Source: Gammaproteobacteria bacterium (GTDB lineage Bacteria > Pseudomonadota > Gammaproteobacteria > Thiohalomonadales > Thiohalomonadaceae). From it: 64,000 nucleotides of DNA. The notes under the pieces were generated by a model. The model had not been told where the DNA came from and ran no database searches. It saw only the letters and a program-made list of their open reading frames with translations. The stretch spans positions 1-64,000 of the forward strand of contig QKED01000092.1 in the NCBI GenBank assembly GCA_003252455.1, given 5' to 3'. How positions within the stretch are numbered: the first letter of the stretch is position 1; every line of letters starts with the position of its first letter. Of the stretch, positions 1 to 64,000 are shown one piece after another. The translations under genes were made by a program, and so were the position numbers.

Positions 1-122
1 GCTGCATGCTGTACGACAAGATCCCGAGAATGCCGGAGGAGTGGTTACGGCCTCTGATGGAGAAATTCTCAGAGCTTATCTCAGCCCAGACCGTCTATAA
101 GCAAATTTTTGGCATTATTTGA
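1..122 (+). CDS. Partial hypothetical protein, C-terminal end
   Basis: An open frame enters from the left edge and stops at the TGA at 120-122. The visible 39 residues start CMLYDKIPRM and end YKQIFGII. I do not recognise the family. It lies in the AT-richer accessory tract left of the tRNA fragment at 2869-2915, so it is probably island cargo. The start lies outside the window. Confidence 0.4.
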   Translation, partial: CMLYDKIPRMPEEWLRPLMEKFSELISAQTVYKQIFGII

Positions 123-193
123 AAATATGAGGGGATGCCTGAGCTCTGAGTGATGAAATTAGTGAGCGGGCAGGATTAAAACCCATCAAAAAA

Positions 194-619
194 GTGATCG
201 AATATAATGGTGTAACGGTTGATTATGAATATCGTCGCGGGCAAATGGACCTAAAGAGCGTTTGCGCTGCGCACAATATAAATTCAAAGTCCTATGCAAA
301 GTGCTCTGCTACGGCGAAATCATTTTTTGTGGATGCGTGCGCGTATTTCAAGGCTAAGAAATCTGGAACTAACAGTATTCGACAACAAACGAGTCTATAT
401 TGCGGCGCCGCAGACAACTACATTGCTCAATACATAACTGGTGGCGATGTGGCAAGAGATACAGTAACCGTAAAACAACTTACTCCAACTGAGCTATCCC
501 GTGTCGAAAAACTACGTGAAGAGTGCTCGCTACTTACCCTCGAAGCCAAATATACTCCCGATGATTACAATCGGAGGCAGAGGAATAAGGTTTGCTCAGA
601 ATATAATTCCTTGAAGTGA
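194..619 (+). CDS. Hypothetical protein, accessory tract
   Basis: This 141-residue product (start VIEYNGVTVDYEYRRGQ) is lysine- and tyrosine-rich with four cysteines, and has no signal peptide or membrane segment. I do not recognise it. The GTG at 194 has no visible ribosome site. The frame stays open upstream to a stop at 140-142, and a CTG at 146 lies 11 bases after a GAGGGG at 129-134. That would add 16 plausible residues (LSDEISERAGLKPIKK), so the true start may be this rare CTG. The AT-rich codon use differs from the chromosome to the right. Confidence 0.5.
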   Translation: MIEYNGVTVDYEYRRGQMDLKSVCAAHNINSKSYAKCSATAKSFFVDACAYFKAKKSGTNSIRQQTSLYCGAADNYIAQYITGGDVARDTVTVKQLTPTELSRVEKLREECSLLTLEAKYTPDDYNRRQRNKVCSEYNSLK

Positions 620-725
620 CGATTGGGCTCACCGGCTGGCAAGGGCGGAGCGGCTTGGAGCATAGCGGGAAGCCGTGTAGCCTTTGGATGTCCGGTGTGG
701 ACCATTAATAGCCGCAATCCTCACT

Positions 726-1064
726 CTATTCATTTCCCAGTACTCTATTTTTTGGTGGAGTAGATAAAAGTTCCGCTAGGTAATTCCGTTGAACCATGGA
801 TTGCGGGTTATTGATGTAATTCCAGAAATTATTAGGTAACCAGCCGTTCGTGTTGTACTGCGTTGCTTCAACCAGGAGAAACCAAACTTCTCCGAGCCTG
901 CCGTGAAGAACGGAGGAGAGATCAGTAATGCTAAGCTTTGAAATCAGAATGGCTGTGCCGCTTATAGGAGAAACCCATGTTTCTATCGCCTGGGTATCGT
1001 TCAGAAGAAAAGTTACGTATTCTGACGTATAGACATTGTTCCAAGAGAATATGTATGCCTTCAT
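726..1064 (-). CDS. SinR/Cas2-like small protein, second gene of a two-gene unit
   Basis: The product has 112 residues. The N-terminus MKAYIFSWNN, a tryptophan after a helix (IETWVSP), a TAILISKLS strand, a helix and a VWFLLVEA strand follow the beta-alpha-beta-beta-alpha-beta pattern of SinR-like/Cas2-like ferredoxin folds (MKAY at the start, LLVVE near residue 70). This is a pattern reading, not an alignment. Its start overlaps the stop of the upstream membrane gene by 4 bases (ATGA), so the two are probably translationally coupled. A defence or toxin-like role is possible; nuclease activity is not shown. Confidence 0.5.
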   Translation of the reverse strand: MKAYIFSWNNVYTSEYVTFLLNDTQAIETWVSPISGTAILISKLSITDLSSVLHGRLGEVWFLLVEATQYNTNGWLPNNFWNYINNPQSMVQRNYLAELLSTPPKNRVLGNE

Positions 1065-1471
1065 TTTGAACTCCCTTCTTGAACGGCTTCTCCATCACCC
1101 AATGCTGGATTGAAAGCAGGGGCTTCTAGGGGGAGTTCTTCGGCTGTAACTGGCGCAGGCAAGCCAGTGCCAGTGATCATGTTTATTCTCTTAATTTCGC
1201 AGCGATATTCTTCGGATTGAAGGCGATCTGGATCTTTTATTGCAAACCTTGAGTAAGAATAAAGATAAAAAACAACGATCGATATTGAACAAAGAGAAAA
1301 TAGCCACAACAAGGGCTGGTTTTCCCTAAATAGCCACGCTGCTCCAACAAATATTGGTACAAGAAACAGAGTGGGAATGATTCCACTCATTGCTGTCCCT
1401 CGTTTGATCAAGGCATCTGCAGAATGTTGCAGTCCATGACCCCACGTTGTCATTTGTTCTCTGATATCCAT
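1061..1471 (-). CDS. Two-helix membrane protein, first gene of a two-gene unit
   Basis: The product has 136 residues. A short cytoplasmic-looking N-terminus (MDIREQMTTWGHGLQHSADAL) is followed by two hydrophobic helices at about residues 28-47 and 52-72, then a charged soluble tail rich in Pro and Glu. The two-helix layout resembles small 2TM effector proteins linked to defence systems such as SLATT-type proteins, but I cannot assign the family. It is coupled to the SinR-like gene at 726-1064. A 7-bp tandem repeat lies immediately upstream, where its promoter should be. Confidence 0.5.
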   Translation of the reverse strand: MDIREQMTTWGHGLQHSADALIKRGTAMSGIIPTLFLVPIFVGAAWLFRENQPLLWLFSLCSISIVVFYLYSYSRFAIKDPDRLQSEEYRCEIKRINMITGTGLPAPVTAEELPLEAPAFNPALGDGEAVQEGSSK

Positions 1472-1492
1472 AAGATCTCGAAATATTGTTTT

Positions 1493-1566
1493 ACGACTAA
1501 CGACTAACGACTAACGATTAACGACTAACGACTAACGACTAACGACTAACGACTAACGACTAACTA
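1493..1566 (+). repeat. Heptanucleotide tandem repeat (ACGACTA)
   Basis: About ten and a half copies of ACGACTA, with one ACGATTA variant. The array ends 20 bases upstream of the start codon of the divergent gene at 1061-1471, inside its probable promoter. Seven-base arrays can change length by slippage, which could alter promoter spacing. Confidence 0.9.
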
Positions 1567-1649
1567 AATGGCGTGAATGAAGTGTAGCGGAATTTGCGTC
1601 CATTTTGAGCGCCGTGTTATGTGTTTGTTCACTAACATTTAATTCAAAG

Positions 1650-1675
1650 CACCTAGCCGCGTGAACGGCTAGGTG
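1650..1675. terminator. Strong hairpin, probable bidirectional terminator
   Basis: A perfect 10-bp inverted repeat, CACCTAGCCG / CGGCTAGGTG, with a 6-base loop. On the plus strand it is followed by GGCCTTTT, and on the minus strand by CTTTG. It lies 45 bases after the stop of the small gene at 1720-1833, which it could terminate, and separates that gene from the membrane/SinR unit. Confidence 0.55.
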
Positions 1676-1719
1676 GGCCTTTTGCGCTAGAAGACAGAGG
1701 CCATCCTGCTTCCTATCCG

Positions 1720-1833
1720 CTACAAAAACATTGAGGCTATTGTTATAGCAATGCTGACTAGAGATACCAGAATTGAAATAACACCAACAATGTTATTGAT
1801 GGCGGTCGCCTGATTTTCATTGCCGTTTGACAT
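1720..1833 (-). CDS. 37-residue single-span membrane peptide
   Basis: A short gene with a very good ribosome site (TTTGGAGG, with four bases, TTGA/C region, before ATG). The product begins MSNGNENQATAINNIVGV and continues as one hydrophobic helix (about residues 15-36, rich in Ile, Val, Leu and Ser) to the stop, with no charged tail. Small hydrophobic peptides of this form can be toxins, membrane regulators or phage/plasmid accessory peptides; nothing here decides. It lies in the accessory tract between two hairpins (1650-1675, 2002-2032). Confidence 0.5.
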   Translation of the reverse strand: MSNGNENQATAINNIVGVISILVSLVSIAITIASMFL

Positions 1834-2001
1834 GTCAACCTCCAAATCATGGAGGGGGCATGCCAGAGACACTACTTCATAGACTCGACTACCACTACAC
1901 CCTACAGAATACTGCCGAACCTCTCTTGTATGAAGTATGCCTCCTGGCGGCCCCAGTTAAGGGACCGGATGTAATACATTTCACATGACGTGGTTTAAAC
2001 A

Positions 2002-2032
2002 GCTTACGAATTAATCTGATTAAATCGTAAGC
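2002..2032. repeat. Inverted repeat upstream of the small membrane peptide
   Basis: GCTTACGA at 2002-2009 and TCGTAAGC at 2025-2032 are perfect complements separated by an AT-rich 15-base spacer. It lies about 170 bases upstream of the gene at 1720-1833 and 90 bases beyond the end of higA, so it may be an operator or a weak higBA terminator. The rest of 1834-2120 shows no gene. Confidence 0.45.
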
Positions 2033-2120
2033 ATGATAACACCTGAACGGTAGCGTATGGGGGATAAGCGGTCAATCCAAGACTTAGGCCTAGACTCGTA
2101 GCTGTTCAGCCTACAAGAGC

Positions 2121-2408
2121 TTAAGCGGCTTTCAGTCGTTTGACGTGCAACTCACCTCGACGTTGCTCAGCATTCCAAAGGTCGTACTGTAGCTGTTGAT
2201 TTAGCCAACTCTCCGACGAAGTATTGAAGGCAATAGATAGCCTGACGGCCATCTCTGGGCTGACGCCTGCCCTGCCGTTGATGATGCTAGATAAGGTCTT
2301 GCGGCTTACGCCTAGTGCCTCGGCGGCGTCCTTTACAGTGAGCCCCAGCGGCTCTAAGCAGAGTTCTTTGATGATCTCGCCAGGGTGGGGAGGGTTGTGC
2401 ATTAGCAT
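2121..2408 (-). CDS. higA: HigA-family antitoxin
   Basis: A 95-residue Xre-type helix-turn-helix protein. The N-terminus [20 protein letters not shown] and the helix-turn-helix [32 protein letters not shown] are the HigA/VapI pattern, and the length fits. HigA neutralises HigB and represses the shared promoter. It lies 9 bases downstream of the toxin gene, in the usual toxin-first order of higBA. Confidence 0.9.
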
Positions 2409-2417
2409 AGCATCACC

Positions 2418-2696
2418 TCAGTGATAGTCTTCATAATCGACAATCTCGGCATGGTCACCGTTAAAGCGGAACGTGATACGCCAATTTCCGTTGACCTTGA
2501 CCGACCAGATATCGGCTCTGTCACCTTTTAGGGGATGCAGATCGAGGCCAGGGAGGTCCATATCACCAGGAGTGGTCGAGACGTTGAGGCGACCCAAAAT
2601 GAGCCGTAAGCGGCTGGCGTGGTTGGCCTGTATGCCCGCCTTCGAGCCTGTTTGAAAGAAGCGCTCTAGCCCTTTGTGCTTGAAGCTTAGGATCAT
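2418..2696 (-). CDS. higB: HigB-family mRNA interferase toxin
   Basis: A 92-residue RelE/HigB-type toxin that cleaves mRNA on the ribosome. It starts MILSFKHKGLERFF and has the family features of LHPLKGDR, VNGNWRITFRF and a DYEDYH end. The conserved Lys/Arg residues expected of the fold are present. It is transcribed first, followed by higA. Such pairs are common in islands, which fits its place just inside the tRNA scar. Confidence 0.9.
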   Translation of the reverse strand: MILSFKHKGLERFFQTGSKAGIQANHASRLRLILGRLNVSTTPGDMDLPGLDLHPLKGDRADIWSVKVNGNWRITFRFNGDHAEIVDYEDYH

Positions 2697-2711
2697 CCTC
2701 TGTCCTGATAA

Positions 2712-2732
2712 GCGTTACGTTACGCGTTACGT
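2712..2732 (-). promoter_or_regulatory. Candidate higBA operator
   Basis: The 20 bases upstream of higB contain overlapping direct copies of GTTACG (CGTTACGTTACGCGTTACG). They are positioned where HigA would be expected to bind. The assignment is by position and repetition only. Confidence 0.4.
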
Positions 2733-2868
2733 GCTTAAAAGTAGAGCCACCGGCACGAAGTGTCAACCAGTGACGACGCGCGCGGCATTAGATGCAACGC
2801 TCTGAACGTGAGGCGTGGTTAAATGGCTAATTTGAAAGGGCGTGAAATTTGGTGAACGGCTAGAACAG

Positions 2869-2915
2869 AATTCGTAATCAGTAGGCTGGAGGTTCGACTC
2901 CTCTTTGCGGCACCA
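2869..2915 (+). other. 3' tRNA-Thr(CGU) fragment, probable integration scar
   Basis: The sequence holds the 3' half of a tRNA: an anticodon-loop-like TTCGTAA with CAGTAGG, a T-arm GGAGG-TTCGACT-CCTCT, a 3' acceptor strand TTGCGGC, discriminator A and encoded CCA at 2913-2915. The 5' half is missing: the bases before it cannot form the D arm, the anticodon-stem partner or an acceptor strand GCCGCAA. A normal tRNA-type terminator follows directly. This is the arrangement left at the distal end of an element integrated in a tRNA 3' end, so the tract to the left is probably an island with the intact tRNA outside the window. Confidence 0.7.
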
Positions 2916-2923
2916 GACACAAG

Positions 2924-2955
2924 AAAGGCTTGCCACGTTGCGTGGCAAGCCTTTT
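2924..2955. terminator. Intrinsic terminator shared by the tRNA scar and the oxidoreductase operon
   Basis: A 14-bp perfect stem (AAAGGCTTGCCACG / CGTGGCAAGCCTTT) with a TTG loop, then TTTTG TTTTT on the plus strand and A-to-T tract symmetry on the minus strand. It lies 48 bases after the stop of the minus-strand gene at 3003-4691 and directly after the tRNA fragment, so it can serve both directions. Confidence 0.8.
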
Positions 2956-3002
2956 GTTTTTCTGCTGGGGCGCTGGGTCTTCGCGCGACTATAAAGTGAC
3001 CG

Positions 3003-4691
3003 CTAGAGATCCTCAGCCATCTGAATATACCCACACGGACACTCATGGGCGCAGAGCCCGCACCCCTTGCAGTAGTCGTAGTCGAAGACGTAGTGCGAGC
3101 CGTCGGAGGCGAACTCGCGGGTCTTGAGTACGGCGGAGTCGGGGCAGAGGGTCCAGCAGTTGTCGCAGGCGAGGCAGTTGCCGCACGAGAGACAGCGGTG
3201 GGCCTCGCCACGCACGGCCTCGGCGGAGATGCCGAGTTCGATCTCCTCGTCGCCACGGCGTTGCTCGGCGGGCAGCATCGGCTCGTCGGGGCGCGGGGCG
3301 TGCTCGTAGTAGTGCAGGTTGAGGGACTCGATGCCGATGATCTGCGCCATCGGCTCCTTCTCGGGGTTGGCCTCGCCACGGGCGTGGCGGTGCATGGCCA
3401 GGGCGGCGCGGCGCCCGTCGCCCACGGCGGCGGTGACGCTGCCGCCGCTCTTTTCGCGGGCGTCACCGCCGACGAAGACCCCTTCGAGCGGTGAGACGCC
3501 CCAGGTGTCGGCGTGGAAGTGGGCGGCGCGACCGAGCAGGGCGTGCATGCCGTCGGCGTCGAGCGCCTGGCCGATGGCGGGGATGATCTGGTCGACGTGC
3601 AGTACGGTCTCGGTGCCCTCGAAGGCGACGCGCTCGGGGCGACCTGCGCCGCGGTCGATCTTCTTCATGCGCACCATCTCGATGCCCACTACGCGCTCGC
3701 CGCGCAGGATCAGGCGGCGCACGCCGCGATTGGCGTGGATGGTGACGCCCTCCTCCTCGGCCTGGGCGATCTCGCGCGGGATGGCGCTCATGACGTCGAG
3801 CGGGTGGCCATCGCCGGGCAGGGATTGGTGGGTGATGAGGTGCACCTCGGCGGCCCCGGCGCGTTTGAGGATGCGCGCCAGGTCCACGGCGGTGTTGCCG
3901 CCGCCGATGACCGCGGCAGAGCGCACCTTGGGCACCACGCCGAGGGAGATCCAGTCGCGCAGCATGTCGAGGCCGGAGTGGAGGTCGCTCGGTACTACGC
4001 CGTCGATGCTCCACTCCTTGCCCTGCTGCAGGCCGGGGGCGACGAAGACCGCCTGGTAGTCGAGGCGCATCTGGTCGAGGTCGAGGTCGCGCCCGAGCTT
4101 CTTGTTGGGGTGGAAGTCGATGCCACAGGCGAGCAGGCGCTGCACCTCGGCGTCGAGCACCTCACGGGGCAGACGGTAGGGGGGCAGGGCGGTACGCAGG
4201 GTGCCACCCGCCTCGGGTAGCTGGTCGAACAGGTCGACGCGGTAGCCGAGGCGCAGCAGGTGGTAGGCGTTGGCCAGGCCGGCGGGGCCTGCGCCGACCA
4301 CCGCCATGCGCGGGGCGTCGGCCTTGGGGCGCTCCACCGGGTAGGCCCAGTTGTGGCGGATCGCCTCGTCGCCGAGCCAGCGCTCCACTAGGTGGATGGC
4401 GATGGGCTGGTCGTACTGGCCACGGTTGCAGGCGGACTCGCAGGGGTGGTGGCAGACGCGCCCGGTGGTGGCGGGCAGCGGGTTGGCGCTCACCAGGATG
4501 CGCCACGCCTGCTCGGGGTGGCCCTCCTCTAGTGCGGCGAGGTAGGCCTGGGCGTCTTCGCCTGCCGGGCAGACGCCGTGGCAGGGGGCGCTGGCGTGGG
4601 CGTGCTGGGGTTTTTGAACGCGCCAGGTGCCGGTGTGGTAGTTGAGCGAGGTGCCGGGGAGTGCGAAGTTGGCACGGGTCAGGATGGTCAT
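3003..4691 (-). CDS. NAD(P)H-linked flavoprotein/ferredoxin subunit of a 2-oxoacid:ferredoxin oxidoreductase
   Basis: The 562-residue product is a GltD-type flavoprotein fused to a two-cluster ferredoxin. The N-terminus has cysteine motifs of a GltD/DPYD Fe-S domain (CHGVCPAGED, VCHHPCESACNRG). An FAD fold follows (VVGAGPAGLANAYHLL, about residue 130), then an NAD(P) fold (AAVIGGGNTAVDLA, about 258). The C-terminal 80 residues have CLSCGNCLACDNCWTLCP and YCKGCGLCAHECPCGY, a PorD-like 2[4Fe-4S] module. It is the last gene of the porGAB operon, 21 bases after porB. It probably passes electrons between the 2-oxoacid oxidoreductase and NAD(P)H; the direction is unknown. Confidence 0.85.
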   Translation of the reverse strand: MTILTRANFALPGTSLNYHTGTWRVQKPQHAHASAPCHGVCPAGEDAQAYLAALEEGHPEQAWRILVSANPLPATTGRVCHHPCESACNRGQYDQPIAIHLVERWLGDEAIRHNWAYPVERPKADAPRMAVVGAGPAGLANAYHLLRLGYRVDLFDQLPEAGGTLRTALPPYRLPREVLDAEVQRLLACGIDFHPNKKLGRDLDLDQMRLDYQAVFVAPGLQQGKEWSIDGVVPSDLHSGLDMLRDWISLGVVPKVRSAAVIGGGNTAVDLARILKRAGAAEVHLITHQSLPGDGHPLDVMSAIPREIAQAEEEGVTIHANRGVRRLILRGERVVGIEMVRMKKIDRGAGRPERVAFEGTETVLHVDQIIPAIGQALDADGMHALLGRAAHFHADTWGVSPLEGVFVGGDAREKSGGSVTAAVGDGRRAALAMHRHARGEANPEKEPMAQIIGIESLNLHYYEHAPRPDEPMLPAEQRRGDEEIELGISAEAVRGEAHRCLSCGNCLACDNCWTLCPDSAVLKTREFASDGSHYVFDYDYCKGCGLCAHECPCGYIQMAEDL

Positions 4692-4712
4692 GTTGCTAGT
4701 GCTCCTTGTGCC

Positions 4713-5708
4713 TTATGCCCAGCGCTGGCCACCGCGATGCACGGTGTCAGAGCCCTCGGTGTCGAAGCGGTCGACCCCCTCGCCACGCAGGCCGTAGACC
4801 TCGATGTTGTGGTCGGCCAGGGCCTGGATGTGCTCCAGCTCCTCGGCGGCGCGGCTGTCGCCCTTGGCGAAGAGGTGGCGGAAGCGCTGTTGGCGCTTGA
4901 GGTACTCGGTAACCGGTACCTGCTGGCGGATCGGCATCACGCCGGTCAGCTCGCCGCGCTCCAGCTCGACGAGCGGGAAGAGGCCGGTCTGCACCGCCAG
5001 GCGCTCCACCTCGATCGACTCGTGGCCCTCGTGACCCCAGCCGAGCGGGCAGGGGGCGTGGATCTGGATGAAGGTGGGGCCCTCGATCTCCATGGCGCGA
5101 CGGATCTTCTTGCGCAGGTCCGAGGGGTAGGCGACCGAGGCGGTGGCGGCATACGGTGTGTGGTGGGCGGCGATGATCTGCACGATGTCCTTCTTCAGGT
5201 GGCGCTTGCCCATGCGCGCCTTGCCGGGCGGCGAGGTGTTGGTCATCGCCGCGTGCGGGGTGGAGCTGGAGCGCTGCACGCCGGTGTTCATGTAGGCCTC
5301 GTTGTCGTAGCAGACGTAGAGCACGTTGTGCTCGCGCTCCAGCATGCCGGAGAGGGCCTGAAAGCCGATGTCGAAGGTGGAGCCGTCACCGCCCATGGCC
5401 ACCACCTTGGTGGACTTGCCTTGGGCGCGCATGGCCGCCTCGATGCCGGAGGCGATGGCCCCGGCGTTCTCGAACAGCGAGTGCATCCACGGCACCCGCC
5501 AGGCCGACTCGGGCCAGGGGGTGGTGAAGATCTCCAGGCAGCCGGTGGCGTTGGCGACGATGATGTCGGGGCCGACCGCCTCGCCTACCAGGCGGGCGCC
5601 GAGGGCCTGGCCGCAGCCGAGGCAGGCGCGATGGCCGGAGTCGATGGCGTTAAAGCGCGGCTGCTTCTTGCGCAGCTCGGCGATGTCGATGTGCGTCTCA
5701 GTGGTCAT
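4713..5708 (-). CDS. porB: 2-oxoacid (pyruvate):ferredoxin oxidoreductase, beta subunit
   Basis: A 331-residue thiamine-diphosphate-binding subunit. It has a CLGCG cluster motif near residue 29, GCLEIFTTPWPESAW, and the thiamine motif GGDGSTFDIGFQAL followed by CYDNEAYMNTG about 25 residues later. The sequence is of the PorB type (GVQRSSSTPHAA, GPTFIQIHAPCPLGW). The enzyme interconverts pyruvate plus CoA with acetyl-CoA, CO2 and reduced ferredoxin. Pyruvate as substrate is inferred from overall similarity. It is separated from porA by 169 bases containing a repeat element. Confidence 0.9.
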   Translation of the reverse strand: MTTETHIDIAELRKKQPRFNAIDSGHRACLGCGQALGARLVGEAVGPDIIVANATGCLEIFTTPWPESAWRVPWMHSLFENAGAIASGIEAAMRAQGKSTKVVAMGGDGSTFDIGFQALSGMLEREHNVLYVCYDNEAYMNTGVQRSSSTPHAAMTNTSPPGKARMGKRHLKKDIVQIIAAHHTPYAATASVAYPSDLRKKIRRAMEIEGPTFIQIHAPCPLGWGHEGHESIEVERLAVQTGLFPLVELERGELTGVMPIRQQVPVTEYLKRQQRFRHLFAKGDSRAAEELEHIQALADHNIEVYGLRGEGVDRFDTEGSDTVHRGGQRWA

Positions 5709-5747
5709 GGATTCATATCCTGTGCTGTGTGCTCGCCGTGAAAATTC

Positions 5748-5873
5748 GCCACGGAGGCACGGAGGACACGGAGGTGTTCTTGAGATGAGTCGTTCATAGG
5801 CACGAGGTCCGAACGGTTCGCAGAGTCACGGAGCCGAGCAGAGAACTCGCTGTGTCCTCTGTGTCTCCGTGGC
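5748..5873. repeat. MITE-like palindromic repeat element between porA and porB
   Basis: The left end reads GCCACGGAGGCACGGAGGAC and the right end is its inverted, slightly diverged copy, so the 126 bases are bounded by terminal inverted repeats of about 25 bp. The same end sequence recurs at 26454, 44374 and 61492. No coding capacity. It splits an otherwise tight operon, so porB transcription must read through it. Confidence 0.75.
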
Positions 5874-5877
5874 GCAT

Positions 5878-7050
5878 TCACCGGTCTTCCTCCGGCAGCT
5901 TGTTCAGGTCGGCGTCGAACACGGCGAAGCGCAGCGGCGCGTCGCGCTCGGCCAGGGCGAGCAGCTCGGCGTAGCTCGACATGGGGATGTCGCGTCCGCC
6001 GAGGCCCAGGGCCACGTTGTGCACGCGCGGCGCGTCGGCCAGCTCGCTCATGGCCGCGCGCACCTCGGCGCCGACGATGCCTCCGGCACCGGGGGAGAGG
6101 GCGCGCTCGACCACGATGAGGTCGGTGAGCCCGGCCACGGCGGCCTTCAGCGCCTCCACCGGGAAGGGGCGGAAGCTGCGCAGTTTGATGAGCTTGGCGG
6201 CGGGCAGGTCGGTGCCCTCTTCGGCGGCCTCACGGAAGGTGCCGATGACCGAGCCGAGGGTGAGGATGCCGATGCGTGCATCTTCCGGCCCCTCCACCGT
6301 GAGCAGGCCACCGCTGCGGCGCCCGATGGCGGCGGCGAAGTCGGCGTCGACCTGTTCGATCACCGCCTGCGCCTTCTCCAGCGCCATGTGGTGCGAGTGG
6401 CGCGCCTCGGGGTAGAAGTCGGGCGAGAGCAGGGTGCCGAGGCTCTTGGGGTTACGCGGGTCGAGCTTGCGGCCAAACTCGAAGGGCGGCAGGAAGGCGT
6501 CGACCTCGGCCACCTCGGGGATGTCGATCCCCTCCAGGGTGTGGGTCAGGGTGAAGCCGTCGACGCAGACCATCACCGGCAACTCGGTCGCCTCGGCGAT
6601 GCGGAAGGCCTGGATGGTGGTGTCGACCGCCTCTTGGTTGTCGGCGCAGTAGAGCTGGATCCAACCCGCGTCGCGCACCGCCATGGAGTCCTGTTGGTCG
6701 TTCCAGATGGAGAGCGGCGAGGAGACGGCGCGGTTGGCGCAGGTGAGCACCAGCGGGATGCGCGAACCGGCGATGTTGTAGAGCACCTCGTTCATCAGCA
6801 GGATGCCCTGCGAGGCGGTGGCGGTGTAGGCGCGCGAGCCTGCCGCCGCGGCGCCGAGCACCACGGAGGCGGCGGAGAACTCGCTCTCGACGCTGACGAA
6901 CTCGCAGTTGAGCACGCCGTCGGCCACCAGCTTGGAGATGTTCTCGACGATGTGCGTCTGCGGGGTGATGGGGTAGGCGGCGACCACCTGCGGGCGGCAG
7001 AGTGCCACCGCGCGGGCGAGGGCCTGGGAGCCTTCGAGTGGCTGCATCAT
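5878..7050 (-). CDS. porA: 2-oxoacid (pyruvate):ferredoxin oxidoreductase, alpha subunit
   Basis: The 390-residue product starts MMQPLEGSQALARAVALCRP and has the alpha-subunit hallmarks AAYPITPQTHIVE, VSVESEFSAASVVLGAAAAG and SRAYTATASQGILLMNEVLY. It provides the pyrimidine-binding part of the thiamine site together with PorB. Its start overlaps the end of the gamma-subunit gene by 4 bases. Homodimeric PFOR-type enzymes are far longer, so this is the split heterotetrameric form. Confidence 0.9.
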   Translation of the reverse strand: MMQPLEGSQALARAVALCRPQVVAAYPITPQTHIVENISKLVADGVLNCEFVSVESEFSAASVVLGAAAAGSRAYTATASQGILLMNEVLYNIAGSRIPLVLTCANRAVSSPLSIWNDQQDSMAVRDAGWIQLYCADNQEAVDTTIQAFRIAEATELPVMVCVDGFTLTHTLEGIDIPEVAEVDAFLPPFEFGRKLDPRNPKSLGTLLSPDFYPEARHSHHMALEKAQAVIEQVDADFAAAIGRRSGGLLTVEGPEDARIGILTLGSVIGTFREAAEEGTDLPAAKLIKLRSFRPFPVEALKAAVAGLTDLIVVERALSPGAGGIVGAEVRAAMSELADAPRVHNVALGLGGRDIPMSSYAELLALAERDAPLRFAVFDADLNKLPEEDR

Positions 7051-7619
7051 GCGGCGTTCTCCTTCAGCCAGAGCCCGGCGGGCACGGCGGCGGCGGCCTC
7101 GTGGATCAGGCGGGTGTTGTTCTCCAGCACTGCGCCCTTGAATTTGTTGCCCAGCACGTTGGTCAGCGCCTCGGTGGGGAAGAGCCCGGTGAGGCTCAAA
7201 AAGGCGGCGAGCAGCGCGGTGTTGGGCACCGGGCGCCCGAGGTGCTCCTTGGCCAGCTGCGAGGCGCCGAGGGTGACCACGTTGGGCACGCCGCCGAGGC
7301 CGAGCTGCTCCGGGGTGCGCGGCGAGTTGATCAGGATGCCGCCGCCATCGAGCAGGCCGTCGGTGGTGCCGGGGACGTGCAGCAGGGCGTCGTCCTGGAT
7401 GATCAGATAGGCGGGGCGCAGCACCTGGCAGCGGCGCTTGATGGGGGCGTCGGCGACGCGCACGAAGGCCATCACCGGGGCACCGCGACGCTCGGCGCCG
7501 AAGTTGGGAAAGGCCTGGCCGTGGCGGCCAATCTCGAAGGCGGCCATCGCCAACAGGTTGGCGGCGACCACGTTACCCTGCCCGCCGCGCCCGTGGATGC
7601 GGATCTCGATAAGGGACAT
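7047..7619 (-). CDS. porG: 2-oxoacid (pyruvate):ferredoxin oxidoreductase, gamma subunit
   Basis: The 190-residue product begins MSLIEIRIHGRGGQGNVVAA, the typical gamma-subunit opening, followed by FGAERRGAPVMAFVRV, also conserved. It is the first gene of the operon porG-porA-porB-flavoprotein. The 185 bases upstream (7620-7804) must hold the promoter; I saw no clear -35/-10 pair there. Confidence 0.9.
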   Translation of the reverse strand: MSLIEIRIHGRGGQGNVVAANLLAMAAFEIGRHGQAFPNFGAERRGAPVMAFVRVADAPIKRRCQVLRPAYLIIQDDALLHVPGTTDGLLDGGGILINSPRTPEQLGLGGVPNVVTLGASQLAKEHLGRPVPNTALLAAFLSLTGLFPTEALTNVLGNKFKGAVLENNTRLIHEAAAAVPAGLWLKENAA

Positions 7620-7804
7620 AGGACGGCTTCCTTGAAAATGAGTGGTGAGAGAGAGGTCGGTGCGAGTGGGGTGTGACCCCGGGCGGCGGTGTCCCCCGCC
7701 GTTATCAGTATCACCCTAACGCTGGGCGCGCTTGGAGGGCAAGCGCGCCGGAGTGGTTCGGCAGTCTAGACCACCCAGGTGAAGAAAATGTGTGACTGGC
7801 TACG

Positions 7805-8650
7805 CTATCGAGCCTGGCTGTGAAAGCCCCAAATTGGGGTCATGAGCTGGTCGAGTCCGGCGTATTCACCGGCGTCGGCGCCGACCATCACATCCTTCTT
7901 GAACAGCGTCAGGATCGGTTGCATGGCCGCCTGTCCCTCGGCGCTGAGCAGCGCGGTACGCAGCTTCGCCTGCTCCGCGTCGCTCAGCCGGGGGCTCGCG
8001 GTGAGGGTACGCTCCGGGTAGTGGTAATCGCCCACCGGTAGTTGGCGCAGCCCCGCCTGGTCCATTTTTTCCCACATGGTGTCGCGGATCACCGCCGCCT
8101 CGCCCCGCCCCGCGCTCAGGCACTCGGTGAGCCCCTTGAAGCCCTGAGCGCGGATCAGGAAGGGCTGGCGTGCCGGGTTGGGGAACTCCCGCAGGAAGGC
8201 CATGGTCAGCAGGTTAGGCGAGGCGAAGGCACAGACACGCACCGCCCGCAGCTCTTCGATCTGCTGGTAGGGGCTCTCCTTGCCGGTGACCACGGCGATG
8301 CGCACCTGCCCGGGCAGGCGTACCAGTGGCCGATGTGCCTGATTGACCATGCGCCAGGCCGCCAGGTGGGGGCCGTCGAAGGCGAGGTCGAACTTGTCCA
8401 GGCGCATCTTGACCTGGTACTCGATGTAGTTGTGCGTGGCCAGCAGCTCCACCGGTCGACCGAGCACCTGCTCGACGAACTGTACCAGCGGGGCGTAGAC
8501 CTGGCGCGTCACCTCCACGCTGTGGGTGGGGGCGGAGGTGAGGATCAACGGGTCGGCGTCCGGCTCCAGCGCGTGTGAGGCGTGCGGCAGGGCGCTGAGC
8601 AGGGCGAGGGTGACGGCGATAAAGCGCCGACGCAGGACAATACGGAACAT
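7805..8650 (-). CDS. PhnD-like periplasmic substrate-binding protein
   Basis: A 281-residue exported protein. An N-terminal signal peptide (RRRFIAVTLALLSALPHASHA) is followed by a PhnD-family fold (LILTSAPTHSVEVTRQVYAPLVQFVEQVLGRPVEL, then FDLAFDGPHLAAWRM). PhnD-type domains bind phosphate, phosphite or phosphonates for an ABC importer, or serve as sensor domains. No ABC partner is next to it, so this may be an orphan binding protein. It is divergent from the RND operon across a 196-base spacer. Confidence 0.75.
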   Translation of the reverse strand: MFRIVLRRRFIAVTLALLSALPHASHALEPDADPLILTSAPTHSVEVTRQVYAPLVQFVEQVLGRPVELLATHNYIEYQVKMRLDKFDLAFDGPHLAAWRMVNQAHRPLVRLPGQVRIAVVTGKESPYQQIEELRAVRVCAFASPNLLTMAFLREFPNPARQPFLIRAQGFKGLTECLSAGRGEAAVIRDTMWEKMDQAGLRQLPVGDYHYPERTLTASPRLSDAEQAKLRTALLSAEGQAAMQPILTLFKKDVMVGADAGEYAGLDQLMTPIWGFHSQAR

Positions 8651-8846
8651 GGCGGACTCTCCTCTTTGCGTGTGTGGGGCCTTGTCTCGCTACCTCTATG
8701 GGTGGTGCGACCCCTGGCGTAGAGCATACCCAGAACCGGGTTGTGGAACACCCCCGGACCGCCGCTCCTCGCCCCGGCGTCCCACTCCCTAGCCACCCCT
8801 CGGGGAAAGCCGTACTCTCTGCCAAACGCTACACAGGACACCCGTC

Positions 8847-9947
8847 GTGACCCATCGACAGCCGCTCATCCCCCTACTGCTCCTCACCCTCCTGCTCGGC
8901 GCCTGCGGCCCTCAGGCCCCCTCCGGCGAGGCCGGTGAGAAGGCGAAAAAGCCGGTCCACCTGGTGGAGACGCTGACGGTGCAGCCCGATGCCCTCAACG
9001 CCACCCAGGAGCGCACCGCCACCCTCACCGCCGAACGCCTGCTCAAAGTGACCGCGCGCGAGGAGGGGATCGTCCTCTCCCTGGCCGGCCAGCCGGGCGA
9101 GGCGGTGGCCCAGGGGGGGCTGCTGGTGCGTCAGGACGACGCCCTGCTGCGCAACGAGTTGGCGCGTGCCGAGGCGGCGCTGCGCGAGGCGGAGCAGAAC
9201 CTCAAGCGCTCACGTCACCTGCGTGAGGCCAAGTCGGTCTCCGAGGAGGCGCTGTTGGCCGCCGTCACCGCCGCCGACGTGGCCCGTGCCGAGGTCGACG
9301 GCTTGCGTCTGCGGGTCGGCTACATGAGCCTCACCGCCCCCTTCGCCGGGGTTATCGCCGAGCGTCTGGTGGAGCCGGGCGAGGCGGTGGCGGCGCGCCA
9401 ACACCTGCTCACCCTGATCGACCCGAGTCGCCTGGTGGCGCGCGTCACCCTGGCCGAGCAGCTGCTCGCCCAGTTGGCAGTGGGTGACCTGGCCGAGCTA
9501 CGCATCGATGCCCTCGGCGAGGGGGTCTACCCCGGTCACATCGCGCGCATCTTCCCCCAGGTCGACCCCACCACCCGCCAGGGCACCCTGGACGTGGCGC
9601 TCGACCCGATCCCCGCCGCCGCTCGCCCCGGCCAGCTGGTGCGTGTGCGCCTCACCCCCAAGAGCGAGGCGCGTCTGTGGGTGCCCTTCGCCGCCCTGCG
9701 TAGCGACGCCGCAGGGGAGTACCTGTTCCTCTACCAGGGGGGCAAGGCGGTGCGCCGAGCGGTACGTAGCGGCGAGGCGGTGGGGCTCAAGGTGAGCATC
9801 CTCGACGGGCTGCAGGCGGGTGATCAGGTGATCGTGCGCGGTCTGCTCGACCTGCGCGACGGCAAGGCGGTGACGCTCCCCGGCGAGTCGCCCGAGGGCG
9901 GGCGCCCCGCCAAGGCCGCGCCCGCCGCCCAGGGGTCCGCCCAATGA
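8847..9947 (+). CDS. RND efflux periplasmic adaptor (membrane fusion lipoprotein)
   Basis: The 366-residue product has a lipoprotein signal (LLLTLLLGAC, lipid cysteine near residue 20), a barrel-sandwich segment (EGIVLSLAGQPGEAVAQGGLLVRQDD), an alpha-hairpin (residues about 95-150) and a second lipoyl half (YMSLTAPFAGVIAERLVEPGEAV). It links the inner-membrane RND pump to an outer-membrane channel. It overlaps the pump gene by 4 bases. No TolC-like gene is nearby. Confidence 0.9.
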   Translation: MTHRQPLIPLLLLTLLLGACGPQAPSGEAGEKAKKPVHLVETLTVQPDALNATQERTATLTAERLLKVTAREEGIVLSLAGQPGEAVAQGGLLVRQDDALLRNELARAEAALREAEQNLKRSRHLREAKSVSEEALLAAVTAADVARAEVDGLRLRVGYMSLTAPFAGVIAERLVEPGEAVAARQHLLTLIDPSRLVARVTLAEQLLAQLAVGDLAELRIDALGEGVYPGHIARIFPQVDPTTRQGTLDVALDPIPAAARPGQLVRVRLTPKSEARLWVPFAALRSDAAGEYLFLYQGGKAVRRAVRSGEAVGLKVSILDGLQAGDQVIVRGLLDLRDGKAVTLPGESPEGGRPAKAAPAAQGSAQ

Positions 9948-12900
9948 GCCACACCCCAGCGCATGGCGGCGGCTTGGCCGCCTGGTCGATCCGCCACCCG
10001 GTGGGGGTGAGCCTCATCGCCCTCGCCGTGGTGGTGGTGGGCCTGTTCGCCTTCGGGCGCCTGGCGGTGGACCTGCTGCCCCACCTCATCTACCCCGAGG
10101 TGCGTGTGCGCATCGCCGACTCCGGCGTGCCCGCGCCGATCATCGAAGATCGCATCACGCGCCAGCTCGAAGAGCAGTTGGCGATCACCGAAGACGCCAT
10201 CTCCATCCAGTCCGAGAGCAGTGAGGGGCGTGCCAGCGTCGACCTCTCCTTCGCCTACGGCAAGGACATCGATCGCGCCCTACAGGACGCCAGCATCCGC
10301 CTCGACCGCGCCAAGCGCTTCCTGCCCGACACCATCGATCAACCGATCATCTATAAGCGCGACCCGGCGCAGATCCCGGTGGCCGAGTACGTGGTCAGCT
10401 CCGGCGAGCGTGACGCCGTGGCCCTGCGCAGCTATGTCGATTACCAGTTCGCCAACCAGTTTCTCAATCTCCCCGGGGTCGCCTCGGTGGAGGTGGGTGG
10501 CGGTCTGGAGCGCGAGATCCAGGTGATCCCCGACCTGGGGCGGCTCTCCGCCCTCGGCCTCGACTTTCAAGACCTGGTGGACGCCATCGAGCAGGGCAAC
10601 AGCGACGCCCCCGCCGGGCGGCTCACCACCCCCGGCCAGCAGCTCAGCAGCCGCATCGACGGGCGCCTCACCAGCCTCGACGCCCTGCGCGAGCTGCCCA
10701 TCCCCCTGCCCGGCGGTGAGAGCGTGCCGCTGCACAGCCTCGCCGAGGTGCGCGACAGCCACACCGACGAGTTGCTCAGGGTGCAGCTCGACGGCCACTC
10801 GGGGGTGAAGATCGCCATCCAGAAGCAGCCCAACGCCAACACCGTAGCGGTGGTGGCGGCGGTGGAGCAGCGCCTGAAGGAGCTGCGCGAGAGCGGGCGC
10901 CTGCCATCGGACCTCATCGTGCGCACCGTCGACAACCAGGCGATCTACGTGCAGAACGCGCTGGACAACGCCAGCCTCGCGGCCCTCAGCGGCACCCTGC
11001 TGGCGATGGCGGTGGTCTATCTCTTCCTCGGCAACCTGCGGCGCACCCTGCTCATCGGCTCCGCCATCCCGCTGGCGGTGATGGTCACCTTCGTGCTCAT
11101 GGGCCTCACCGGACTCACCTTCAACATCATGACCCTCGGCGGCCTGGCCCTCGGTGTCGGCATGCTGGTGGACAACACAATCGTCATGTTGGAGAACATC
11201 CAGCGCCACCAGACGATGGGGGAGGGTGAGCTGGAGGCGGGGACCGCCGCCGCCAGCGAGATCAACTCCGCCATCGTCGCCTCCACCTCCACCAACCTCG
11301 CCGCGGTACTCCCCTTCCTCTTCATCGGCGGCCTGGTCGGGCTGCTGTTTCGCGAGCTGATCTTCACCATCTCCGCCTCGATCCTCGCCTCCATGGTGGT
11401 GGCCCTGACCCTGGTCCCGGCCCTCGGTGTGCGCATCCACGACCAGCGTCGTGGTTGGCTGCGGCGCGGTTTCGACGCCCTGCTGGAGCGCCTCGGCGAG
11501 CTCTATGCGCGGGTGGTGATGGGGCTGTTGCGTCGTCCGCTGCTGCAGCTCGTCTATGTGGCCCTGCTGGTCGTGGCGCTGGTCTGGGCCCTGCAGCCGC
11601 TGCTCAACGGCAAGCAGGTGTTCCTGCCGGATATGGACAACGGTTACATCGACGCCCGCGTCACCGCCGATGTGGGCATTACCCTGGACGAGATGCAGGC
11701 GCGGGTCGACCAGCTCACCGCGCTGCTCGATGCCCAGCCCGAGGTGCTCTCCATCTCCGCCACCGTCGGCGGTTTTGTCTTCGGCCGTACCGAGGTGGAG
11801 CGCAGCAACCGCAGCCAGCTGATGATCCAGTTGGTGCCGCCGCAGGAGCGTGCCGAGAGCGCCAAGGCGTGGGCCGCACGCATGAACAAGGAGGTGAAGA
11901 AGGCGCAGCTGGTGGGGCTCAAGGTGCAGTTCAGCGCACGCGGTATACGTGGTATCCGCATCGGCAAGGGCGACGAGGATATCAGCCTACGCATCAGTGG
12001 CCACGACCTGGAGACCCTGCGCCGTATCGGCGACGAGGTGGTGGCACGCCTCGGCGCGTTGCCGCAGTTGCGCAACCTCGCCCACACCTACGAGGAGACG
12101 GCCCAGGAGCTGGCCATCCGTGTCGACCGCGAGCGGGCCGTGGAGCTGGGGCTCGACCCGCAACAGGTGGGCGACCTGGTGCGCTTCGCCCTGGCCGGCG
12201 GCACCGCCGGGGAGTTCTTGGACGGCGATCGGGGCTACGACATCCGTGTGCGTCTGGCGCGTACCGCGCTCAACTCCCCCGCCGCGTTGGAGCAGTTACT
12301 GCTACCACTGCCGGCGGGGGGCGCCATCCACCTAGGTGATGTGGCGACCATCCGCCTGCAGGCCGCCCCCGCCTCGATCAAGCGCGACAGCCAGCAGCGT
12401 ATCGTCGAGATCTCCGCCGGGCTCGGCGAGGAGGCCAGCGTGACCGAGGCGTGGCAGGCGATCAACCAGGCATTGGCCGACTACTCACTGCCCGAGGGGT
12501 ATCAACGCTACGACGGCGACGAACTCAAGGCGTTGCAGGAGGCCAACGTGCTCGGCGTGCTGCTGCTGGCGCTGGCGGTGTTTCTGGTCTTCGTGGTGAT
12601 GGGGGTGCAGTACGAGTCGCTGCGCAACCCGCTGGTGATCCTCTTTAGCATCCCGTTTACCGTCATCGGCGTCACCCTGGGGCTGGAGTACACCGGGCTG
12701 CCCCTCTCGATGCCGGTCTGGCTGGGTCTCATCATGCTCGCCGGGATCGTGGTCAACAACGCCATCGTGCTGGTGGAGTACATGGACCTGGCGCGCGCCA
12801 AGGGCATGGGCCTGATCGAGGCGGTGGGCGAGGCGGCGCGCCTGCGCCTACGCCCGGTGCTGATGACCACCCTCACCACCGTGGTCGGCATGCTGCCGCT

Positions 12901-13045
12901 CGCCTTCGGCTGGGGGCAGGGGAGCGAGATGCTCCAGCCGCTGGCGGTCTGCCTGGTCTCCGGCCTCTCGCTCTCGCTGCTGGTGACCCTGCTGCTCATC
13001 CCCATCGTCTACCGCACCCTGCACCTGGGGCGTGCACACGGCTGA
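9944..13045 (+). CDS. RND-family efflux transporter
   Basis: The 1033-residue product has the full AcrB/MdtB-type length. The first helix is AWSIRHPVGVSLIALAVVVV. The duplicated RND core is visible as FNIMTLGGLALGVGMLVDN with the TM4 acidic residue and again as PVWLGLIMLAGIVVNNAIVL in the second half. It uses the proton gradient to export compounds. The substrate cannot be read from sequence; no metal-binding signature of CusA type was noticed. It is translationally coupled to its adaptor. Confidence 0.9.
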   Translation: MSHTPAHGGGLAAWSIRHPVGVSLIALAVVVVGLFAFGRLAVDLLPHLIYPEVRVRIADSGVPAPIIEDRITRQLEEQLAITEDAISIQSESSEGRASVDLSFAYGKDIDRALQDASIRLDRAKRFLPDTIDQPIIYKRDPAQIPVAEYVVSSGERDAVALRSYVDYQFANQFLNLPGVASVEVGGGLEREIQVIPDLGRLSALGLDFQDLVDAIEQGNSDAPAGRLTTPGQQLSSRIDGRLTSLDALRELPIPLPGGESVPLHSLAEVRDSHTDELLRVQLDGHSGVKIAIQKQPNANTVAVVAAVEQRLKELRESGRLPSDLIVRTVDNQAIYVQNALDNASLAALSGTLLAMAVVYLFLGNLRRTLLIGSAIPLAVMVTFVLMGLTGLTFNIMTLGGLALGVGMLVDNTIVMLENIQRHQTMGEGELEAGTAAASEINSAIVASTSTNLAAVLPFLFIGGLVGLLFRELIFTISASILASMVVALTLVPALGVRIHDQRRGWLRRGFDALLERLGELYARVVMGLLRRPLLQLVYVALLVVALVWALQPLLNGKQVFLPDMDNGYIDARVTADVGITLDEMQARVDQLTALLDAQPEVLSISATVGGFVFGRTEVERSNRSQLMIQLVPPQERAESAKAWAARMNKEVKKAQLVGLKVQFSARGIRGIRIGKGDEDISLRISGHDLETLRRIGDEVVARLGALPQLRNLAHTYEETAQELAIRVDRERAVELGLDPQQVGDLVRFALAGGTAGEFLDGDRGYDIRVRLARTALNSPAALEQLLLPLPAGGAIHLGDVATIRLQAAPASIKRDSQQRIVEISAGLGEEASVTEAWQAINQALADYSLPEGYQRYDGDELKALQEANVLGVLLLALAVFLVFVVMGVQYESLRNPLVILFSIPFTVIGVTLGLEYTGLPLSMPVWLGLIMLAGIVVNNAIVLVEYMDLARAKGMGLIEAVGEAARLRLRPVLMTTLTTVVGMLPLAFGWGQGSEMLQPLAVCLVSGLSLSLLVTLLLIPIVYRTLHLGRAHG

Positions 13046-13401
13046 GCCCGCCAGTCCAGGGGCGTCGGCTCACGGCCCGCGCCCCTGGCGAGACGATGCA
13101 CAACGCGTTGCGGCTGGGCGTCCTCTCGACCCAGTCCCACGCCAGCCCTCCTTCACCCTGCATGCGCTCCTCTCCCTGGCCTCACGACGCGGTGTACGAG
13201 GCCTGACTACAACCACATGATGAATGAGTTTTTTTACTCAAGAGTGGGAACTAGTCGCATTTACACTAGTCCTAACTAGGCATCCAGTCGCAGGTGAGCC
13301 CTGGCCTCGATGCGACCCCTCGTCGGTCGCCCCAGCTCTGGGGACGTGACCCGCGAGCACCCCGTCAGGGCGATCGCCGCCCGCACCTACGAGGATGGCC
13401 T
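13046..13401. other. Intergenic region between RND operon and antiporter
   Basis: No gene recognised. Around 13226-13241 a short TGAGT-T7-ACTCA inverted repeat could be a weak terminator. Three ACTAG-type motifs (13250-13280) form small inverted repeats that may be an operator or promoter for the antiporter. The frame of the antiporter is open upstream from 13294, but the natural start is the ATG at 13402. Confidence 0.4.
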
Positions 13402-15063
13402 ATGTTCGAGAGCGTGTTTGTACAGATTGGTGTGGTGATCGGCCTCGCGGCCGTGGGGGGCGCCCTGGCGCAGCTGTTGCGTCAGCCCCTGATCGTCGCC
13501 TTCATCGCGGTGGGTATCCTCCTCGGCCCCTCGGTGACCGGTGTGGTCACCTATAGCCACGAGATCGAGCTGTTCGCCCGACTCGGCATCGCCCTACTGC
13601 TGTTTATCGTCGGCCTCAAGCTCGACCTGCACGTGATCCGTACCGTCGGTCCGGTGGCGCTCGCCTCGGGCCTCGGGCAGGTGGTTTTCACCTCGGTGGT
13701 GGGGTATCTGCTGGCCTTGGCGCTGGGGATGACGCCGGTGGCGGCCCTCTATGTGGCGGTCGCGCTGACCTTCTCCAGCACCATCATCATCGTCAAACTG
13801 CTCTCCGATAAGCGTGAGGTAGAGTCGCTGCATGGGCGTATCGCCGTGGGCTTCCTCATCGTGCAGGACATCGTCGTGGTATTGGTGATGATCGGCCTGA
13901 CCGCCTTCGGCCAGAGCAGCGGTGATCTGCATCTGGGCTGGGAGGCGCTGTCGATCCTGACCAAGGGGGCGTTGATGCTGCTCACCGTGGCGCTGCTGAT
14001 GCGCTATGTATTGCCGCGCTTGCTGCCCTATTTGGCCCGCTCCAGCGAGCTGTTGATGCTCTTCGCCATCGCCAGTGCCGTGCTCGGGGCCGCGGCGGGC
14101 GACGCCCTGGGGTTCAGCAAGGAGGTGGGGGCCTTTCTCGCCGGCGTGTCGATCGCCTCGACCCCGTATCGTGAGCAGGTGGCGGCGCGGCTCGTGAGCC
14201 TGCGCGACTTCCTGCTGCTGTTCTTCTTCATCGAGTTGGGCGCCTCCCTGGACCTCGGCGCACTGGGGGCACAGCTGGGCGCCTCCCTGGTCTTCTCGCT
14301 CTTCGTCCTTATCGGCAACCCGCTCATCGTCATGGCCATCATGGGCTATATGGGCTATCGCAAGCGCACCGGCTTCCTGGCCGGATTGACCGTGGCGCAG
14401 ATCAGTGAGTTCTCCCTCATCCTCGCCGCGCTGGGCCTGAGTCTCGGGCACCTCGATCAGGCGTCGGTCGGGCTGATCACCCTGGTTGGGCTCATCACCA
14501 TCAGTGCCTCCACCTACATGATCCTCTACTCCCACCCGCTCTACGAGCGCCTCGCCCCTTGGCTGTCGATCTTCGAGCGCAAGCTGCCGCACCGCGAGCT
14601 CGATAGCCCGCTGCAGGGGGACGCCAAGGCGGACCTCCTGCTCGTCGGCCTCGGGCGTTACGGGGCGGCGCTCGCGGCCAATCTGCGTCTGCTCGGGGTG
14701 CGCCTGTTGGCGGTGGACTTCGACCCCACCACGGTCACGCGCCACACCCGTGATGGCTATCATGTGCACTACGGCGACGCGGAGGACCCCGAGTTTGTCG
14801 CCACCCTGCCGCTGGCCGACATGCGCTGGGTGGTGAGCACGGTGCGTGACCGCGACATCAACATGATGTTGCTGCACGCCCTGCGTGCCCAGGGTTACAA
14901 GGGGCGTGTGGCCCTCTCCACCTCCAGTAACCACGAGGCCGAGGAGTTTCAGCGGCAGGGGGTCGACCTCACCTTCATCCCCTACGCAGATGCCGCACGC
15001 GATGCCGCCATGCGGCTGATGTCGGAGCCCGCCGCGTCCCACACTCAGGAGCAGACCCCATGA
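13402..15063 (+). CDS. CPA2 cation:proton antiporter with TrkA-N domain (KefB-like)
   Basis: The 553-residue product has about 12 membrane helices (MFESVFVQIGVVIGLAAVGGAL onward, with the CPA2 motifs FIAVGILLGPS and GFSKEVGAFLAGVSIA). A Rossmann NAD-binding domain follows after residue 410 (LLLVGLGRYGAALAANLRLLGVRLLAVDFDP). The family exchanges K+ or Na+ for protons; KefB/KefC are glutathione-gated. The start MFES at 13402 fits the antiporter N-terminus better than upstream GTG codons. It overlaps the next gene by 4 bases. Confidence 0.85.
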   Translation: MFESVFVQIGVVIGLAAVGGALAQLLRQPLIVAFIAVGILLGPSVTGVVTYSHEIELFARLGIALLLFIVGLKLDLHVIRTVGPVALASGLGQVVFTSVVGYLLALALGMTPVAALYVAVALTFSSTIIIVKLLSDKREVESLHGRIAVGFLIVQDIVVVLVMIGLTAFGQSSGDLHLGWEALSILTKGALMLLTVALLMRYVLPRLLPYLARSSELLMLFAIASAVLGAAAGDALGFSKEVGAFLAGVSIASTPYREQVAARLVSLRDFLLLFFFIELGASLDLGALGAQLGASLVFSLFVLIGNPLIVMAIMGYMGYRKRTGFLAGLTVAQISEFSLILAALGLSLGHLDQASVGLITLVGLITISASTYMILYSHPLYERLAPWLSIFERKLPHRELDSPLQGDAKADLLLVGLGRYGAALAANLRLLGVRLLAVDFDPTTVTRHTRDGYHVHYGDAEDPEFVATLPLADMRWVVSTVRDRDINMMLLHALRAQGYKGRVALSTSSNHEAEEFQRQGVDLTFIPYADAARDAAMRLMSEPAASHTQEQTP

Positions 15064-16052
15064 ACCGGTTTCAGCGCATCCTCTATGTCCACGAGCCGCA
15101 GCGCCCACAGCAGGCGGCCCTGGCGCGTGCCGTGGCCCTGGCGCGCAACCATCAGGCCGCGTTGACCCTGCTCGATGTGGTGCCCGAGATGGCCGCCGGT
15201 ATCGGCATGGAGCCCGGCGGGCCCGTGTCCAGCGAGCTGATGCAGCGGCTGACACAGACGCGGCTGGCCGCCCTACAGGCGCTCTGCGCACCCTATGCCG
15301 ACGAGGCCTTGGTCAGTTGCGAGGTGCGCACCGGCAAGCGCTTTCTGGAGGTGATCTACGCCGTCCAGCAGGGGGGCTACGACCTGGTGGTGAAACCGGC
15401 GGAGGCACCGGATTGGGTCGACCGCCTGTTCGGCAGTGACGACATGCACCTGCTGCGCAAGTGTCCGGTGCCGGTCTGGCTCTTGAGCGAGCGTGAAAAG
15501 AGCAACTACACCACCCTGTTGGCGGCGCTGGGTGGCACCCCCGGCGACCCCGATTCGCACGAGCAGGCGCTCAATCGCCGCATCGCCGAGCTTGCCGGTA
15601 CCCTCGCCCTCTCCGACTTTGCCGAGCTGCACCTGGTGCACGCCTGGGATGCCCCCGAGAGCATGCTCACCCCCTGGAGCTCGAACCCGACCGAGATGGC
15701 CCAGGCGCTGGAGGAGTCGGCGCGCCTACGCCACCGCCAGTTGCTCGACCAGGTGGTCGACGGCCTGCGCGAGCGGCTCGGGGAGGAGGCGTGGGAGTAC
15801 CTCTCGCCGCGCGTCCATCTGCTGAAGGGGAGCCCCGACCGGGAGATCCCCCGCCTCGCCCGCAGCCTGGAGGCGGACCTGGTGGTGATGGGGACGGTGG
15901 CGCGCACCGGCATCGCCGGGCTGCTCATCGGCAACACCGCAGAGGGCATCATCGACCAGCTCCACTGCTCTGTGCTCGCGATAAAGCCCGAGGGCTTTGT
16001 CTCCCCTGTCGAGCCACCGCCGGCCAGGGGGGACGGTGGCGGTGGGCGGTAG
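15060..16052 (+). CDS. Tandem universal stress protein
   Basis: The 330-residue product has two UspA domains, at about residues 1-145 (FQRILYVHEP, ALARNHQAALTLLDV) and 165-310. The second ends with GTVARTGIAGLLIGNTAEGIIDQLHCSVLAIKPEGF, the typical nucleotide-binding GxxG tail. This is the UspE-like double form. Coupling to the antiporter gene (ATGA overlap) suggests joint expression, probably for ion or envelope stress. Confidence 0.85.
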   Translation: MNRFQRILYVHEPQRPQQAALARAVALARNHQAALTLLDVVPEMAAGIGMEPGGPVSSELMQRLTQTRLAALQALCAPYADEALVSCEVRTGKRFLEVIYAVQQGGYDLVVKPAEAPDWVDRLFGSDDMHLLRKCPVPVWLLSEREKSNYTTLLAALGGTPGDPDSHEQALNRRIAELAGTLALSDFAELHLVHAWDAPESMLTPWSSNPTEMAQALEESARLRHRQLLDQVVDGLRERLGEEAWEYLSPRVHLLKGSPDREIPRLARSLEADLVVMGTVARTGIAGLLIGNTAEGIIDQLHCSVLAIKPEGFVSPVEPPPARGDGGGGR

Positions 16053-16512
16053 TTCGGTGCCGAAGAGCCTCTGGTTTCGGCTGTTCGGTGTCGGGCGCCT
16101 GCCCAGGCGCTGGCGCGAGGCCTGTGCGAGTGAGGGGGTGGTGTTGCTCGAAGAGGGGCTCGCGCTACGCGTCGGGCTGCGCCATTTTCGTGCCCCCGGG
16201 CGTTACAGCAGTGGCCGCGTGAGCTATGGCGCGGGGGCGCTGCTGCTCACCGAGCGGCGCCTGCTGATCACCCTCTTCTGGCGCAAGGTCGTGGACCTGC
16301 CGCGACAGGCAGCATGGTTGGGGCGGCTGAGTGTGGGGCTCGACGAGCAGGGGCGCCTGCTCCTCGCCTTTCACGCCGAGGCGTTCTCTACCCGCCAGCG
16401 CGGCGAGGTGGCGTTACGTCTGACCAGCGAGCACGCGGCCTGGTTGCTCGCCGAGCTGCGGGCCCAGGGGGCACGGGCGTGGGGCGAGGGTGACGGCGCA
16501 CCGACTCAGTGA
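16042..16512 (+). CDS. Hypothetical protein downstream of the stress gene
   Basis: About 156 residues. The centre (RYSSGRVSYGAGALLLTERRLLITLFWRKVVDLPR) looks like a GRAM/PH-type beta sheet, with alternating hydrophobic strands and a TERRLL turn. I cannot name the family. The GTG at 16042 is preceded by GGGGGG at 16027-16032 and overlaps the previous gene by 11 bases, so it probably belongs to the same operon. GTG codons at 16036 and 16057 are alternatives. Confidence 0.5.
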   Translation: MGGSSVPKSLWFRLFGVGRLPRRWREACASEGVVLLEEGLALRVGLRHFRAPGRYSSGRVSYGAGALLLTERRLLITLFWRKVVDLPRQAAWLGRLSVGLDEQGRLLLAFHAEAFSTRQRGEVALRLTSEHAAWLLAELRAQGARAWGEGDGAPTQ

Positions 16513-16685
16513 GGCCGCAGTGGGTCGGCCTCGGGGAGGCGGGCGGGGGGCGCAGTGTGTGTCTGCGGCGGTGTGGCGACCCAGGCGTCCCACCCCAGCC
16601 AGGGTTCCGCTTCGTCTCCTTCGGGCCGTGGGGGCTCGGGTGGGTGAGGGGTGTGCAGTTCGATCAGCAGGGCGTGCAGGGTCAT
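16506..16685 (-). CDS. Possible small proline-rich protein
   Basis: A 59-codon frame with an ATG preceded by GGAG at a good distance. The product is MTLHALLIELHTPHPPEPPR followed by a Trp-containing, Pro-rich stretch. It converges on and slightly overlaps the previous gene. It could be real but has no recognisable domain, and GC-rich sequence gives such frames by chance. The rest of 16513-16838 shows no other gene. Confidence 0.3.
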   Translation of the reverse strand: MTLHALLIELHTPHPPEPPRPEGDEAEPWLGWDAWVATPPQTHTAPPARLPEADPLRPH

Positions 16686-16830
16686 GGCTCGTCTCCGGCG
16701 CAGGGGGCGACCTGGTCTATCCTCTCGGCCCCGCGCTGCGGCTCTCCCTATGAGAGAGAACATAGCCTAAAAACAGAGTAAACACGTCGGTTATTGTCGC
16801 GGGGGCGCTCGGCTGGGTCGAACGAGACGC

Positions 16831-16866
16831 CCAAAATGCCACAGGGGCGCCGAGGCGCCCCTGTGG
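16831..16866 (-). terminator. Terminator of the DUF2892 gene
   Basis: A 13-bp perfect stem, CCACAGGGGCGCC / GGCGCCCCTGTGG, at 16839-16866, followed on the minus strand by CATTTTGGG. It starts 18 bases after the stop of the gene at 16885-17070. Confidence 0.7.
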
Positions 16867-16884
16867 GTTGCGGCGAGGTCCGGT

Positions 16885-17070
16885 TCAGGACTTGTCGCTA
16901 CTGAAGCCGATGAGCGGGTAGAGCGGGCAGAATTTGATGAGCCCGGTGGCCAGGGGGACCACGCCGATGTAGCCCCACAGGCCTACGATGCCTAGCGCCG
17001 CCAGGGCGATGAGTACGACACCTAGAACGATACGCGCGATGCGGTCGATACCGCCGACATTGGTCTTCAT
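16885..17070 (-). CDS. DUF2892 (YgaP-like) two-helix membrane protein
   Basis: A 61-residue protein starting MKTNVGGIDRIARIVLGVVL, with two membrane helices and the family ending KFCPLYPLIGFS. The MKxNVGxxDRxxR start is diagnostic of DUF2892. These proteins often lie next to rhodanese or Crp/Fnr-type genes in sulfur or respiratory contexts. Here it follows a Crp-type regulator, 96 bases away, which probably controls it. Confidence 0.85.
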   Translation of the reverse strand: MKTNVGGIDRIARIVLGVVLIALAALGIVGLWGYIGVVPLATGLIKFCPLYPLIGFSSDKS

Positions 17071-17166
17071 CTCACTTCTCCTCAGGTTGCGATGGTGCCG
17101 GGGTCGCCTGACCCCGTCTCTCTAGTGCAACCATAGCCGAGGCTGGCGCCTCGGTAAGTGACAAAG

Positions 17167-17826
17167 TCACCGTGCGTCGGAAAGGGTTCGCAGGGCCGAT
17201 GCGTCGGTGACGCGCAGGGTGCCGCGCCCGAGCTCCACCCACCCCTTACGCTCGAACTCCTTGAGTAGGCGGCTCACCACCTCGCGGGCGCTGCCCAGTT
17301 CGCGCGCCAGACCCTGGTGGGTGGCCTGCAGCGCACCACTGTCGGCGCGCTGCAGCAGGAGCTGGGCTAGGCGCTGGTCCATGCGTCCGAAGGCGACCGC
17401 GTCGATCAGCGCCATCAGGCCACTGAGCCGCTCGCCATAGGCGTGGAAGACCCACGCGCGAAAGTGGGCGCTCGCCCCCACCGCCTGTAGGAAGGCGTCG
17501 CGCGGCAGCACCACCGCATCCACCGCCGACTCGCTGATCGCCTCGGCGTGATAGCGCCCGGCCCCGAGCAGACAGGCGGTGGTGAGGATGCAGCTCTGTC
17601 CCGCCTCGACGCGGTAGAGGACGATCTCTCGGCCCCCCTCGGAGAGGCGCTGGACGCGGACCGCGCCATCGATCACCAAGAGAAAGTTGGGGCAGTCGCT
17701 GCCGTGTTCGAACAGCCGTTGGCCTGCGGGGAGGCGCACCCGCTGGGCCTGCGCCAGCAGCGGCCCGAGCTCGGCGGCCAGGGGGGCGAGGGCGGGGAAG
17801 TGGGTCAGCCACTCGGGGGGGGACAT
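17167..17826 (-). CDS. Crp/Fnr-family transcription regulator
   Basis: The 219-residue product has a cyclic-nucleotide-binding-type sensor domain (LPAGQRLFEHGSDCPNFLLVIDGAVRV, about residues 35-62) and a C-terminal winged helix with THQGLARELGSAREVVSRLLKEFERKGWV. The FNR N-terminal cysteine cluster is absent, so it does not look like an oxygen-sensing Fe-S FNR; the ligand is unknown. The start at 17826 (MSPPEWLTHF) avoids the implausible upstream extension. It lies four bases after the HIT gene. Confidence 0.85.
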   Translation of the reverse strand: MSPPEWLTHFPALAPLAAELGPLLAQAQRVRLPAGQRLFEHGSDCPNFLLVIDGAVRVQRLSEGGREIVLYRVEAGQSCILTTACLLGAGRYHAEAISESAVDAVVLPRDAFLQAVGASAHFRAWVFHAYGERLSGLMALIDAVAFGRMDQRLAQLLLQRADSGALQATHQGLARELGSAREVVSRLLKEFERKGWVELGRGTLRVTDASALRTLSDAR

Positions 17827-17830
17827 AGGC

Positions 17831-18172
17831 TCAGCCTGGTGGCCACTGCATCGCGCGCCCGGCGAGCAGGTGTAGATGGATGTGGAACACCGTCTGGCCG
17901 CCGTCGCGGTTGGCATTCATCACCAGGCGGTAGCCGTTGTCGGCGAAGCCGAGGCGCTCGGCCAGCTCACCGGCGCGTAGGTAGAGTTTGCCCACCAGCT
18001 CGGCGTGGTGCGCCTCCAGGTGGTTGACCGTGGGGATGTGCTCGCGCGGGATGAGCAGGATGTGGGTCGGGGCGACCGGGCTGATGTCGCGAAAGGCGAT
18101 GAGGTCGGCGTCCGCGTGGACGACCTGGGCGGGGATCTCGCCGGCGGCGATCTTGCAGAAGAGGCAGCTCAT
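17831..18172 (-). CDS. hinT: HIT-family purine nucleoside phosphoramidase
   Basis: The 113-residue product starts MSCLFCKIAAGEIPAQVVH and carries the histidine triad HIHLHLLAG near the end. Length and the IPREHIPTVNHL segment fit the HinT branch, which hydrolyses adenosine phosphoramidates and acyl-adenylates. It is the first gene of a short minus-strand cluster hinT-crp-like-DUF2892. Confidence 0.9.
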   Translation of the reverse strand: MSCLFCKIAAGEIPAQVVHADADLIAFRDISPVAPTHILLIPREHIPTVNHLEAHHAELVGKLYLRAGELAERLGFADNGYRLVMNANRDGGQTVFHIHLHLLAGRAMQWPPG

Positions 18173-18195
18173 GGGGGGCTCCTGTTAAAGAGGGA

Positions 18196-18487
18196 TTAAC
18201 CACGAAGGGAATGCAAGAAGTATGAGTATTGGGAATACTTGGTTGGTAGGTTCCCGATGAAGAGTTCACCAGTACTCCAATGCCGTAGCGATTGGAGTAC
18301 AGAGCTTGCTCTGTGCGTGCATGCAACCCGTACAGGGCGAGCCCTGTACTCCAGCAGGGGTGATAGGAGTACAGAGCTTGCTCTGTGCGTGCATGCAACC
18401 CGTACAGGGCGAGCCCTGTACTCCAGCAAGGGTGATTGGAGTACAGAGCTTGCTCTGTGTGCGCATGCAACCTGTACACTTCGTGGT
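18196..18487. repeat. MITE-like element bounded by TTAACCACGAAG inverted ends
   Basis: TTAACCACGAAG at 18196-18207 and its exact complement CTTCGTGGTTAA at 18476-18487 bound a 292-bp non-coding insertion between hinT and tas. Inside are an inverted pair TACTCCAAT/ATTGGAGTA and the 72-bp repeats below. It nearly fills the whole 325-base gene gap. Confidence 0.75.
18291..18475. repeat. 72-bp tandem repeat of paired palindromes
   Basis: Two full and one partial copy at an exact 72-base period. Each unit has two hairpins, ACAGAGC-TT-GCTCTGT and GTACAGGGC-GA-GCCCTGTAC, joined by GCGTGCATGCAACCC. This is a REP-like structure. The regular period recalls a CRISPR, but units are identical throughout with no unique spacers. 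Confidence 0.9.
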
Positions 18488-18497
18488 TAAACGGATT

Positions 18498-19535
18498 TCA
18501 CGGCGCTGGGTTGGGGTGCCGCACATGGATCGCCTCGATCCCCTCGACCACCTCGGCACTCAGGTCGAGGTCGATGCTGTCGATGTTGATCTGCAGCTGG
18601 CTCAGACTGGTAGCGCCGAGGATGGTGCTGGTGAGGAAGGGGCGGCTGTTGCACCAAGCCAGGGCCATCTGTGCCGGGTCGAGGCCGTGGGCGCGGGCCA
18701 GCTCGACGTAGGCACGGGTGGCGGCCACCGCCTGTGTGTTGCTGTAGCGGTCGTAGCCGGGGTAGAGGCGCAGCCGCGAACCGTCGGGGGTCTGGTCCAG
18801 ATATTTACCGGTGAGCACGCCGAAGCCGAGAGGGGAGTAGGCGAGCAGACCGCACCCCTCGCGGTGGCTCACCTCGGCCAGTCCCACCTCGTAGCTGCGG
18901 TTGAGCAGGCTGTAGGGGTTCTGCACGCTGACCACGCGTGGCAGGCCGAGTTGGTCCGCCACGTGTAAGAATTTCATGGTGCCCCAGGCGCTCTCGTTGG
19001 AGAGGCCGATGTGGCGGATCTTCCCCTCCTGCACCAGTTCGCCGAGCGCCTCCAGGGTCTCGGCGATGGGGGTGAAGTCGTCGCGCGTGGGCTCGTAGCC
19101 GAGGCGCCCGAAGTAGTTGGTGTTGCGCTCGGGCCAGTGCAGTTGATAGAGGTCGAGGTAGTCGGTCTGGAGGCGGGCAAGGCTCGCCTCCAGCGCCGCG
19201 CGCAGGGTGGCGCGGGTGTAGCGTGTGCGCCCCTCGCGGATGTGGTCGATCCACCCCTCGCCGGGTCCGGCGACCTTGCTCGCGAGCACCAGGCGGGCAC
19301 GTCCGCCACGGGCGCGCAACCACTCACCGATGATCGACTCGCTGGCCCCTTGCGTCTCGGCCCTGGCGGGGACGGCATAGAGTTCGGCGGTATCGATGAA
19401 GTTGACCCCATGGCCGATGGCCAGGTCGAGCTGCTCGAACGCCTCCTCTCGGTTGTTTTGTTCACCCCAGGTCATGCTGCCGAGGCAGATGACACTGACT
19501 TCCAGTTCGGTTCGACCCAATCTGCGGTATTTCAT
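18498..19535 (-). CDS. tas: Tas-type aldo/keto reductase
   Basis: A 345-residue AKR protein. It has MKYRRLGRTELEVSVICLGSMTWGEQN, the catalytic tyrosine in NFIDTAELYAVP, KTDYLDLYQLHW-type segments (TDYLDLYQLHWPERNTN) and HIGLSNESAWGTMKFLH. The ETQGASE, NPYSLLNRSYEVGLAEVS and NPAP end match Tas. It reduces aldehydes or ketones with NADPH; the physiological substrate is unclear. It is divergent from rimO across an AT-rich 80-base spacer. Confidence 0.9.
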   Translation of the reverse strand: MKYRRLGRTELEVSVICLGSMTWGEQNNREEAFEQLDLAIGHGVNFIDTAELYAVPARAETQGASESIIGEWLRARGGRARLVLASKVAGPGEGWIDHIREGRTRYTRATLRAALEASLARLQTDYLDLYQLHWPERNTNYFGRLGYEPTRDDFTPIAETLEALGELVQEGKIRHIGLSNESAWGTMKFLHVADQLGLPRVVSVQNPYSLLNRSYEVGLAEVSHREGCGLLAYSPLGFGVLTGKYLDQTPDGSRLRLYPGYDRYSNTQAVAATRAYVELARAHGLDPAQMALAWCNSRPFLTSTILGATSLSQLQINIDSIDLDLSAEVVEGIEAIHVRHPNPAP

Positions 19536-19615
19536 CGGCGATTCACTCGGTCACCCGGATTAGGGTGTATTATTGACTGCTTATATTGAAATTTTGTCTC
19601 TACCCGCGCTGAGAG

Positions 19616-20983
19616 GTGCCTGTGCCCGCTGCCATCCCCAAGGTCGGTTTCGTCTCCCTCGGTTGCCCCAAGGCGACAGTGGATGCCGAGCGCATCCTCA
19701 CCCAGCTGCGTGCCGAGGGCTACCTGCTCACGGACGACTATCATGACGCCAATCTGGTGGTGGTCAACACCTGTGGCTTCATCGATAAGGCGGTGGAGGA
19801 GTCGTTGGATGCTATCGGCGAGGCGCTGGCGGAGAACGGTCGGGTGATCGTCACCGGCTGTCTCGGTGCCAAGGAGGGGGTGATCCAGAGCGCCCACCCC
19901 CAGGTGCTGGCGGTGACCGGCCCCGACGCCCTGGCCGAGGTGATGAGTGCGGTGCACACCCACTTGCCGCACCAGCACGACCCCTACAGCGACCTGGTGC
20001 CGACCGGTGCGGTGAAGCTCACCCCGCCGCACTACGCCTACCTGAAGATCGCCGAGGGGTGCAACCAGAGCTGTTCGTTCTGCATCATCCCCTCCATGCG
20101 CGGCAAGCTGGTCTCGCGCCCCATCGGCGAGATCCTCGACGAGGCGCAGCACCTGGTCGAAAACGGTGTGCGCGAGCTGCTGGTGGTGGCCCAGGACACC
20201 GCCGCCTACGGCGTCGACACCAAGTACAAGCTCGACTTCTGGAATGGCCGCCCGCTGAAGACGCGCATCCACGAGCTGGTGCGCGAGTTGGGTGCCATCA
20301 CCCCCTGGCTGCGCCTGCACTACGTCTACCCCTATCCACATGTCGACGGCCTGGTGGAGCTGATGGCCGAGGGGTTGGCGCTGCCCTACCTTGACGTGCC
20401 GCTGCAGCACGCCAGCCCGCGTATCCTCAAGGCGATGCGCCGCCCGGCGGATAGCGAGAACATGCTCGCGCGCATCGCCAAGTGGCGCGAGACCTGCCCC
20501 GACCTCACCCTGCGCTCCAGCTTTATCGTCGGCTTCCCCGGCGAGACCGAGGAGGATTTCGAGGCGCTGCTGCGCTTCGTCGAGCAGGCCGGGATCGACC
20601 GCGTCGGTGCCTTCGCCTACTCGGCGGTGGCGGGGGCTCCGGCCAACGCCCTGCCCGGTGCGGTGCCCGAGTCGCTCAAGGAGGAGCGCCTGGAGCGTCT
20701 GTTGGAGCTGACCGCCTCGCTCAGCGCCGACCGCCTACAGGCGCGGGTCGGTGGCAAGGAGGTGGTCATCATCGACGAGGTGGGCGACGACGAGCTGATC
20801 GCCCGCAGCGCCGGTGAGGCGCCCGAGGTGGACGGGGCGATCATCATCCACACCCCCGACCCGCTCGACGTGGAGCCGGGCGACTTCATCGAGGTCAGCA
20901 TCACCGCCGCCGACGAGTTCGACCTCTATGCCGATGTCGAACTGGAGGATGAGGACGCCGACCTCGACGAGGACGAGGCGTAA
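19616..20983 (+). CDS. rimO: Ribosomal protein S12 methylthiotransferase RimO
   Basis: The 455-residue radical-SAM enzyme adds a methylthio group to an aspartate of ribosomal protein S12. It has an N-terminal cluster domain ([33 protein letters not shown]), the radical-SAM motif CNQSCSFC and a C-terminal TRAM domain. Start is GTG at 19616 after GAGAGG. An unusual acidic tail follows the normal DLYA end ([16 protein letters not shown]). Confidence 0.95.
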
Positions 20984-20991
20984 CTCCGGCG

Positions 20992-23900
20992 ATGGTGCGC
21001 ATACGGGACACCGGGGCCGGCCTCCAGCGGCAGCTCTTCTTTGCCTGGCTGCGTACCCTGCTGCCCAGTACCCTGCTGCTTCTGCTGCTGCTCTGGATCG
21101 CCTTCGGTTACGAACAGCGCCAACGCGAGGAGGCGCTGCTGGAGCGCGAACTCTATCGCGTGGAGCAGACCGCCGACCGCCTGCGTGCCCTGCTTGAGGT
21201 CCTGCGTGCCGACCTGCAACTGCTCACCAGCCTCACCCTGCACGAGTTGCAGGGCGAGGAGGAGGAGGGCACGACGCGTCACCTGCAGGAGGTCTACGCC
21301 CTCTTTATGCGCGACTCAGGGCGCTACTTCCAGCTGCGCCTGCTCGATGTCGATGGGCGCGAGCAGGTGCGCGTGGAGGAGCGCAATGGTGCCCCCTACG
21401 CGGTACCGGAGGCGGAGCTGCAGGACAAGGGGCTGCGCTACTACATGCGTGACCTGCAGGCGCTGCCCGACGGCGCCGCCTACCACTCGGCCCTCGACCT
21501 GAACATGGAGCGCGGGGTGTTCGAGTTGCCGCTGCGTCCCACCCTGCGCCTCGCCGCCCCGCTTACCCGCGCCGATGGGCAGCGCCTGGGTGTGGTGGTG
21601 CTCAACTACAGCGCCACGCAGCTGTTCGAGGTGGTCGCCAGTGGCGGCGCCGGGCGTCTACAACTACTCAATCCGGCCGGCTACTGGCTCTACCACCCAG
21701 ACCCCGCGTTGTGCTGGGGATTTCTCCTCGCCGACCGCCGCGAGGCGCGTCTCGACCAGCGCAATGCGCCCCTCTGGCAGGCCCTGCAGGAGGCGTCTCA
21801 GGGGCAGTTGCGTCAGCCCGACGGGCTCTACACCTACCGCTACATCGAGCCGCCCCACGCCATGCAGCCCGCCCATAGCGGGTGGTGGTTGGTGTCACAG
21901 ACGCCCAAGGGGGAGTTCGAGGCCATCCACGCCCATGTCCGCGAGCGCGCCCTGCTGTTGTTCATGCCCATGTGGGCGGTGCTGCTCATCGCTACGCGCC
22001 TGTTAGCGGTGGCCAACCAGCGCCGCCTCGGTGCCGAGCAGGCGCTGCAGCGGAGCAACGAGGATCTGGAGCAGCGCATCGCTGAGCGCACCCAGGCGCT
22101 GACTCAGGAGGTCAACGAGCGTCGGCGTGTGGAGCGTGAGTACCGCAACCTCGCCCGTGCCGTGCAGCAGAGCCCCGACTCGGTGGTGATCACCGACAAC
22201 AACGGGCGCATCCAGTACGTCAATCCACGCTTCGAGCAGAACACCGGCTACCACTCACAGGAGGTGCTCGGCGAGACGCTGCGCTTCCTGCGCTCCGGCC
22301 TTACCTCCGAGGCGGTCTACCAGGAGCTGTGGCAGACCATCACCCAAGGGGCGGTGTGGCGCGGTGAGCTGCTCAACAAGCGTAAGAGCGGCGAGCTGTT
22401 TTGGGAGCTGGTCTCTATCTCGCCGGTACGCGACGAGCGTGGCGAGGTGAGCCACTTCGTCGCCATCAAGTCCGACATCTCGGCGCAGAAGGCGCTGCAG
22501 GAGGACCTGCGTCTGGCCGCCTCGGTGTTCGAGTCGAGCACCGAGGGGATCATCATCACCGATGCCGAGCAGCGCATCCTGCGCGTCAACCGCGCCTTCA
22601 CCCAGATCACCGGCTACAGCGCCGAAGAGGCGATCGGCCAGACCCCGCGCCTGCTCAACTCCGGTAGCCACGACGCCGAGTTCTACCACAACATGTGGCA
22701 GGCGCTGCAGGAGCACGGCCACTGGAGCGGTGAGATCACCAACCGCAACCGCAACGGCAGCAGCTACCCCGAGTGGCTCAACATCAGCACTGTGCGCAAC
22801 GCCGACGGTGAGCTGACCCACTACATCGCCATCTTCTCCGACATCAGCGAGCGCAAGCGTGCCGAGCAGCGCATCCGTCACCTCGCCTACTACGACCCAC
22901 TCACCCAGTTGCCCAACCGCACCCATCTGATGGAGCGGCTGCGCCACGACCTGGCCCATGCCCACCGGGTGGGTGAACACCTGGCACTGCTGTTCATCGA
23001 CCTGGATGGTTTCAAGACCATCAACGACTCCCTCGGCCACGAGCAGGGCGACCGCCTGCTGGTGGAGGTGGCCGGGCGCCTCACCAGCGCCCTGCGCGAG
23101 GACGACACCGTGGCGCGCCTGGGCGGCGACGAGTTCGTCATCCTGCTCACCGGCCTCAGTGGCAAGGCCGATACCGTGGCCGCGCATACCATCTCGGTGT
23201 GCGAAAAGATCCGCGGCCTGCTGCGCCGCCCCATCGGCCTGGCCGGGCACGAGGCGCTGGTGACGCCGAGCATCGGCATCGCCCTCTACCCGGAGGACGG
23301 CAGCGAGGTGGACGAGCTGCTCAAGCACGCCGATGCCGCCATGTATCAGGCCAAGGAGATGGGGCGCGACAACTACCAATTCTTCGCCGCCAGCATGCGC
23401 AGCGCCGCCATGGAGCGGCTGCAACTCGAAAGCGCCATGCGCCACGCCATCAGCGAACGCCAATTCGAGATCTTCTTTCAGCCCCAGGTGGAGATGGAGA
23501 AGAGCTTCATCGCCGGGGCCGAGGTGCTGCTGCGCTGGCCCGGTGCCAACGGCCACAACATCGCCGCGACCATCGCCGCCGCCGAACGCAGCGGGCAGAT
23601 CCTCGCCTTGGGGGAGTGGGTCCTCGACCGGGCCTTGGCGCAGTTGGCGGCTTGGGAGGGGCGCCGCTTGCTGCCGGAGCAGTGGCGTCTGGCGGTCAAC
23701 ATCAGCCCGCGCCAGTTCCAGCAGCCCAACTTCGTCACCACCGTGGAGCAGTATCTCAACCTGCACCGCGTCGACCCGCGTCGCCTGGAGCTGGAGGTGA
23801 CCGAGGGGCTGTTCATCCAGAACTTCGACGACATCGCCGAGAAGCTGCGCCGCCTCAAGGGGCTGGGGGTGCGTATCGCCATCGACGACTTCGGCACCGG

Positions 23901-24198
23901 CTACTCCTCCCTCAGCTACCTCAAGCTGCTGCCCCTCGATGCGCTGAAGATCGACCAGTCGTTCGTCCGCGACCTGAATATCGACCCGGATGACGCAGCC
24001 ATCGTGCGCACCATCGTCGCCATGGCCAAGGGGCTCGGGCTGGAGGTGGTGGCCGAGGGGGTCGAGCAGGAGGGGCACCTGGGCTTCCTCCTCGATCTGG
24101 GGTGCGACTACTACCAGGGCTACCTCTGCAGCCCGGCGGTCAGTGCCGAGGCGTACGAGCGTCTATTGGCCGCGAAGGTGTGTCGGCGCATGGGCTGA
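20992..24198 (+). CDS. Membrane sensor with two PAS domains, GGDEF and EAL (c-di-GMP)
   Basis: The 1068-residue product has a first membrane helix near residues 17-38, a Cache-like sensor region to about 320, a second helix (ALLLFMPMWAVLLIATRLL), a coiled coil, two PAS/PAC units (NLARAVQQSPDSVVITDNNG; DLRLAASVFESSTEGIIITD), GGDEF (RLGGDEFVILLTG) and EAL domains. GGDEF is intact. The EAL signature reads AEVLLRW, with Val for the usual Ala. DDFGTGYSSLSYL and AEGVE are kept. It probably makes or degrades c-di-GMP under an extracytoplasmic signal. It starts 8 bases after rimO. Confidence 0.9.
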   Translation: MVRIRDTGAGLQRQLFFAWLRTLLPSTLLLLLLLWIAFGYEQRQREEALLERELYRVEQTADRLRALLEVLRADLQLLTSLTLHELQGEEEEGTTRHLQEVYALFMRDSGRYFQLRLLDVDGREQVRVEERNGAPYAVPEAELQDKGLRYYMRDLQALPDGAAYHSALDLNMERGVFELPLRPTLRLAAPLTRADGQRLGVVVLNYSATQLFEVVASGGAGRLQLLNPAGYWLYHPDPALCWGFLLADRREARLDQRNAPLWQALQEASQGQLRQPDGLYTYRYIEPPHAMQPAHSGWWLVSQTPKGEFEAIHAHVRERALLLFMPMWAVLLIATRLLAVANQRRLGAEQALQRSNEDLEQRIAERTQALTQEVNERRRVEREYRNLARAVQQSPDSVVITDNNGRIQYVNPRFEQNTGYHSQEVLGETLRFLRSGLTSEAVYQELWQTITQGAVWRGELLNKRKSGELFWELVSISPVRDERGEVSHFVAIKSDISAQKALQEDLRLAASVFESSTEGIIITDAEQRILRVNRAFTQITGYSAEEAIGQTPRLLNSGSHDAEFYHNMWQALQEHGHWSGEITNRNRNGSSYPEWLNISTVRNADGELTHYIAIFSDISERKRAEQRIRHLAYYDPLTQLPNRTHLMERLRHDLAHAHRVGEHLALLFIDLDGFKTINDSLGHEQGDRLLVEVAGRLTSALREDDTVARLGGDEFVILLTGLSGKADTVAAHTISVCEKIRGLLRRPIGLAGHEALVTPSIGIALYPEDGSEVDELLKHADAAMYQAKEMGRDNYQFFAASMRSAAMERLQLESAMRHAISERQFEIFFQPQVEMEKSFIAGAEVLLRWPGANGHNIAATIAAAERSGQILALGEWVLDRALAQLAAWEGRRLLPEQWRLAVNISPRQFQQPNFVTTVEQYLNLHRVDPRRLELEVTEGLFIQNFDDIAEKLRRLKGLGVRIAIDDFGTGYSSLSYLKLLPLDALKIDQSFVRDLNIDPDDAAIVRTIVAMAKGLGLEVVAEGVEQEGHLGFLLDLGCDYYQGYLCSPAVSAEAYERLLAAKVCRRMG

Positions 24199-24310
24199 GG
24201 GGCGGACCGCACAGGCGCGCTTACCCCGTTGCCAGGGGCCGGGGGGACCCTTGCCTTTCGCCCGACGGGGGCCATATGGTTAGCTTGACCACCCCAACGC
24301 GGAGCCCGCC

Positions 24311-26431
24311 ATGCGCCCCACCACCCCCTACAGCGCCGCCGAGCTGATCCCCCTCATCACCGAACGCTGCGAGAACCCGGAGTTTCAGATGGTCTCCGGC
24401 GTGGGTGATGTGAGCGGCACCGCCGCCGAGATGGCCGAACTCACACGCGCCGAACAGGAGCTGCTGCTCGACTGGATCGCGCGCGTACTCTCGGTGCACG
24501 AGGAGCTGGCCTACCAGTTCGCCCTGCGCGCCCCGCGTGCCCTACAGATGATGGGCGAAGAGGGGATGGGCGGCTGGCTGCTGAAGATCATCGACGTCTA
24601 CGACAAGCGCGGCATCCACCCCACCTACGCCCTGCTGCGCAATATGGAGCAGTACGCCGAGCGCTTTCGTTTGGGCCTGCACGAGCTGGAGCTTGGCGAG
24701 GTGCGCGGCGTGCTCGATGGCGTGCTCGGCGGCCTCTCCGGGCGCGACCTGCGCATCGGCGTGGCCGACGGCGAGCTGCCCTGGACCGACACCGACACCC
24801 TCTATCTGCCCGCCTCGATCAGCGCCTTCGCCAGCGAGGAGGAGAACTTTCGCCTCTACAAGGCGATGCTCGCGCACCACTGGGCGCAGGTGCGCTTCGG
24901 CACCTTTCGTTGCGACCTCTCCGAGGCGGTGGCGCGCTACGCCGACCCGCAGCGTGCCCTCGGCGCCCTCGCCGCGCTGGAGCGGCTGAGGCTCGACGCC
25001 TGCATTGCCCGTGAGCTGCCGGGGCTGGCGCGCGACATGCGCACGCTCTGTTGCGAACATCAGGGGGCTTGGGCCGCCCTGGCCGAGGCGCTGGCCGGGG
25101 CCAGTGTGCGCGCCGAGCGTTCGCTGGAGCTGCTGGAGGAGGCGTACCGACTCACCCCGCAGGAGCGCGTCCACTACCAGGGCGAGCTGCGCCTCGACAA
25201 GGTGGCCGACGTCCGCGCCAAGCGCCTGGCCCAGGAGCAGAAGCAGCTCAAGCGGCTGCTGGTCGACCTCGCCGACGAGCTGGAGCGCGGGCGCCCCGCC
25301 TCTGAGCGTGGTGAGGGCGAGCCGGAGCGGCGCGAGTTCCGCGTCGAGACGGACGAGGAGTCGCTGGAGGTGCGCCTCTTCCTCAACGAGGCACCGGTGG
25401 CCCCGCCACAGGAGGTGGAGGGGGTGCTCGGCTCGATCCTCCTCGACCTCGGCGAGATCCCCGACGAGTACCTGCACGCCGCGGGCGAGGGCCACTACGA
25501 CCGCGAGCGCACCGGCGAGGTGAACGCGGCGGACGCCAAGCCCGCCGAGGCGGGGGGCGTGCAGCACCTCTACCCAGAGTGGGACTACCGTCGACAGCAC
25601 TACCGCAAGGCGTGGTGCACCCTGCGCGAGCTGCCGGTGAAACCCCAGGAGGGTGACTTCGTCGAGCGCACCCGCGAGAAGTATCTGCCGCTGATCAAGC
25701 AGCTGCGCCGTAGCTTCGAGGCCCTGCGTGGCCAGGAGAAGCGCCTGCGCCGTCAGCCCTTCGGCGACGACATCGACCTCGACGCCCTGGTCGAGGCGCA
25801 CGCCGACGCCATCAGCGGCATGGAGATGAGCGAGGGCCTGTTTACCCGCATCCACCGTGTGGAGCGCGACATCGCCGTGGTCTTCATGGTCGACATGAGC
25901 GGCTCGACCAAGGGGTGGATCAACGAGGCGGAGCGCGAGGCGCTGATCCTGCTCTGCGAGGCGCTGGAGACCCTAGGCGACCGCTATGCCATCTACGGCT
26001 TCTCCGGCATGACCCGCACGCGCTGCGAGGTCTACCCAGTGAAGCGCATCGACGAGCCCTACAACGGCGAGGTGCGTGCGCGCATCGCCGCCATGGAGCC
26101 GCGCGACTACACGCGCATGGGCGCCGCCATCCGCCACCTCACCTCGGTGCTGGCCAATGTGGAGGCCCGCACCCGCCTACTGGTGACCCTCTCCGATGGC
26201 AAGCCCGACGACTTCGACAACTACTACCGCGGCGAGTACGGCATCGAAGACACCCGCCGTGCCCTCATCGAGGCCAAGCGCAGCGGCATCCACCCCTTCT
26301 GCATCACCATCGACAAAGAGGGGCCGGAGTACCTGCCGCACATGTACGGGCCGGTGAACTACGCGGTGATCGACGAGGTGCGCAGGCTGCCGCTCAAGGT
26401 GGCGGACATCTATCGCGGGCTGACCAGCTAA
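24311..26431 (+). CDS. NorD/CbbO-like VWA-domain protein
   Basis: The 706-residue product has a helical N-terminal half of the CbbO/NorD type and a C-terminal von Willebrand A domain from about residue 515. A MIDAS site is visible: DMSGS, a threonine in RDYTRMGA, and LSDGKPDDFDNYY. Such proteins pair with a MoxR AAA ATPase (CbbQ or NorQ) to activate Rubisco or nitric-oxide reductase. No ATPase, cbb or nor gene lies beside it, so it is an orphan here. CbbO or NorD cannot be decided from sequence alone. Confidence 0.75.
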   Translation: MRPTTPYSAAELIPLITERCENPEFQMVSGVGDVSGTAAEMAELTRAEQELLLDWIARVLSVHEELAYQFALRAPRALQMMGEEGMGGWLLKIIDVYDKRGIHPTYALLRNMEQYAERFRLGLHELELGEVRGVLDGVLGGLSGRDLRIGVADGELPWTDTDTLYLPASISAFASEEENFRLYKAMLAHHWAQVRFGTFRCDLSEAVARYADPQRALGALAALERLRLDACIARELPGLARDMRTLCCEHQGAWAALAEALAGASVRAERSLELLEEAYRLTPQERVHYQGELRLDKVADVRAKRLAQEQKQLKRLLVDLADELERGRPASERGEGEPERREFRVETDEESLEVRLFLNEAPVAPPQEVEGVLGSILLDLGEIPDEYLHAAGEGHYDRERTGEVNAADAKPAEAGGVQHLYPEWDYRRQHYRKAWCTLRELPVKPQEGDFVERTREKYLPLIKQLRRSFEALRGQEKRLRRQPFGDDIDLDALVEAHADAISGMEMSEGLFTRIHRVERDIAVVFMVDMSGSTKGWINEAEREALILLCEALETLGDRYAIYGFSGMTRTRCEVYPVKRIDEPYNGEVRARIAAMEPRDYTRMGAAIRHLTSVLANVEARTRLLVTLSDGKPDDFDNYYRGEYGIEDTRRALIEAKRSGIHPFCITIDKEGPEYLPHMYGPVNYAVIDEVRRLPLKVADIYRGLTS

Positions 26432-26453
26432 GCGGCGTAGCGAAGTCTCTTTT

Positions 26454-26699
26454 GCCACGGAGGCACGGAGGACACGGAGAGGAAGCCTTGTGGCGTGTGG
26501 CGTGTGAGGAGGCGTGCCTCCGTAGCAACAACGCGCTAGCACGGGTAGAGAAGTAGCCACGGGGAGACTGAGATTTCGGAGCGTTAAGACGAATGCACTT
26601 CGCTAGCTGATCAGGCCACACCGGACCTTCTCTACTCTTCTCCGTCTCCTCTGTGCCTCCGTGGCGAATCTTCTCCGTCTCCCCCGTGCCTGCGTGGTG
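26454..26699. repeat. MITE-like palindromic repeat element
   Basis: The left end GCCACGGAGGCACGGAGGAC is answered by inverted copies at 26640-26665 and, more diverged, 26673-26699. The element fills most of the 345-base gap before the Xre-RES pair and belongs to the same family as 5748-5873 and 61492-61761. No gene seen in this gap. Confidence 0.75.
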
Positions 26700-26776
26700 A
26701 ATCCTCTCCCCATCCTTGCAGTTCATGCCATATGGCGCTACTTTTTATGTCAGATGGCCAGTATGTGAGGTGGACG

Positions 26777-27304
26777 ATGAGTCGGTCGATCAAGTCTGAG
26801 TATGCAGTCGCCGAGGCGGGTGCGCCGATTCAGGTGGTGGTGCATAGCCACCGCGCGGAGGGCGATGCGGATCACGCGGTTGCGATTGGCGCCGGGATGG
26901 GCGAGCGCCTCAACAGCTCGCTGTTCGGCTCACGTCGGCCCGACTCTGTGGTGGTGGCCCTGCGCGAGGGGCTGCCGCTCTCCACCTTCGAGCAGTTGCG
27001 CACACGCCTCGACCTGTCTGAGGCACAACTCGTCGCCCTGCTCGGCCTCGCCCCGCGCACCTTCGCCAGGCGTAAGGCGCAGGGCCAACCCCTCGACCCC
27101 GCCACCTCCGACCGCCTCTACCGCCTGGCCAAGTTGGAGGCGCGCGCGGTGGAGGTGTTCGACGACCCGGCCACTGCCCTCGACTGGCTCAAGCGCCCCA
27201 ACCGCGCCCTCGGCGAGACCCCACTGCACCTGCTCGACACCGAGGCGGGGGCCGACATGGTCGAGCGCGTGCTGACGCGCATCGAGCACGGCGTCTACAG
27301 CTAA
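26777..27304 (+). CDS. Xre/MbcA-type antitoxin of a RES toxin pair
   Basis: The 175-residue product has a helix-turn-helix-like centre (STFEQLRTRLDLSEAQLVALLGLAPRTFARRKAQG) and the C-terminal DUF2384 domain (ATALDWLKRPNRALGETPLHLLDTEAGADMVERVL), with the xALGGxxPxxLL-like signature. It inhibits the RES toxin downstream. The start is the ATG at 26777, after GTGAGGTGG; codons upstream from 26732 are open but lack a site. Confidence 0.9.
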   Translation: MSRSIKSEYAVAEAGAPIQVVVHSHRAEGDADHAVAIGAGMGERLNSSLFGSRRPDSVVVALREGLPLSTFEQLRTRLDLSEAQLVALLGLAPRTFARRKAQGQPLDPATSDRLYRLAKLEARAVEVFDDPATALDWLKRPNRALGETPLHLLDTEAGADMVERVLTRIEHGVYS

Positions 27305-27331
27305 GCCTTTTTGTGAGCCTGGAATAAGCGC

Positions 27332-27799
27332 GTGCAGCTCTGGCGCATTACCACTAGGCGCTACGCCGATAGCGCCTTCTCCGGCATCGGCAACAAGCGC
27401 GTCGGCAGCCGCTGGGTGCCGCCTGGCCTGCTCGCCGTCTACACCTCCGAGCACCCCGCCACGGCGGTGGTCGAGACCTTAGTACACCTCGACCCCCACC
27501 ACCTCGCGCACAACCACGTATTGATCCGCGCCGAGCTGCCCGACGACCTGCCGTTCGACGAGGTGCGCGCAGACTCCCTACCCGCCGATTGGCGCACTCG
27601 ATTCGAGGATGGCGAACTCCAGCAGGTGGGGCGTGACTGGGTCGCCCGTGGCGAGTGCGCCCTGCTCATCGTCCCCTCTGCCGTGGTGCCGCAGGCGCGC
27701 AACATCATCCTCAACCCGCTGCACGGGGATATGGCCGAGATGCAGATCCATCCGCCTGAACCGTTCGATTTCGATGGGCGGCTGTTCAAGGCGCTGTGA
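27332..27799 (+). CDS. RES-domain toxin
   Basis: The 155-residue product shows the RES signature: LWRITTRRYADSAFSGIGN with the conserved Arg, GNKRVGSRW, YTSEHPATAVVETLVHLD with the Glu, and a late Ser region (GECALLIVPSAVVPQARNIILNPLH). RES toxins degrade NAD+. It begins at GTG 27332, 27 bases after its antitoxin. Confidence 0.9.
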   Translation: MQLWRITTRRYADSAFSGIGNKRVGSRWVPPGLLAVYTSEHPATAVVETLVHLDPHHLAHNHVLIRAELPDDLPFDEVRADSLPADWRTRFEDGELQQVGRDWVARGECALLIVPSAVVPQARNIILNPLHGDMAEMQIHPPEPFDFDGRLFKAL

Positions 27800-28167
27800 A
27801 CACGCGTAGTCTCCGTCAACTCTATTAATGAATTAAGTTAATCGCTTCGCTTGATGCTTTGTAGGTGGTTGATTATTGGTCTTTATTTTGTGAACAGTGA
27901 GCACTAATACTATTAGCGATTTCAGCTACCTGCCCGTCGAGATGAGCTTCGAACGCCTCTCGACCGGTCTGTCTAGACTGCCAGTCTACGACATGTGCTC
28001 GATGGCGCTTGCACCACGCAGTGCCGAACTCCCTCCCAGGCCCGCCTGGCCCCTGCGCGACACGCCGCTTCATCCATACGCAATTAGGAGAGTGACGGCT
28101 CTCAGTTAAGGAACCCGCTACGCAAGCCGGGTAGAATCGCGCTATACAACCAAGCCAAGGAGTGGAG
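27800..28167. other. Intergenic region with palindrome
   Basis: No convincing gene. A 7-bp stem palindrome TAGACTG-C-CAGTCTA is at 27974-27988. The minus strand has an open frame (27873-28089 and beyond, ending AEIANSISAHCSQNKDQ) with some protein-like texture but no recognised family or good start. It may be a gene remnant. Confidence 0.4.
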
Positions 28168-29496
28168 ATGCCAGAGAGCCAACACCGCCTCGCCGTACTC
28201 ATCGACGCCGACAACGCGCAGCCTGCCATCATCGAGGGGCTGATGTCAGAGGTCGCCCGCTACGGCATTGCCAGCGTCAAGCGCATCTACGGAGACTGGA
28301 CCAAACCGAATCTCGGCGGCTGGAAGGAGCTGTTGCTGGAGCACTCGATCCAGCCGATGCAGCAGTTCGCCTACACCAACGGCAAGAACGCCACAGACAG
28401 CGCGCTGATCATCGACGCCATGGACCTGCTCTATACCCACCGCTTCAACGGCTTCTGTCTGGTCTCCAGCGACAGCGACTTCACCCGCCTCGCCGCGCGC
28501 ATCCGCGAAGAGGGGTTGAAGGTCTACGGTTTCGGTGAACAAAAGACCCCCTCGGCCTTCGTCTCCGCCTGCGACAAGTTCATCTACACCGAGGTGTTGC
28601 GACCCAAGAGCGAGAGTGGCCAGGAGCCGTTGGCCAGACGCACCAGGTCCCAGCTCAGAGGCGATACCAAACTGGTGAATCTGCTGCGTGGGGCGGTCGA
28701 GGCCGCCTCGGACGACAGCGGCTGGGCCTTTCTCGGGGCCGTCGGTAGCCACATCGCCAAACAGGCCCCAGAGTTCGACTCGCGCAACTACGGCTACGCC
28801 AAGTTGGGCGACCTCGTAGAGGCCACGGAGCTGTTTCAGGTCGAGCGCCGAGGCACGCATATCCATCTGTGTAATACCCGTACCACTGCCCAGAACGACC
28901 TACCATCGCCCACGGCTGTCGGCGTAGCTATAGCGCGTAAAGCAGCGGCAGAACTGAATGGGGACGCAAGGCTCGTGGCGCTGTTGCGCGAGGCGGTGGC
29001 TGCCGTTGCCGGTGCCGACGGGTGGGCCGAACTCGGCCCTATGGGGACACATCTGCACCAGCGAGAGCCGCACTTCTCTCCCACTCACTACGGCTATGAG
29101 AAGCTCAAGGAGCTGCTGAAGGCCACGGAGCTGTTCGAGCTGACCTCGCGTCAGGGGGCGGATGGGCAGGCCTCTATCTGTCTTGCGCGCGAGAGTCTCA
29201 AGCTGGCACAACCGCATGTGGAAGAAGCGGAGAGGGAGCCCAACCCGCAGCAGCGTGCCGCCTGGCAGCAGTTCGCTGAGCAGTATCACCAGGGGCAGCA
29301 GTTGTATGGGGTGGTGGCCTATGCGTATTGGGTCGGTGTGATCGTGCGTTTCGTGGGGCAGGAGCAGATGGGGCTGGTGCACCGCTCCAATCTGCCGCCC
29401 GATTATCAGCAGCGCTTTACTGAGGGAGACCGGGTGCGGGTCGTGGTGACGGGATTGAAACCCGAGCGCTGTCAGGTTGAGCTGAAGCTGGTTTAG
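28168..29496 (+). CDS. NYN-domain putative nuclease with OST-HTH/LOTUS domains
   Basis: The 442-residue product has an N-terminal NYN (PIN-like, LabA/DUF88) domain: LIDADNAQPAIIEGL, DSALIIDAMDLLY, FCLVSSDSDFTRLAARI with the expected aspartates, and VYGFGEQKTP. Two similar OST-HTH/LOTUS modules follow (about residues 165-235 and 255-330), each with a GWAFLG/GWAELG, SRNYGYAKL or PTHYGYEKL pattern. The C-terminal 80 residues look like an S1/OB fold. RNA binding and cleavage is likely for the family; the target is unknown. Start ATG 28168 after AAGGAG. Confidence 0.85.
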   Translation: MPESQHRLAVLIDADNAQPAIIEGLMSEVARYGIASVKRIYGDWTKPNLGGWKELLLEHSIQPMQQFAYTNGKNATDSALIIDAMDLLYTHRFNGFCLVSSDSDFTRLAARIREEGLKVYGFGEQKTPSAFVSACDKFIYTEVLRPKSESGQEPLARRTRSQLRGDTKLVNLLRGAVEAASDDSGWAFLGAVGSHIAKQAPEFDSRNYGYAKLGDLVEATELFQVERRGTHIHLCNTRTTAQNDLPSPTAVGVAIARKAAAELNGDARLVALLREAVAAVAGADGWAELGPMGTHLHQREPHFSPTHYGYEKLKELLKATELFELTSRQGADGQASICLARESLKLAQPHVEEAEREPNPQQRAAWQQFAEQYHQGQQLYGVVAYAYWVGVIVRFVGQEQMGLVHRSNLPPDYQQRFTEGDRVRVVVTGLKPERCQVELKLV

Positions 29497-29702
29497 GCGT
29501 TCGCTGAAGGCGCGCGGTGATACCGCTGACGCAGGCCACGTCATTCGAGGGTAGTCGGTTGCTAAGGCACGAGGGCGTCGTCCTCGTGGGTGTCGGTGTG
29601 CGCTGTTCGAGACCTGACACTTCCTCACCCTCTCACCACCCAACTCGACACGCACTGAACTCATACTCTCCTCCATCATTATTGAAAAACGGGAGAGTCG
29701 AG

Positions 29703-30203
29703 ATGCCACACCATTCCAGCACGATTCAACGGATCGCCACACCGCTGACCATGGCCAGCTTTGCCATCGTCGGCGTCACCGGTCTGATGCTCTTTTTCCA
29801 CCTCGCGGAGGGGCAGATCAAGGAGGCGCACGAGTGGCTCGGGTTGCTCTTCGTGCTCGGTGCCGCGCTGCATGTCGTGCGCCACCTGCGCCCCTTCGTC
29901 GGCCACCTCAAGGGGCGTACCTTCGCTCTCATCGGTGGGGTGAGCCTGATCGCCCTGGCCGCCTTCGTGGTGCCGACCCTGCAGGAGGAGGCCGGTGGTA
30001 ACCCGATCCGCCAGACCGTCGGCCTGGTGCTCAACGCCCCGTTGGCCGAGGTCGCACCGTTACTGCATAACGACGGTGCGGGTCTGGTGGCGCACCTACG
30101 TCAGGCGGGACTCAAGGTCGACTCCGAACAGGTCAGTCTGGAACAGGTGGCGCACGAGAACCAGATGGATCCACGCCAGATCCTCGGCATGATCCTGCCT
30201 TAG
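29703..30203 (+). CDS. DUF4405-type small membrane protein
   Basis: The 166-residue product has three likely membrane helices, two histidine-bearing (AHEWLGLLFVLGAALHVVRH) as in DUF4405/cytochrome b561-like proteins, which may bind haem. The C-terminal 55 residues (VAHLRQAGLKVDSEQVSLEQVAHENQ) form a soluble domain of the kind found beside DUF4405. Start ATG 29703 after GGGAGAGTCGAG. Confidence 0.65.
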   Translation: MPHHSSTIQRIATPLTMASFAIVGVTGLMLFFHLAEGQIKEAHEWLGLLFVLGAALHVVRHLRPFVGHLKGRTFALIGGVSLIALAAFVVPTLQEEAGGNPIRQTVGLVLNAPLAEVAPLLHNDGAGLVAHLRQAGLKVDSEQVSLEQVAHENQMDPRQILGMILP

Positions 30204-30451
30204 TCCTCTGGTCGAGGAGCGGGTCTGAAGGGTGTCTGTGCAGGTCGAGGCCATGCCCACAGTGGCGCGGTGACGCTCCGGCGCATAGAAACGGTCAAGG
30301 TCTGGATCTGGCCGGGTTCGGTGACGGCTCGCCAGGCGCCGGGGCCACGCCGACGGTGTTCGTGACGAGGGATCTGTGCGCTGGTGATCATCGCACTGTA
30401 AAGAGCGATTGCTACACTAGGCCCATTCTACGCCCTGTGTTCGAGGGGACA

Positions 30452-31576
30452 TTGCAGACGATCCTGGTCATCAACTGCGGGAGCGCCACGCTCAAGTACC
30501 GACTGCTGCAATGGCCGTCTGGGCGGGCCCTCCACGCCGGCCTCATCGACGCCATCGGTGGAGCCCTCGTCCCCGACCACGCCACCGCCATCCACCACAT
30601 GGTCGATGATATTCGTGTGGCGGGTTACGACCTGCACCAGCTCGATGCGGTGGGCCACCGCGTGGTCCACGGCGGTGGGCGCTTCCACGCCCCGGCGCGG
30701 ATCGACGCCGAGGTGCTCGACGCCATCCGCGCCGCCATCCCCCTCGCCCCACTGCACAACCCGGCCAGCCTCGCCGCCATCGAGAGCCTCGTGGCATTGG
30801 TGCCCGAGTTACCCCAGGTGGCCGCCTTCGACACCGCCTTTCATCTTGGCATGCCCGCCGTGGCACACCGCTACGCCCTACCGAATAGCCTCTATCACGA
30901 CCACGGCGTGCGCCGCTACGGCTTCCACGGCTGCTCCCACGAGTATGTGGCGCAGGAGGCGGCCAAGCAGTTGCACCGTCCGCTCGACGAGCTGCGCCTC
31001 ATCACCCTGCACCTGGGCAACGGCGCCAGCGCCGCGGCCATCCGCCACGGGCGCAGCATCGACACCTCCATGGGCATGACCCCGCTGGAGGGGTTGGTGA
31101 TGGGCAGCCGCTGCGGCGACCTCGACCCCGGCATCCTCTTCTACCTGCGCCGCGACGGCCTCAGCACCGAGGAGGTGGAGCGGCTGCTCACCCATCAGGC
31201 GGGGTTGCGTGGCGTCAGCGGGGTGGGTGATATGCGTGAGGTGTTGCTGCGCGCCCACGCGGGGGATGCCGACGCGGCCCTCGCCCGCGACCTCTTCGTC
31301 TACCGCCTGCGCAAATACATCGGCGCCTACTTCGCCATCCTCGGTGGCCTCGATGCACTGATCTTCACCGGCGGCATCGGTGAGCACAGCGCCGAGATCC
31401 GCGCCCGCTGCTGTGCCGAGATGGAGCACCTCGGCCTCGCGCTGGATGCCGATCGCAACAGCGCGCCACAGCCCGATCGCATCAGCCACGCCAATAGCCG
31501 CGCGGCGATCCTGGTGGTCCCGACCAACGAGGAGCTGGCCATCGCCCGTCAGGTGGCCTCGCTCTTGCAAGATTGA
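30452..31576 (+). CDS. ackA: Acetate kinase
   Basis: About 374 residues. It has the family start TILVINCGSATLKYRLL, GHRVVHGGGRF, DTAFHLGMP, RRYGFHGCSHEYVA, LITLHLGNGASAAAIRHGRS and IFTGGIGEHSAEIR. It makes ATP and acetate from acetyl phosphate. I prefer the TTG at 30452, which follows GAGGGG and gives the usual N-terminus; a GTG at 30437 is the alternative. It is followed 46 bases later by phosphoketolase, which supplies acetyl phosphate. Confidence 0.9.
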   Translation: MQTILVINCGSATLKYRLLQWPSGRALHAGLIDAIGGALVPDHATAIHHMVDDIRVAGYDLHQLDAVGHRVVHGGGRFHAPARIDAEVLDAIRAAIPLAPLHNPASLAAIESLVALVPELPQVAAFDTAFHLGMPAVAHRYALPNSLYHDHGVRRYGFHGCSHEYVAQEAAKQLHRPLDELRLITLHLGNGASAAAIRHGRSIDTSMGMTPLEGLVMGSRCGDLDPGILFYLRRDGLSTEEVERLLTHQAGLRGVSGVGDMREVLLRAHAGDADAALARDLFVYRLRKYIGAYFAILGGLDALIFTGGIGEHSAEIRARCCAEMEHLGLALDADRNSAPQPDRISHANSRAAILVVPTNEELAIARQVASLLQD

Positions 31577-31622
31577 ACCTCAGCTTTAACACCATCCACC
31601 CGCACTTCCGGGAGAGTACCGA

Positions 31623-34004
31623 ATGAACGAGAATCGCCTCGTCGAGCAGCCGCTCGACGCCAATGAACTGGCCCTCACCGACGCCTACTGGCGCGCCTGT
31701 AACTACCTCGCTGCCGGCATGATCTACCTGCGCGCCAACCCGCTGCTGCGCGAGCCACTACAGCCCGCGCACATCAAGAGCCGTCTGCTCGGTCACTGGG
31801 GCGCGAGCCCCGGCCTTGCGTTCATGTACACGCACATGAACCGCATGATCAACAAGTACGACCTCAACGCGATCTTCCTCGCCGGGCCCGGCCACGGCGC
31901 CCCCGGCGTGCTCGCGCCGGTCTACCTGGAGGGGACCTACGCCGAGATCTACCCCGACAAGAGCGAGGACCTCGACGGCCTGCGCCGCTTCTTCAAGCAG
32001 TTCTCCTTCCCCGGCGGTATCGGCAGCCACTGCACCCCCGAGACCCCCGGCTCGATCCACGAGGGTGGCGAGCTGGGCTACAGCATCTCGCACGCCTTCG
32101 GTGCCGCCTTCGACAACCCCGACCTGCTGGTCACCGTGGCGGTGGGCGACGGCGAGGCCGAGACCGGCCCGCTGGCCACCGCCTGGCACTCCAGCAAATA
32201 CCTGCACCCGATCCGCGACGGCGCGGTGCTGCCGATCCTTCATCTCAACGGCTACAAGATCAACAACCCGACCCTGCTCTCGCGCATCCCCGGCGAGGAG
32301 CTGGCGGACCTGATGCGTGGCTACGGCTGGGTGCCGCACTTCGTCGAGGGCGACGACCCGCAGGCGATGCACCAGAAGATGGCCGCCACCCTGGAGCAGT
32401 GCCTGGCGGAGATCCGCGCCATCCAGAGCGAGGCGCGCGAGAGTGGTGTGGCCAAGCGCGCCCACTGGCCGATGATCGTACTGCGCACCCCCAAGGGCTG
32501 GACCGGCCCGAAGAGCGTCGACGGCCACCGTGTCGAGGGCTTCTGGCGCGCCCACCAGGTGCCGTTGGCCGGGGTGCAGGAGAACCCCGAGCACCTGCGT
32601 CAGCTGGAGGCGTGGCTGCGCAGCTACCGCCCCGAGGAGCTGTTCGACGAAGAGGGCAGGCTCATCCCCGAACTCAAGGCGCTGGCCCCGAGCGGCAACC
32701 GCCGCATGAGCGCCAACCCCATCGCCAACGGTGGTCTCTTACGCCGCGCCCTGCGCATGCCCGACTTCCGCGACTACGCCGCCGCCGTGCCGCGTCCGGC
32801 CCAGGAGCGTCAGTTCAACACCAAGCCCCTCGGTGCCCTGCTGCGCGACATCATGGCGCGCAACATGGACAACTTCCGCGTCTTCGGCCCGGACGAGAAC
32901 ACCTCCAACAAGCTCGACGCCATCTACCAGGTGAGCAAGAAGCTGTGGCTCGCCGACTACCTGCCCGAGGATGCCGATGGCGGTGAACTCTCCCCCGACG
33001 GGCGCGTACTGGAGATGCTCTCCGAGCACACCCTGGAGGGGTGGTACGAGGGCTACCTGCTCACCGGTCGCCACGGCTTCTTCTCCACCTACGAGGCGTT
33101 CGTCCACGTCATCGACTCCATGTACAACCAGCACGCCAAGTGGCTGGCCATCAGCAAGGAGATCACCTGGCGTCGTCCGGTCTCGTCGAGCAACCTGCTC
33201 ATCACCTCTACCGTCTGGCGTCAGGACCACAACGGCTTCACCCACCAGGACCCCGGCTTCCTCGACGTGGTGGTGAACAAGAACCCGGAGGTGACGCGCA
33301 TCTACCTGCCGCCGGACGTCAACACCCTGCTCTCCACCGCCGACCACTGCCTGCGCAGCACCGACAACATCAACGTCATCGTCGCCGACAAGCAGCAGCA
33401 TCTGCAGTTCCTCGACATGGACGCGGCGATCAAGCACTGCACCAAGGGCCTCGGCATCTGGGACTGGGCGAGCAACGACCAGGGCAGCGAGCCCGACGTG
33501 GTGATGGTCGGCTGTGGCGACATCCCCACTGTGGAGGCGCTGGCCGCCACCGCCCTGCTGCGCGAACACTTCCCCGAGCTGAAGGTGCGCTTCATCAACG
33601 TCATCGACCTGTTCCGCCTGCAGCCCGAGGGTGAGCACCCCCACGGCCTCTCGGACCGCGACTTCGACAGCCTCTTCACCAAGGACAAGCCGGTGATCTT
33701 CAACTTCCACGGCTACCCGTGGCTGATCCACCGCCTCGCCTACCGCCGCACCAACCACCGCAACCTGCACGTGCGCGGCTATAAGGAGAAGGGCAACATC
33801 AACACCCCGTTGGAGCTGGCGATCAACAACGAGATCGACCGCTTCAGCCTGGCCATCGATGTGATCAACCGCGTCCCCGGCCTGGCCGTGGCCGGTGCCC
33901 ACGTCAAGGAGAAGCTGCGCGAGATGCAGATCGAGTGCCGTCACTACGCCTACGAGCACGGCATCGATAAGCCGGACGTGCGCGATTGGGTTTGGCCCTA
34001 CTAA
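31623..34004 (+). CDS. xfp: Phosphoketolase
   Basis: The 793-residue enzyme splits xylulose-5-P (and possibly fructose-6-P) to acetyl phosphate plus glyceraldehyde-3-P or erythrose-4-P. The thiamine-binding region ([34 protein letters not shown]), [17 protein letters not shown], and the C-terminal [24 protein letters not shown] are family hallmarks at full length. Substrate preference cannot be read here. Start ATG 31623 follows GGGAGAG. Confidence 0.95.
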
Positions 34005-34206
34005 CGGGTTTGCGGTACAACGCCCCCTCGTCTGCGTCGCATCGTCGTCTTACGGCGGTGCGAGTGCCGTGGGGCGCTAGGTAATGGCGCGTCCGCGCGC
34101 CCCTTGGGCGTAGGTCGTCAGGCCCGTGTCACGAGACCTGCACCGGCCTGACGACCCTCGACACCCGAATCAAGAACAGAGACCCTGTCGACCTCAGGAG
34201 TACCCT

Positions 34207-36702
<2,496 letters not shown>

Positions 36703-36845
36703 TCACGCACGCCACCGCCTAGAGGTTGCGCGCCTCACGGTGTTCGACGGGCGTGGGTGCACTCGTCGAACGTCCACATCGTCCTCTGCCGGTGTCGGCC
36801 TGCCCCAGCCAGCCAACCTTTGAGGGTGGCCCTGAGTGGAGCCGC

Positions 36846-38357
36846 TCACCGCCCCCGTCCGCCACGATCCAACACCCGATAACCGATCGCCTCGGCCAGG
36901 TGGCGGCGCTCTATGGCCTCTTTTCCTTCCAGATCGGCGATGGTGCGCGCCAGTTTGAGGATGCGGTGGTAGGCGCGGGCGGAGAGCCCGAGGCGCTCGC
37001 TGGCCTGCTCCAGTAGCTGCGCCTCGCTATTCCCCAGGGGACAGTCCTGATTGATCTCGCGCGGGCCGAGGTGGGCGTTGGCGTGGCCGCGCCGGGCCAA
37101 CTGTCGTGCGCGCGCGGCGCAGACACGCGCCTGCACCGCGTGGCTCGACTCGGCCGGCTGGCGGTTGCCGAGTGCCTCGCGTGGCAGGGCCGGGACCTCC
37201 ACGTGCATGTCGATGCGGTCGAGCAGGGGGCCGGAGATGCGCGCGCGGTAGCGGGCGACCTGCTCGGGGCTGCAACTGCAGCGTCCGTTGGGGTGGCCGA
37301 GATAGCCACAGGGGCAGGGGTTCATCGCCGCTACCAGCTGAAAGCGGGCGGGGAAGACCACCTGGTTGGCGGCGCGGGAGATGGTGATCTCGCCCGCCTC
37401 CAGCGGTTCGCGCAGCACCTCCAGCACCTTGCGGTCGAACTCCGGCAGCTCGTCGAGGAACAGTACGCCGTGGTGGGCGAGGGAGATCTCGCCGGGGCGT
37501 GGGTTGCCGCCGCCGCCCACCAGGGCCACCGCGGAGCTGGTGTGGTGCGGGCTGCGGAACGGGCGCTGGCGCCACTCGGCGGGGTCGAGTCCACCCCGGC
37601 TGATGGAGCGCACGGCGGCGCTCTCCACCGCCTCGCGGTCGCCGAGCGGCGGCAGGATGCCGGGTAGACGGCTGGCGAGCATGGTCTTGCCGGTGCCGGG
37701 GGGGCCGTAGAGCAGCAGGCTGTGGGCCCCGGCGGCGGCGATCTCCAGCGCCCGGCGTGCCTGGTGCTGCCCCTGTACCTCGCACAGGTCGGGGTGTTCG
37801 GTGTGCATCGTCGGCGCCTCGGCGGGGGTGTGCAGGGGCAGACGCCCCTGGCCGGTGAGGTGCGCACAGATCTCCAACAGGTGGTCGGCGGCGAATAGCT
37901 CTCCCCCCTCGATCAAGGCGGCCTCGTCGGCGTTGGCGCGTGGCAGCAGCAGGGCGCGCCCGGCGTCGCGTGCGGCGAGGGCGATGGGCAGTACGCCGCG
38001 TACCGGGCGCAGGCCACCGTCGAGGGCCAGTTCGCCGACCAGTTCGACCTGTTTCAGATCGGCACCGGGCAGTTGCTCGGAGGCGGCGAGGATGCCGATG
38101 GCGATGGGCAGGTCGAAGCGTCCCCCCTCTTTGGGCAGGTCGGCGGGGGCGAGGTTGATGGTGATGCGCGCGGCGGGGAAGTCGAAGTTGCTGGTGAGCA
38201 GCGCGGCGCGCACCCGCTCGCGACTCTCCTTGACCGCCGCCTCTGGCAGGCCGACCAGATTGAGCGCCGGTAGGCCGCCGCCGATGTGCACCTCGACCGC
38301 CACCGGCGGTGCATCGATGCCGACGGCGGCGCGGCAGTGGACCACCGCCAGGGTCAT
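36846..38357 (-). CDS. comM: ComM/YifB-family AAA+ Mg-chelatase-like ATPase
   Basis: The 503-residue product has an N-terminal ChlI-like Lon-type domain (VEVHIGGGLPALNLVGLPEAAVKES), Walker A (GPPGTGKTMLASRLPGI), a Walker B-type segment (GVLFLDELPEF), a cysteine group (CPCGYLGH, CSCSPEQV) and the terminal RILKLARTIADLEG. In naturally competent bacteria ComM helps branch migration of incoming DNA. It lies downstream of ubiK on the same strand. Confidence 0.92.
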   Translation of the reverse strand: MTLAVVHCRAAVGIDAPPVAVEVHIGGGLPALNLVGLPEAAVKESRERVRAALLTSNFDFPAARITINLAPADLPKEGGRFDLPIAIGILAASEQLPGADLKQVELVGELALDGGLRPVRGVLPIALAARDAGRALLLPRANADEAALIEGGELFAADHLLEICAHLTGQGRLPLHTPAEAPTMHTEHPDLCEVQGQHQARRALEIAAAGAHSLLLYGPPGTGKTMLASRLPGILPPLGDREAVESAAVRSISRGGLDPAEWRQRPFRSPHHTSSAVALVGGGGNPRPGEISLAHHGVLFLDELPEFDRKVLEVLREPLEAGEITISRAANQVVFPARFQLVAAMNPCPCGYLGHPNGRCSCSPEQVARYRARISGPLLDRIDMHVEVPALPREALGNRQPAESSHAVQARVCAARARQLARRGHANAHLGPREINQDCPLGNSEAQLLEQASERLGLSARAYHRILKLARTIADLEGKEAIERRHLAEAIGYRVLDRGGRGR

Positions 38358-38437
38358 GGGGGTGTGGCGGTCAGGTGGGGGCGTGGGTCGGTGTGCGGCA
38401 TGGATTCCCTCCCATGTGTGCTGTTCTCAGGGGCGAC

Positions 38438-38743
38438 TCATTCGTCGCGGCTCACCTGCTGCTGGGCGTGGAGCCGGTCCTCCAGGTCGCGCACGCGCTC
38501 GTGCAGGGTGTCGAGCTGGGCGCGGGTACGGGCGAGGACCTGGCTCTGCACCTCGAACTCCTCGCGCGTGACCAGGTCGAGGCGCCCGAAACCGGCCTGC
38601 AGGGCGCTCTGGATGTTGCGCTCCAGGTCGCGTTGCAGCAACTGTACGCCCGGGGGGAGCAGGGCGGTGATGCGGCGGGTCATGTCGTCGATGAAGTTGA
38701 GGTCCACGGGGCTCTCCGGTCGCGCGGCGGGTGATTGGGTCAT
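38438..38743 (-). CDS. ubiK: Ubiquinone biosynthesis accessory factor UbiK
   Basis: The 101-residue product starts MTQSPAARPESPVDLNFIDD and has FGRLDLVTREEFEVQSQVLARTR followed by a C-terminal coiled coil, as in UbiK/YqiC (BMFP family). It aids aerobic ubiquinone synthesis by the Ubi complex. Start is placed at 38743; frame-open sequence upstream runs into the promoter region. It is often found next to comM or glnK, as here. Confidence 0.85.
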   Translation of the reverse strand: MTQSPAARPESPVDLNFIDDMTRRITALLPPGVQLLQRDLERNIQSALQAGFGRLDLVTREEFEVQSQVLARTRAQLDTLHERVRDLEDRLHAQQQVSRDE

Positions 38744-38871
38744 TGTACGACAATCGTTTCGGTGCGTCAGTCGAGGGGGCTCGGGTGATGGGTTTTGGTC
38801 GAGGGGATGACGGGGGGAGGGCGGACATCGCGTTGGGGTGTGCACCAGAACTCGCTGTTGTCTCCCCTCGG

Positions 38872-38888
38872 TGCACCTCATTGGTGCG
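38872..38888 (+). promoter_or_regulatory. NtrC-like binding site upstream of first glnK
   Basis: TGCACC-TCATT-GGTGCG matches the NtrC pattern TGCACY-N5-RGTGCA with one base off. It lies 105 bases upstream of the sigma54 promoter at 38994, a normal enhancer distance. A further half-site TGCACC is at 38841. Confidence 0.7.
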
Positions 38889-38993
38889 TATCTTGGCCGT
38901 TCTGCGCCGTCTCAATCCCCGGAGCGGCCTCTTTCAGGTGCGCAGGGGGGCTCGATTCTGGTGGCGGGCCCCTTTGGGGCCCCTGCCAGGGGC

Positions 38994-39010
38994 TTGGCAT
39001 ATCAAATGCT
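38994..39010 (+). promoter_or_regulatory. Sigma54 promoter of glnK-amtB pair 1
   Basis: TTGGCATATCAAATGCT has GG and GC separated by exactly 10 bases, as in the -24/-12 sigma54 consensus TGGCAC-N5-TTGC; the -12 half is TGC with AT before it. It lies 142 bases upstream of the glnK start. The 408-base gap 38744-39152 holds this site and the NtrC site and no gene. Confidence 0.65.
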
Positions 39011-39107
39011 TGCTATTGGGAGGGTTATTTAACCAGTGGCACTGCGAACGGGCATGCGCGGGCAGGGCCGTTTCGGTGTGGACGGTCGCCCGTCGCGATG
39101 GGTATGA

Positions 39108-39491
<384 letters not shown>

Positions 39492-39519
39492 GCGGCGAAA
39501 TTTTTTTAGGAGATTACCG

Positions 39520-40818
39520 ATGCAGATAAAGAGAGTTTCGCAGGGCCTGTGGGCGCTGCTCGCCACCACCCTCCCCGTTGCGGCCTTCGCCGAAGACGCC
39601 CTGGACTCCGGCAACACGGCCTGGATGCTCACCGCCACCGCCTTGGTGCTGCTCATGACCATCCCCGGTCTGGCGCTCTTCTACGGCGGCATGGTGCGTG
39701 CCAAGAACGTCCTCTCGGTGCTCATGCAGTGCTTCGCTATCACCGCCCTGATGACCGTGCTGTGGATGGTCGCCGGCTATAGCATCGCCTTCACCGATGG
39801 CGGCTCGATGAACGCCTGGATGGGCGGCTTCAGCAAGATGTTCCTCTCCGGGGTGACGGTGGACAGCCTGAGCGGCACCATCCCCGAGTCCCTGTTCATG
39901 ACCTTCCAGATGACCTTCGCCATCATCACCCCGGCACTCATTGTCGGTGCCTTCGCCGAACGCATGAAGTTCTCCGCCATGCTCTGGTTCATGGGGGGTT
40001 GGCTGCTGCTGGTCTATGCACCGATCTGCCACTGGGTGTGGGGTGGCGGCTGGCTGGCCGACAAGGGTGTGCTCGACTTCGCCGGTGGTACCGTGGTGCA
40101 CATCAACGCCGGTGTCGCCGGTCTGGTCGCGGCCATCGTCCTGGGTAAGCGCAAGGGTTACCCCGGCACCGCCATGCCCCCGCACAACCTGACCTATACC
40201 CTGATCGGCGCCTCCCTGCTGTGGGTGGGTTGGTTCGGCTTCAACGCAGGCTCCGAGCTGGCCGCCGACGGCACCGCCGGCATGGCCATGGCGGTGACCC
40301 AGATCGCCACCGCCGCCGCCGCTCTGGCCTGGATGTTCGCCGAGTGGGTCGCCCACGGCAAGCCGAGTGTGTTGGGCATCGCCTCCGGTGCCGTGGCCGG
40401 TCTGGTCGCCATCACCCCCGCCTCCGGCACCGCAGGCCCTATGGGTGCCCTGTTGATCGGCGCCGCTGCCGGTGTCGGTTGCTTCTTCGCCGCCACCAAG
40501 CTCAAGCGCGCCATGGGCTATGACGACTCCCTGGACGCCTTCGGCGTGCACGCGGTGGGCGGCATCATCGGTGCTATCCTCACCGGCGTGTGTGCCGACG
40601 CCAGCCTCGGCGGCGTGGGTCTGGCCGAGGGCGTGAGCATCGGTCAGCAGGTGGTGGTGCAGGCCATCGGCGTGCTCGCCACCCTGGTCTACACCGCCGT
40701 GGCCAGCTTTGTCCTGCTCAAGATTGTCGACCTGCTGGTCGGTCTGCGCGTGACCGAGGAGCAGGAGAGCGAAGGCCTCGATATCGCCATGCACGACGAG
40801 CGCGGCTACAACCTGTAA
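39520..40818 (+). CDS. amtB: Ammonium transporter AmtB, copy 1
   Basis: The 432-residue channel has a cleavable-looking signal (LWALLATTLPVAAFAEDALDSG) as in E. coli AmtB, then about 11 helices. The pore histidines appear in INAGVAGL-type context (GGTVVHINAGVAG) and DAFGVHAVGGIIGA. Start is ATG 39520 after TTAGGAGATTACC. It conducts ammonium/ammonia under nitrogen limitation, gated by GlnK. Confidence 0.95.
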   Translation: MQIKRVSQGLWALLATTLPVAAFAEDALDSGNTAWMLTATALVLLMTIPGLALFYGGMVRAKNVLSVLMQCFAITALMTVLWMVAGYSIAFTDGGSMNAWMGGFSKMFLSGVTVDSLSGTIPESLFMTFQMTFAIITPALIVGAFAERMKFSAMLWFMGGWLLLVYAPICHWVWGGGWLADKGVLDFAGGTVVHINAGVAGLVAAIVLGKRKGYPGTAMPPHNLTYTLIGASLLWVGWFGFNAGSELAADGTAGMAMAVTQIATAAAALAWMFAEWVAHGKPSVLGIASGAVAGLVAITPASGTAGPMGALLIGAAAGVGCFFAATKLKRAMGYDDSLDAFGVHAVGGIIGAILTGVCADASLGGVGLAEGVSIGQQVVVQAIGVLATLVYTAVASFVLLKIVDLLVGLRVTEEQESEGLDIAMHDERGYNL

Positions 40819-40841
40819 GCCTCGCCTCTCGCGTGCCCCTC

Positions 40842-40876
40842 AAGGGGTGGGTGCCTCGGCACCCACCCCTTTTTTT
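40842..40876 (+). terminator. Terminator of glnK-amtB pair 1
   Basis: A 14-bp stem, AAGGGGTGGGTGCC / GGCACCCACCCCTT, with a tiny loop followed by seven Ts. It begins 24 bases after the amtB stop. Confidence 0.9.
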
Positions 40877-40990
40877 GTGCCGTTCGGTCGGGTCGTGAGT
40901 GCCTGCGGTGGCATATGTGCCAACCATCTGTCCTTTTGAGGGGGAGCGGTGCGGGCCACGCACAGCGGTTGTGCCGAAAGCGCGGCCGCT

Positions 40991-41007
40991 TGCACCATCA
41001 TGGTGCG
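40991..41007 (+). promoter_or_regulatory. NtrC-like binding site upstream of second glnK
   Basis: TGCACC-ATCAT-GGTGCG matches the NtrC palindrome with one base off. It lies 93 bases upstream of the sigma54 promoter at 41101. Confidence 0.75.
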
Positions 41008-41100
41008 ATTTGCGCGCGAAAGGGCGCGAATGGCCCCTGAGGGTGGGCATGGGTCTGCCGTGAACGGCCAATCCCCTGTGACCACGCCCGGTTCTGGGTA

Positions 41101-41117
41101 TTGGCACAAGGTGTGCA
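41101..41117 (+). promoter_or_regulatory. Sigma54 promoter of glnK-amtB pair 2
   Basis: TTGGCACAAGGTGTGCA contains TGGCAC and TGC with GG and GC exactly 10 bases apart. It lies 139 bases before the second glnK, almost the same distance as in pair 1. The 437-base gap 40819-41255 holds the terminator and these two sites, and no gene. Confidence 0.75.
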
Positions 41118-41126
41118 TACGGATAG

Positions 41127-41594
<468 letters not shown>

Positions 41595-41638
41595 GACCAC
41601 CTCTCTTCACTCATTTGAATTTGGCATAGGAGTTCGTC

Positions 41639-42877
41639 ATGGAACCCGTAGCAGAATTGCAATACGTACTTAACACCTTCTGGTTCGTCCTCGCTGGCGC
41701 GCTGGTGATGTGGATGGCCGCTGGCTTCGCCATGCTTGAGGCTGGTCTGGTCCGCACCAAGAACACCACCGAGATCCTCACCAAGAACGTCGCCCTTTAC
41801 GCCATCGCCTGCATCATGTACCTGCTGGTCGGTTACAACCTGATGTACGGCTCTGGTAACAGCTTCATCGGTGGCGGCTTCCTCCTGAGCGGCATCGCCG
41901 GTGACGACGGTGTCTCCTACATGGGTGATGCGGGTCCGCACCACGCCATGCTCGCCGACTTCTTCTTCCAGGTCGTGTTCGTCGCCACCGCCATGTCCAT
42001 CGTCTCCGGTGCCGTCGCCGAGCGCATGAAGCTGTGGGCCTTCCTGCTCTTCTCCGTGGTCATGACCGGCTTCATCTACCCCATTCAGGGCCACTGGAGC
42101 TGGGGCGGTGGCTTCCTCTCCGAGGTCGGCTACTCCGACTACGCCGGTTCTGGCATCGTGCACATGTGCGGCGCGGCCGCTGCACTCGCCGGTGTCCTGC
42201 TGCTCGGCGCACGTAAGGGCAAATACGGCTCCAACGGCCAGATCAACGCCATCCCCGGTGCCAACCTGCCCATCGCCACCCTGGGTACCTTCATCCTCTG
42301 GCTCGGCTGGTTCGGCTTCAACGGCGGCTCCGAGCTGGCCCTCGATAGCAAGGGCGCTGCCGATGCCATCGCCGCTGTGTTCGTCAACACCAACATGGCC
42401 GCTGCTGGTGGCCTGGTCGCCGCCCTCATCACCGCCCGCGTGCTGTTCGGCAAGGCCGACCTGACCATGGCCCTGAACGGTGCCCTGGCTGGCCTGGTGG
42501 CCATCACCGCTGGCCCCAACACCCCCACCCCCCTGCTCGGCACCATCATCGGCGCCATCGGTGGCGTGCTGGTGGTCTTCTCCATCCTCACCTTCGACAA
42601 GCTGAAGATCGATGACCCGGTCGGTGCCATCTCCGTGCACGGTGTGGTCGGTATGTGGGGCGTCCTGGCTGTGCTGCTCTCCAACGAGGAGGCCACCCTG
42701 ACCGGTCAGCTCTACGGCATCGTCGCCATCTTCGGCTTCGTCTTCGTCTCCAGCCTCATCGTCTGGTTCGTGCTCAAGGCCGTCATGGGCATCCGCGTCA
42801 GCGAAGAGGAAGAGTACGAGGGCGTCGACCTGGTCGAGTGCGGTATGGAAGCCTACCCCGAGTTCACCGCCAAGTAA
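41639..42877 (+). CDS. amtB: Ammonium transporter AmtB, copy 2 (distinct subtype)
   Basis: The 412-residue Amt-family channel has no signal peptide; it starts MEPVAELQYVLNTFWFVLAG directly at the first helix. Pore histidines are in GSGIVHMCGAAAALAG and GAISVHGVVGMWGV. It is quite unlike copy 1 and resembles cyanobacterial/Amt1-type channels. The C-terminus (RVSEEEEYEGVDLVECGMEAYPEF) is the kind that interacts with GlnK. A TAGGAG ribosome site precedes the ATG. Confidence 0.93.
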   Translation: MEPVAELQYVLNTFWFVLAGALVMWMAAGFAMLEAGLVRTKNTTEILTKNVALYAIACIMYLLVGYNLMYGSGNSFIGGGFLLSGIAGDDGVSYMGDAGPHHAMLADFFFQVVFVATAMSIVSGAVAERMKLWAFLLFSVVMTGFIYPIQGHWSWGGGFLSEVGYSDYAGSGIVHMCGAAAALAGVLLLGARKGKYGSNGQINAIPGANLPIATLGTFILWLGWFGFNGGSELALDSKGAADAIAAVFVNTNMAAAGGLVAALITARVLFGKADLTMALNGALAGLVAITAGPNTPTPLLGTIIGAIGGVLVVFSILTFDKLKIDDPVGAISVHGVVGMWGVLAVLLSNEEATLTGQLYGIVAIFGFVFVSSLIVWFVLKAVMGIRVSEEEEYEGVDLVECGMEAYPEFTAK

Positions 42878-42901
42878 GCGGCACAAGCTCTCTCCTGGGT
42901 T

Positions 42902-42932
42902 GGGGGGTACCTTCGGGTACCCCCTTTTTTTT
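42902..42932 (+). terminator. Terminator of glnK-amtB pair 2
   Basis: A 9-bp stem, GGGGGTACC-TTCG-GGTACCCCC, with a stable TTCG loop and eight Ts. It begins 26 bases after the amtB stop. Confidence 0.92.
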
Positions 42933-42975
42933 GCGCTTTTGTCGCGGGTCTGAGAGGCTGTGTGGCGGGAGGGCG

Positions 42976-43794
42976 TCAAGGCGTGGGTCGGTACTCTTTC
43001 CATTCGAGGCCGGGCTCGACCCGGCGAGAGGTGAGCCGTCCGCCGATAGCCACAATGCCATGCTGCGTACCGATGACGAACTTCTGGCCCGCGGCATAAT
43101 TGTGCAGCACGGTGATACTCGTCGCGCCTAACTCGCTCCATGGGCCTTGGTTGATCCAGGTGTAGAGCATCGGGAACCCCTTCGCTTGGAAGTCGAGTGC
43201 CAGCAGGTCACGTCGGGTCAGGATGAGGAGGATGTCGTCGCGAAAGGGCGTGGCCTGGATCGGGGCGTCGGCCAGGGTCGCGACGCGTTCGAGCCGGGGT
43301 GGATAGGCCTGAGTATCCAGGCGATAGAGTGAGCCGGTGGGAAACAAGAGAATCCCTCCCGCCAAGAGGTAGAGTTCACCCCTGAAGGGGATGAATTGCC
43401 GGATCGGCTCGGGGTTCTCGAATCGGTATTCACCTCTGGCCGAGCGCGCGATCAGACCCGCACCCCACTCGCCGCAGTCCCAGGCGTAAAAACTGTATTC
43501 ACTGGTGGTGTATTCGAGTGTCTCGGCGCGCAGACCACAGGGGGGCAGCTCGGTGGGCTCGCGGTAGGTCGGCTCTTGAACGATGGAGATGATGCCGTTG
43601 TCCGTCTCGACGCGGTACTGAAAGTCGGGCTGGTCGTAGGGGCCGTTCTCTGAGGACGGTGTCGGCCTCTGTGCCACGATCTGCCAGCCCATCTGGGTCA
43701 GTTGGTCGTGTAGGTTCGTGGCCGCGGTGGTGGGCGACGAGCAGATGAGGGTGGCGAGGAGCAGTGTGCGGGGGGTAGCGCAGCGCGGATTCAT
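42976..43794 (-). CDS. Exported hypothetical protein, propeller-like
   Basis: The 272-residue product has a signal peptide (MNPRCATPRTLLLATLICSS, cleavage near TTAATN). The mature part has repeated short beta-strand units (GLIARSARGEYRFENP, GELYLLAGGILLFPTGSLYRLD, DDILLILTRRDLLALDF, KFVIGTQHGIVAIGGR) like a small beta-propeller. I do not recognise the family. The start at 43794 is chosen for the signal peptide. It is preceded on the same strand by the pilin-like gene. Confidence 0.6.
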   Translation of the reverse strand: MNPRCATPRTLLLATLICSSPTTAATNLHDQLTQMGWQIVAQRPTPSSENGPYDQPDFQYRVETDNGIISIVQEPTYREPTELPPCGLRAETLEYTTSEYSFYAWDCGEWGAGLIARSARGEYRFENPEPIRQFIPFRGELYLLAGGILLFPTGSLYRLDTQAYPPRLERVATLADAPIQATPFRDDILLILTRRDLLALDFQAKGFPMLYTWINQGPWSELGATSITVLHNYAAGQKFVIGTQHGIVAIGGRLTSRRVEPGLEWKEYRPTP

Positions 43795-43831
43795 GCTGAC
43801 CGTTCCTTGGGGTCGCGTACAAGGCGTCTGT

Positions 43832-44206
43832 TTAATGTAGCTGACACCCCTTGGCCGCCTTCTCTGGTCCGACCAGGGTGCGCCACTCAACGCCGTCGGG
43901 GGTGAGGCGTGGGGTCAGTAACAGAAGTTGGTGCAGTCTGCCGCCCTGCACGATGATGGTCCCGTCATGGGTGATCTCCACCAGAGATGCATCTGACAGA
44001 GTAGGGACGGGTATGCCATCACCGACCCCGTGGGTGGCCTTGAGTTGCTCTATCTTTCGCCTGATGGTCTGCCGGGTAGGCTGTAACTCCCAGCACCATC
44101 GGGAGACCTCTGCTGATGCAGCGTAGTCGGCGTATTGCGGGACGATAATGGCAGCGACGACGAGAATGGCTATCCCTCCCGCGACACCTTGAATAAAACA
44201 GCCCAT
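43832..44206 (-). CDS. Type IV pilin-like protein lacking a normal leader
   Basis: The 124-residue product has an N-terminal helix (GGIAILVVAAIIVPQYADYAASAEVSRW) much like the pilin sequence AIPQYQDYTARAQVS. The C-terminus (GVEWRTLVGPEKAAKGCQ) resembles a pilin tail, and a cysteine pair could form the D-loop. The usual prepilin-peptidase site (GFTLIE) is not present; it starts MGCFIQGVAGG, so processing may not occur. It may be a pilin-derived membrane protein. It lies 37 bases upstream of the exported gene on the minus strand. Confidence 0.55.
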   Translation of the reverse strand: MGCFIQGVAGGIAILVVAAIIVPQYADYAASAEVSRWCWELQPTRQTIRRKIEQLKATHGVGDGIPVPTLSDASLVEITHDGTIIVQGGRLHQLLLLTPRLTPDGVEWRTLVGPEKAAKGCQLH

Positions 44207-44337
44207 AGCGAACCCCTTGCATAGCCTGCTGCATAGCTGAGTATTTAGTGATGGATAGTTGCACGCAAGTAGTGCCGGGATGCATGGGGTATCTACTGGT
44301 ACCAGTAAGTCGAGCCAGAGCGGCTAAACCCCAAACG

Positions 44338-44365
44338 CAGAGAGGGGGCCGGTCGGCCCCCTCTC
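44338..44365. terminator. Strong GC hairpin
   Basis: A 12-bp stem, AGAGAGGGGGCC / GGCCCCCTCTCT, with a GGTC loop but no T-run. It lies between the pilin-like gene and the island edge. 44207-44337 has no gene. Confidence 0.5.
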
Positions 44366-44373
44366 TATGCTCA

Positions 44374-44401
44374 CTCTCCGTGTTCTCCGTGCCTCCGTGG
44401 C
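44374..44401 (-). repeat. Solo copy of the dispersed CCACGGAGG repeat
   Basis: It reads CTCCGTGTTCTCCGTGCCTC followed by CGTGGC, the inverted end form of the elements at 5748 and 61492, with no opposite end nearby. It lies 10 bases outside the left end of the guaA island. Confidence 0.7.
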
Positions 44402-44410
44402 AAACCCCCA

Positions 44411-44428
44411 CTCACTCCCGCTCTATTG
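44411..44428 (+). other. Outer left att-like site
   Basis: CTCACTCCCGCTCTATTG resembles the guaA 3' end (TCATTCCCACTCGATGG) and is even closer to the inner site at 47704 (two differences over 17 bases). TGTAAACAAG continues at both. It marks the chromosome-island junction. Confidence 0.7.
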
Positions 44429-44485
44429 TAAACAAGACATTTTTATCTTTTATATTCAATGGCTTATTTTCCTGCTAATTGGTAA

Positions 44486-44504
44486 TACCATGAAAAATAC
44501 CATG
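44486..44504 (+). promoter_or_regulatory. Paired integrase arm-type sites, outer left end
   Basis: Two TACCATG motifs start 12 bases apart (44486 and 44498). The first begins 57 bases after the att core ends. The same motif recurs at 47778-47796 and near the right end (59593, 59662 and inverted at 59688), which fits tyrosine-recombinase arm binding. Confidence 0.55.
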
Positions 44505-44718
44505 CTCAGAAAAGGCTTAACAATATTTTGAAAAATTGCCTACTGAGCGCTGCCGCACAGCTCCATAGGCCGCTTTCCTGGCTTTGCTTCCAGATGTATG
44601 CTCTTCTGCTCCTGCAGCTAATGGATCACCGCAAACAGGTTACTCGCCTGGGGATTCCCTTTCGACCCGAGCATCCGTATGATACTCATGCTCGATTATT
44701 ATTATTATAGAAGCCCCC

Positions 44719-45534
44719 ATGAATAAATCGCTCATCATTTTCGGCATCGTCAACATAACCTCGGACAGTTTCTCCGATGGAGGCCGGTATCTGGCGCCAG
44801 ACGCAGCCATTGCGCAGGCGCGTAAGCTGATGGCCGAGGGGGCAGATGTGATCGACCTCGGTCCGGCATCCAGCAATCCCGACGCCGCGCCTGTTTCGTC
44901 CGACACAGAAATCGCGCGTATCGCGCCGGTGCTGGACGCGCTCAAGGCAGATGGCATTCCCGTCTCGCTCGACAGTTATCAACCCGCGACGCAAGCCTAT
45001 GCCTTGTCGCGTGGTGTGGCCTATCTCAATGATATTCGCGGTTTTCCAGACGCTGCGTTCTATCCGCAATTGGCGAAATCATCTGCCAAACTCGTCGTTA
45101 TGCATTCGGTGCAAGACGGGCAGGCAGATCGGCGCGAGGCACCCGCTGGCGACATCATGGATCACATTGCGGCGTTCTTTGACGCGCGCATCGCGGCGCT
45201 GACGGGTGCCGGTATCAAACGCAACCGCCTTGTCCTTGATCCCGGCATGGGGTTTTTTCTGGGGGCTGCTCCCGAAACCTCGCTCTCGGTGCTGGCGCGG
45301 TTCGATGAATTGCGGCTGCGCTTCGATTTGCCGGTGCTTCTGTCTGTTTCGCGCAAATCCTTTCTGCGCGCGCTCACAGGCCGTGGTCCGGGGGATGTCG
45401 GGGCCGCGACACTCGCTGCAGAGCTTGCCGCCGCCGCAGGTGGAGCTGACTTCATCCGCACACACGAGCCGCGCCCCTTGCGCGACGGGCTGGCGGTATT
45501 GGCGGCGCTGAAAGAAACCGCAAGAATTCGTTAA
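44719..45534 (+). CDS. sul2: Sulfonamide-resistant dihydropteroate synthase Sul2
   Basis: The 271-residue product begins MNKSLIIFGIVNITSDSFSD and ends AALKETARIR, matching Sul2 as I know it in length and sequence. Dihydropteroate synthase motifs are NITSDSFSDGG, IDLGPASSNPD, VSLDSYQP and LLSVSRKSF. It condenses pABA with the pterin but discriminates against sulfonamides. The 210 bases upstream (44505-44718) end in an ATT repeat and hold its promoter; no other gene there. Confidence 0.98.
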   Translation: MNKSLIIFGIVNITSDSFSDGGRYLAPDAAIAQARKLMAEGADVIDLGPASSNPDAAPVSSDTEIARIAPVLDALKADGIPVSLDSYQPATQAYALSRGVAYLNDIRGFPDAAFYPQLAKSSAKLVVMHSVQDGQADRREAPAGDIMDHIAAFFDARIAALTGAGIKRNRLVLDPGMGFFLGAAPETSLSVLARFDELRLRFDLPVLLSVSRKSFLRALTGRGPGDVGAATLAAELAAAAGGADFIRTHEPRPLRDGLAVLAALKETARIR

Positions 45535-45620
45535 CTGCACATTCGGGATATTTCTCTATATTCGCGGTTCAGCAGGCATGTCCCCTTTGAGGGCGACCCG
45601 ACGACAGGATAATCGACCTT

Positions 45621-45863
45621 ATGGTGCGCAAATATTTCGGCACAGACGGTATTCGTGGCAAAGCCAACGAAGGCGCGATGACGGCGGAAACCGCCTTGCG
45701 CGTCGGCATGGCGGCTGGCCGTGTCTTTCGTCGCGGTGACCACCGCCATCGTGTCGTGATCGGCAAGGATACGCGCCTGTCGGGCTATATGCTTGAACCC
45801 GCGCTCACAGCCGGTTTCACCTCGATGGGCATGGACGTATTCCTTTTTGGCCCGCTGCCGACA
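45621..45863 (+). pseudogene. glmM: Truncated phosphoglucosamine mutase (glmM 5' fragment)
   Basis: The first 81 codons of glmM ([20 protein letters not shown] ... [10 protein letters not shown]) are intact, then homology stops and the frame continues for 19 unrelated codons to 45923 in ISCR2-flanking DNA. The catalytic serine loop is missing, so it is inactive. sul2 followed by a broken glmM is the known context created by ISCR2; it shows that sul2 was taken from a folP-glmM locus. Confidence 0.92.
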
Positions 45864-47703
45864 ACGTATAGGAAGAATAAACGCCCTTTTCACCCAAGTC
45901 CAACAGCTTTGGACCGCAGTTGACTCTTTCGACACCCCTGCGATGCAACCCAATCCGGCTGACGGGGAGCCAGCAACGCTGAAAATTTACCCTCCTCTTT
46001 CCCACTAGCGGCTCCTTTTCCGACAACCAGCACGGCGGATCCCTGCCGCGGCGCTGTGAACGCAGCATTTTGATTGGTATCGTTGGCCTTCAGGCTCGTC
46101 AGTCAAACAGACCCAGGAGCAGCTCAGCCGGTGGCGCCCGGCTTTCGGGTAACGCCCTGGTCCCGCTGGTTTCGGCTTTGTGCTTCAGGTGATCAAGGAT
46201 CTGCTTGATCACTATAGGGTCTTCAATGCAGGCGATGACTTTCATGGCGCCGCCGCAGCCGCTGCAGGTCTCGATGTCGATATTGAAAACACGCTTGAGC
46301 CGTTGCGCCCATGTCATCGACGCTCGCCGTTGTGCTGGTGTTGCCGGTTCATCAGCCACCCTGACCTTGTTGCCCCTGCCCCGTTTTGCCGGCGTGACCA
46401 ACGCCCGGTGCCGACTGTTGGGTGCGAACACCCCGTGGAAGCGGGTTAGGTTGACTCTGGGCTTCGGTACCAGGGCGGCCAGCCTTGCAATGAAATCCAA
46501 TGGTTCGAAAATGACGTGCGTGGTGCCGTCCCGGTACGGCGTCTTGAGCTGGTAGCGCACGTTGCCGCCTCGTGTTAACGACAGCCGCTTCTCGGATACC
46601 GCCGGGCGGCTGATGTACCGGCACAGCCGTTCGAGCTTCTTGCGTTCATCGGCCCTGGCCGCCACGCCGGCGTGCAGGCTGGACCCGGCTACCTTGCCAA
46701 TCCCGTCACCGAACGGATCACCACTGGTCGGCAGAGTTTGCAAAGTGAACACCTTTCGCCCCGCCTGTGAACCGACAGCGATACGGTAAGTGATCGAGTG
46801 CCCCAGCAGGGGTGTCATCGGGTCGTCATCCACCGCATCCGAGGCCAGATAGCTGTTTTCGACATCCCGTTCCAGCAGGCCTTGCCGTTCCAGATAGCGA
46901 CCCACCCGGTGGGCGATGGTGTGCGTCAGCTGGGTGAGCTCTGGGCTGGTCGGCGCCTTGACCCAGCGGAAACGCGCTGAGCCGTGGGATTGCTCGACAT
47001 ACACACCGTCGAGAAACAGCATGTGGAAGTGAACATTCAGATTGAGCGCCGATCCAAAACGCTGGATCAGGGTGACCGCGCCCGTCTTGGCCACTTGGTG
47101 GGTATGGCCCGCTTTCTTGACCAGGTGCGTGGCAATGACGCGGTAAACGATGCCCAGCACCCACCCCATGATCTCGGGCCGGCTGGCAAACAGGAAACGC
47201 AGCTGAAACGGGAAGCTCAACACCCACTGACGCATGGGTTGTTCAGGCAGTACTTCATCAACCAGCAAGGCGGCACTTTCGGCCATCCGCCGCGCCCCAC
47301 AGCTCGGGCAGAAACCGCGACGCTTACAGCTGAAAGCGACCAGGTGCTCGGCGTGGCAAGACTCGCAGCGAACCCGTAGAAAGCCATGCTCCAGCCGCCC
47401 GCATTGGAGAAATTCTTCAAATTCCCGTTGCACATAGCCCGGCAATTCCTTTCCCTGCTCTGCCATAAGCGCAGCGAATGCCGGGTAATACTCGTCAACG
47501 ATCTGATAGAGAAGGGTTTGCTCGGGTCGGTGGCTCTGGTAACGACCAGTATCCCGATCCCGGCTGGCCGTCCTGGCCGCCACATGAGGCATGTTCCGCG
47601 TCCTTGCAATACTGTGTTTACATACAGTCTATCGCTTAGCGGAAAGTTCTTTTACCCTCAGCCGAAATGCCTGCCGTTGCTAGACATTGCCAGCCAGTGC
47701 CCG
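45864..47703 (-). mobile_element. ISCR2 (IS91-like rolling-circle element)
   Basis: The element is set between the point where glmM homology ends and the inner att-like site at 47704, about 1.84 kb, which fits ISCR2. It contains one transposase gene on the minus strand. IS91-like elements have no inverted repeats or target duplication. The exact termini are inferred from neighbouring features. Confidence 0.8.
46099..47592 (-). CDS. ISCR2 / IS91-family transposase
   Basis: A 497-residue Y2-type rolling-circle transposase. It has an N-terminal zinc-binding cluster (RCESCHAEHLVAFSCKRRGFCPSCGARR), a central HUH-type motif (NLNVHFHMLFLDGVY), a catalytic tyrosine region (LCRYISRPAVSEKRL) and a C-terminal zinc motif (ETCSGCGGAMKVIACIED). 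The sequence fits ISCR2/ISVsa3 as I recall it. It can mobilise DNA next to its origin end, here glmM fragment and sul2. Confidence 0.95.
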   Translation of the reverse strand: MPHVAARTASRDRDTGRYQSHRPEQTLLYQIVDEYYPAFAALMAEQGKELPGYVQREFEEFLQCGRLEHGFLRVRCESCHAEHLVAFSCKRRGFCPSCGARRMAESAALLVDEVLPEQPMRQWVLSFPFQLRFLFASRPEIMGWVLGIVYRVIATHLVKKAGHTHQVAKTGAVTLIQRFGSALNLNVHFHMLFLDGVYVEQSHGSARFRWVKAPTSPELTQLTHTIAHRVGRYLERQGLLERDVENSYLASDAVDDDPMTPLLGHSITYRIAVGSQAGRKVFTLQTLPTSGDPFGDGIGKVAGSSLHAGVAARADERKKLERLCRYISRPAVSEKRLSLTRGGNVRYQLKTPYRDGTTHVIFEPLDFIARLAALVPKPRVNLTRFHGVFAPNSRHRALVTPAKRGRGNKVRVADEPATPAQRRASMTWAQRLKRVFNIDIETCSGCGGAMKVIACIEDPIVIKQILDHLKHKAETSGTRALPESRAPPAELLLGLFD

Positions 47704-47720
47704 TCACTCCCACTCGATTG
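47704..47720 (+). other. Inner left att-like site
   Basis: TCACTCCCACTCGATTG matches the guaA 3' end (TCATTCCCACTCGATGG) at 15 of 17 positions and continues TGTAAACAAG-like as at 44411. It lies exactly where ISCR2 should end. Confidence 0.75.
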
Positions 47721-47777
47721 TAAACAAGCACACAAAACCCTTTAGTGACAACAATTTGCAAGAACTATCAGGCTCAG

Positions 47778-47796
47778 TGCCATGAAAAATACCATG
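47778..47796 (+). promoter_or_regulatory. Paired integrase arm-type sites, inner left end
   Basis: TGCCATG and TACCATG start 12 bases apart. The first begins 57 bases after the inner att core, exactly the geometry of the outer end (44428 to 44486), although the bases between differ. Confidence 0.55.
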
Positions 47797-47802
47797 ACCA
47801 GA

Positions 47803-48027
47803 TCATGAGGTTGAACACGGCTTGCGCCGGCAGCGTTCACGCTCCTGGTCGGCGATCTCGCCCGGCTGCAATGCTAGCTCAGCATCGGTCATGCGCTCCA
47901 GCACGTCGCGTAGGCGGATGGTGCAAGGAATGGGCGGCAGCTCGAACTCATAGCCGCCGGCGATCATTTCGGCCGCAATCTCCTCGGTGATGAAAAACGG
48001 CTCGTCGTCTTGGTTCGGCTTCTTCAT
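47803..48027 (-). CDS. Small acidic protein coupled to the resolvase
   Basis: The 74-residue product starts MKKPNQDDEPFFITEEIAAE and has no recognised domain. Its start overlaps the resolvase stop by 4 bases, so the two are probably co-translated. The C-terminus is basic and Cys-containing (RERCRRKPCSTS). Confidence 0.6.
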   Translation of the reverse strand: MKKPNQDDEPFFITEEIAAEMIAGGYEFELPPIPCTIRLRDVLERMTDAELALQPGEIADQERERCRRKPCSTS

Positions 48028-48761
48028 GCCCTTTCCTCCTGGCGCTCATCCTGGCCGACAGCGGCCAGGGCATCGGCTTCCGTCAATGCGTCCTCCACGA
48101 ACGCGCCGTGCTGCTTCGCTTCGGCCTGGCTGACCTCGGCCCATATCCGTTTCACCTGGGCCGCACTGTACCCGGCCAGCTCGGCGGTCTTGTTGATGCT
48201 GTAGCCGGACTTGCGCAGCGCGACAACTTGGGCGCGGCGCTTCGGATCAGCACGGCGGCCCTTGTACCGCCCGGCCTGGCGGGCCAACTCAATGCCTTGG
48301 CGCTGGCGTTCGCGCCTGTCCTCGTAGTCGTCGCGGGCCATCTGCAAGGCCAGGCGAAAAAGCATGATCTGCACGGCTTCCAGCACGATCTTGGCGACGC
48401 CCTGGGCCTCGGCCGCCAGGTCGGATAGATCGACCACGCCAGGGACGGCCAGGCGTGCGCCTTTGGCCTGTATCGAGGCCACCAGGCGCTCGGCCTCGGG
48501 CAAAGGTAGGCGGCTGATGCGGTCGATCTTCTCGGCAATGACCACCTCGCCGGGCTGTAGGTCGCCGATCATGCGCAGCAGCTCAGGCCGGTCGGCGCGT
48601 GCGCCGGATGCCTTCTCACGGTAGATGCCGGCGACGTAGTAGCCGGCGGCCTTCGCGGCCGTAGTGATCGCCTCTTGGCGTTCCAAGTCCTGCGCGTCGG
48701 TGCTGACGCGCAGATAGACCCGCGCCACCATCGGCGCGGCTACTGGCTTCGTCCTGCGCAT
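48024..48761 (-). CDS. Serine resolvase/invertase-family recombinase
   Basis: The 245-residue product has a resolvase N-terminal domain with the catalytic serine in ARVYLRVSTDAQDLERQEA, the arginine-containing IDRISRLPLPEAERL and a C-terminal helix-turn-helix (VVALRKSGYSINKTAELAGYSAAQVKRI), plus an extra C-terminal 35 residues. It would resolve multimers of the excised element. Its crossover site should be in the 147-base gap to arsR. Confidence 0.9.
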   Translation of the reverse strand: MRRTKPVAAPMVARVYLRVSTDAQDLERQEAITTAAKAAGYYVAGIYREKASGARADRPELLRMIGDLQPGEVVIAEKIDRISRLPLPEAERLVASIQAKGARLAVPGVVDLSDLAAEAQGVAKIVLEAVQIMLFRLALQMARDDYEDRRERQRQGIELARQAGRYKGRRADPKRRAQVVALRKSGYSINKTAELAGYSAAQVKRIWAEVSQAEAKQHGAFVEDALTEADALAAVGQDERQEERA

Positions 48762-48844
48762 ACTTGCGGGCTCCTTTGGGCATACTCAAATGCACCCATC
48801 TTAAACTGGCAGGCCAATTTATCACATATCGATCTAAATGCGCC

Positions 48845-48873
48845 TAGCTCATTTTTACAGCTTAAATGAGCTA
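48845..48873. promoter_or_regulatory. Inverted repeat between resolvase and arsR
   Basis: TAGCTCATTT and AAATGAGCTA are perfect 10-bp complements with a 9-base spacer. It lies 36 bases before arsR, next to a TTGAGC / CATATT promoter-like pair. It is a candidate ArsR operator, or part of the resolvase site. Confidence 0.5.
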
Positions 48874-48908
48874 TTGAGCACACTCCATATTTCGACTATT
48901 ATTGAAAC

Positions 48909-49241
48909 ATGGAAACGATAAATGCTGTAGCCGCCCTGGCGGCCATCGCTCAAGAATCGCGCCTCGCGGTGTTCCGGCTTCTCGTCCAGGCCGGCCCCGC
49001 CGGCATGGCCGCCGGAAAAATCAGCGAAGCGGCCGGCATCCCGCCGTCTTCGCTATCCTTCCACCTGAAAGAGCTGGCACACGCCGGCATGGTCACGTCG
49101 CGGCAAGAAGGCCGATTTGTGATCTACGAGGCGAACTTTTCGACGGCCACTAACCTGGTGGCCTTTCTCACGGAAAACTGCTGCGGCGGCCAGGTGTGCA
49201 ACCTGTCTTGCACCACGGAAGCCGGGAAGGTGTTGGCATGA
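48909..49241 (+). CDS. arsR: ArsR-family arsenite-responsive repressor
   Basis: The 110-residue winged-helix protein has [43 protein letters not shown]. The C-terminal [12 protein letters not shown] supplies a cysteine set for As(III), unlike the E. coli-type CVC in the DNA-binding helix. It represses the arsRHC-acr3 operon until arsenite binds. Overlaps arsH by 4 bases. Confidence 0.93.
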
Positions 49242-50005
49242 GACTTCGCCATCTTTCCGACCCCGATTCTTTGCCCGCTTTGGACAAATCCTTTGCCATC
49301 GAGCGCCCGGCGCTCGGGCTGGCACCCGACGCCCCGCCGGTGCGTATCCTGCTGCTGTATGGCTCGCTGCGCGCCCGCTCGTTCTCACGGCTGGCCGTCG
49401 AGGAAGCGGCCCGGCTGCTGCAATTCTTTGGCGCAGAAACACGCATCTTCGACCCGTCCGATTTGCCGTTGCCCGATCAAGTGCAAAGCGACGATCACCC
49501 GGCCGTCAAGGAGCTGCGCGCCCTGTCCGAGTGGTCAGAGGGACAAGTCTGGTGCAGCCCGGAACGCCACGGTCAGATTACCAGTGTCATGAAGGCGCAG
49601 ATTGACCATCTGCCGCTTGAAATGGCCGGCATCCGGCCGACCCAAGGCCGCACCCTGGCCGTGATGCAGGTATCCGGCGGCTCGCAGAGCTTCAACGCCG
49701 TGAACACCTTGCGTCTGCTCGGCCGCTGGATGCGAATGTTCACCATTCCGAACCAGTCGAGTATCGCCAAAGCGTTCCAAGAGTTCGACGCGGCGGGCCG
49801 CATGAAGCCCTCGCCGTACTACGACCGAATAGCCGATGTGATGGAAGAACTGGTGCGCTTCACGGCGCTGGTACGGCCGCACCGTGAAGCACTGACAGAC
49901 CGCTATTCCGAACGGAAAGCGGCCGGCCACGTCATCGACGAGGCCACCGATCTTTCATCCATCGCCATTGCTCCCCAGCCACTACCAGAAAGCGAAACAT
50001 CATGA
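49238..50005 (+). CDS. arsH: ArsH flavoprotein (organoarsenical oxidase)
   Basis: The 255-residue NADPH-dependent FMN reductase family member has [26 protein letters not shown], then [22 protein letters not shown] and [17 protein letters not shown]. ArsH oxidises trivalent methyl- and aromatic arsenicals. The ATG at 49238 overlaps the arsR stop, so it is preferred to the upstream GTG. Confidence 0.93.
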
Positions 50006-50508
50006 CCGAAAGAATCTATAACGTCCTCATCCTCTGCACCGGCAATTCGGCGCGCAGCATCATGGCCGAAGCTCTCATCAACACGATGGGGCAAGGGCGC
50101 TTCCGCGCCTACAGCGCCGGCAGTCACCCAACCGGCAAGGTCAATCCCTTCGCCGTCGAAAAGGTGGAGTCGGTGAATTACCCGACCGAGAATCTGCGCA
50201 GCAAGAGCTGGGACGAGTACGCCACGCCCGACGCACCGAAGATGGACTTCATCATCACCGTCTGCGACAACGCCGCCGGCGAAATGTGTCCGGTGTGGCC
50301 TGGTCAGCCGATCTCGGCGCATTGGGGATTTGAAGACCCGGCCGCCGTCGAAGGCACTGACGCCGAGAAGCGCCGGGCCTTCGAACAAACCTTCCGGCAC
50401 ATGATGAACCGCGTCCGCCTGTTCGTGAATCTGCCTCTCAAAATGCTTGACCAGACGGCCATCAAGCGCGAGCTGGCGAACATCGGCAAGACCGAGCAGG
50501 AAGCATGA
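50002..50508 (+). CDS. arsC: Arsenate reductase, LMW-phosphatase type
   Basis: The 168-residue product has the active-site loop [17 protein letters not shown] (CxGNSxRS) and the distal [13 protein letters not shown] with a second cysteine. It reduces arsenate to arsenite for export by Acr3. Translationally coupled on both sides. Confidence 0.93.
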
Positions 50509-51572
50509 GCGCCGGCGCACAGGCCATCGCCGCGAAGCCGCGCCAGGCCCCGATGAGCGGCTTCGAGCGTTACCTGACGCTGTGGGTGGCCCTGTGCATC
50601 GTCGCCGGTGTTGCGCTCGGCCAGGGCCTTCCTGACGTGTTCCAGGCCATAGGCCGCATGGAAGTGGCCCAGGTCAATTTGCCGGTGGGCCTGCTGATTT
50701 GGGTAATGATCGTCCCGATGCTGGTCAAGATCGACTTCGGGGCGCTGCACCAGGTCAAAGAGCATTGGCGCGGCATCGGCGTCACGCTGTTCGTGAATTG
50801 GGCCGTCAAGCCATTCTCGATGGCCCTGCTGGGGTGGCTGTTCATCCGACAAGTGTTCGCTCCGTTCCTGCCGGCCGATCAACTGGACAGCTACATCGCG
50901 GGCTTGATCTTGCTGGCCGCCGCGCCCTGCACGGCAATGGTGTTCGTGTGGAGCCGCCTTACCAACGGCGACCCGCTTTTCACGCTCTCGCAAGTGGCTC
51001 TGAACGACGCCATCATGATCGTGGCCTTCGCGCCCATCGTCGGCCTGCTGCTGGGCATGTCCTCGATCTCGGTGCCTTGGGACACGCTGCTGATTTCGGT
51101 CGTGCTCTACATCATCGTGCCGGTGATCCTGGCGCAGCTCTTGCGGCGGCATCTGCTCAAGCAAGGACAGGCCGCCTTTGAACGGGCCATGCAGAAGATC
51201 GGGCCGTGGTCGATGGCCGCGCTGCTGCTGACGTTGGTTCTACTGTTCGCCTTCCAGGGCGAGGCCATCATCCGGCAGCCGTTAGTGATCGCCATGCTAG
51301 CCGTGCCGATCTTGATTCAAGTGTTCTTCAATTCCGGGTTAGCCTACTGGCTGAACAAGCGGGCGGGGGAAAAGCACTCTGTCGCCTGTCCTTCGGCCCT
51401 GATCGGTGCCAGCAACTTCTTCGAGCTGGCCGTGGCGGCCGCCATCAGCTTGTTCGGTCTGCACTCCGGCGCTGCATTGGCAACCGTGGTCGGCGTCCTG
51501 GTCGAAGTGCCGGTGATGCTGCTGGTCGTGCGCGTGGTGAATCGCTCGAAGAGCTGGTACGAACGAGGTTGA
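50505..51572 (+). CDS. acr3: Arsenite efflux permease Acr3
   Basis: A 355-residue, 10-helix BASS-family protein. It has FERYLTLWVALCIVAGVALG, the conserved cysteine in AAAPCTAMVFVWSRL, NDAIMIVAFAP and SNFFELAVAAAISLFG. It is of the ACR3 type (often called arsB in annotations), not the ArsB type. It is the last gene of the operon. Confidence 0.93.
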   Translation: MSAGAQAIAAKPRQAPMSGFERYLTLWVALCIVAGVALGQGLPDVFQAIGRMEVAQVNLPVGLLIWVMIVPMLVKIDFGALHQVKEHWRGIGVTLFVNWAVKPFSMALLGWLFIRQVFAPFLPADQLDSYIAGLILLAAAPCTAMVFVWSRLTNGDPLFTLSQVALNDAIMIVAFAPIVGLLLGMSSISVPWDTLLISVVLYIIVPVILAQLLRRHLLKQGQAAFERAMQKIGPWSMAALLLTLVLLFAFQGEAIIRQPLVIAMLAVPILIQVFFNSGLAYWLNKRAGEKHSVACPSALIGASNFFELAVAAAISLFGLHSGAALATVVGVLVEVPVMLLVVRVVNRSKSWYERG

Positions 51573-51597
51573 ACATGAGTAGGAAAAAACTGAGGAA

Positions 51598-51690
51598 ATG
51601 ATTGCAGATTGCCGCGCCGGCCGCTTCCTGGCGCATTCGATCACTGACCTGGAACACCTAGTATCCATGCTTGCTGAGGTCGCCCGATGA
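51598..51690 (+). CDS. Possible 30-residue peptide coupled to the next gene
   Basis: The product is MIADCRAGRFLAHSITDLEH then LVSMLAEVAR. Its stop overlaps the next start (ATGA at 51687). It may be a real leader peptide or the remnant of a longer gene. No motif recognised. Confidence 0.35.
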   Translation: MIADCRAGRFLAHSITDLEHLVSMLAEVAR

Positions 51691-51890
51691 CAGACCCAAA
51701 GAACCTAGAGAACAGGCTGCATGAGAAGGCCGACCCGGCCCGCGCCGTTTCCACTGGTCGGGTGCGCTACACACTGGCCGAACTACTGGCCGACGCGGAA
51801 GCATCCGGGGCTTACCCGCTGCCGCCGGAGGAACGCGAATGGATGGATGCGCCGTCTGTGGGTCGGGAATGGCCAAACAGTGAAGATTGA
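51687..51890 (+). CDS. Small antitoxin-like acidic protein
   Basis: The 67-residue product has VRYTLAELLADAEASGAYPL, like the C-terminal tail of MazE/AbrB-type antitoxins (TLAELLA), but lacks the N-terminal DNA-binding part. No toxin follows. The function is unknown. Confidence 0.5.
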   Translation: MTDPKNLENRLHEKADPARAVSTGRVRYTLAELLADAEASGAYPLPPEEREWMDAPSVGREWPNSED

Positions 51891-51922
51891 AAAAGGCGGC
51901 CAGTTCGAGTGGCCGCCCTTTC
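51891..51922. terminator. Terminator between ars operon and trb operon
   Basis: An 8-bp stem, GGCGGCCA / TGGCCGCC, with AAAAA before it and CTTTCG after it. It lies between convergent operons and can act in both directions. Confidence 0.7.
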
Positions 51923-51926
51923 GTCA

Positions 51927-52151
51927 TTAGCTGCACGCTTGGCGCAAGGCGTTCATTGCTTCTTGAAAATCAGCCTGTGTCGCCCGGCCCGTTTCAGCTT
52001 GGTAGTACACCACCATAAAAGCATTAGCGACGGCTTCGGCCAATGGCCCAAGGCTCCGCGCTTCCGCTTGGTTGATGTACTCCAAAGAAGAAAGAATAGC
52101 CGCTGCTTGATGCACTGCTTGCCCTGGTTCGATAATATGTTGTGTTGTCAT
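51927..52151 (-). CDS. Hypothetical protein downstream of trbL
   Basis: A 74-residue helical soluble protein starting MTTQHIIEPGQAVHQAAAIL. Not recognised. Probably the last gene of the trb operon; the ATG is preceded by GGAGAGGTG. Confidence 0.6.
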   Translation of the reverse strand: MTTQHIIEPGQAVHQAAAILSSLEYINQAEARSLGPLAEAVANAFMVVYYQAETGRATQADFQEAMNALRQACS

Positions 52152-52214
52152 AATTCACCTCTCCAGTAGGTGTTGATTGAAAGTGCCGGGCTGGTTGTGG
52201 CCAGCCCGGTGCGC

Positions 52215-52463
52215 CTACAGGTACAGCCCCGCCGCCTCCGCGAATGCTGACCGCTCATTCCTGCCGCCATTAACCTCAATACTTATCGGCTTAGTTTCGC
52301 TCTCTCTCATAGGGTCTGGCCGTGATACAAAAGCGGCTGTTTCTGTCTCTGCATCGACCTCGGTCGATTGATCACCCAGCGGCGAAATAAATACCTGGCT
52401 GACTTCTTCCCTTGGCGCTTCATCCAGGGCCGCCAATGCGGCCATGTATGTTGATGTCGTCAT
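52215..52463 (-). CDS. Hypothetical protein downstream of trbL
   Basis: An 82-residue acidic protein starting MTTSTYMAALAALDEAPREE. No membrane segment or recognised domain. It is separated from trbL by only 4 bases, so it belongs to the operon. Confidence 0.6.
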   Translation of the reverse strand: MTTSTYMAALAALDEAPREEVSQVFISPLGDQSTEVDAETETAAFVSRPDPMRESETKPISIEVNGGRNERSAFAEAAGLYL

Positions 52464-52467
52464 CGTG

Positions 52468-53895
52468 CTAACTCCTGACTTCGTTACTATCTGGGCCAGA
52501 ATCGGCGCCCAAGCTATTGCCCTCGAACTGGCCAGATTGGCTTGCTTCTTTCGGCTCCATGCTTTCGCGTATCGAAGCAGCCAGTTTTCCGCCTGTGGTT
52601 TCGCTCACTCGCTCCTGGAATCCCTGCTTCACTTGAGAGCCGACACCCTTGGCTAACTCGGAGGCCGTGCCTGTGGCCAGCTTCGCGGCCTTGGCAAAGC
52701 CGCCACCGCTTGAGCTACTGCCGCTGTCACCAAAGCCAGCCGCTTGGGCGAATGGGCTACTGCCAGCAGTACCCGCTTCACCACCACCGTTTCCGCCACT
52801 GCTGACAACTGACCCCATGCTGGACATGTCACCGCCGGTTTCCATACTCGCTGATGCTTTCTGAAAAGCCGCTTGGAGTGCACTTGCACCTCCGGCTGCA
52901 CCGGCTGCGGCACCCATAACCGCTTTACCTGCCAGGGCAGCGCCGCCAGTTGCCATACTGGCCGCCGTCACCGCCGCCCCAACTGCCGCACCCGCACCGA
53001 AGTTTCCAATTCCACCGGCTGCGCCAATACCACCACCAGACACAAGACCAGAAATCATCGGCGGAACTTTGTTGACCAAGAAAAGCAAGATGACCGATAT
53101 AACCAACATCACGGCCAGTTCCTGGGATGCCATGTTCTCGCTGATTTGCGTGTAGTAGTGATTGATGAACTCTTTGCCAATCGCAACCAGAAGCACCATT
53201 GCCATAAGCTGTGCGGCCAGGCCCAGCACGGTCTTGTAGTAATTGATCGCCATGTCGGAAGTCCAACGACTTCCACCAAAGCCAAGGAAGAACACACCGG
53301 CATACAACAGAATCCAGGCTGATGCGAGCAACAGCAACAGGTTGACCGCAATCAACGCCAGGACAAACAAAACAGCCAGGGCCATTAGCTCCATGACCAG
53401 AGCAGTTGCCATCTGCCGCCATCCCAGCTCCGAGGTGGCCTGTACTGTGCGGTTGTATAACTCGAAACCAAGATCAAGGATGCTGGAGGGCCCAAGATTG
53501 CTATTGGAAAGTCCCCCCGCCTGCGCGCCCAGAGTTTGCAATGACTGAACAATCGTACCGGCGATATTCATGCCCTGGTTCGCATTCGTCAGCAACCACC
53601 AGAAAAAGCCGGTGAAGATCGTGAAGCGAACGAACTCCGCGAAGAACTCGCCAATGTCGGCCTTGCGCAAAGCCATCATGCCGAATGTCCAGACCATCGA
53701 AATCACAACCAGCGTCCAGAACAAACGCGATGCAGCGGACTCAATAGCTGGCCCCCATGTTGCGGCAGCATCATGAAAACGCTTGAGCACATCATTCATA
53801 ACACCGCTGCTACTTAGCTCCTGCGCCATTGCAGGTTCAGCCAGCACCATTGTGGCGACCATCATCAAGCCACCTAGAGCAATTTTCTTTCTCAT
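52468..53895 (-). CDS. trbL: P-type conjugative transfer protein TrbL
   Basis: The 475-residue product has a signal (MRKKIALGGLMMVATMVLAE PAMA cleavage) and 6-7 helices of a TrbL/VirB6 channel (AALFWTLVVISMVWTFG-like, LLLLLASAWILLYAGVFFLGFG), then a Gly/Ala/Ser-rich tail. The start at 53895 is chosen for GAGGTGG before the ATG. TrbL is a polytopic part of the IncP mating-pair apparatus. The rest of that apparatus is absent from this window's island. Confidence 0.88.
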   Translation of the reverse strand: MRKKIALGGLMMVATMVLAEPAMAQELSSSGVMNDVLKRFHDAAATWGPAIESAASRLFWTLVVISMVWTFGMMALRKADIGEFFAEFVRFTIFTGFFWWLLTNANQGMNIAGTIVQSLQTLGAQAGGLSNSNLGPSSILDLGFELYNRTVQATSELGWRQMATALVMELMALAVLFVLALIAVNLLLLLASAWILLYAGVFFLGFGGSRWTSDMAINYYKTVLGLAAQLMAMVLLVAIGKEFINHYYTQISENMASQELAVMLVISVILLFLVNKVPPMISGLVSGGGIGAAGGIGNFGAGAAVGAAVTAASMATGGAALAGKAVMGAAAGAAGGASALQAAFQKASASMETGGDMSSMGSVVSSGGNGGGEAGTAGSSPFAQAAGFGDSGSSSSGGGFAKAAKLATGTASELAKGVGSQVKQGFQERVSETTGGKLAASIRESMEPKEASQSGQFEGNSLGADSGPDSNEVRS

Positions 53896-53905
53896 GGCGA
53901 CCACC

Positions 53906-54142
53906 TCAATAATCATCTTTAGGGCTGGGCTTGAACTCCCACTGACGCATCTGCTTGGCCTTCTGGAATGCTCTGCATTCCTCGGTAAAGGCCTCTCGGT
54001 TCGCTTCGCTGCGCATTTCATTCAGTGCTGCCTGGAACGCATCGGGGGCACACGTCGCCGCATTTGGTTCGGGCATCCTTTCCTGTTCACATCCAGCCAA
54101 CAACAGCAACGTAGCCGCGGTAGTAAAAAAGATTTTTTTCAT
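53906..54142 (-). CDS. trbK: TrbK-like entry-exclusion lipoprotein
   Basis: The 78-residue lipoprotein has MKKIFFTTAATLLLLAGCEQ with the lipid cysteine at 18. TrbK of IncP plasmids is a small lipoprotein made in the recipient that blocks entry of the same plasmid; position between trbJ and trbL fits. The tail MRQWEFKPSPKDDY is strikingly like the tail of the neighbouring TrbJ (MRTWTFRPSPADNY). Confidence 0.75.
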   Translation of the reverse strand: MKKIFFTTAATLLLLAGCEQERMPEPNAATCAPDAFQAALNEMRSEANREAFTEECRAFQKAKQMRQWEFKPSPKDDY

Positions 54143-54154
54143 CTCACCGCCTCC

Positions 54155-54934
54155 CTAGTAGTTGTCTGCCGGACTCGGGCGAAACGTCCAGGTACGCATT
54201 TGCTCGGCCCTGGCATCACCTCGCGCCTCGGCATCGAGTTCTGCTGCAATCCGGGCTGCCTCCGCGTTGTGTTGGGCGGTCAACATGGTGCGAATCTGCA
54301 AGAGCTGATTGGCCTGCTGGCTGGCGAGCTGGTTGGCGTAGCCGATGGCCTGTAGCTGGCCAGTTGCACCCTGGGCCGCGCCTTGCAGCCGCTCCAGGGT
54401 ACGGGCGTCATCCTTCAAAGCCTTTTGCTGGTCGGCAACGGTCTGGAACAGGGCATCGTTGGCCTTCTTTTGCGACTCTGACGCCAGGCGGCGGTTCTCT
54501 TCCATCGCTGCCTTTTCGGCCGGCGTGCATCCGCCGCTGCCGTTGAAGCATGGCGAGCTGCGGTAATAGGCCACGTCCTGAAACTTGGCCAGGTAACGAT
54601 CCAGGCTGCCTAGCTGGTTCTCGTAATAGGCCAGCGTGTTTTGCGCGGCAATCAGCCGGTTGATCGTAGTCTGCGCCTGATCCCAGATATACGCGGCTGG
54701 GGCCATCGTGTTCTGGAGCTGATTTTCGTACTGCTGCAACTGGGTCTGGTACTGCTCAATCTGCTTGAGCGTCTGCGCCACCGACTCGATGGCCGTCATG
54801 ATGTTCTGGGCCAGGTTGCCGCCGTCGATGACGGGGATACCAGCTTGCACAGGGGCGGTGGTAGTGGTGATAAAGCCGGTTGCGAGTGCAACGGCTAGAG
54901 CGGTTTTTTTAGCCGCTAAAATTTTGGACTTCAT
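54155..54934 (-). CDS. trbJ: P-type conjugative transfer protein TrbJ
   Basis: The 259-residue periplasmic VirB5-like protein has a signal peptide (LAVALATGFITTTTAPVQA, cleaved before GIPVID). A long coiled-coil region follows (AQTLKQIEQYQTQLQQYENQLQ), then a helix with SPCFNGSGGC. TrbJ is thought to lie at the pilus tip and help in mating contact. Start at 54934 fits the signal. First gene of trbJ-trbK-trbL. Confidence 0.88.
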   Translation of the reverse strand: MKSKILAAKKTALAVALATGFITTTTAPVQAGIPVIDGGNLAQNIMTAIESVAQTLKQIEQYQTQLQQYENQLQNTMAPAAYIWDQAQTTINRLIAAQNTLAYYENQLGSLDRYLAKFQDVAYYRSSPCFNGSGGCTPAEKAAMEENRRLASESQKKANDALFQTVADQQKALKDDARTLERLQGAAQGATGQLQAIGYANQLASQQANQLLQIRTMLTAQHNAEAARIAAELDAEARGDARAEQMRTWTFRPSPADNY

Positions 54935-55074
54935 GGTCGTACTCCGTCGATGAAAAGAAGGCATTGCCTTGACCAAGCGTTGTGCTTGTTCTCGGCAACG
55001 TTTCATCGAAGAGCTACGCCACTAGCTGATCGGTATTGCCCTTGGCGCTGAGGCCCGGACTTACAAACGTAAAA

Positions 55075-55263
55075 CTACTCTGTTTTTTTATCGCTTTCGG
55101 ACAAGCCAACTTCCCGGCCAATCTCTTCAAGCTCTAGCGGCTGTACTGCCGCCGTCAGTATTTCGCGTATTTCCGCGTCGGTGCTCCTATCGTTGAGCGC
55201 TGCTCGAACTTTCAACGCACGGTGCACCTCGGCGGGTAAATTCCTGATAAGCACATTTGCCAT
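55075..55263 (-). CDS. FitA-like ribbon-helix-helix antitoxin, orphan
   Basis: The 62-residue product starts MANVLIRNLPAEVHRALKVR with the RHH pattern of FitA/VapB-like antitoxins. No PIN-domain toxin follows; the next gene is trbJ. It may act as an autoregulator or plasmid-stability remnant, or regulate the trb genes. Confidence 0.7.
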   Translation of the reverse strand: MANVLIRNLPAEVHRALKVRAALNDRSTDAEIREILTAAVQPLELEEIGREVGLSESDKKTE

Positions 55264-55329
55264 ATCAATACCCTTTTGGTGTACCCGACAACCATGCTAT
55301 CAAAGATATTAAAAATAGCAAGACCTATA

Positions 55330-55460
55330 CTCTTGCAACCGGCGGTAGCCGATCAGCCCCGCAGGGCAGGATTCCCGTTGAGTGCCCCCGGCGCGAATAA
55401 GGGACAGTGAAGATAGATAACCGGCTTGCCGGTTAGCTAACTTCACCCATCCTGCCCGCA
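55330..55460. other. IncP/RK2-like origin of transfer (oriT)
   Basis: The region has CCGGCGGTAGCCG, CAGGATTCCCGTTGAG, GCGAATAAGGGACAGTGAAG, an inverted repeat (ACCGGC-TT-GCCGGT) and TTCACCCATCCTGCCCG. These are the ordered landmarks of the RK2 oriT, where the nick falls in ATCCTG/CCCG. By analogy the nick would be near 55454/55455. No relaxase gene is in the island. Confidence 0.85.
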
Positions 55461-55546
55461 TTTCACCCACTATTGAAAATCTAGCGCATATCGAACGTAA
55501 AGCGTTTTATCGTCAAACAAACACCGATTCTTGGCAACATAACCGT

Positions 55547-55637
55547 AATCGTCACCAAATCGGCCTGCAATCGACATAGTCGCTTCAAAATCGCTGCTCA
55601 ATCGGCTTTAAATCGGAACCTAAAATGCCAACAATCG
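55547..55637 (+). repeat. Helically phased AATCG motif array
   Basis: AATCG occurs at 55547, 55558, 55569, 55589, 55600, 55611 and 55633, so most steps are 11 bases or twice that. Such phasing puts each motif on the same DNA face and suggests a binding array for a replication or transfer protein. Confidence 0.6.
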
Positions 55638-55695
55638 ACACAAACCATTCGCCCCGATGGGGCGAGTTGGACGCCAAAAAAGAAGGGCATAACCC

Positions 55696-55777
55696 GCCCC
55701 TCAAGTGTCAATGAACACAAGAAATTTGCCTCCCCTCCCGTCATACCACTAAGGCGACGTATTGATACTTGAGGGGC
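55696..55777. other. Large inverted repeat, possible single-strand initiation site
   Basis: GCCCCTCAAGTGTCAAT (55696-55712) and ATTGATACTTGAGGGGC (55761-55777) pair with one mismatch. IncQ origins use a pair of such palindromic ssi sites; the location, between oriT and the iterons, fits an oriV. Confidence 0.5.
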
Positions 55778-55852
55778 AACCTTTCCTGATGTTGACACCT
55801 TCACGCAGGTTACTGGTTATGGGCGTCCAACACACACGGCTCATTCCTGCTT

Positions 55853-55891
55853 GGTAATAATAAGAATAATAATCTTCTTATTATTCTTACC
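55853..55891. other. AT-rich segment, possible DNA-unwinding element
   Basis: A run of TAATAATAAGAATAATAATC and its complement is almost free of G/C in otherwise 50-60 % GC sequence. It lies between the ssi-like repeat and the iterons. 55892-56266 holds small palindromes (for example GATTATC-TTTA-GATAATC near 56186) and no gene. Confidence 0.5.
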
Positions 55892-56266
55892 GAACGAATG
55901 GGCACTGCTTAGCCATTTCACGTTTCGAGCCAAGGTTTCAGTACAGATAACTACAAGTGCACACAGCGGCCCTCCAGCACCGTTAGACGCAGATTCTGCT
56001 TCAGCTCATGGAATAAGGGACTCCGGGTTGTTTTCCCCTCTCACAAGGCGTTTCAGCGGCCACTGAAGCCGCCTTCTCTTCTTGGCGTTAAACCATCGGC
56101 CTATGGCCGATTGATAAAGCCCGCCAGGGCTTTATTGGCAAGGTCAGAACGCGCCCTCAAGGCGCGAGCTGCACCGCGCATGATGGATTATCTTTAGATA
56201 ATCTTGGATGGATTTCCCAAACTGCCCGCAAAGCAGCGCACCGTCTGGGTTTTCCAAATTGGGACG

Positions 56267-56332
56267 GGGAACGTTACGACGGCAGAAGGGGAGCGTTACG
56301 ACGGTAACAAGGGAACGTTACGACGGTAAACG
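56267..56332 (+). repeat. Three 22-bp iterons (oriV)
   Basis: GGGAACGTTACGACGG recurs three times, with CGTTACGACGG at 56272, 56294 and 56316, an exact 22-base period. The second copy contains the stop codon of repC, so the origin overlaps the gene end. RepC-type proteins bind iterons. Confidence 0.9.

Positions 56333-64000: not shown

Follow-up and report, generated by a model that had tools for sequence, protein, structure and literature searches.

The island GIsul2, with its sul2 and arsenic resistance, is found in three classes of proteobacteria with hardly any change, and the copy studied here raises the question of whose conjugation machinery moves it. Within our window, i.e. the 64,000-nucleotide stretch of a gammaproteobacterial contig that was analysed, GIsul2 (Tn6591) occupies positions 44416–59882 as an integrative mobilizable element (IME) at the 3′ end of guaA. 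It is the published element at the published site, up to 100% identical over 15.47 kb to the copies in R485 and other plasmids and differing from them in nothing. The island, its oriT and the idea of an IncP helper are thus already known, the last reportedly from Harmer et al. 2017. In one paper GIsul2 is an IME bearing TrbJ/K/L for which an IncP helper is proposed, and the same paper relays an IncP-1-alpha helper suggested from TrbJ/K/L similarity (PMC5704250); the oriT of GIsul2 has been listed (PMC8239412); and its excision by Int and AlpA, with AlpA promoting excision, has been shown, transfer not, again with an IncP helper proposed (PMC9376610). What we add is an epsilon-type assignment, a leading-side array, a gradient of relatives and a specific helper prediction.

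Gene content of GIsul2 and the relaxase search

The ~15.5 kb at guaA show the layout int-alpA-repA-repC-trbJKL-ars-resolvase-CR2-sul2. The cargo gene sul2 (44719–45534, + strand) was assigned from its open reading frame and the R485 annotation of identical sequence; the genes that follow all lie on the − strand. These comprise the CR2/ISVsa3 IS91-like transposase (46099–47592; PF04986, E 5.6e-36), VirB6-like trbL (52468–53895; PF04610, E 1e-40), the entry-exclusion lipoprotein gene trbK (53906–54142; R485 annotation, no Pfam family above cut-off), trbJ for a VirB5-like mating-pair protein (54155–54934; R485 annotation, with PF07996 just below cut-off at E 5.6e-5) and, between trbJ and oriT, a FitA-like ribbon-helix-helix 'stabilization protein' (55075–55263; PF22513, E 1.5e-16). 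Beyond oriT follow the IncQ-type replication gene repC (56296–57177; PF06504, E 7.8e-145), a repA-like helicase gene (57164–57991; PF13481, E 1e-30), the excision factor gene alpA (57996–58217; PF05930, E 1.3e-13) and the tyrosine integrase gene int (58365–59567, or 58365–59672 from an upstream GTG start; PF00589, E 3.5e-24, and R485 annotation). The integration target guaA (59872–61449, open reading frame) contains the core TCCCACTC at 59876–59883, from which the left attachment core TCCCGCTC at 44416–44423 differs by one base. Three iteron-like 22-bp direct repeats (CGTTACGACGG core) at 56263–56330 overlap the 3′ end of repC and are a candidate replication origin of the excised circle, while two inverted repeats between oriT and repC, at 55696–55777 (17-nt arms, 94% complementary) and 55861–55889 (12-nt arms, 100%), may be part of an IncQ-like origin.

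A Pfam scan found no relaxase among ten GIsul2 proteins, and among the Tra/Trb queries only trbJ and trbL were found in GIsul2 copies, trbK being known from annotation. A relaxase or TrbI-type type IV secretion system (T4SS) elsewhere in the host was likewise rejected, as the genome (4.58 Mb, 118 contigs) gave no PF03432 relaxase and no TrbI match. With an integrase, an oriT, no detected relaxase and no complete T4SS, GIsul2 has the make-up of a relaxase-less IME and, lacking a relaxase of its own, must borrow the machinery of a conjugative plasmid. Our literature search found no report of GIsul2 itself being mobilised by an IncP plasmid. For its derivative ICERspD18B, however, transfer from Rheinheimera sp. 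D18 into E. coli has been reported, at 2.8e-7 and with no helper named (PMC7775301). ICERspD18B has the same oriT as GIsul2, yet neither TrbI nor a PF03432 relaxase was found in the sequence that holds it, which counts against the reading favoured below; the three relaxase-encoding gene copies counted in ICERspD18B by PMC7775301 were not recovered by our Pfam search of this sequence (E 0.001).

We identified 80 loci encoding TrbJ relatives, 31 of them GIsul2 copies, nearly all above 99.8% identity (99.0% in one, L005). That copies so alike occur in alpha-, beta- and gammaproteobacteria is best explained by helper-dependent conjugation, in agreement with the preliminary description, which had linked the oriT to spread across distant hosts. 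Other relatives keep the rep-oriT-trbJ order, with the position of oriT before trbJ conserved, and form a gradient from loci with traJ and traI, through those with traJ only, to those with neither, as in GIsul2. Open traJ frames without detected traI occur in ten loci (L035, L037, L059, L061, L063, L064, L072, L073, L077 and L079) and neither gene was detected in L036, L041 and L042, as judged by tblastn with IncP-1-epsilon queries in flanks of up to 10 kb, a search that a very divergent relaxase could escape. The simplest reading of the gradient is that relaxosome genes were lost step by step while oriT and trbJKL stayed. In L036 and L041, nic and the adjoining inverted repeat are 100% conserved, while trbL has drifted to 83–84% nucleotide identity. 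L042 has a changed nic core, ATCTTGCCC.

The oriT block and its place among the IncP-1 subgroups

Read on the − strand, the 124-bp block at 55339–55462 presents nic, then a 19-bp inverted repeat, then the traJ-side part of an IncP oriT. The nic core ATCCTG^CCCG (55449–55458, + strand) shows little or no variation across the aligned set of related oriTs; the predicted cut lies between 55454 and 55455, a position that we take from known IncP biology, and the transferred strand is predicted to lead towards repC and int. The inverted repeat, a predicted TraJ-binding site, spans 55407–55446 (arms 55407–55425 and 55428–55446, 89% complementary) and is separated from the cut by eight bases (55447–55454). 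As single-stranded DNA it folds with z = −3.85, beating 200 of 200 shuffles. By itself, the 10-mer ATCCTGCCCG was not significant, with 10 sites in the window at up to one mismatch against 7.8 expected, whereas the whole block matched 385 plasmid records (E ~1e-47; 95.2% to IncP-1-epsilon) and gave E 5e-54 in a pairwise comparison with pHH3408, values that rule out a chance origin. The host genome holds one copy of the block, which was absent from all 38 other genomes sampled among the host's relatives. Judged by these matches, 55339–55462 is a genuine IncP-1 oriT inside GIsul2, and the preliminary claim that a chromosomal sul2 island holds an IncP-type oriT stands. The nick region quoted there, TTCACCCATCCTGCCCG, corresponds to 55442–55458 on the + strand and falls inside the 55330–55460 interval then proposed. 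The nic core has a further near-copy, ATCCTGCCCT, at 55363–55372 (− strand), which is kept in the traJ-side part of nearly all aligned IncP-type oriTs.

The same description had called the oriT RK2-like and suggested alignment with RK2 and R751. Here IncP-1-alpha was represented by pBS228, a stand-in for RK2 (BN000925) and pTB11 (NC_006352). The nearest oriTs were those of pKJK5 and pHH3408, at 95.2% over the block; pKJK5 is listed as IncP-1-epsilon (PMC3590792). R751-type (beta) oriTs followed at 91.2% and pBS228 at 82.6%. Across the 40-bp TraJ-site hairpin, GIsul2 differs at 0 positions from epsilon, at 1 from R751 and at 11 from pBS228. The RK2 type is thus ruled out as nearest relative, and the alpha-class repeat suited to RK2-type TraJ is not what GIsul2 carries; its repeat belongs to the epsilon/beta class. 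In a mosaic comparison of GIsul2, L035 and L037, the part of the GIsul2 oriT beyond the repeat resembles L037, the repeat itself matching epsilon.

In RP4, TraJ binds the inverted repeat and TraK the curved region on the leading side (PMC7314908). Among oriT/traJ pairs from related islands, the class of the repeat tracked the class of TraJ in 33 of 34, although these pairs are phylogenetically non-independent, so that the counts overstate the evidence: the TTAGCTAACC repeat arm, which is that of GIsul2, went with an LRVPV-type TraJ in 5/5 pairs and the TAG(G/T)C(C/A)CACC arm with an (I/L)KVYC-type TraJ in 28/28, the remaining pair, L081, fitting neither class exactly. The sampled plasmids sorted likewise, with epsilon, R751, pAKD4, L099 and L104 in the first pairing group, the alpha-type plasmids, L100, L101, L103, L105 and L107 in the second, and L108 showing a third form of both repeat and TraJ. 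This rule is a correlation among related loci; it predicts that GIsul2 needs an LRVPV-type TraJ. Together with the 11 of 40 differences from alpha, it argues against efficient recognition of this oriT by RK2 TraJ.

The phased AATCG array on the leading side

A plain alignment with epsilon breaks off at 55462, yet conserved leading-side DNA extends to ~55640. It includes seven phased AATCG repeats (55547–55637, + strand; CGATT on the − strand), predicted from motif conservation and likeness to epsilon and gamma plasmids to be a TraK-binding array, with a spacing of mostly 11 bp, i.e. in helical phase. Across GIsul2, L035, L036, L037 and L041, all 35 motif bases are invariant, whereas the spacers vary at 29 of 56 positions (p = 1.5e-8); traK went undetected in all five. 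As the motif stays invariant in these traK-less islands while the spacers vary, the functional oriT probably runs to ~55640. The interval 55330–55460 therefore contains nic but is too tight on its right edge, and the 130-bp clone that had been proposed for a mobilisation test would leave out the repeats of the leading side. With RK2, transfer from an oriT of 112 bp is reported to fall five orders of magnitude short of that from a 760-bp fragment (PMC12696120).

A phased CGATT array is also present in pHH3408, pKJK5, pAKD16 and the gamma plasmid QKH54, lying between traK and nic in the epsilon and gamma plasmids, a comparison in which the motif was picked from GIsul2 and then sought elsewhere, a few similar pHH3408 motifs having already been seen in the alignment. 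The array was not found in R751 or pBS228; CGCT(A/G) takes the place of CGATT in R751, pAKD4 and several islands. The TraK proteins of the four array-bearing plasmids are of one type, 59–100% identical to epsilon, as against ~36–47% for those of plasmids without the array. A rule set beforehand, equating SLSERI-type TraK with a CGATT array, was borne out by L099, L101 and L106 but not by L100, L102, L104 and L105. Among six held-out SLSERI-type plasmids, two (L099 and L101) have the array and a clear array was not found in the other four, so that in its strict form the rule was only partly upheld. L103 and L107 carry CGTT-type arrays instead of CGATT. Overall, we hold it fairly likely that the repeats at 55547–55637 are TraK-binding sites. 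In two Acinetobacter plasmids (L101 and L109), an oriT accompanied by traJ and traK lies next to copies of ISVsa3; the stretch read contains no full Tra region, and the leading side shows the CGATT register of GIsul2.

Helper identity and comparison with known systems

Since the array sits between oriT and an IncQ-type repC, its repeats could instead be replication iterons for RepC. This is improbable: IncP-1-epsilon and -gamma plasmids, which replicate with TrfA and not IncQ RepC, have the same phased motif in the interval from traK to nic, and GIsul2 has the separate iteron-like repeats at 56263–56330. A near-invariant nic core with its flanks across IncP, along with the relayed proposal of IncP-1-alpha helpers (PMC5704250), would suit an oriT that all IncP plasmids, RK2/RP4 included, serve equally well. 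We consider this unlikely, the TraJ site being 11 of 40 bases off alpha and repeat class following TraJ class.

The oriT might also be an unused fossil in an island that spreads solely as an insert of conjugative plasmids. GIsul2 does occur in the IncX plasmid R485, in Acinetobacter plasmids and in an IncC plasmid (PMC5704250 for IncC), and its relaxase, traJ and traK are all gone, but the intact nic and repeat of L036 and L041 despite their diverged trbL, the invariant array motif and the chromosomal guaA copies in many species make such a fossil quite doubtful. Less probable still is an island-encoded atypical relaxase, for instance Int, that acts on this oriT or a different one and borrows no more than the T4SS. 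SGI1 sets a precedent with its tyrosine-recombinase-like MpsA (PMC6414798), and the reported D18 transfer came with no IncP relaxase detected in the sequence searched; against this, the match of the GIsul2 oriT is to MOBP-type IncP plasmids, which use TraI as their relaxase, and the ten proteins examined include no extra MpsA-type recombinase.

The reading we favour, and consider likely, is that 55339–55462 serves as the oriT of a relaxase-less GIsul2 that is mobilised by an IncP-1 helper, epsilon fitting best. Sequence, relatives, the lack of a detected relaxase and covariation are direct observations here, from which we infer TraJ and TraK binding, nicking and transfer. Int and AlpA, whose excision activity others have shown, would release GIsul2 as a circle, and an incoming conjugative IncP-1 plasmid would supply TraJ, TraK and TraI. 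With TraJ on the repeat at 55407–55446 and TraK on the phased repeats at 55547–55637, TraI would nick at 55454/55455, and one strand would exit through TraG and the T4SS of the plasmid, starting with the repC side and ending with sul2. RepA and RepC may maintain the circle, Int would re-insert it into the recipient's guaA, and TrbJ, TrbK and TrbL, following a published proposal, probably modify the helper's mating pore and exclusion. Judged by their fit to the binding sites, pKJK5-like IncP-1-epsilon plasmids would be the best helpers, beta plasmids (R751) less suitable and alpha plasmids (RK2/RP4) poor ones. We give roughly even chances to the further idea that the oriT is a two-part mimic of the IncP-1-epsilon relaxosome sites, kept by selection after the loss of traK, traJ and traI in what would be an endpoint of a stepwise series among guaA islands, and that the pairing of repeat and TraJ is a readable code for the IncP subgroup able to mobilise a given relaxase-less island.

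Naming the subgroup turns the proposed IncP helper into a testable prediction, namely IncP-1-epsilon, a group reported from soil, manure and wastewater, and not the usual laboratory RP4. If true, a negative outcome with RP4 could not be taken at face value, and repeat class could predict the helpers of any relaxase-less IncP-type island.

The protein-binding sites point to an IncP-1-epsilon-like helper rather than RK2. With pKJK5 and pHH3408, GIsul2 shares 95% identity over 124 bp, an identical TraJ-site hairpin and a phased CGATT array on the leading side, but these plasmids encode traK, traJ, traI and a T4SS, whereas GIsul2 is without traK, traJ and traI. RK2/RP4-type alpha oriTs (as pBS228) share the nic core, the overall layout and 83% identity over 121 bp, and differ in their inverted-repeat class, their TraJ class and the lack of a CGATT array. 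The IncP islands of Brucella, Burkholderia glumae and Acidovorax resemble GIsul2 in guaA target, rep genes, oriT and trbJ-K-L (PMC5704250), yet carry their own traJ and traI, and some of them traK, which GIsul2 does not. SGI1, other oriT-mimicry islands and the staphylococcal pWBG749-type mimics resemble GIsul2 in being elements whose mobilisation goes through an oriT that fits the relaxosome of a helper (PMC8136818 for staphylococci); they rely on other relaxase families and helpers, and SGI1 encodes an atypical relaxase (PMC6414798).
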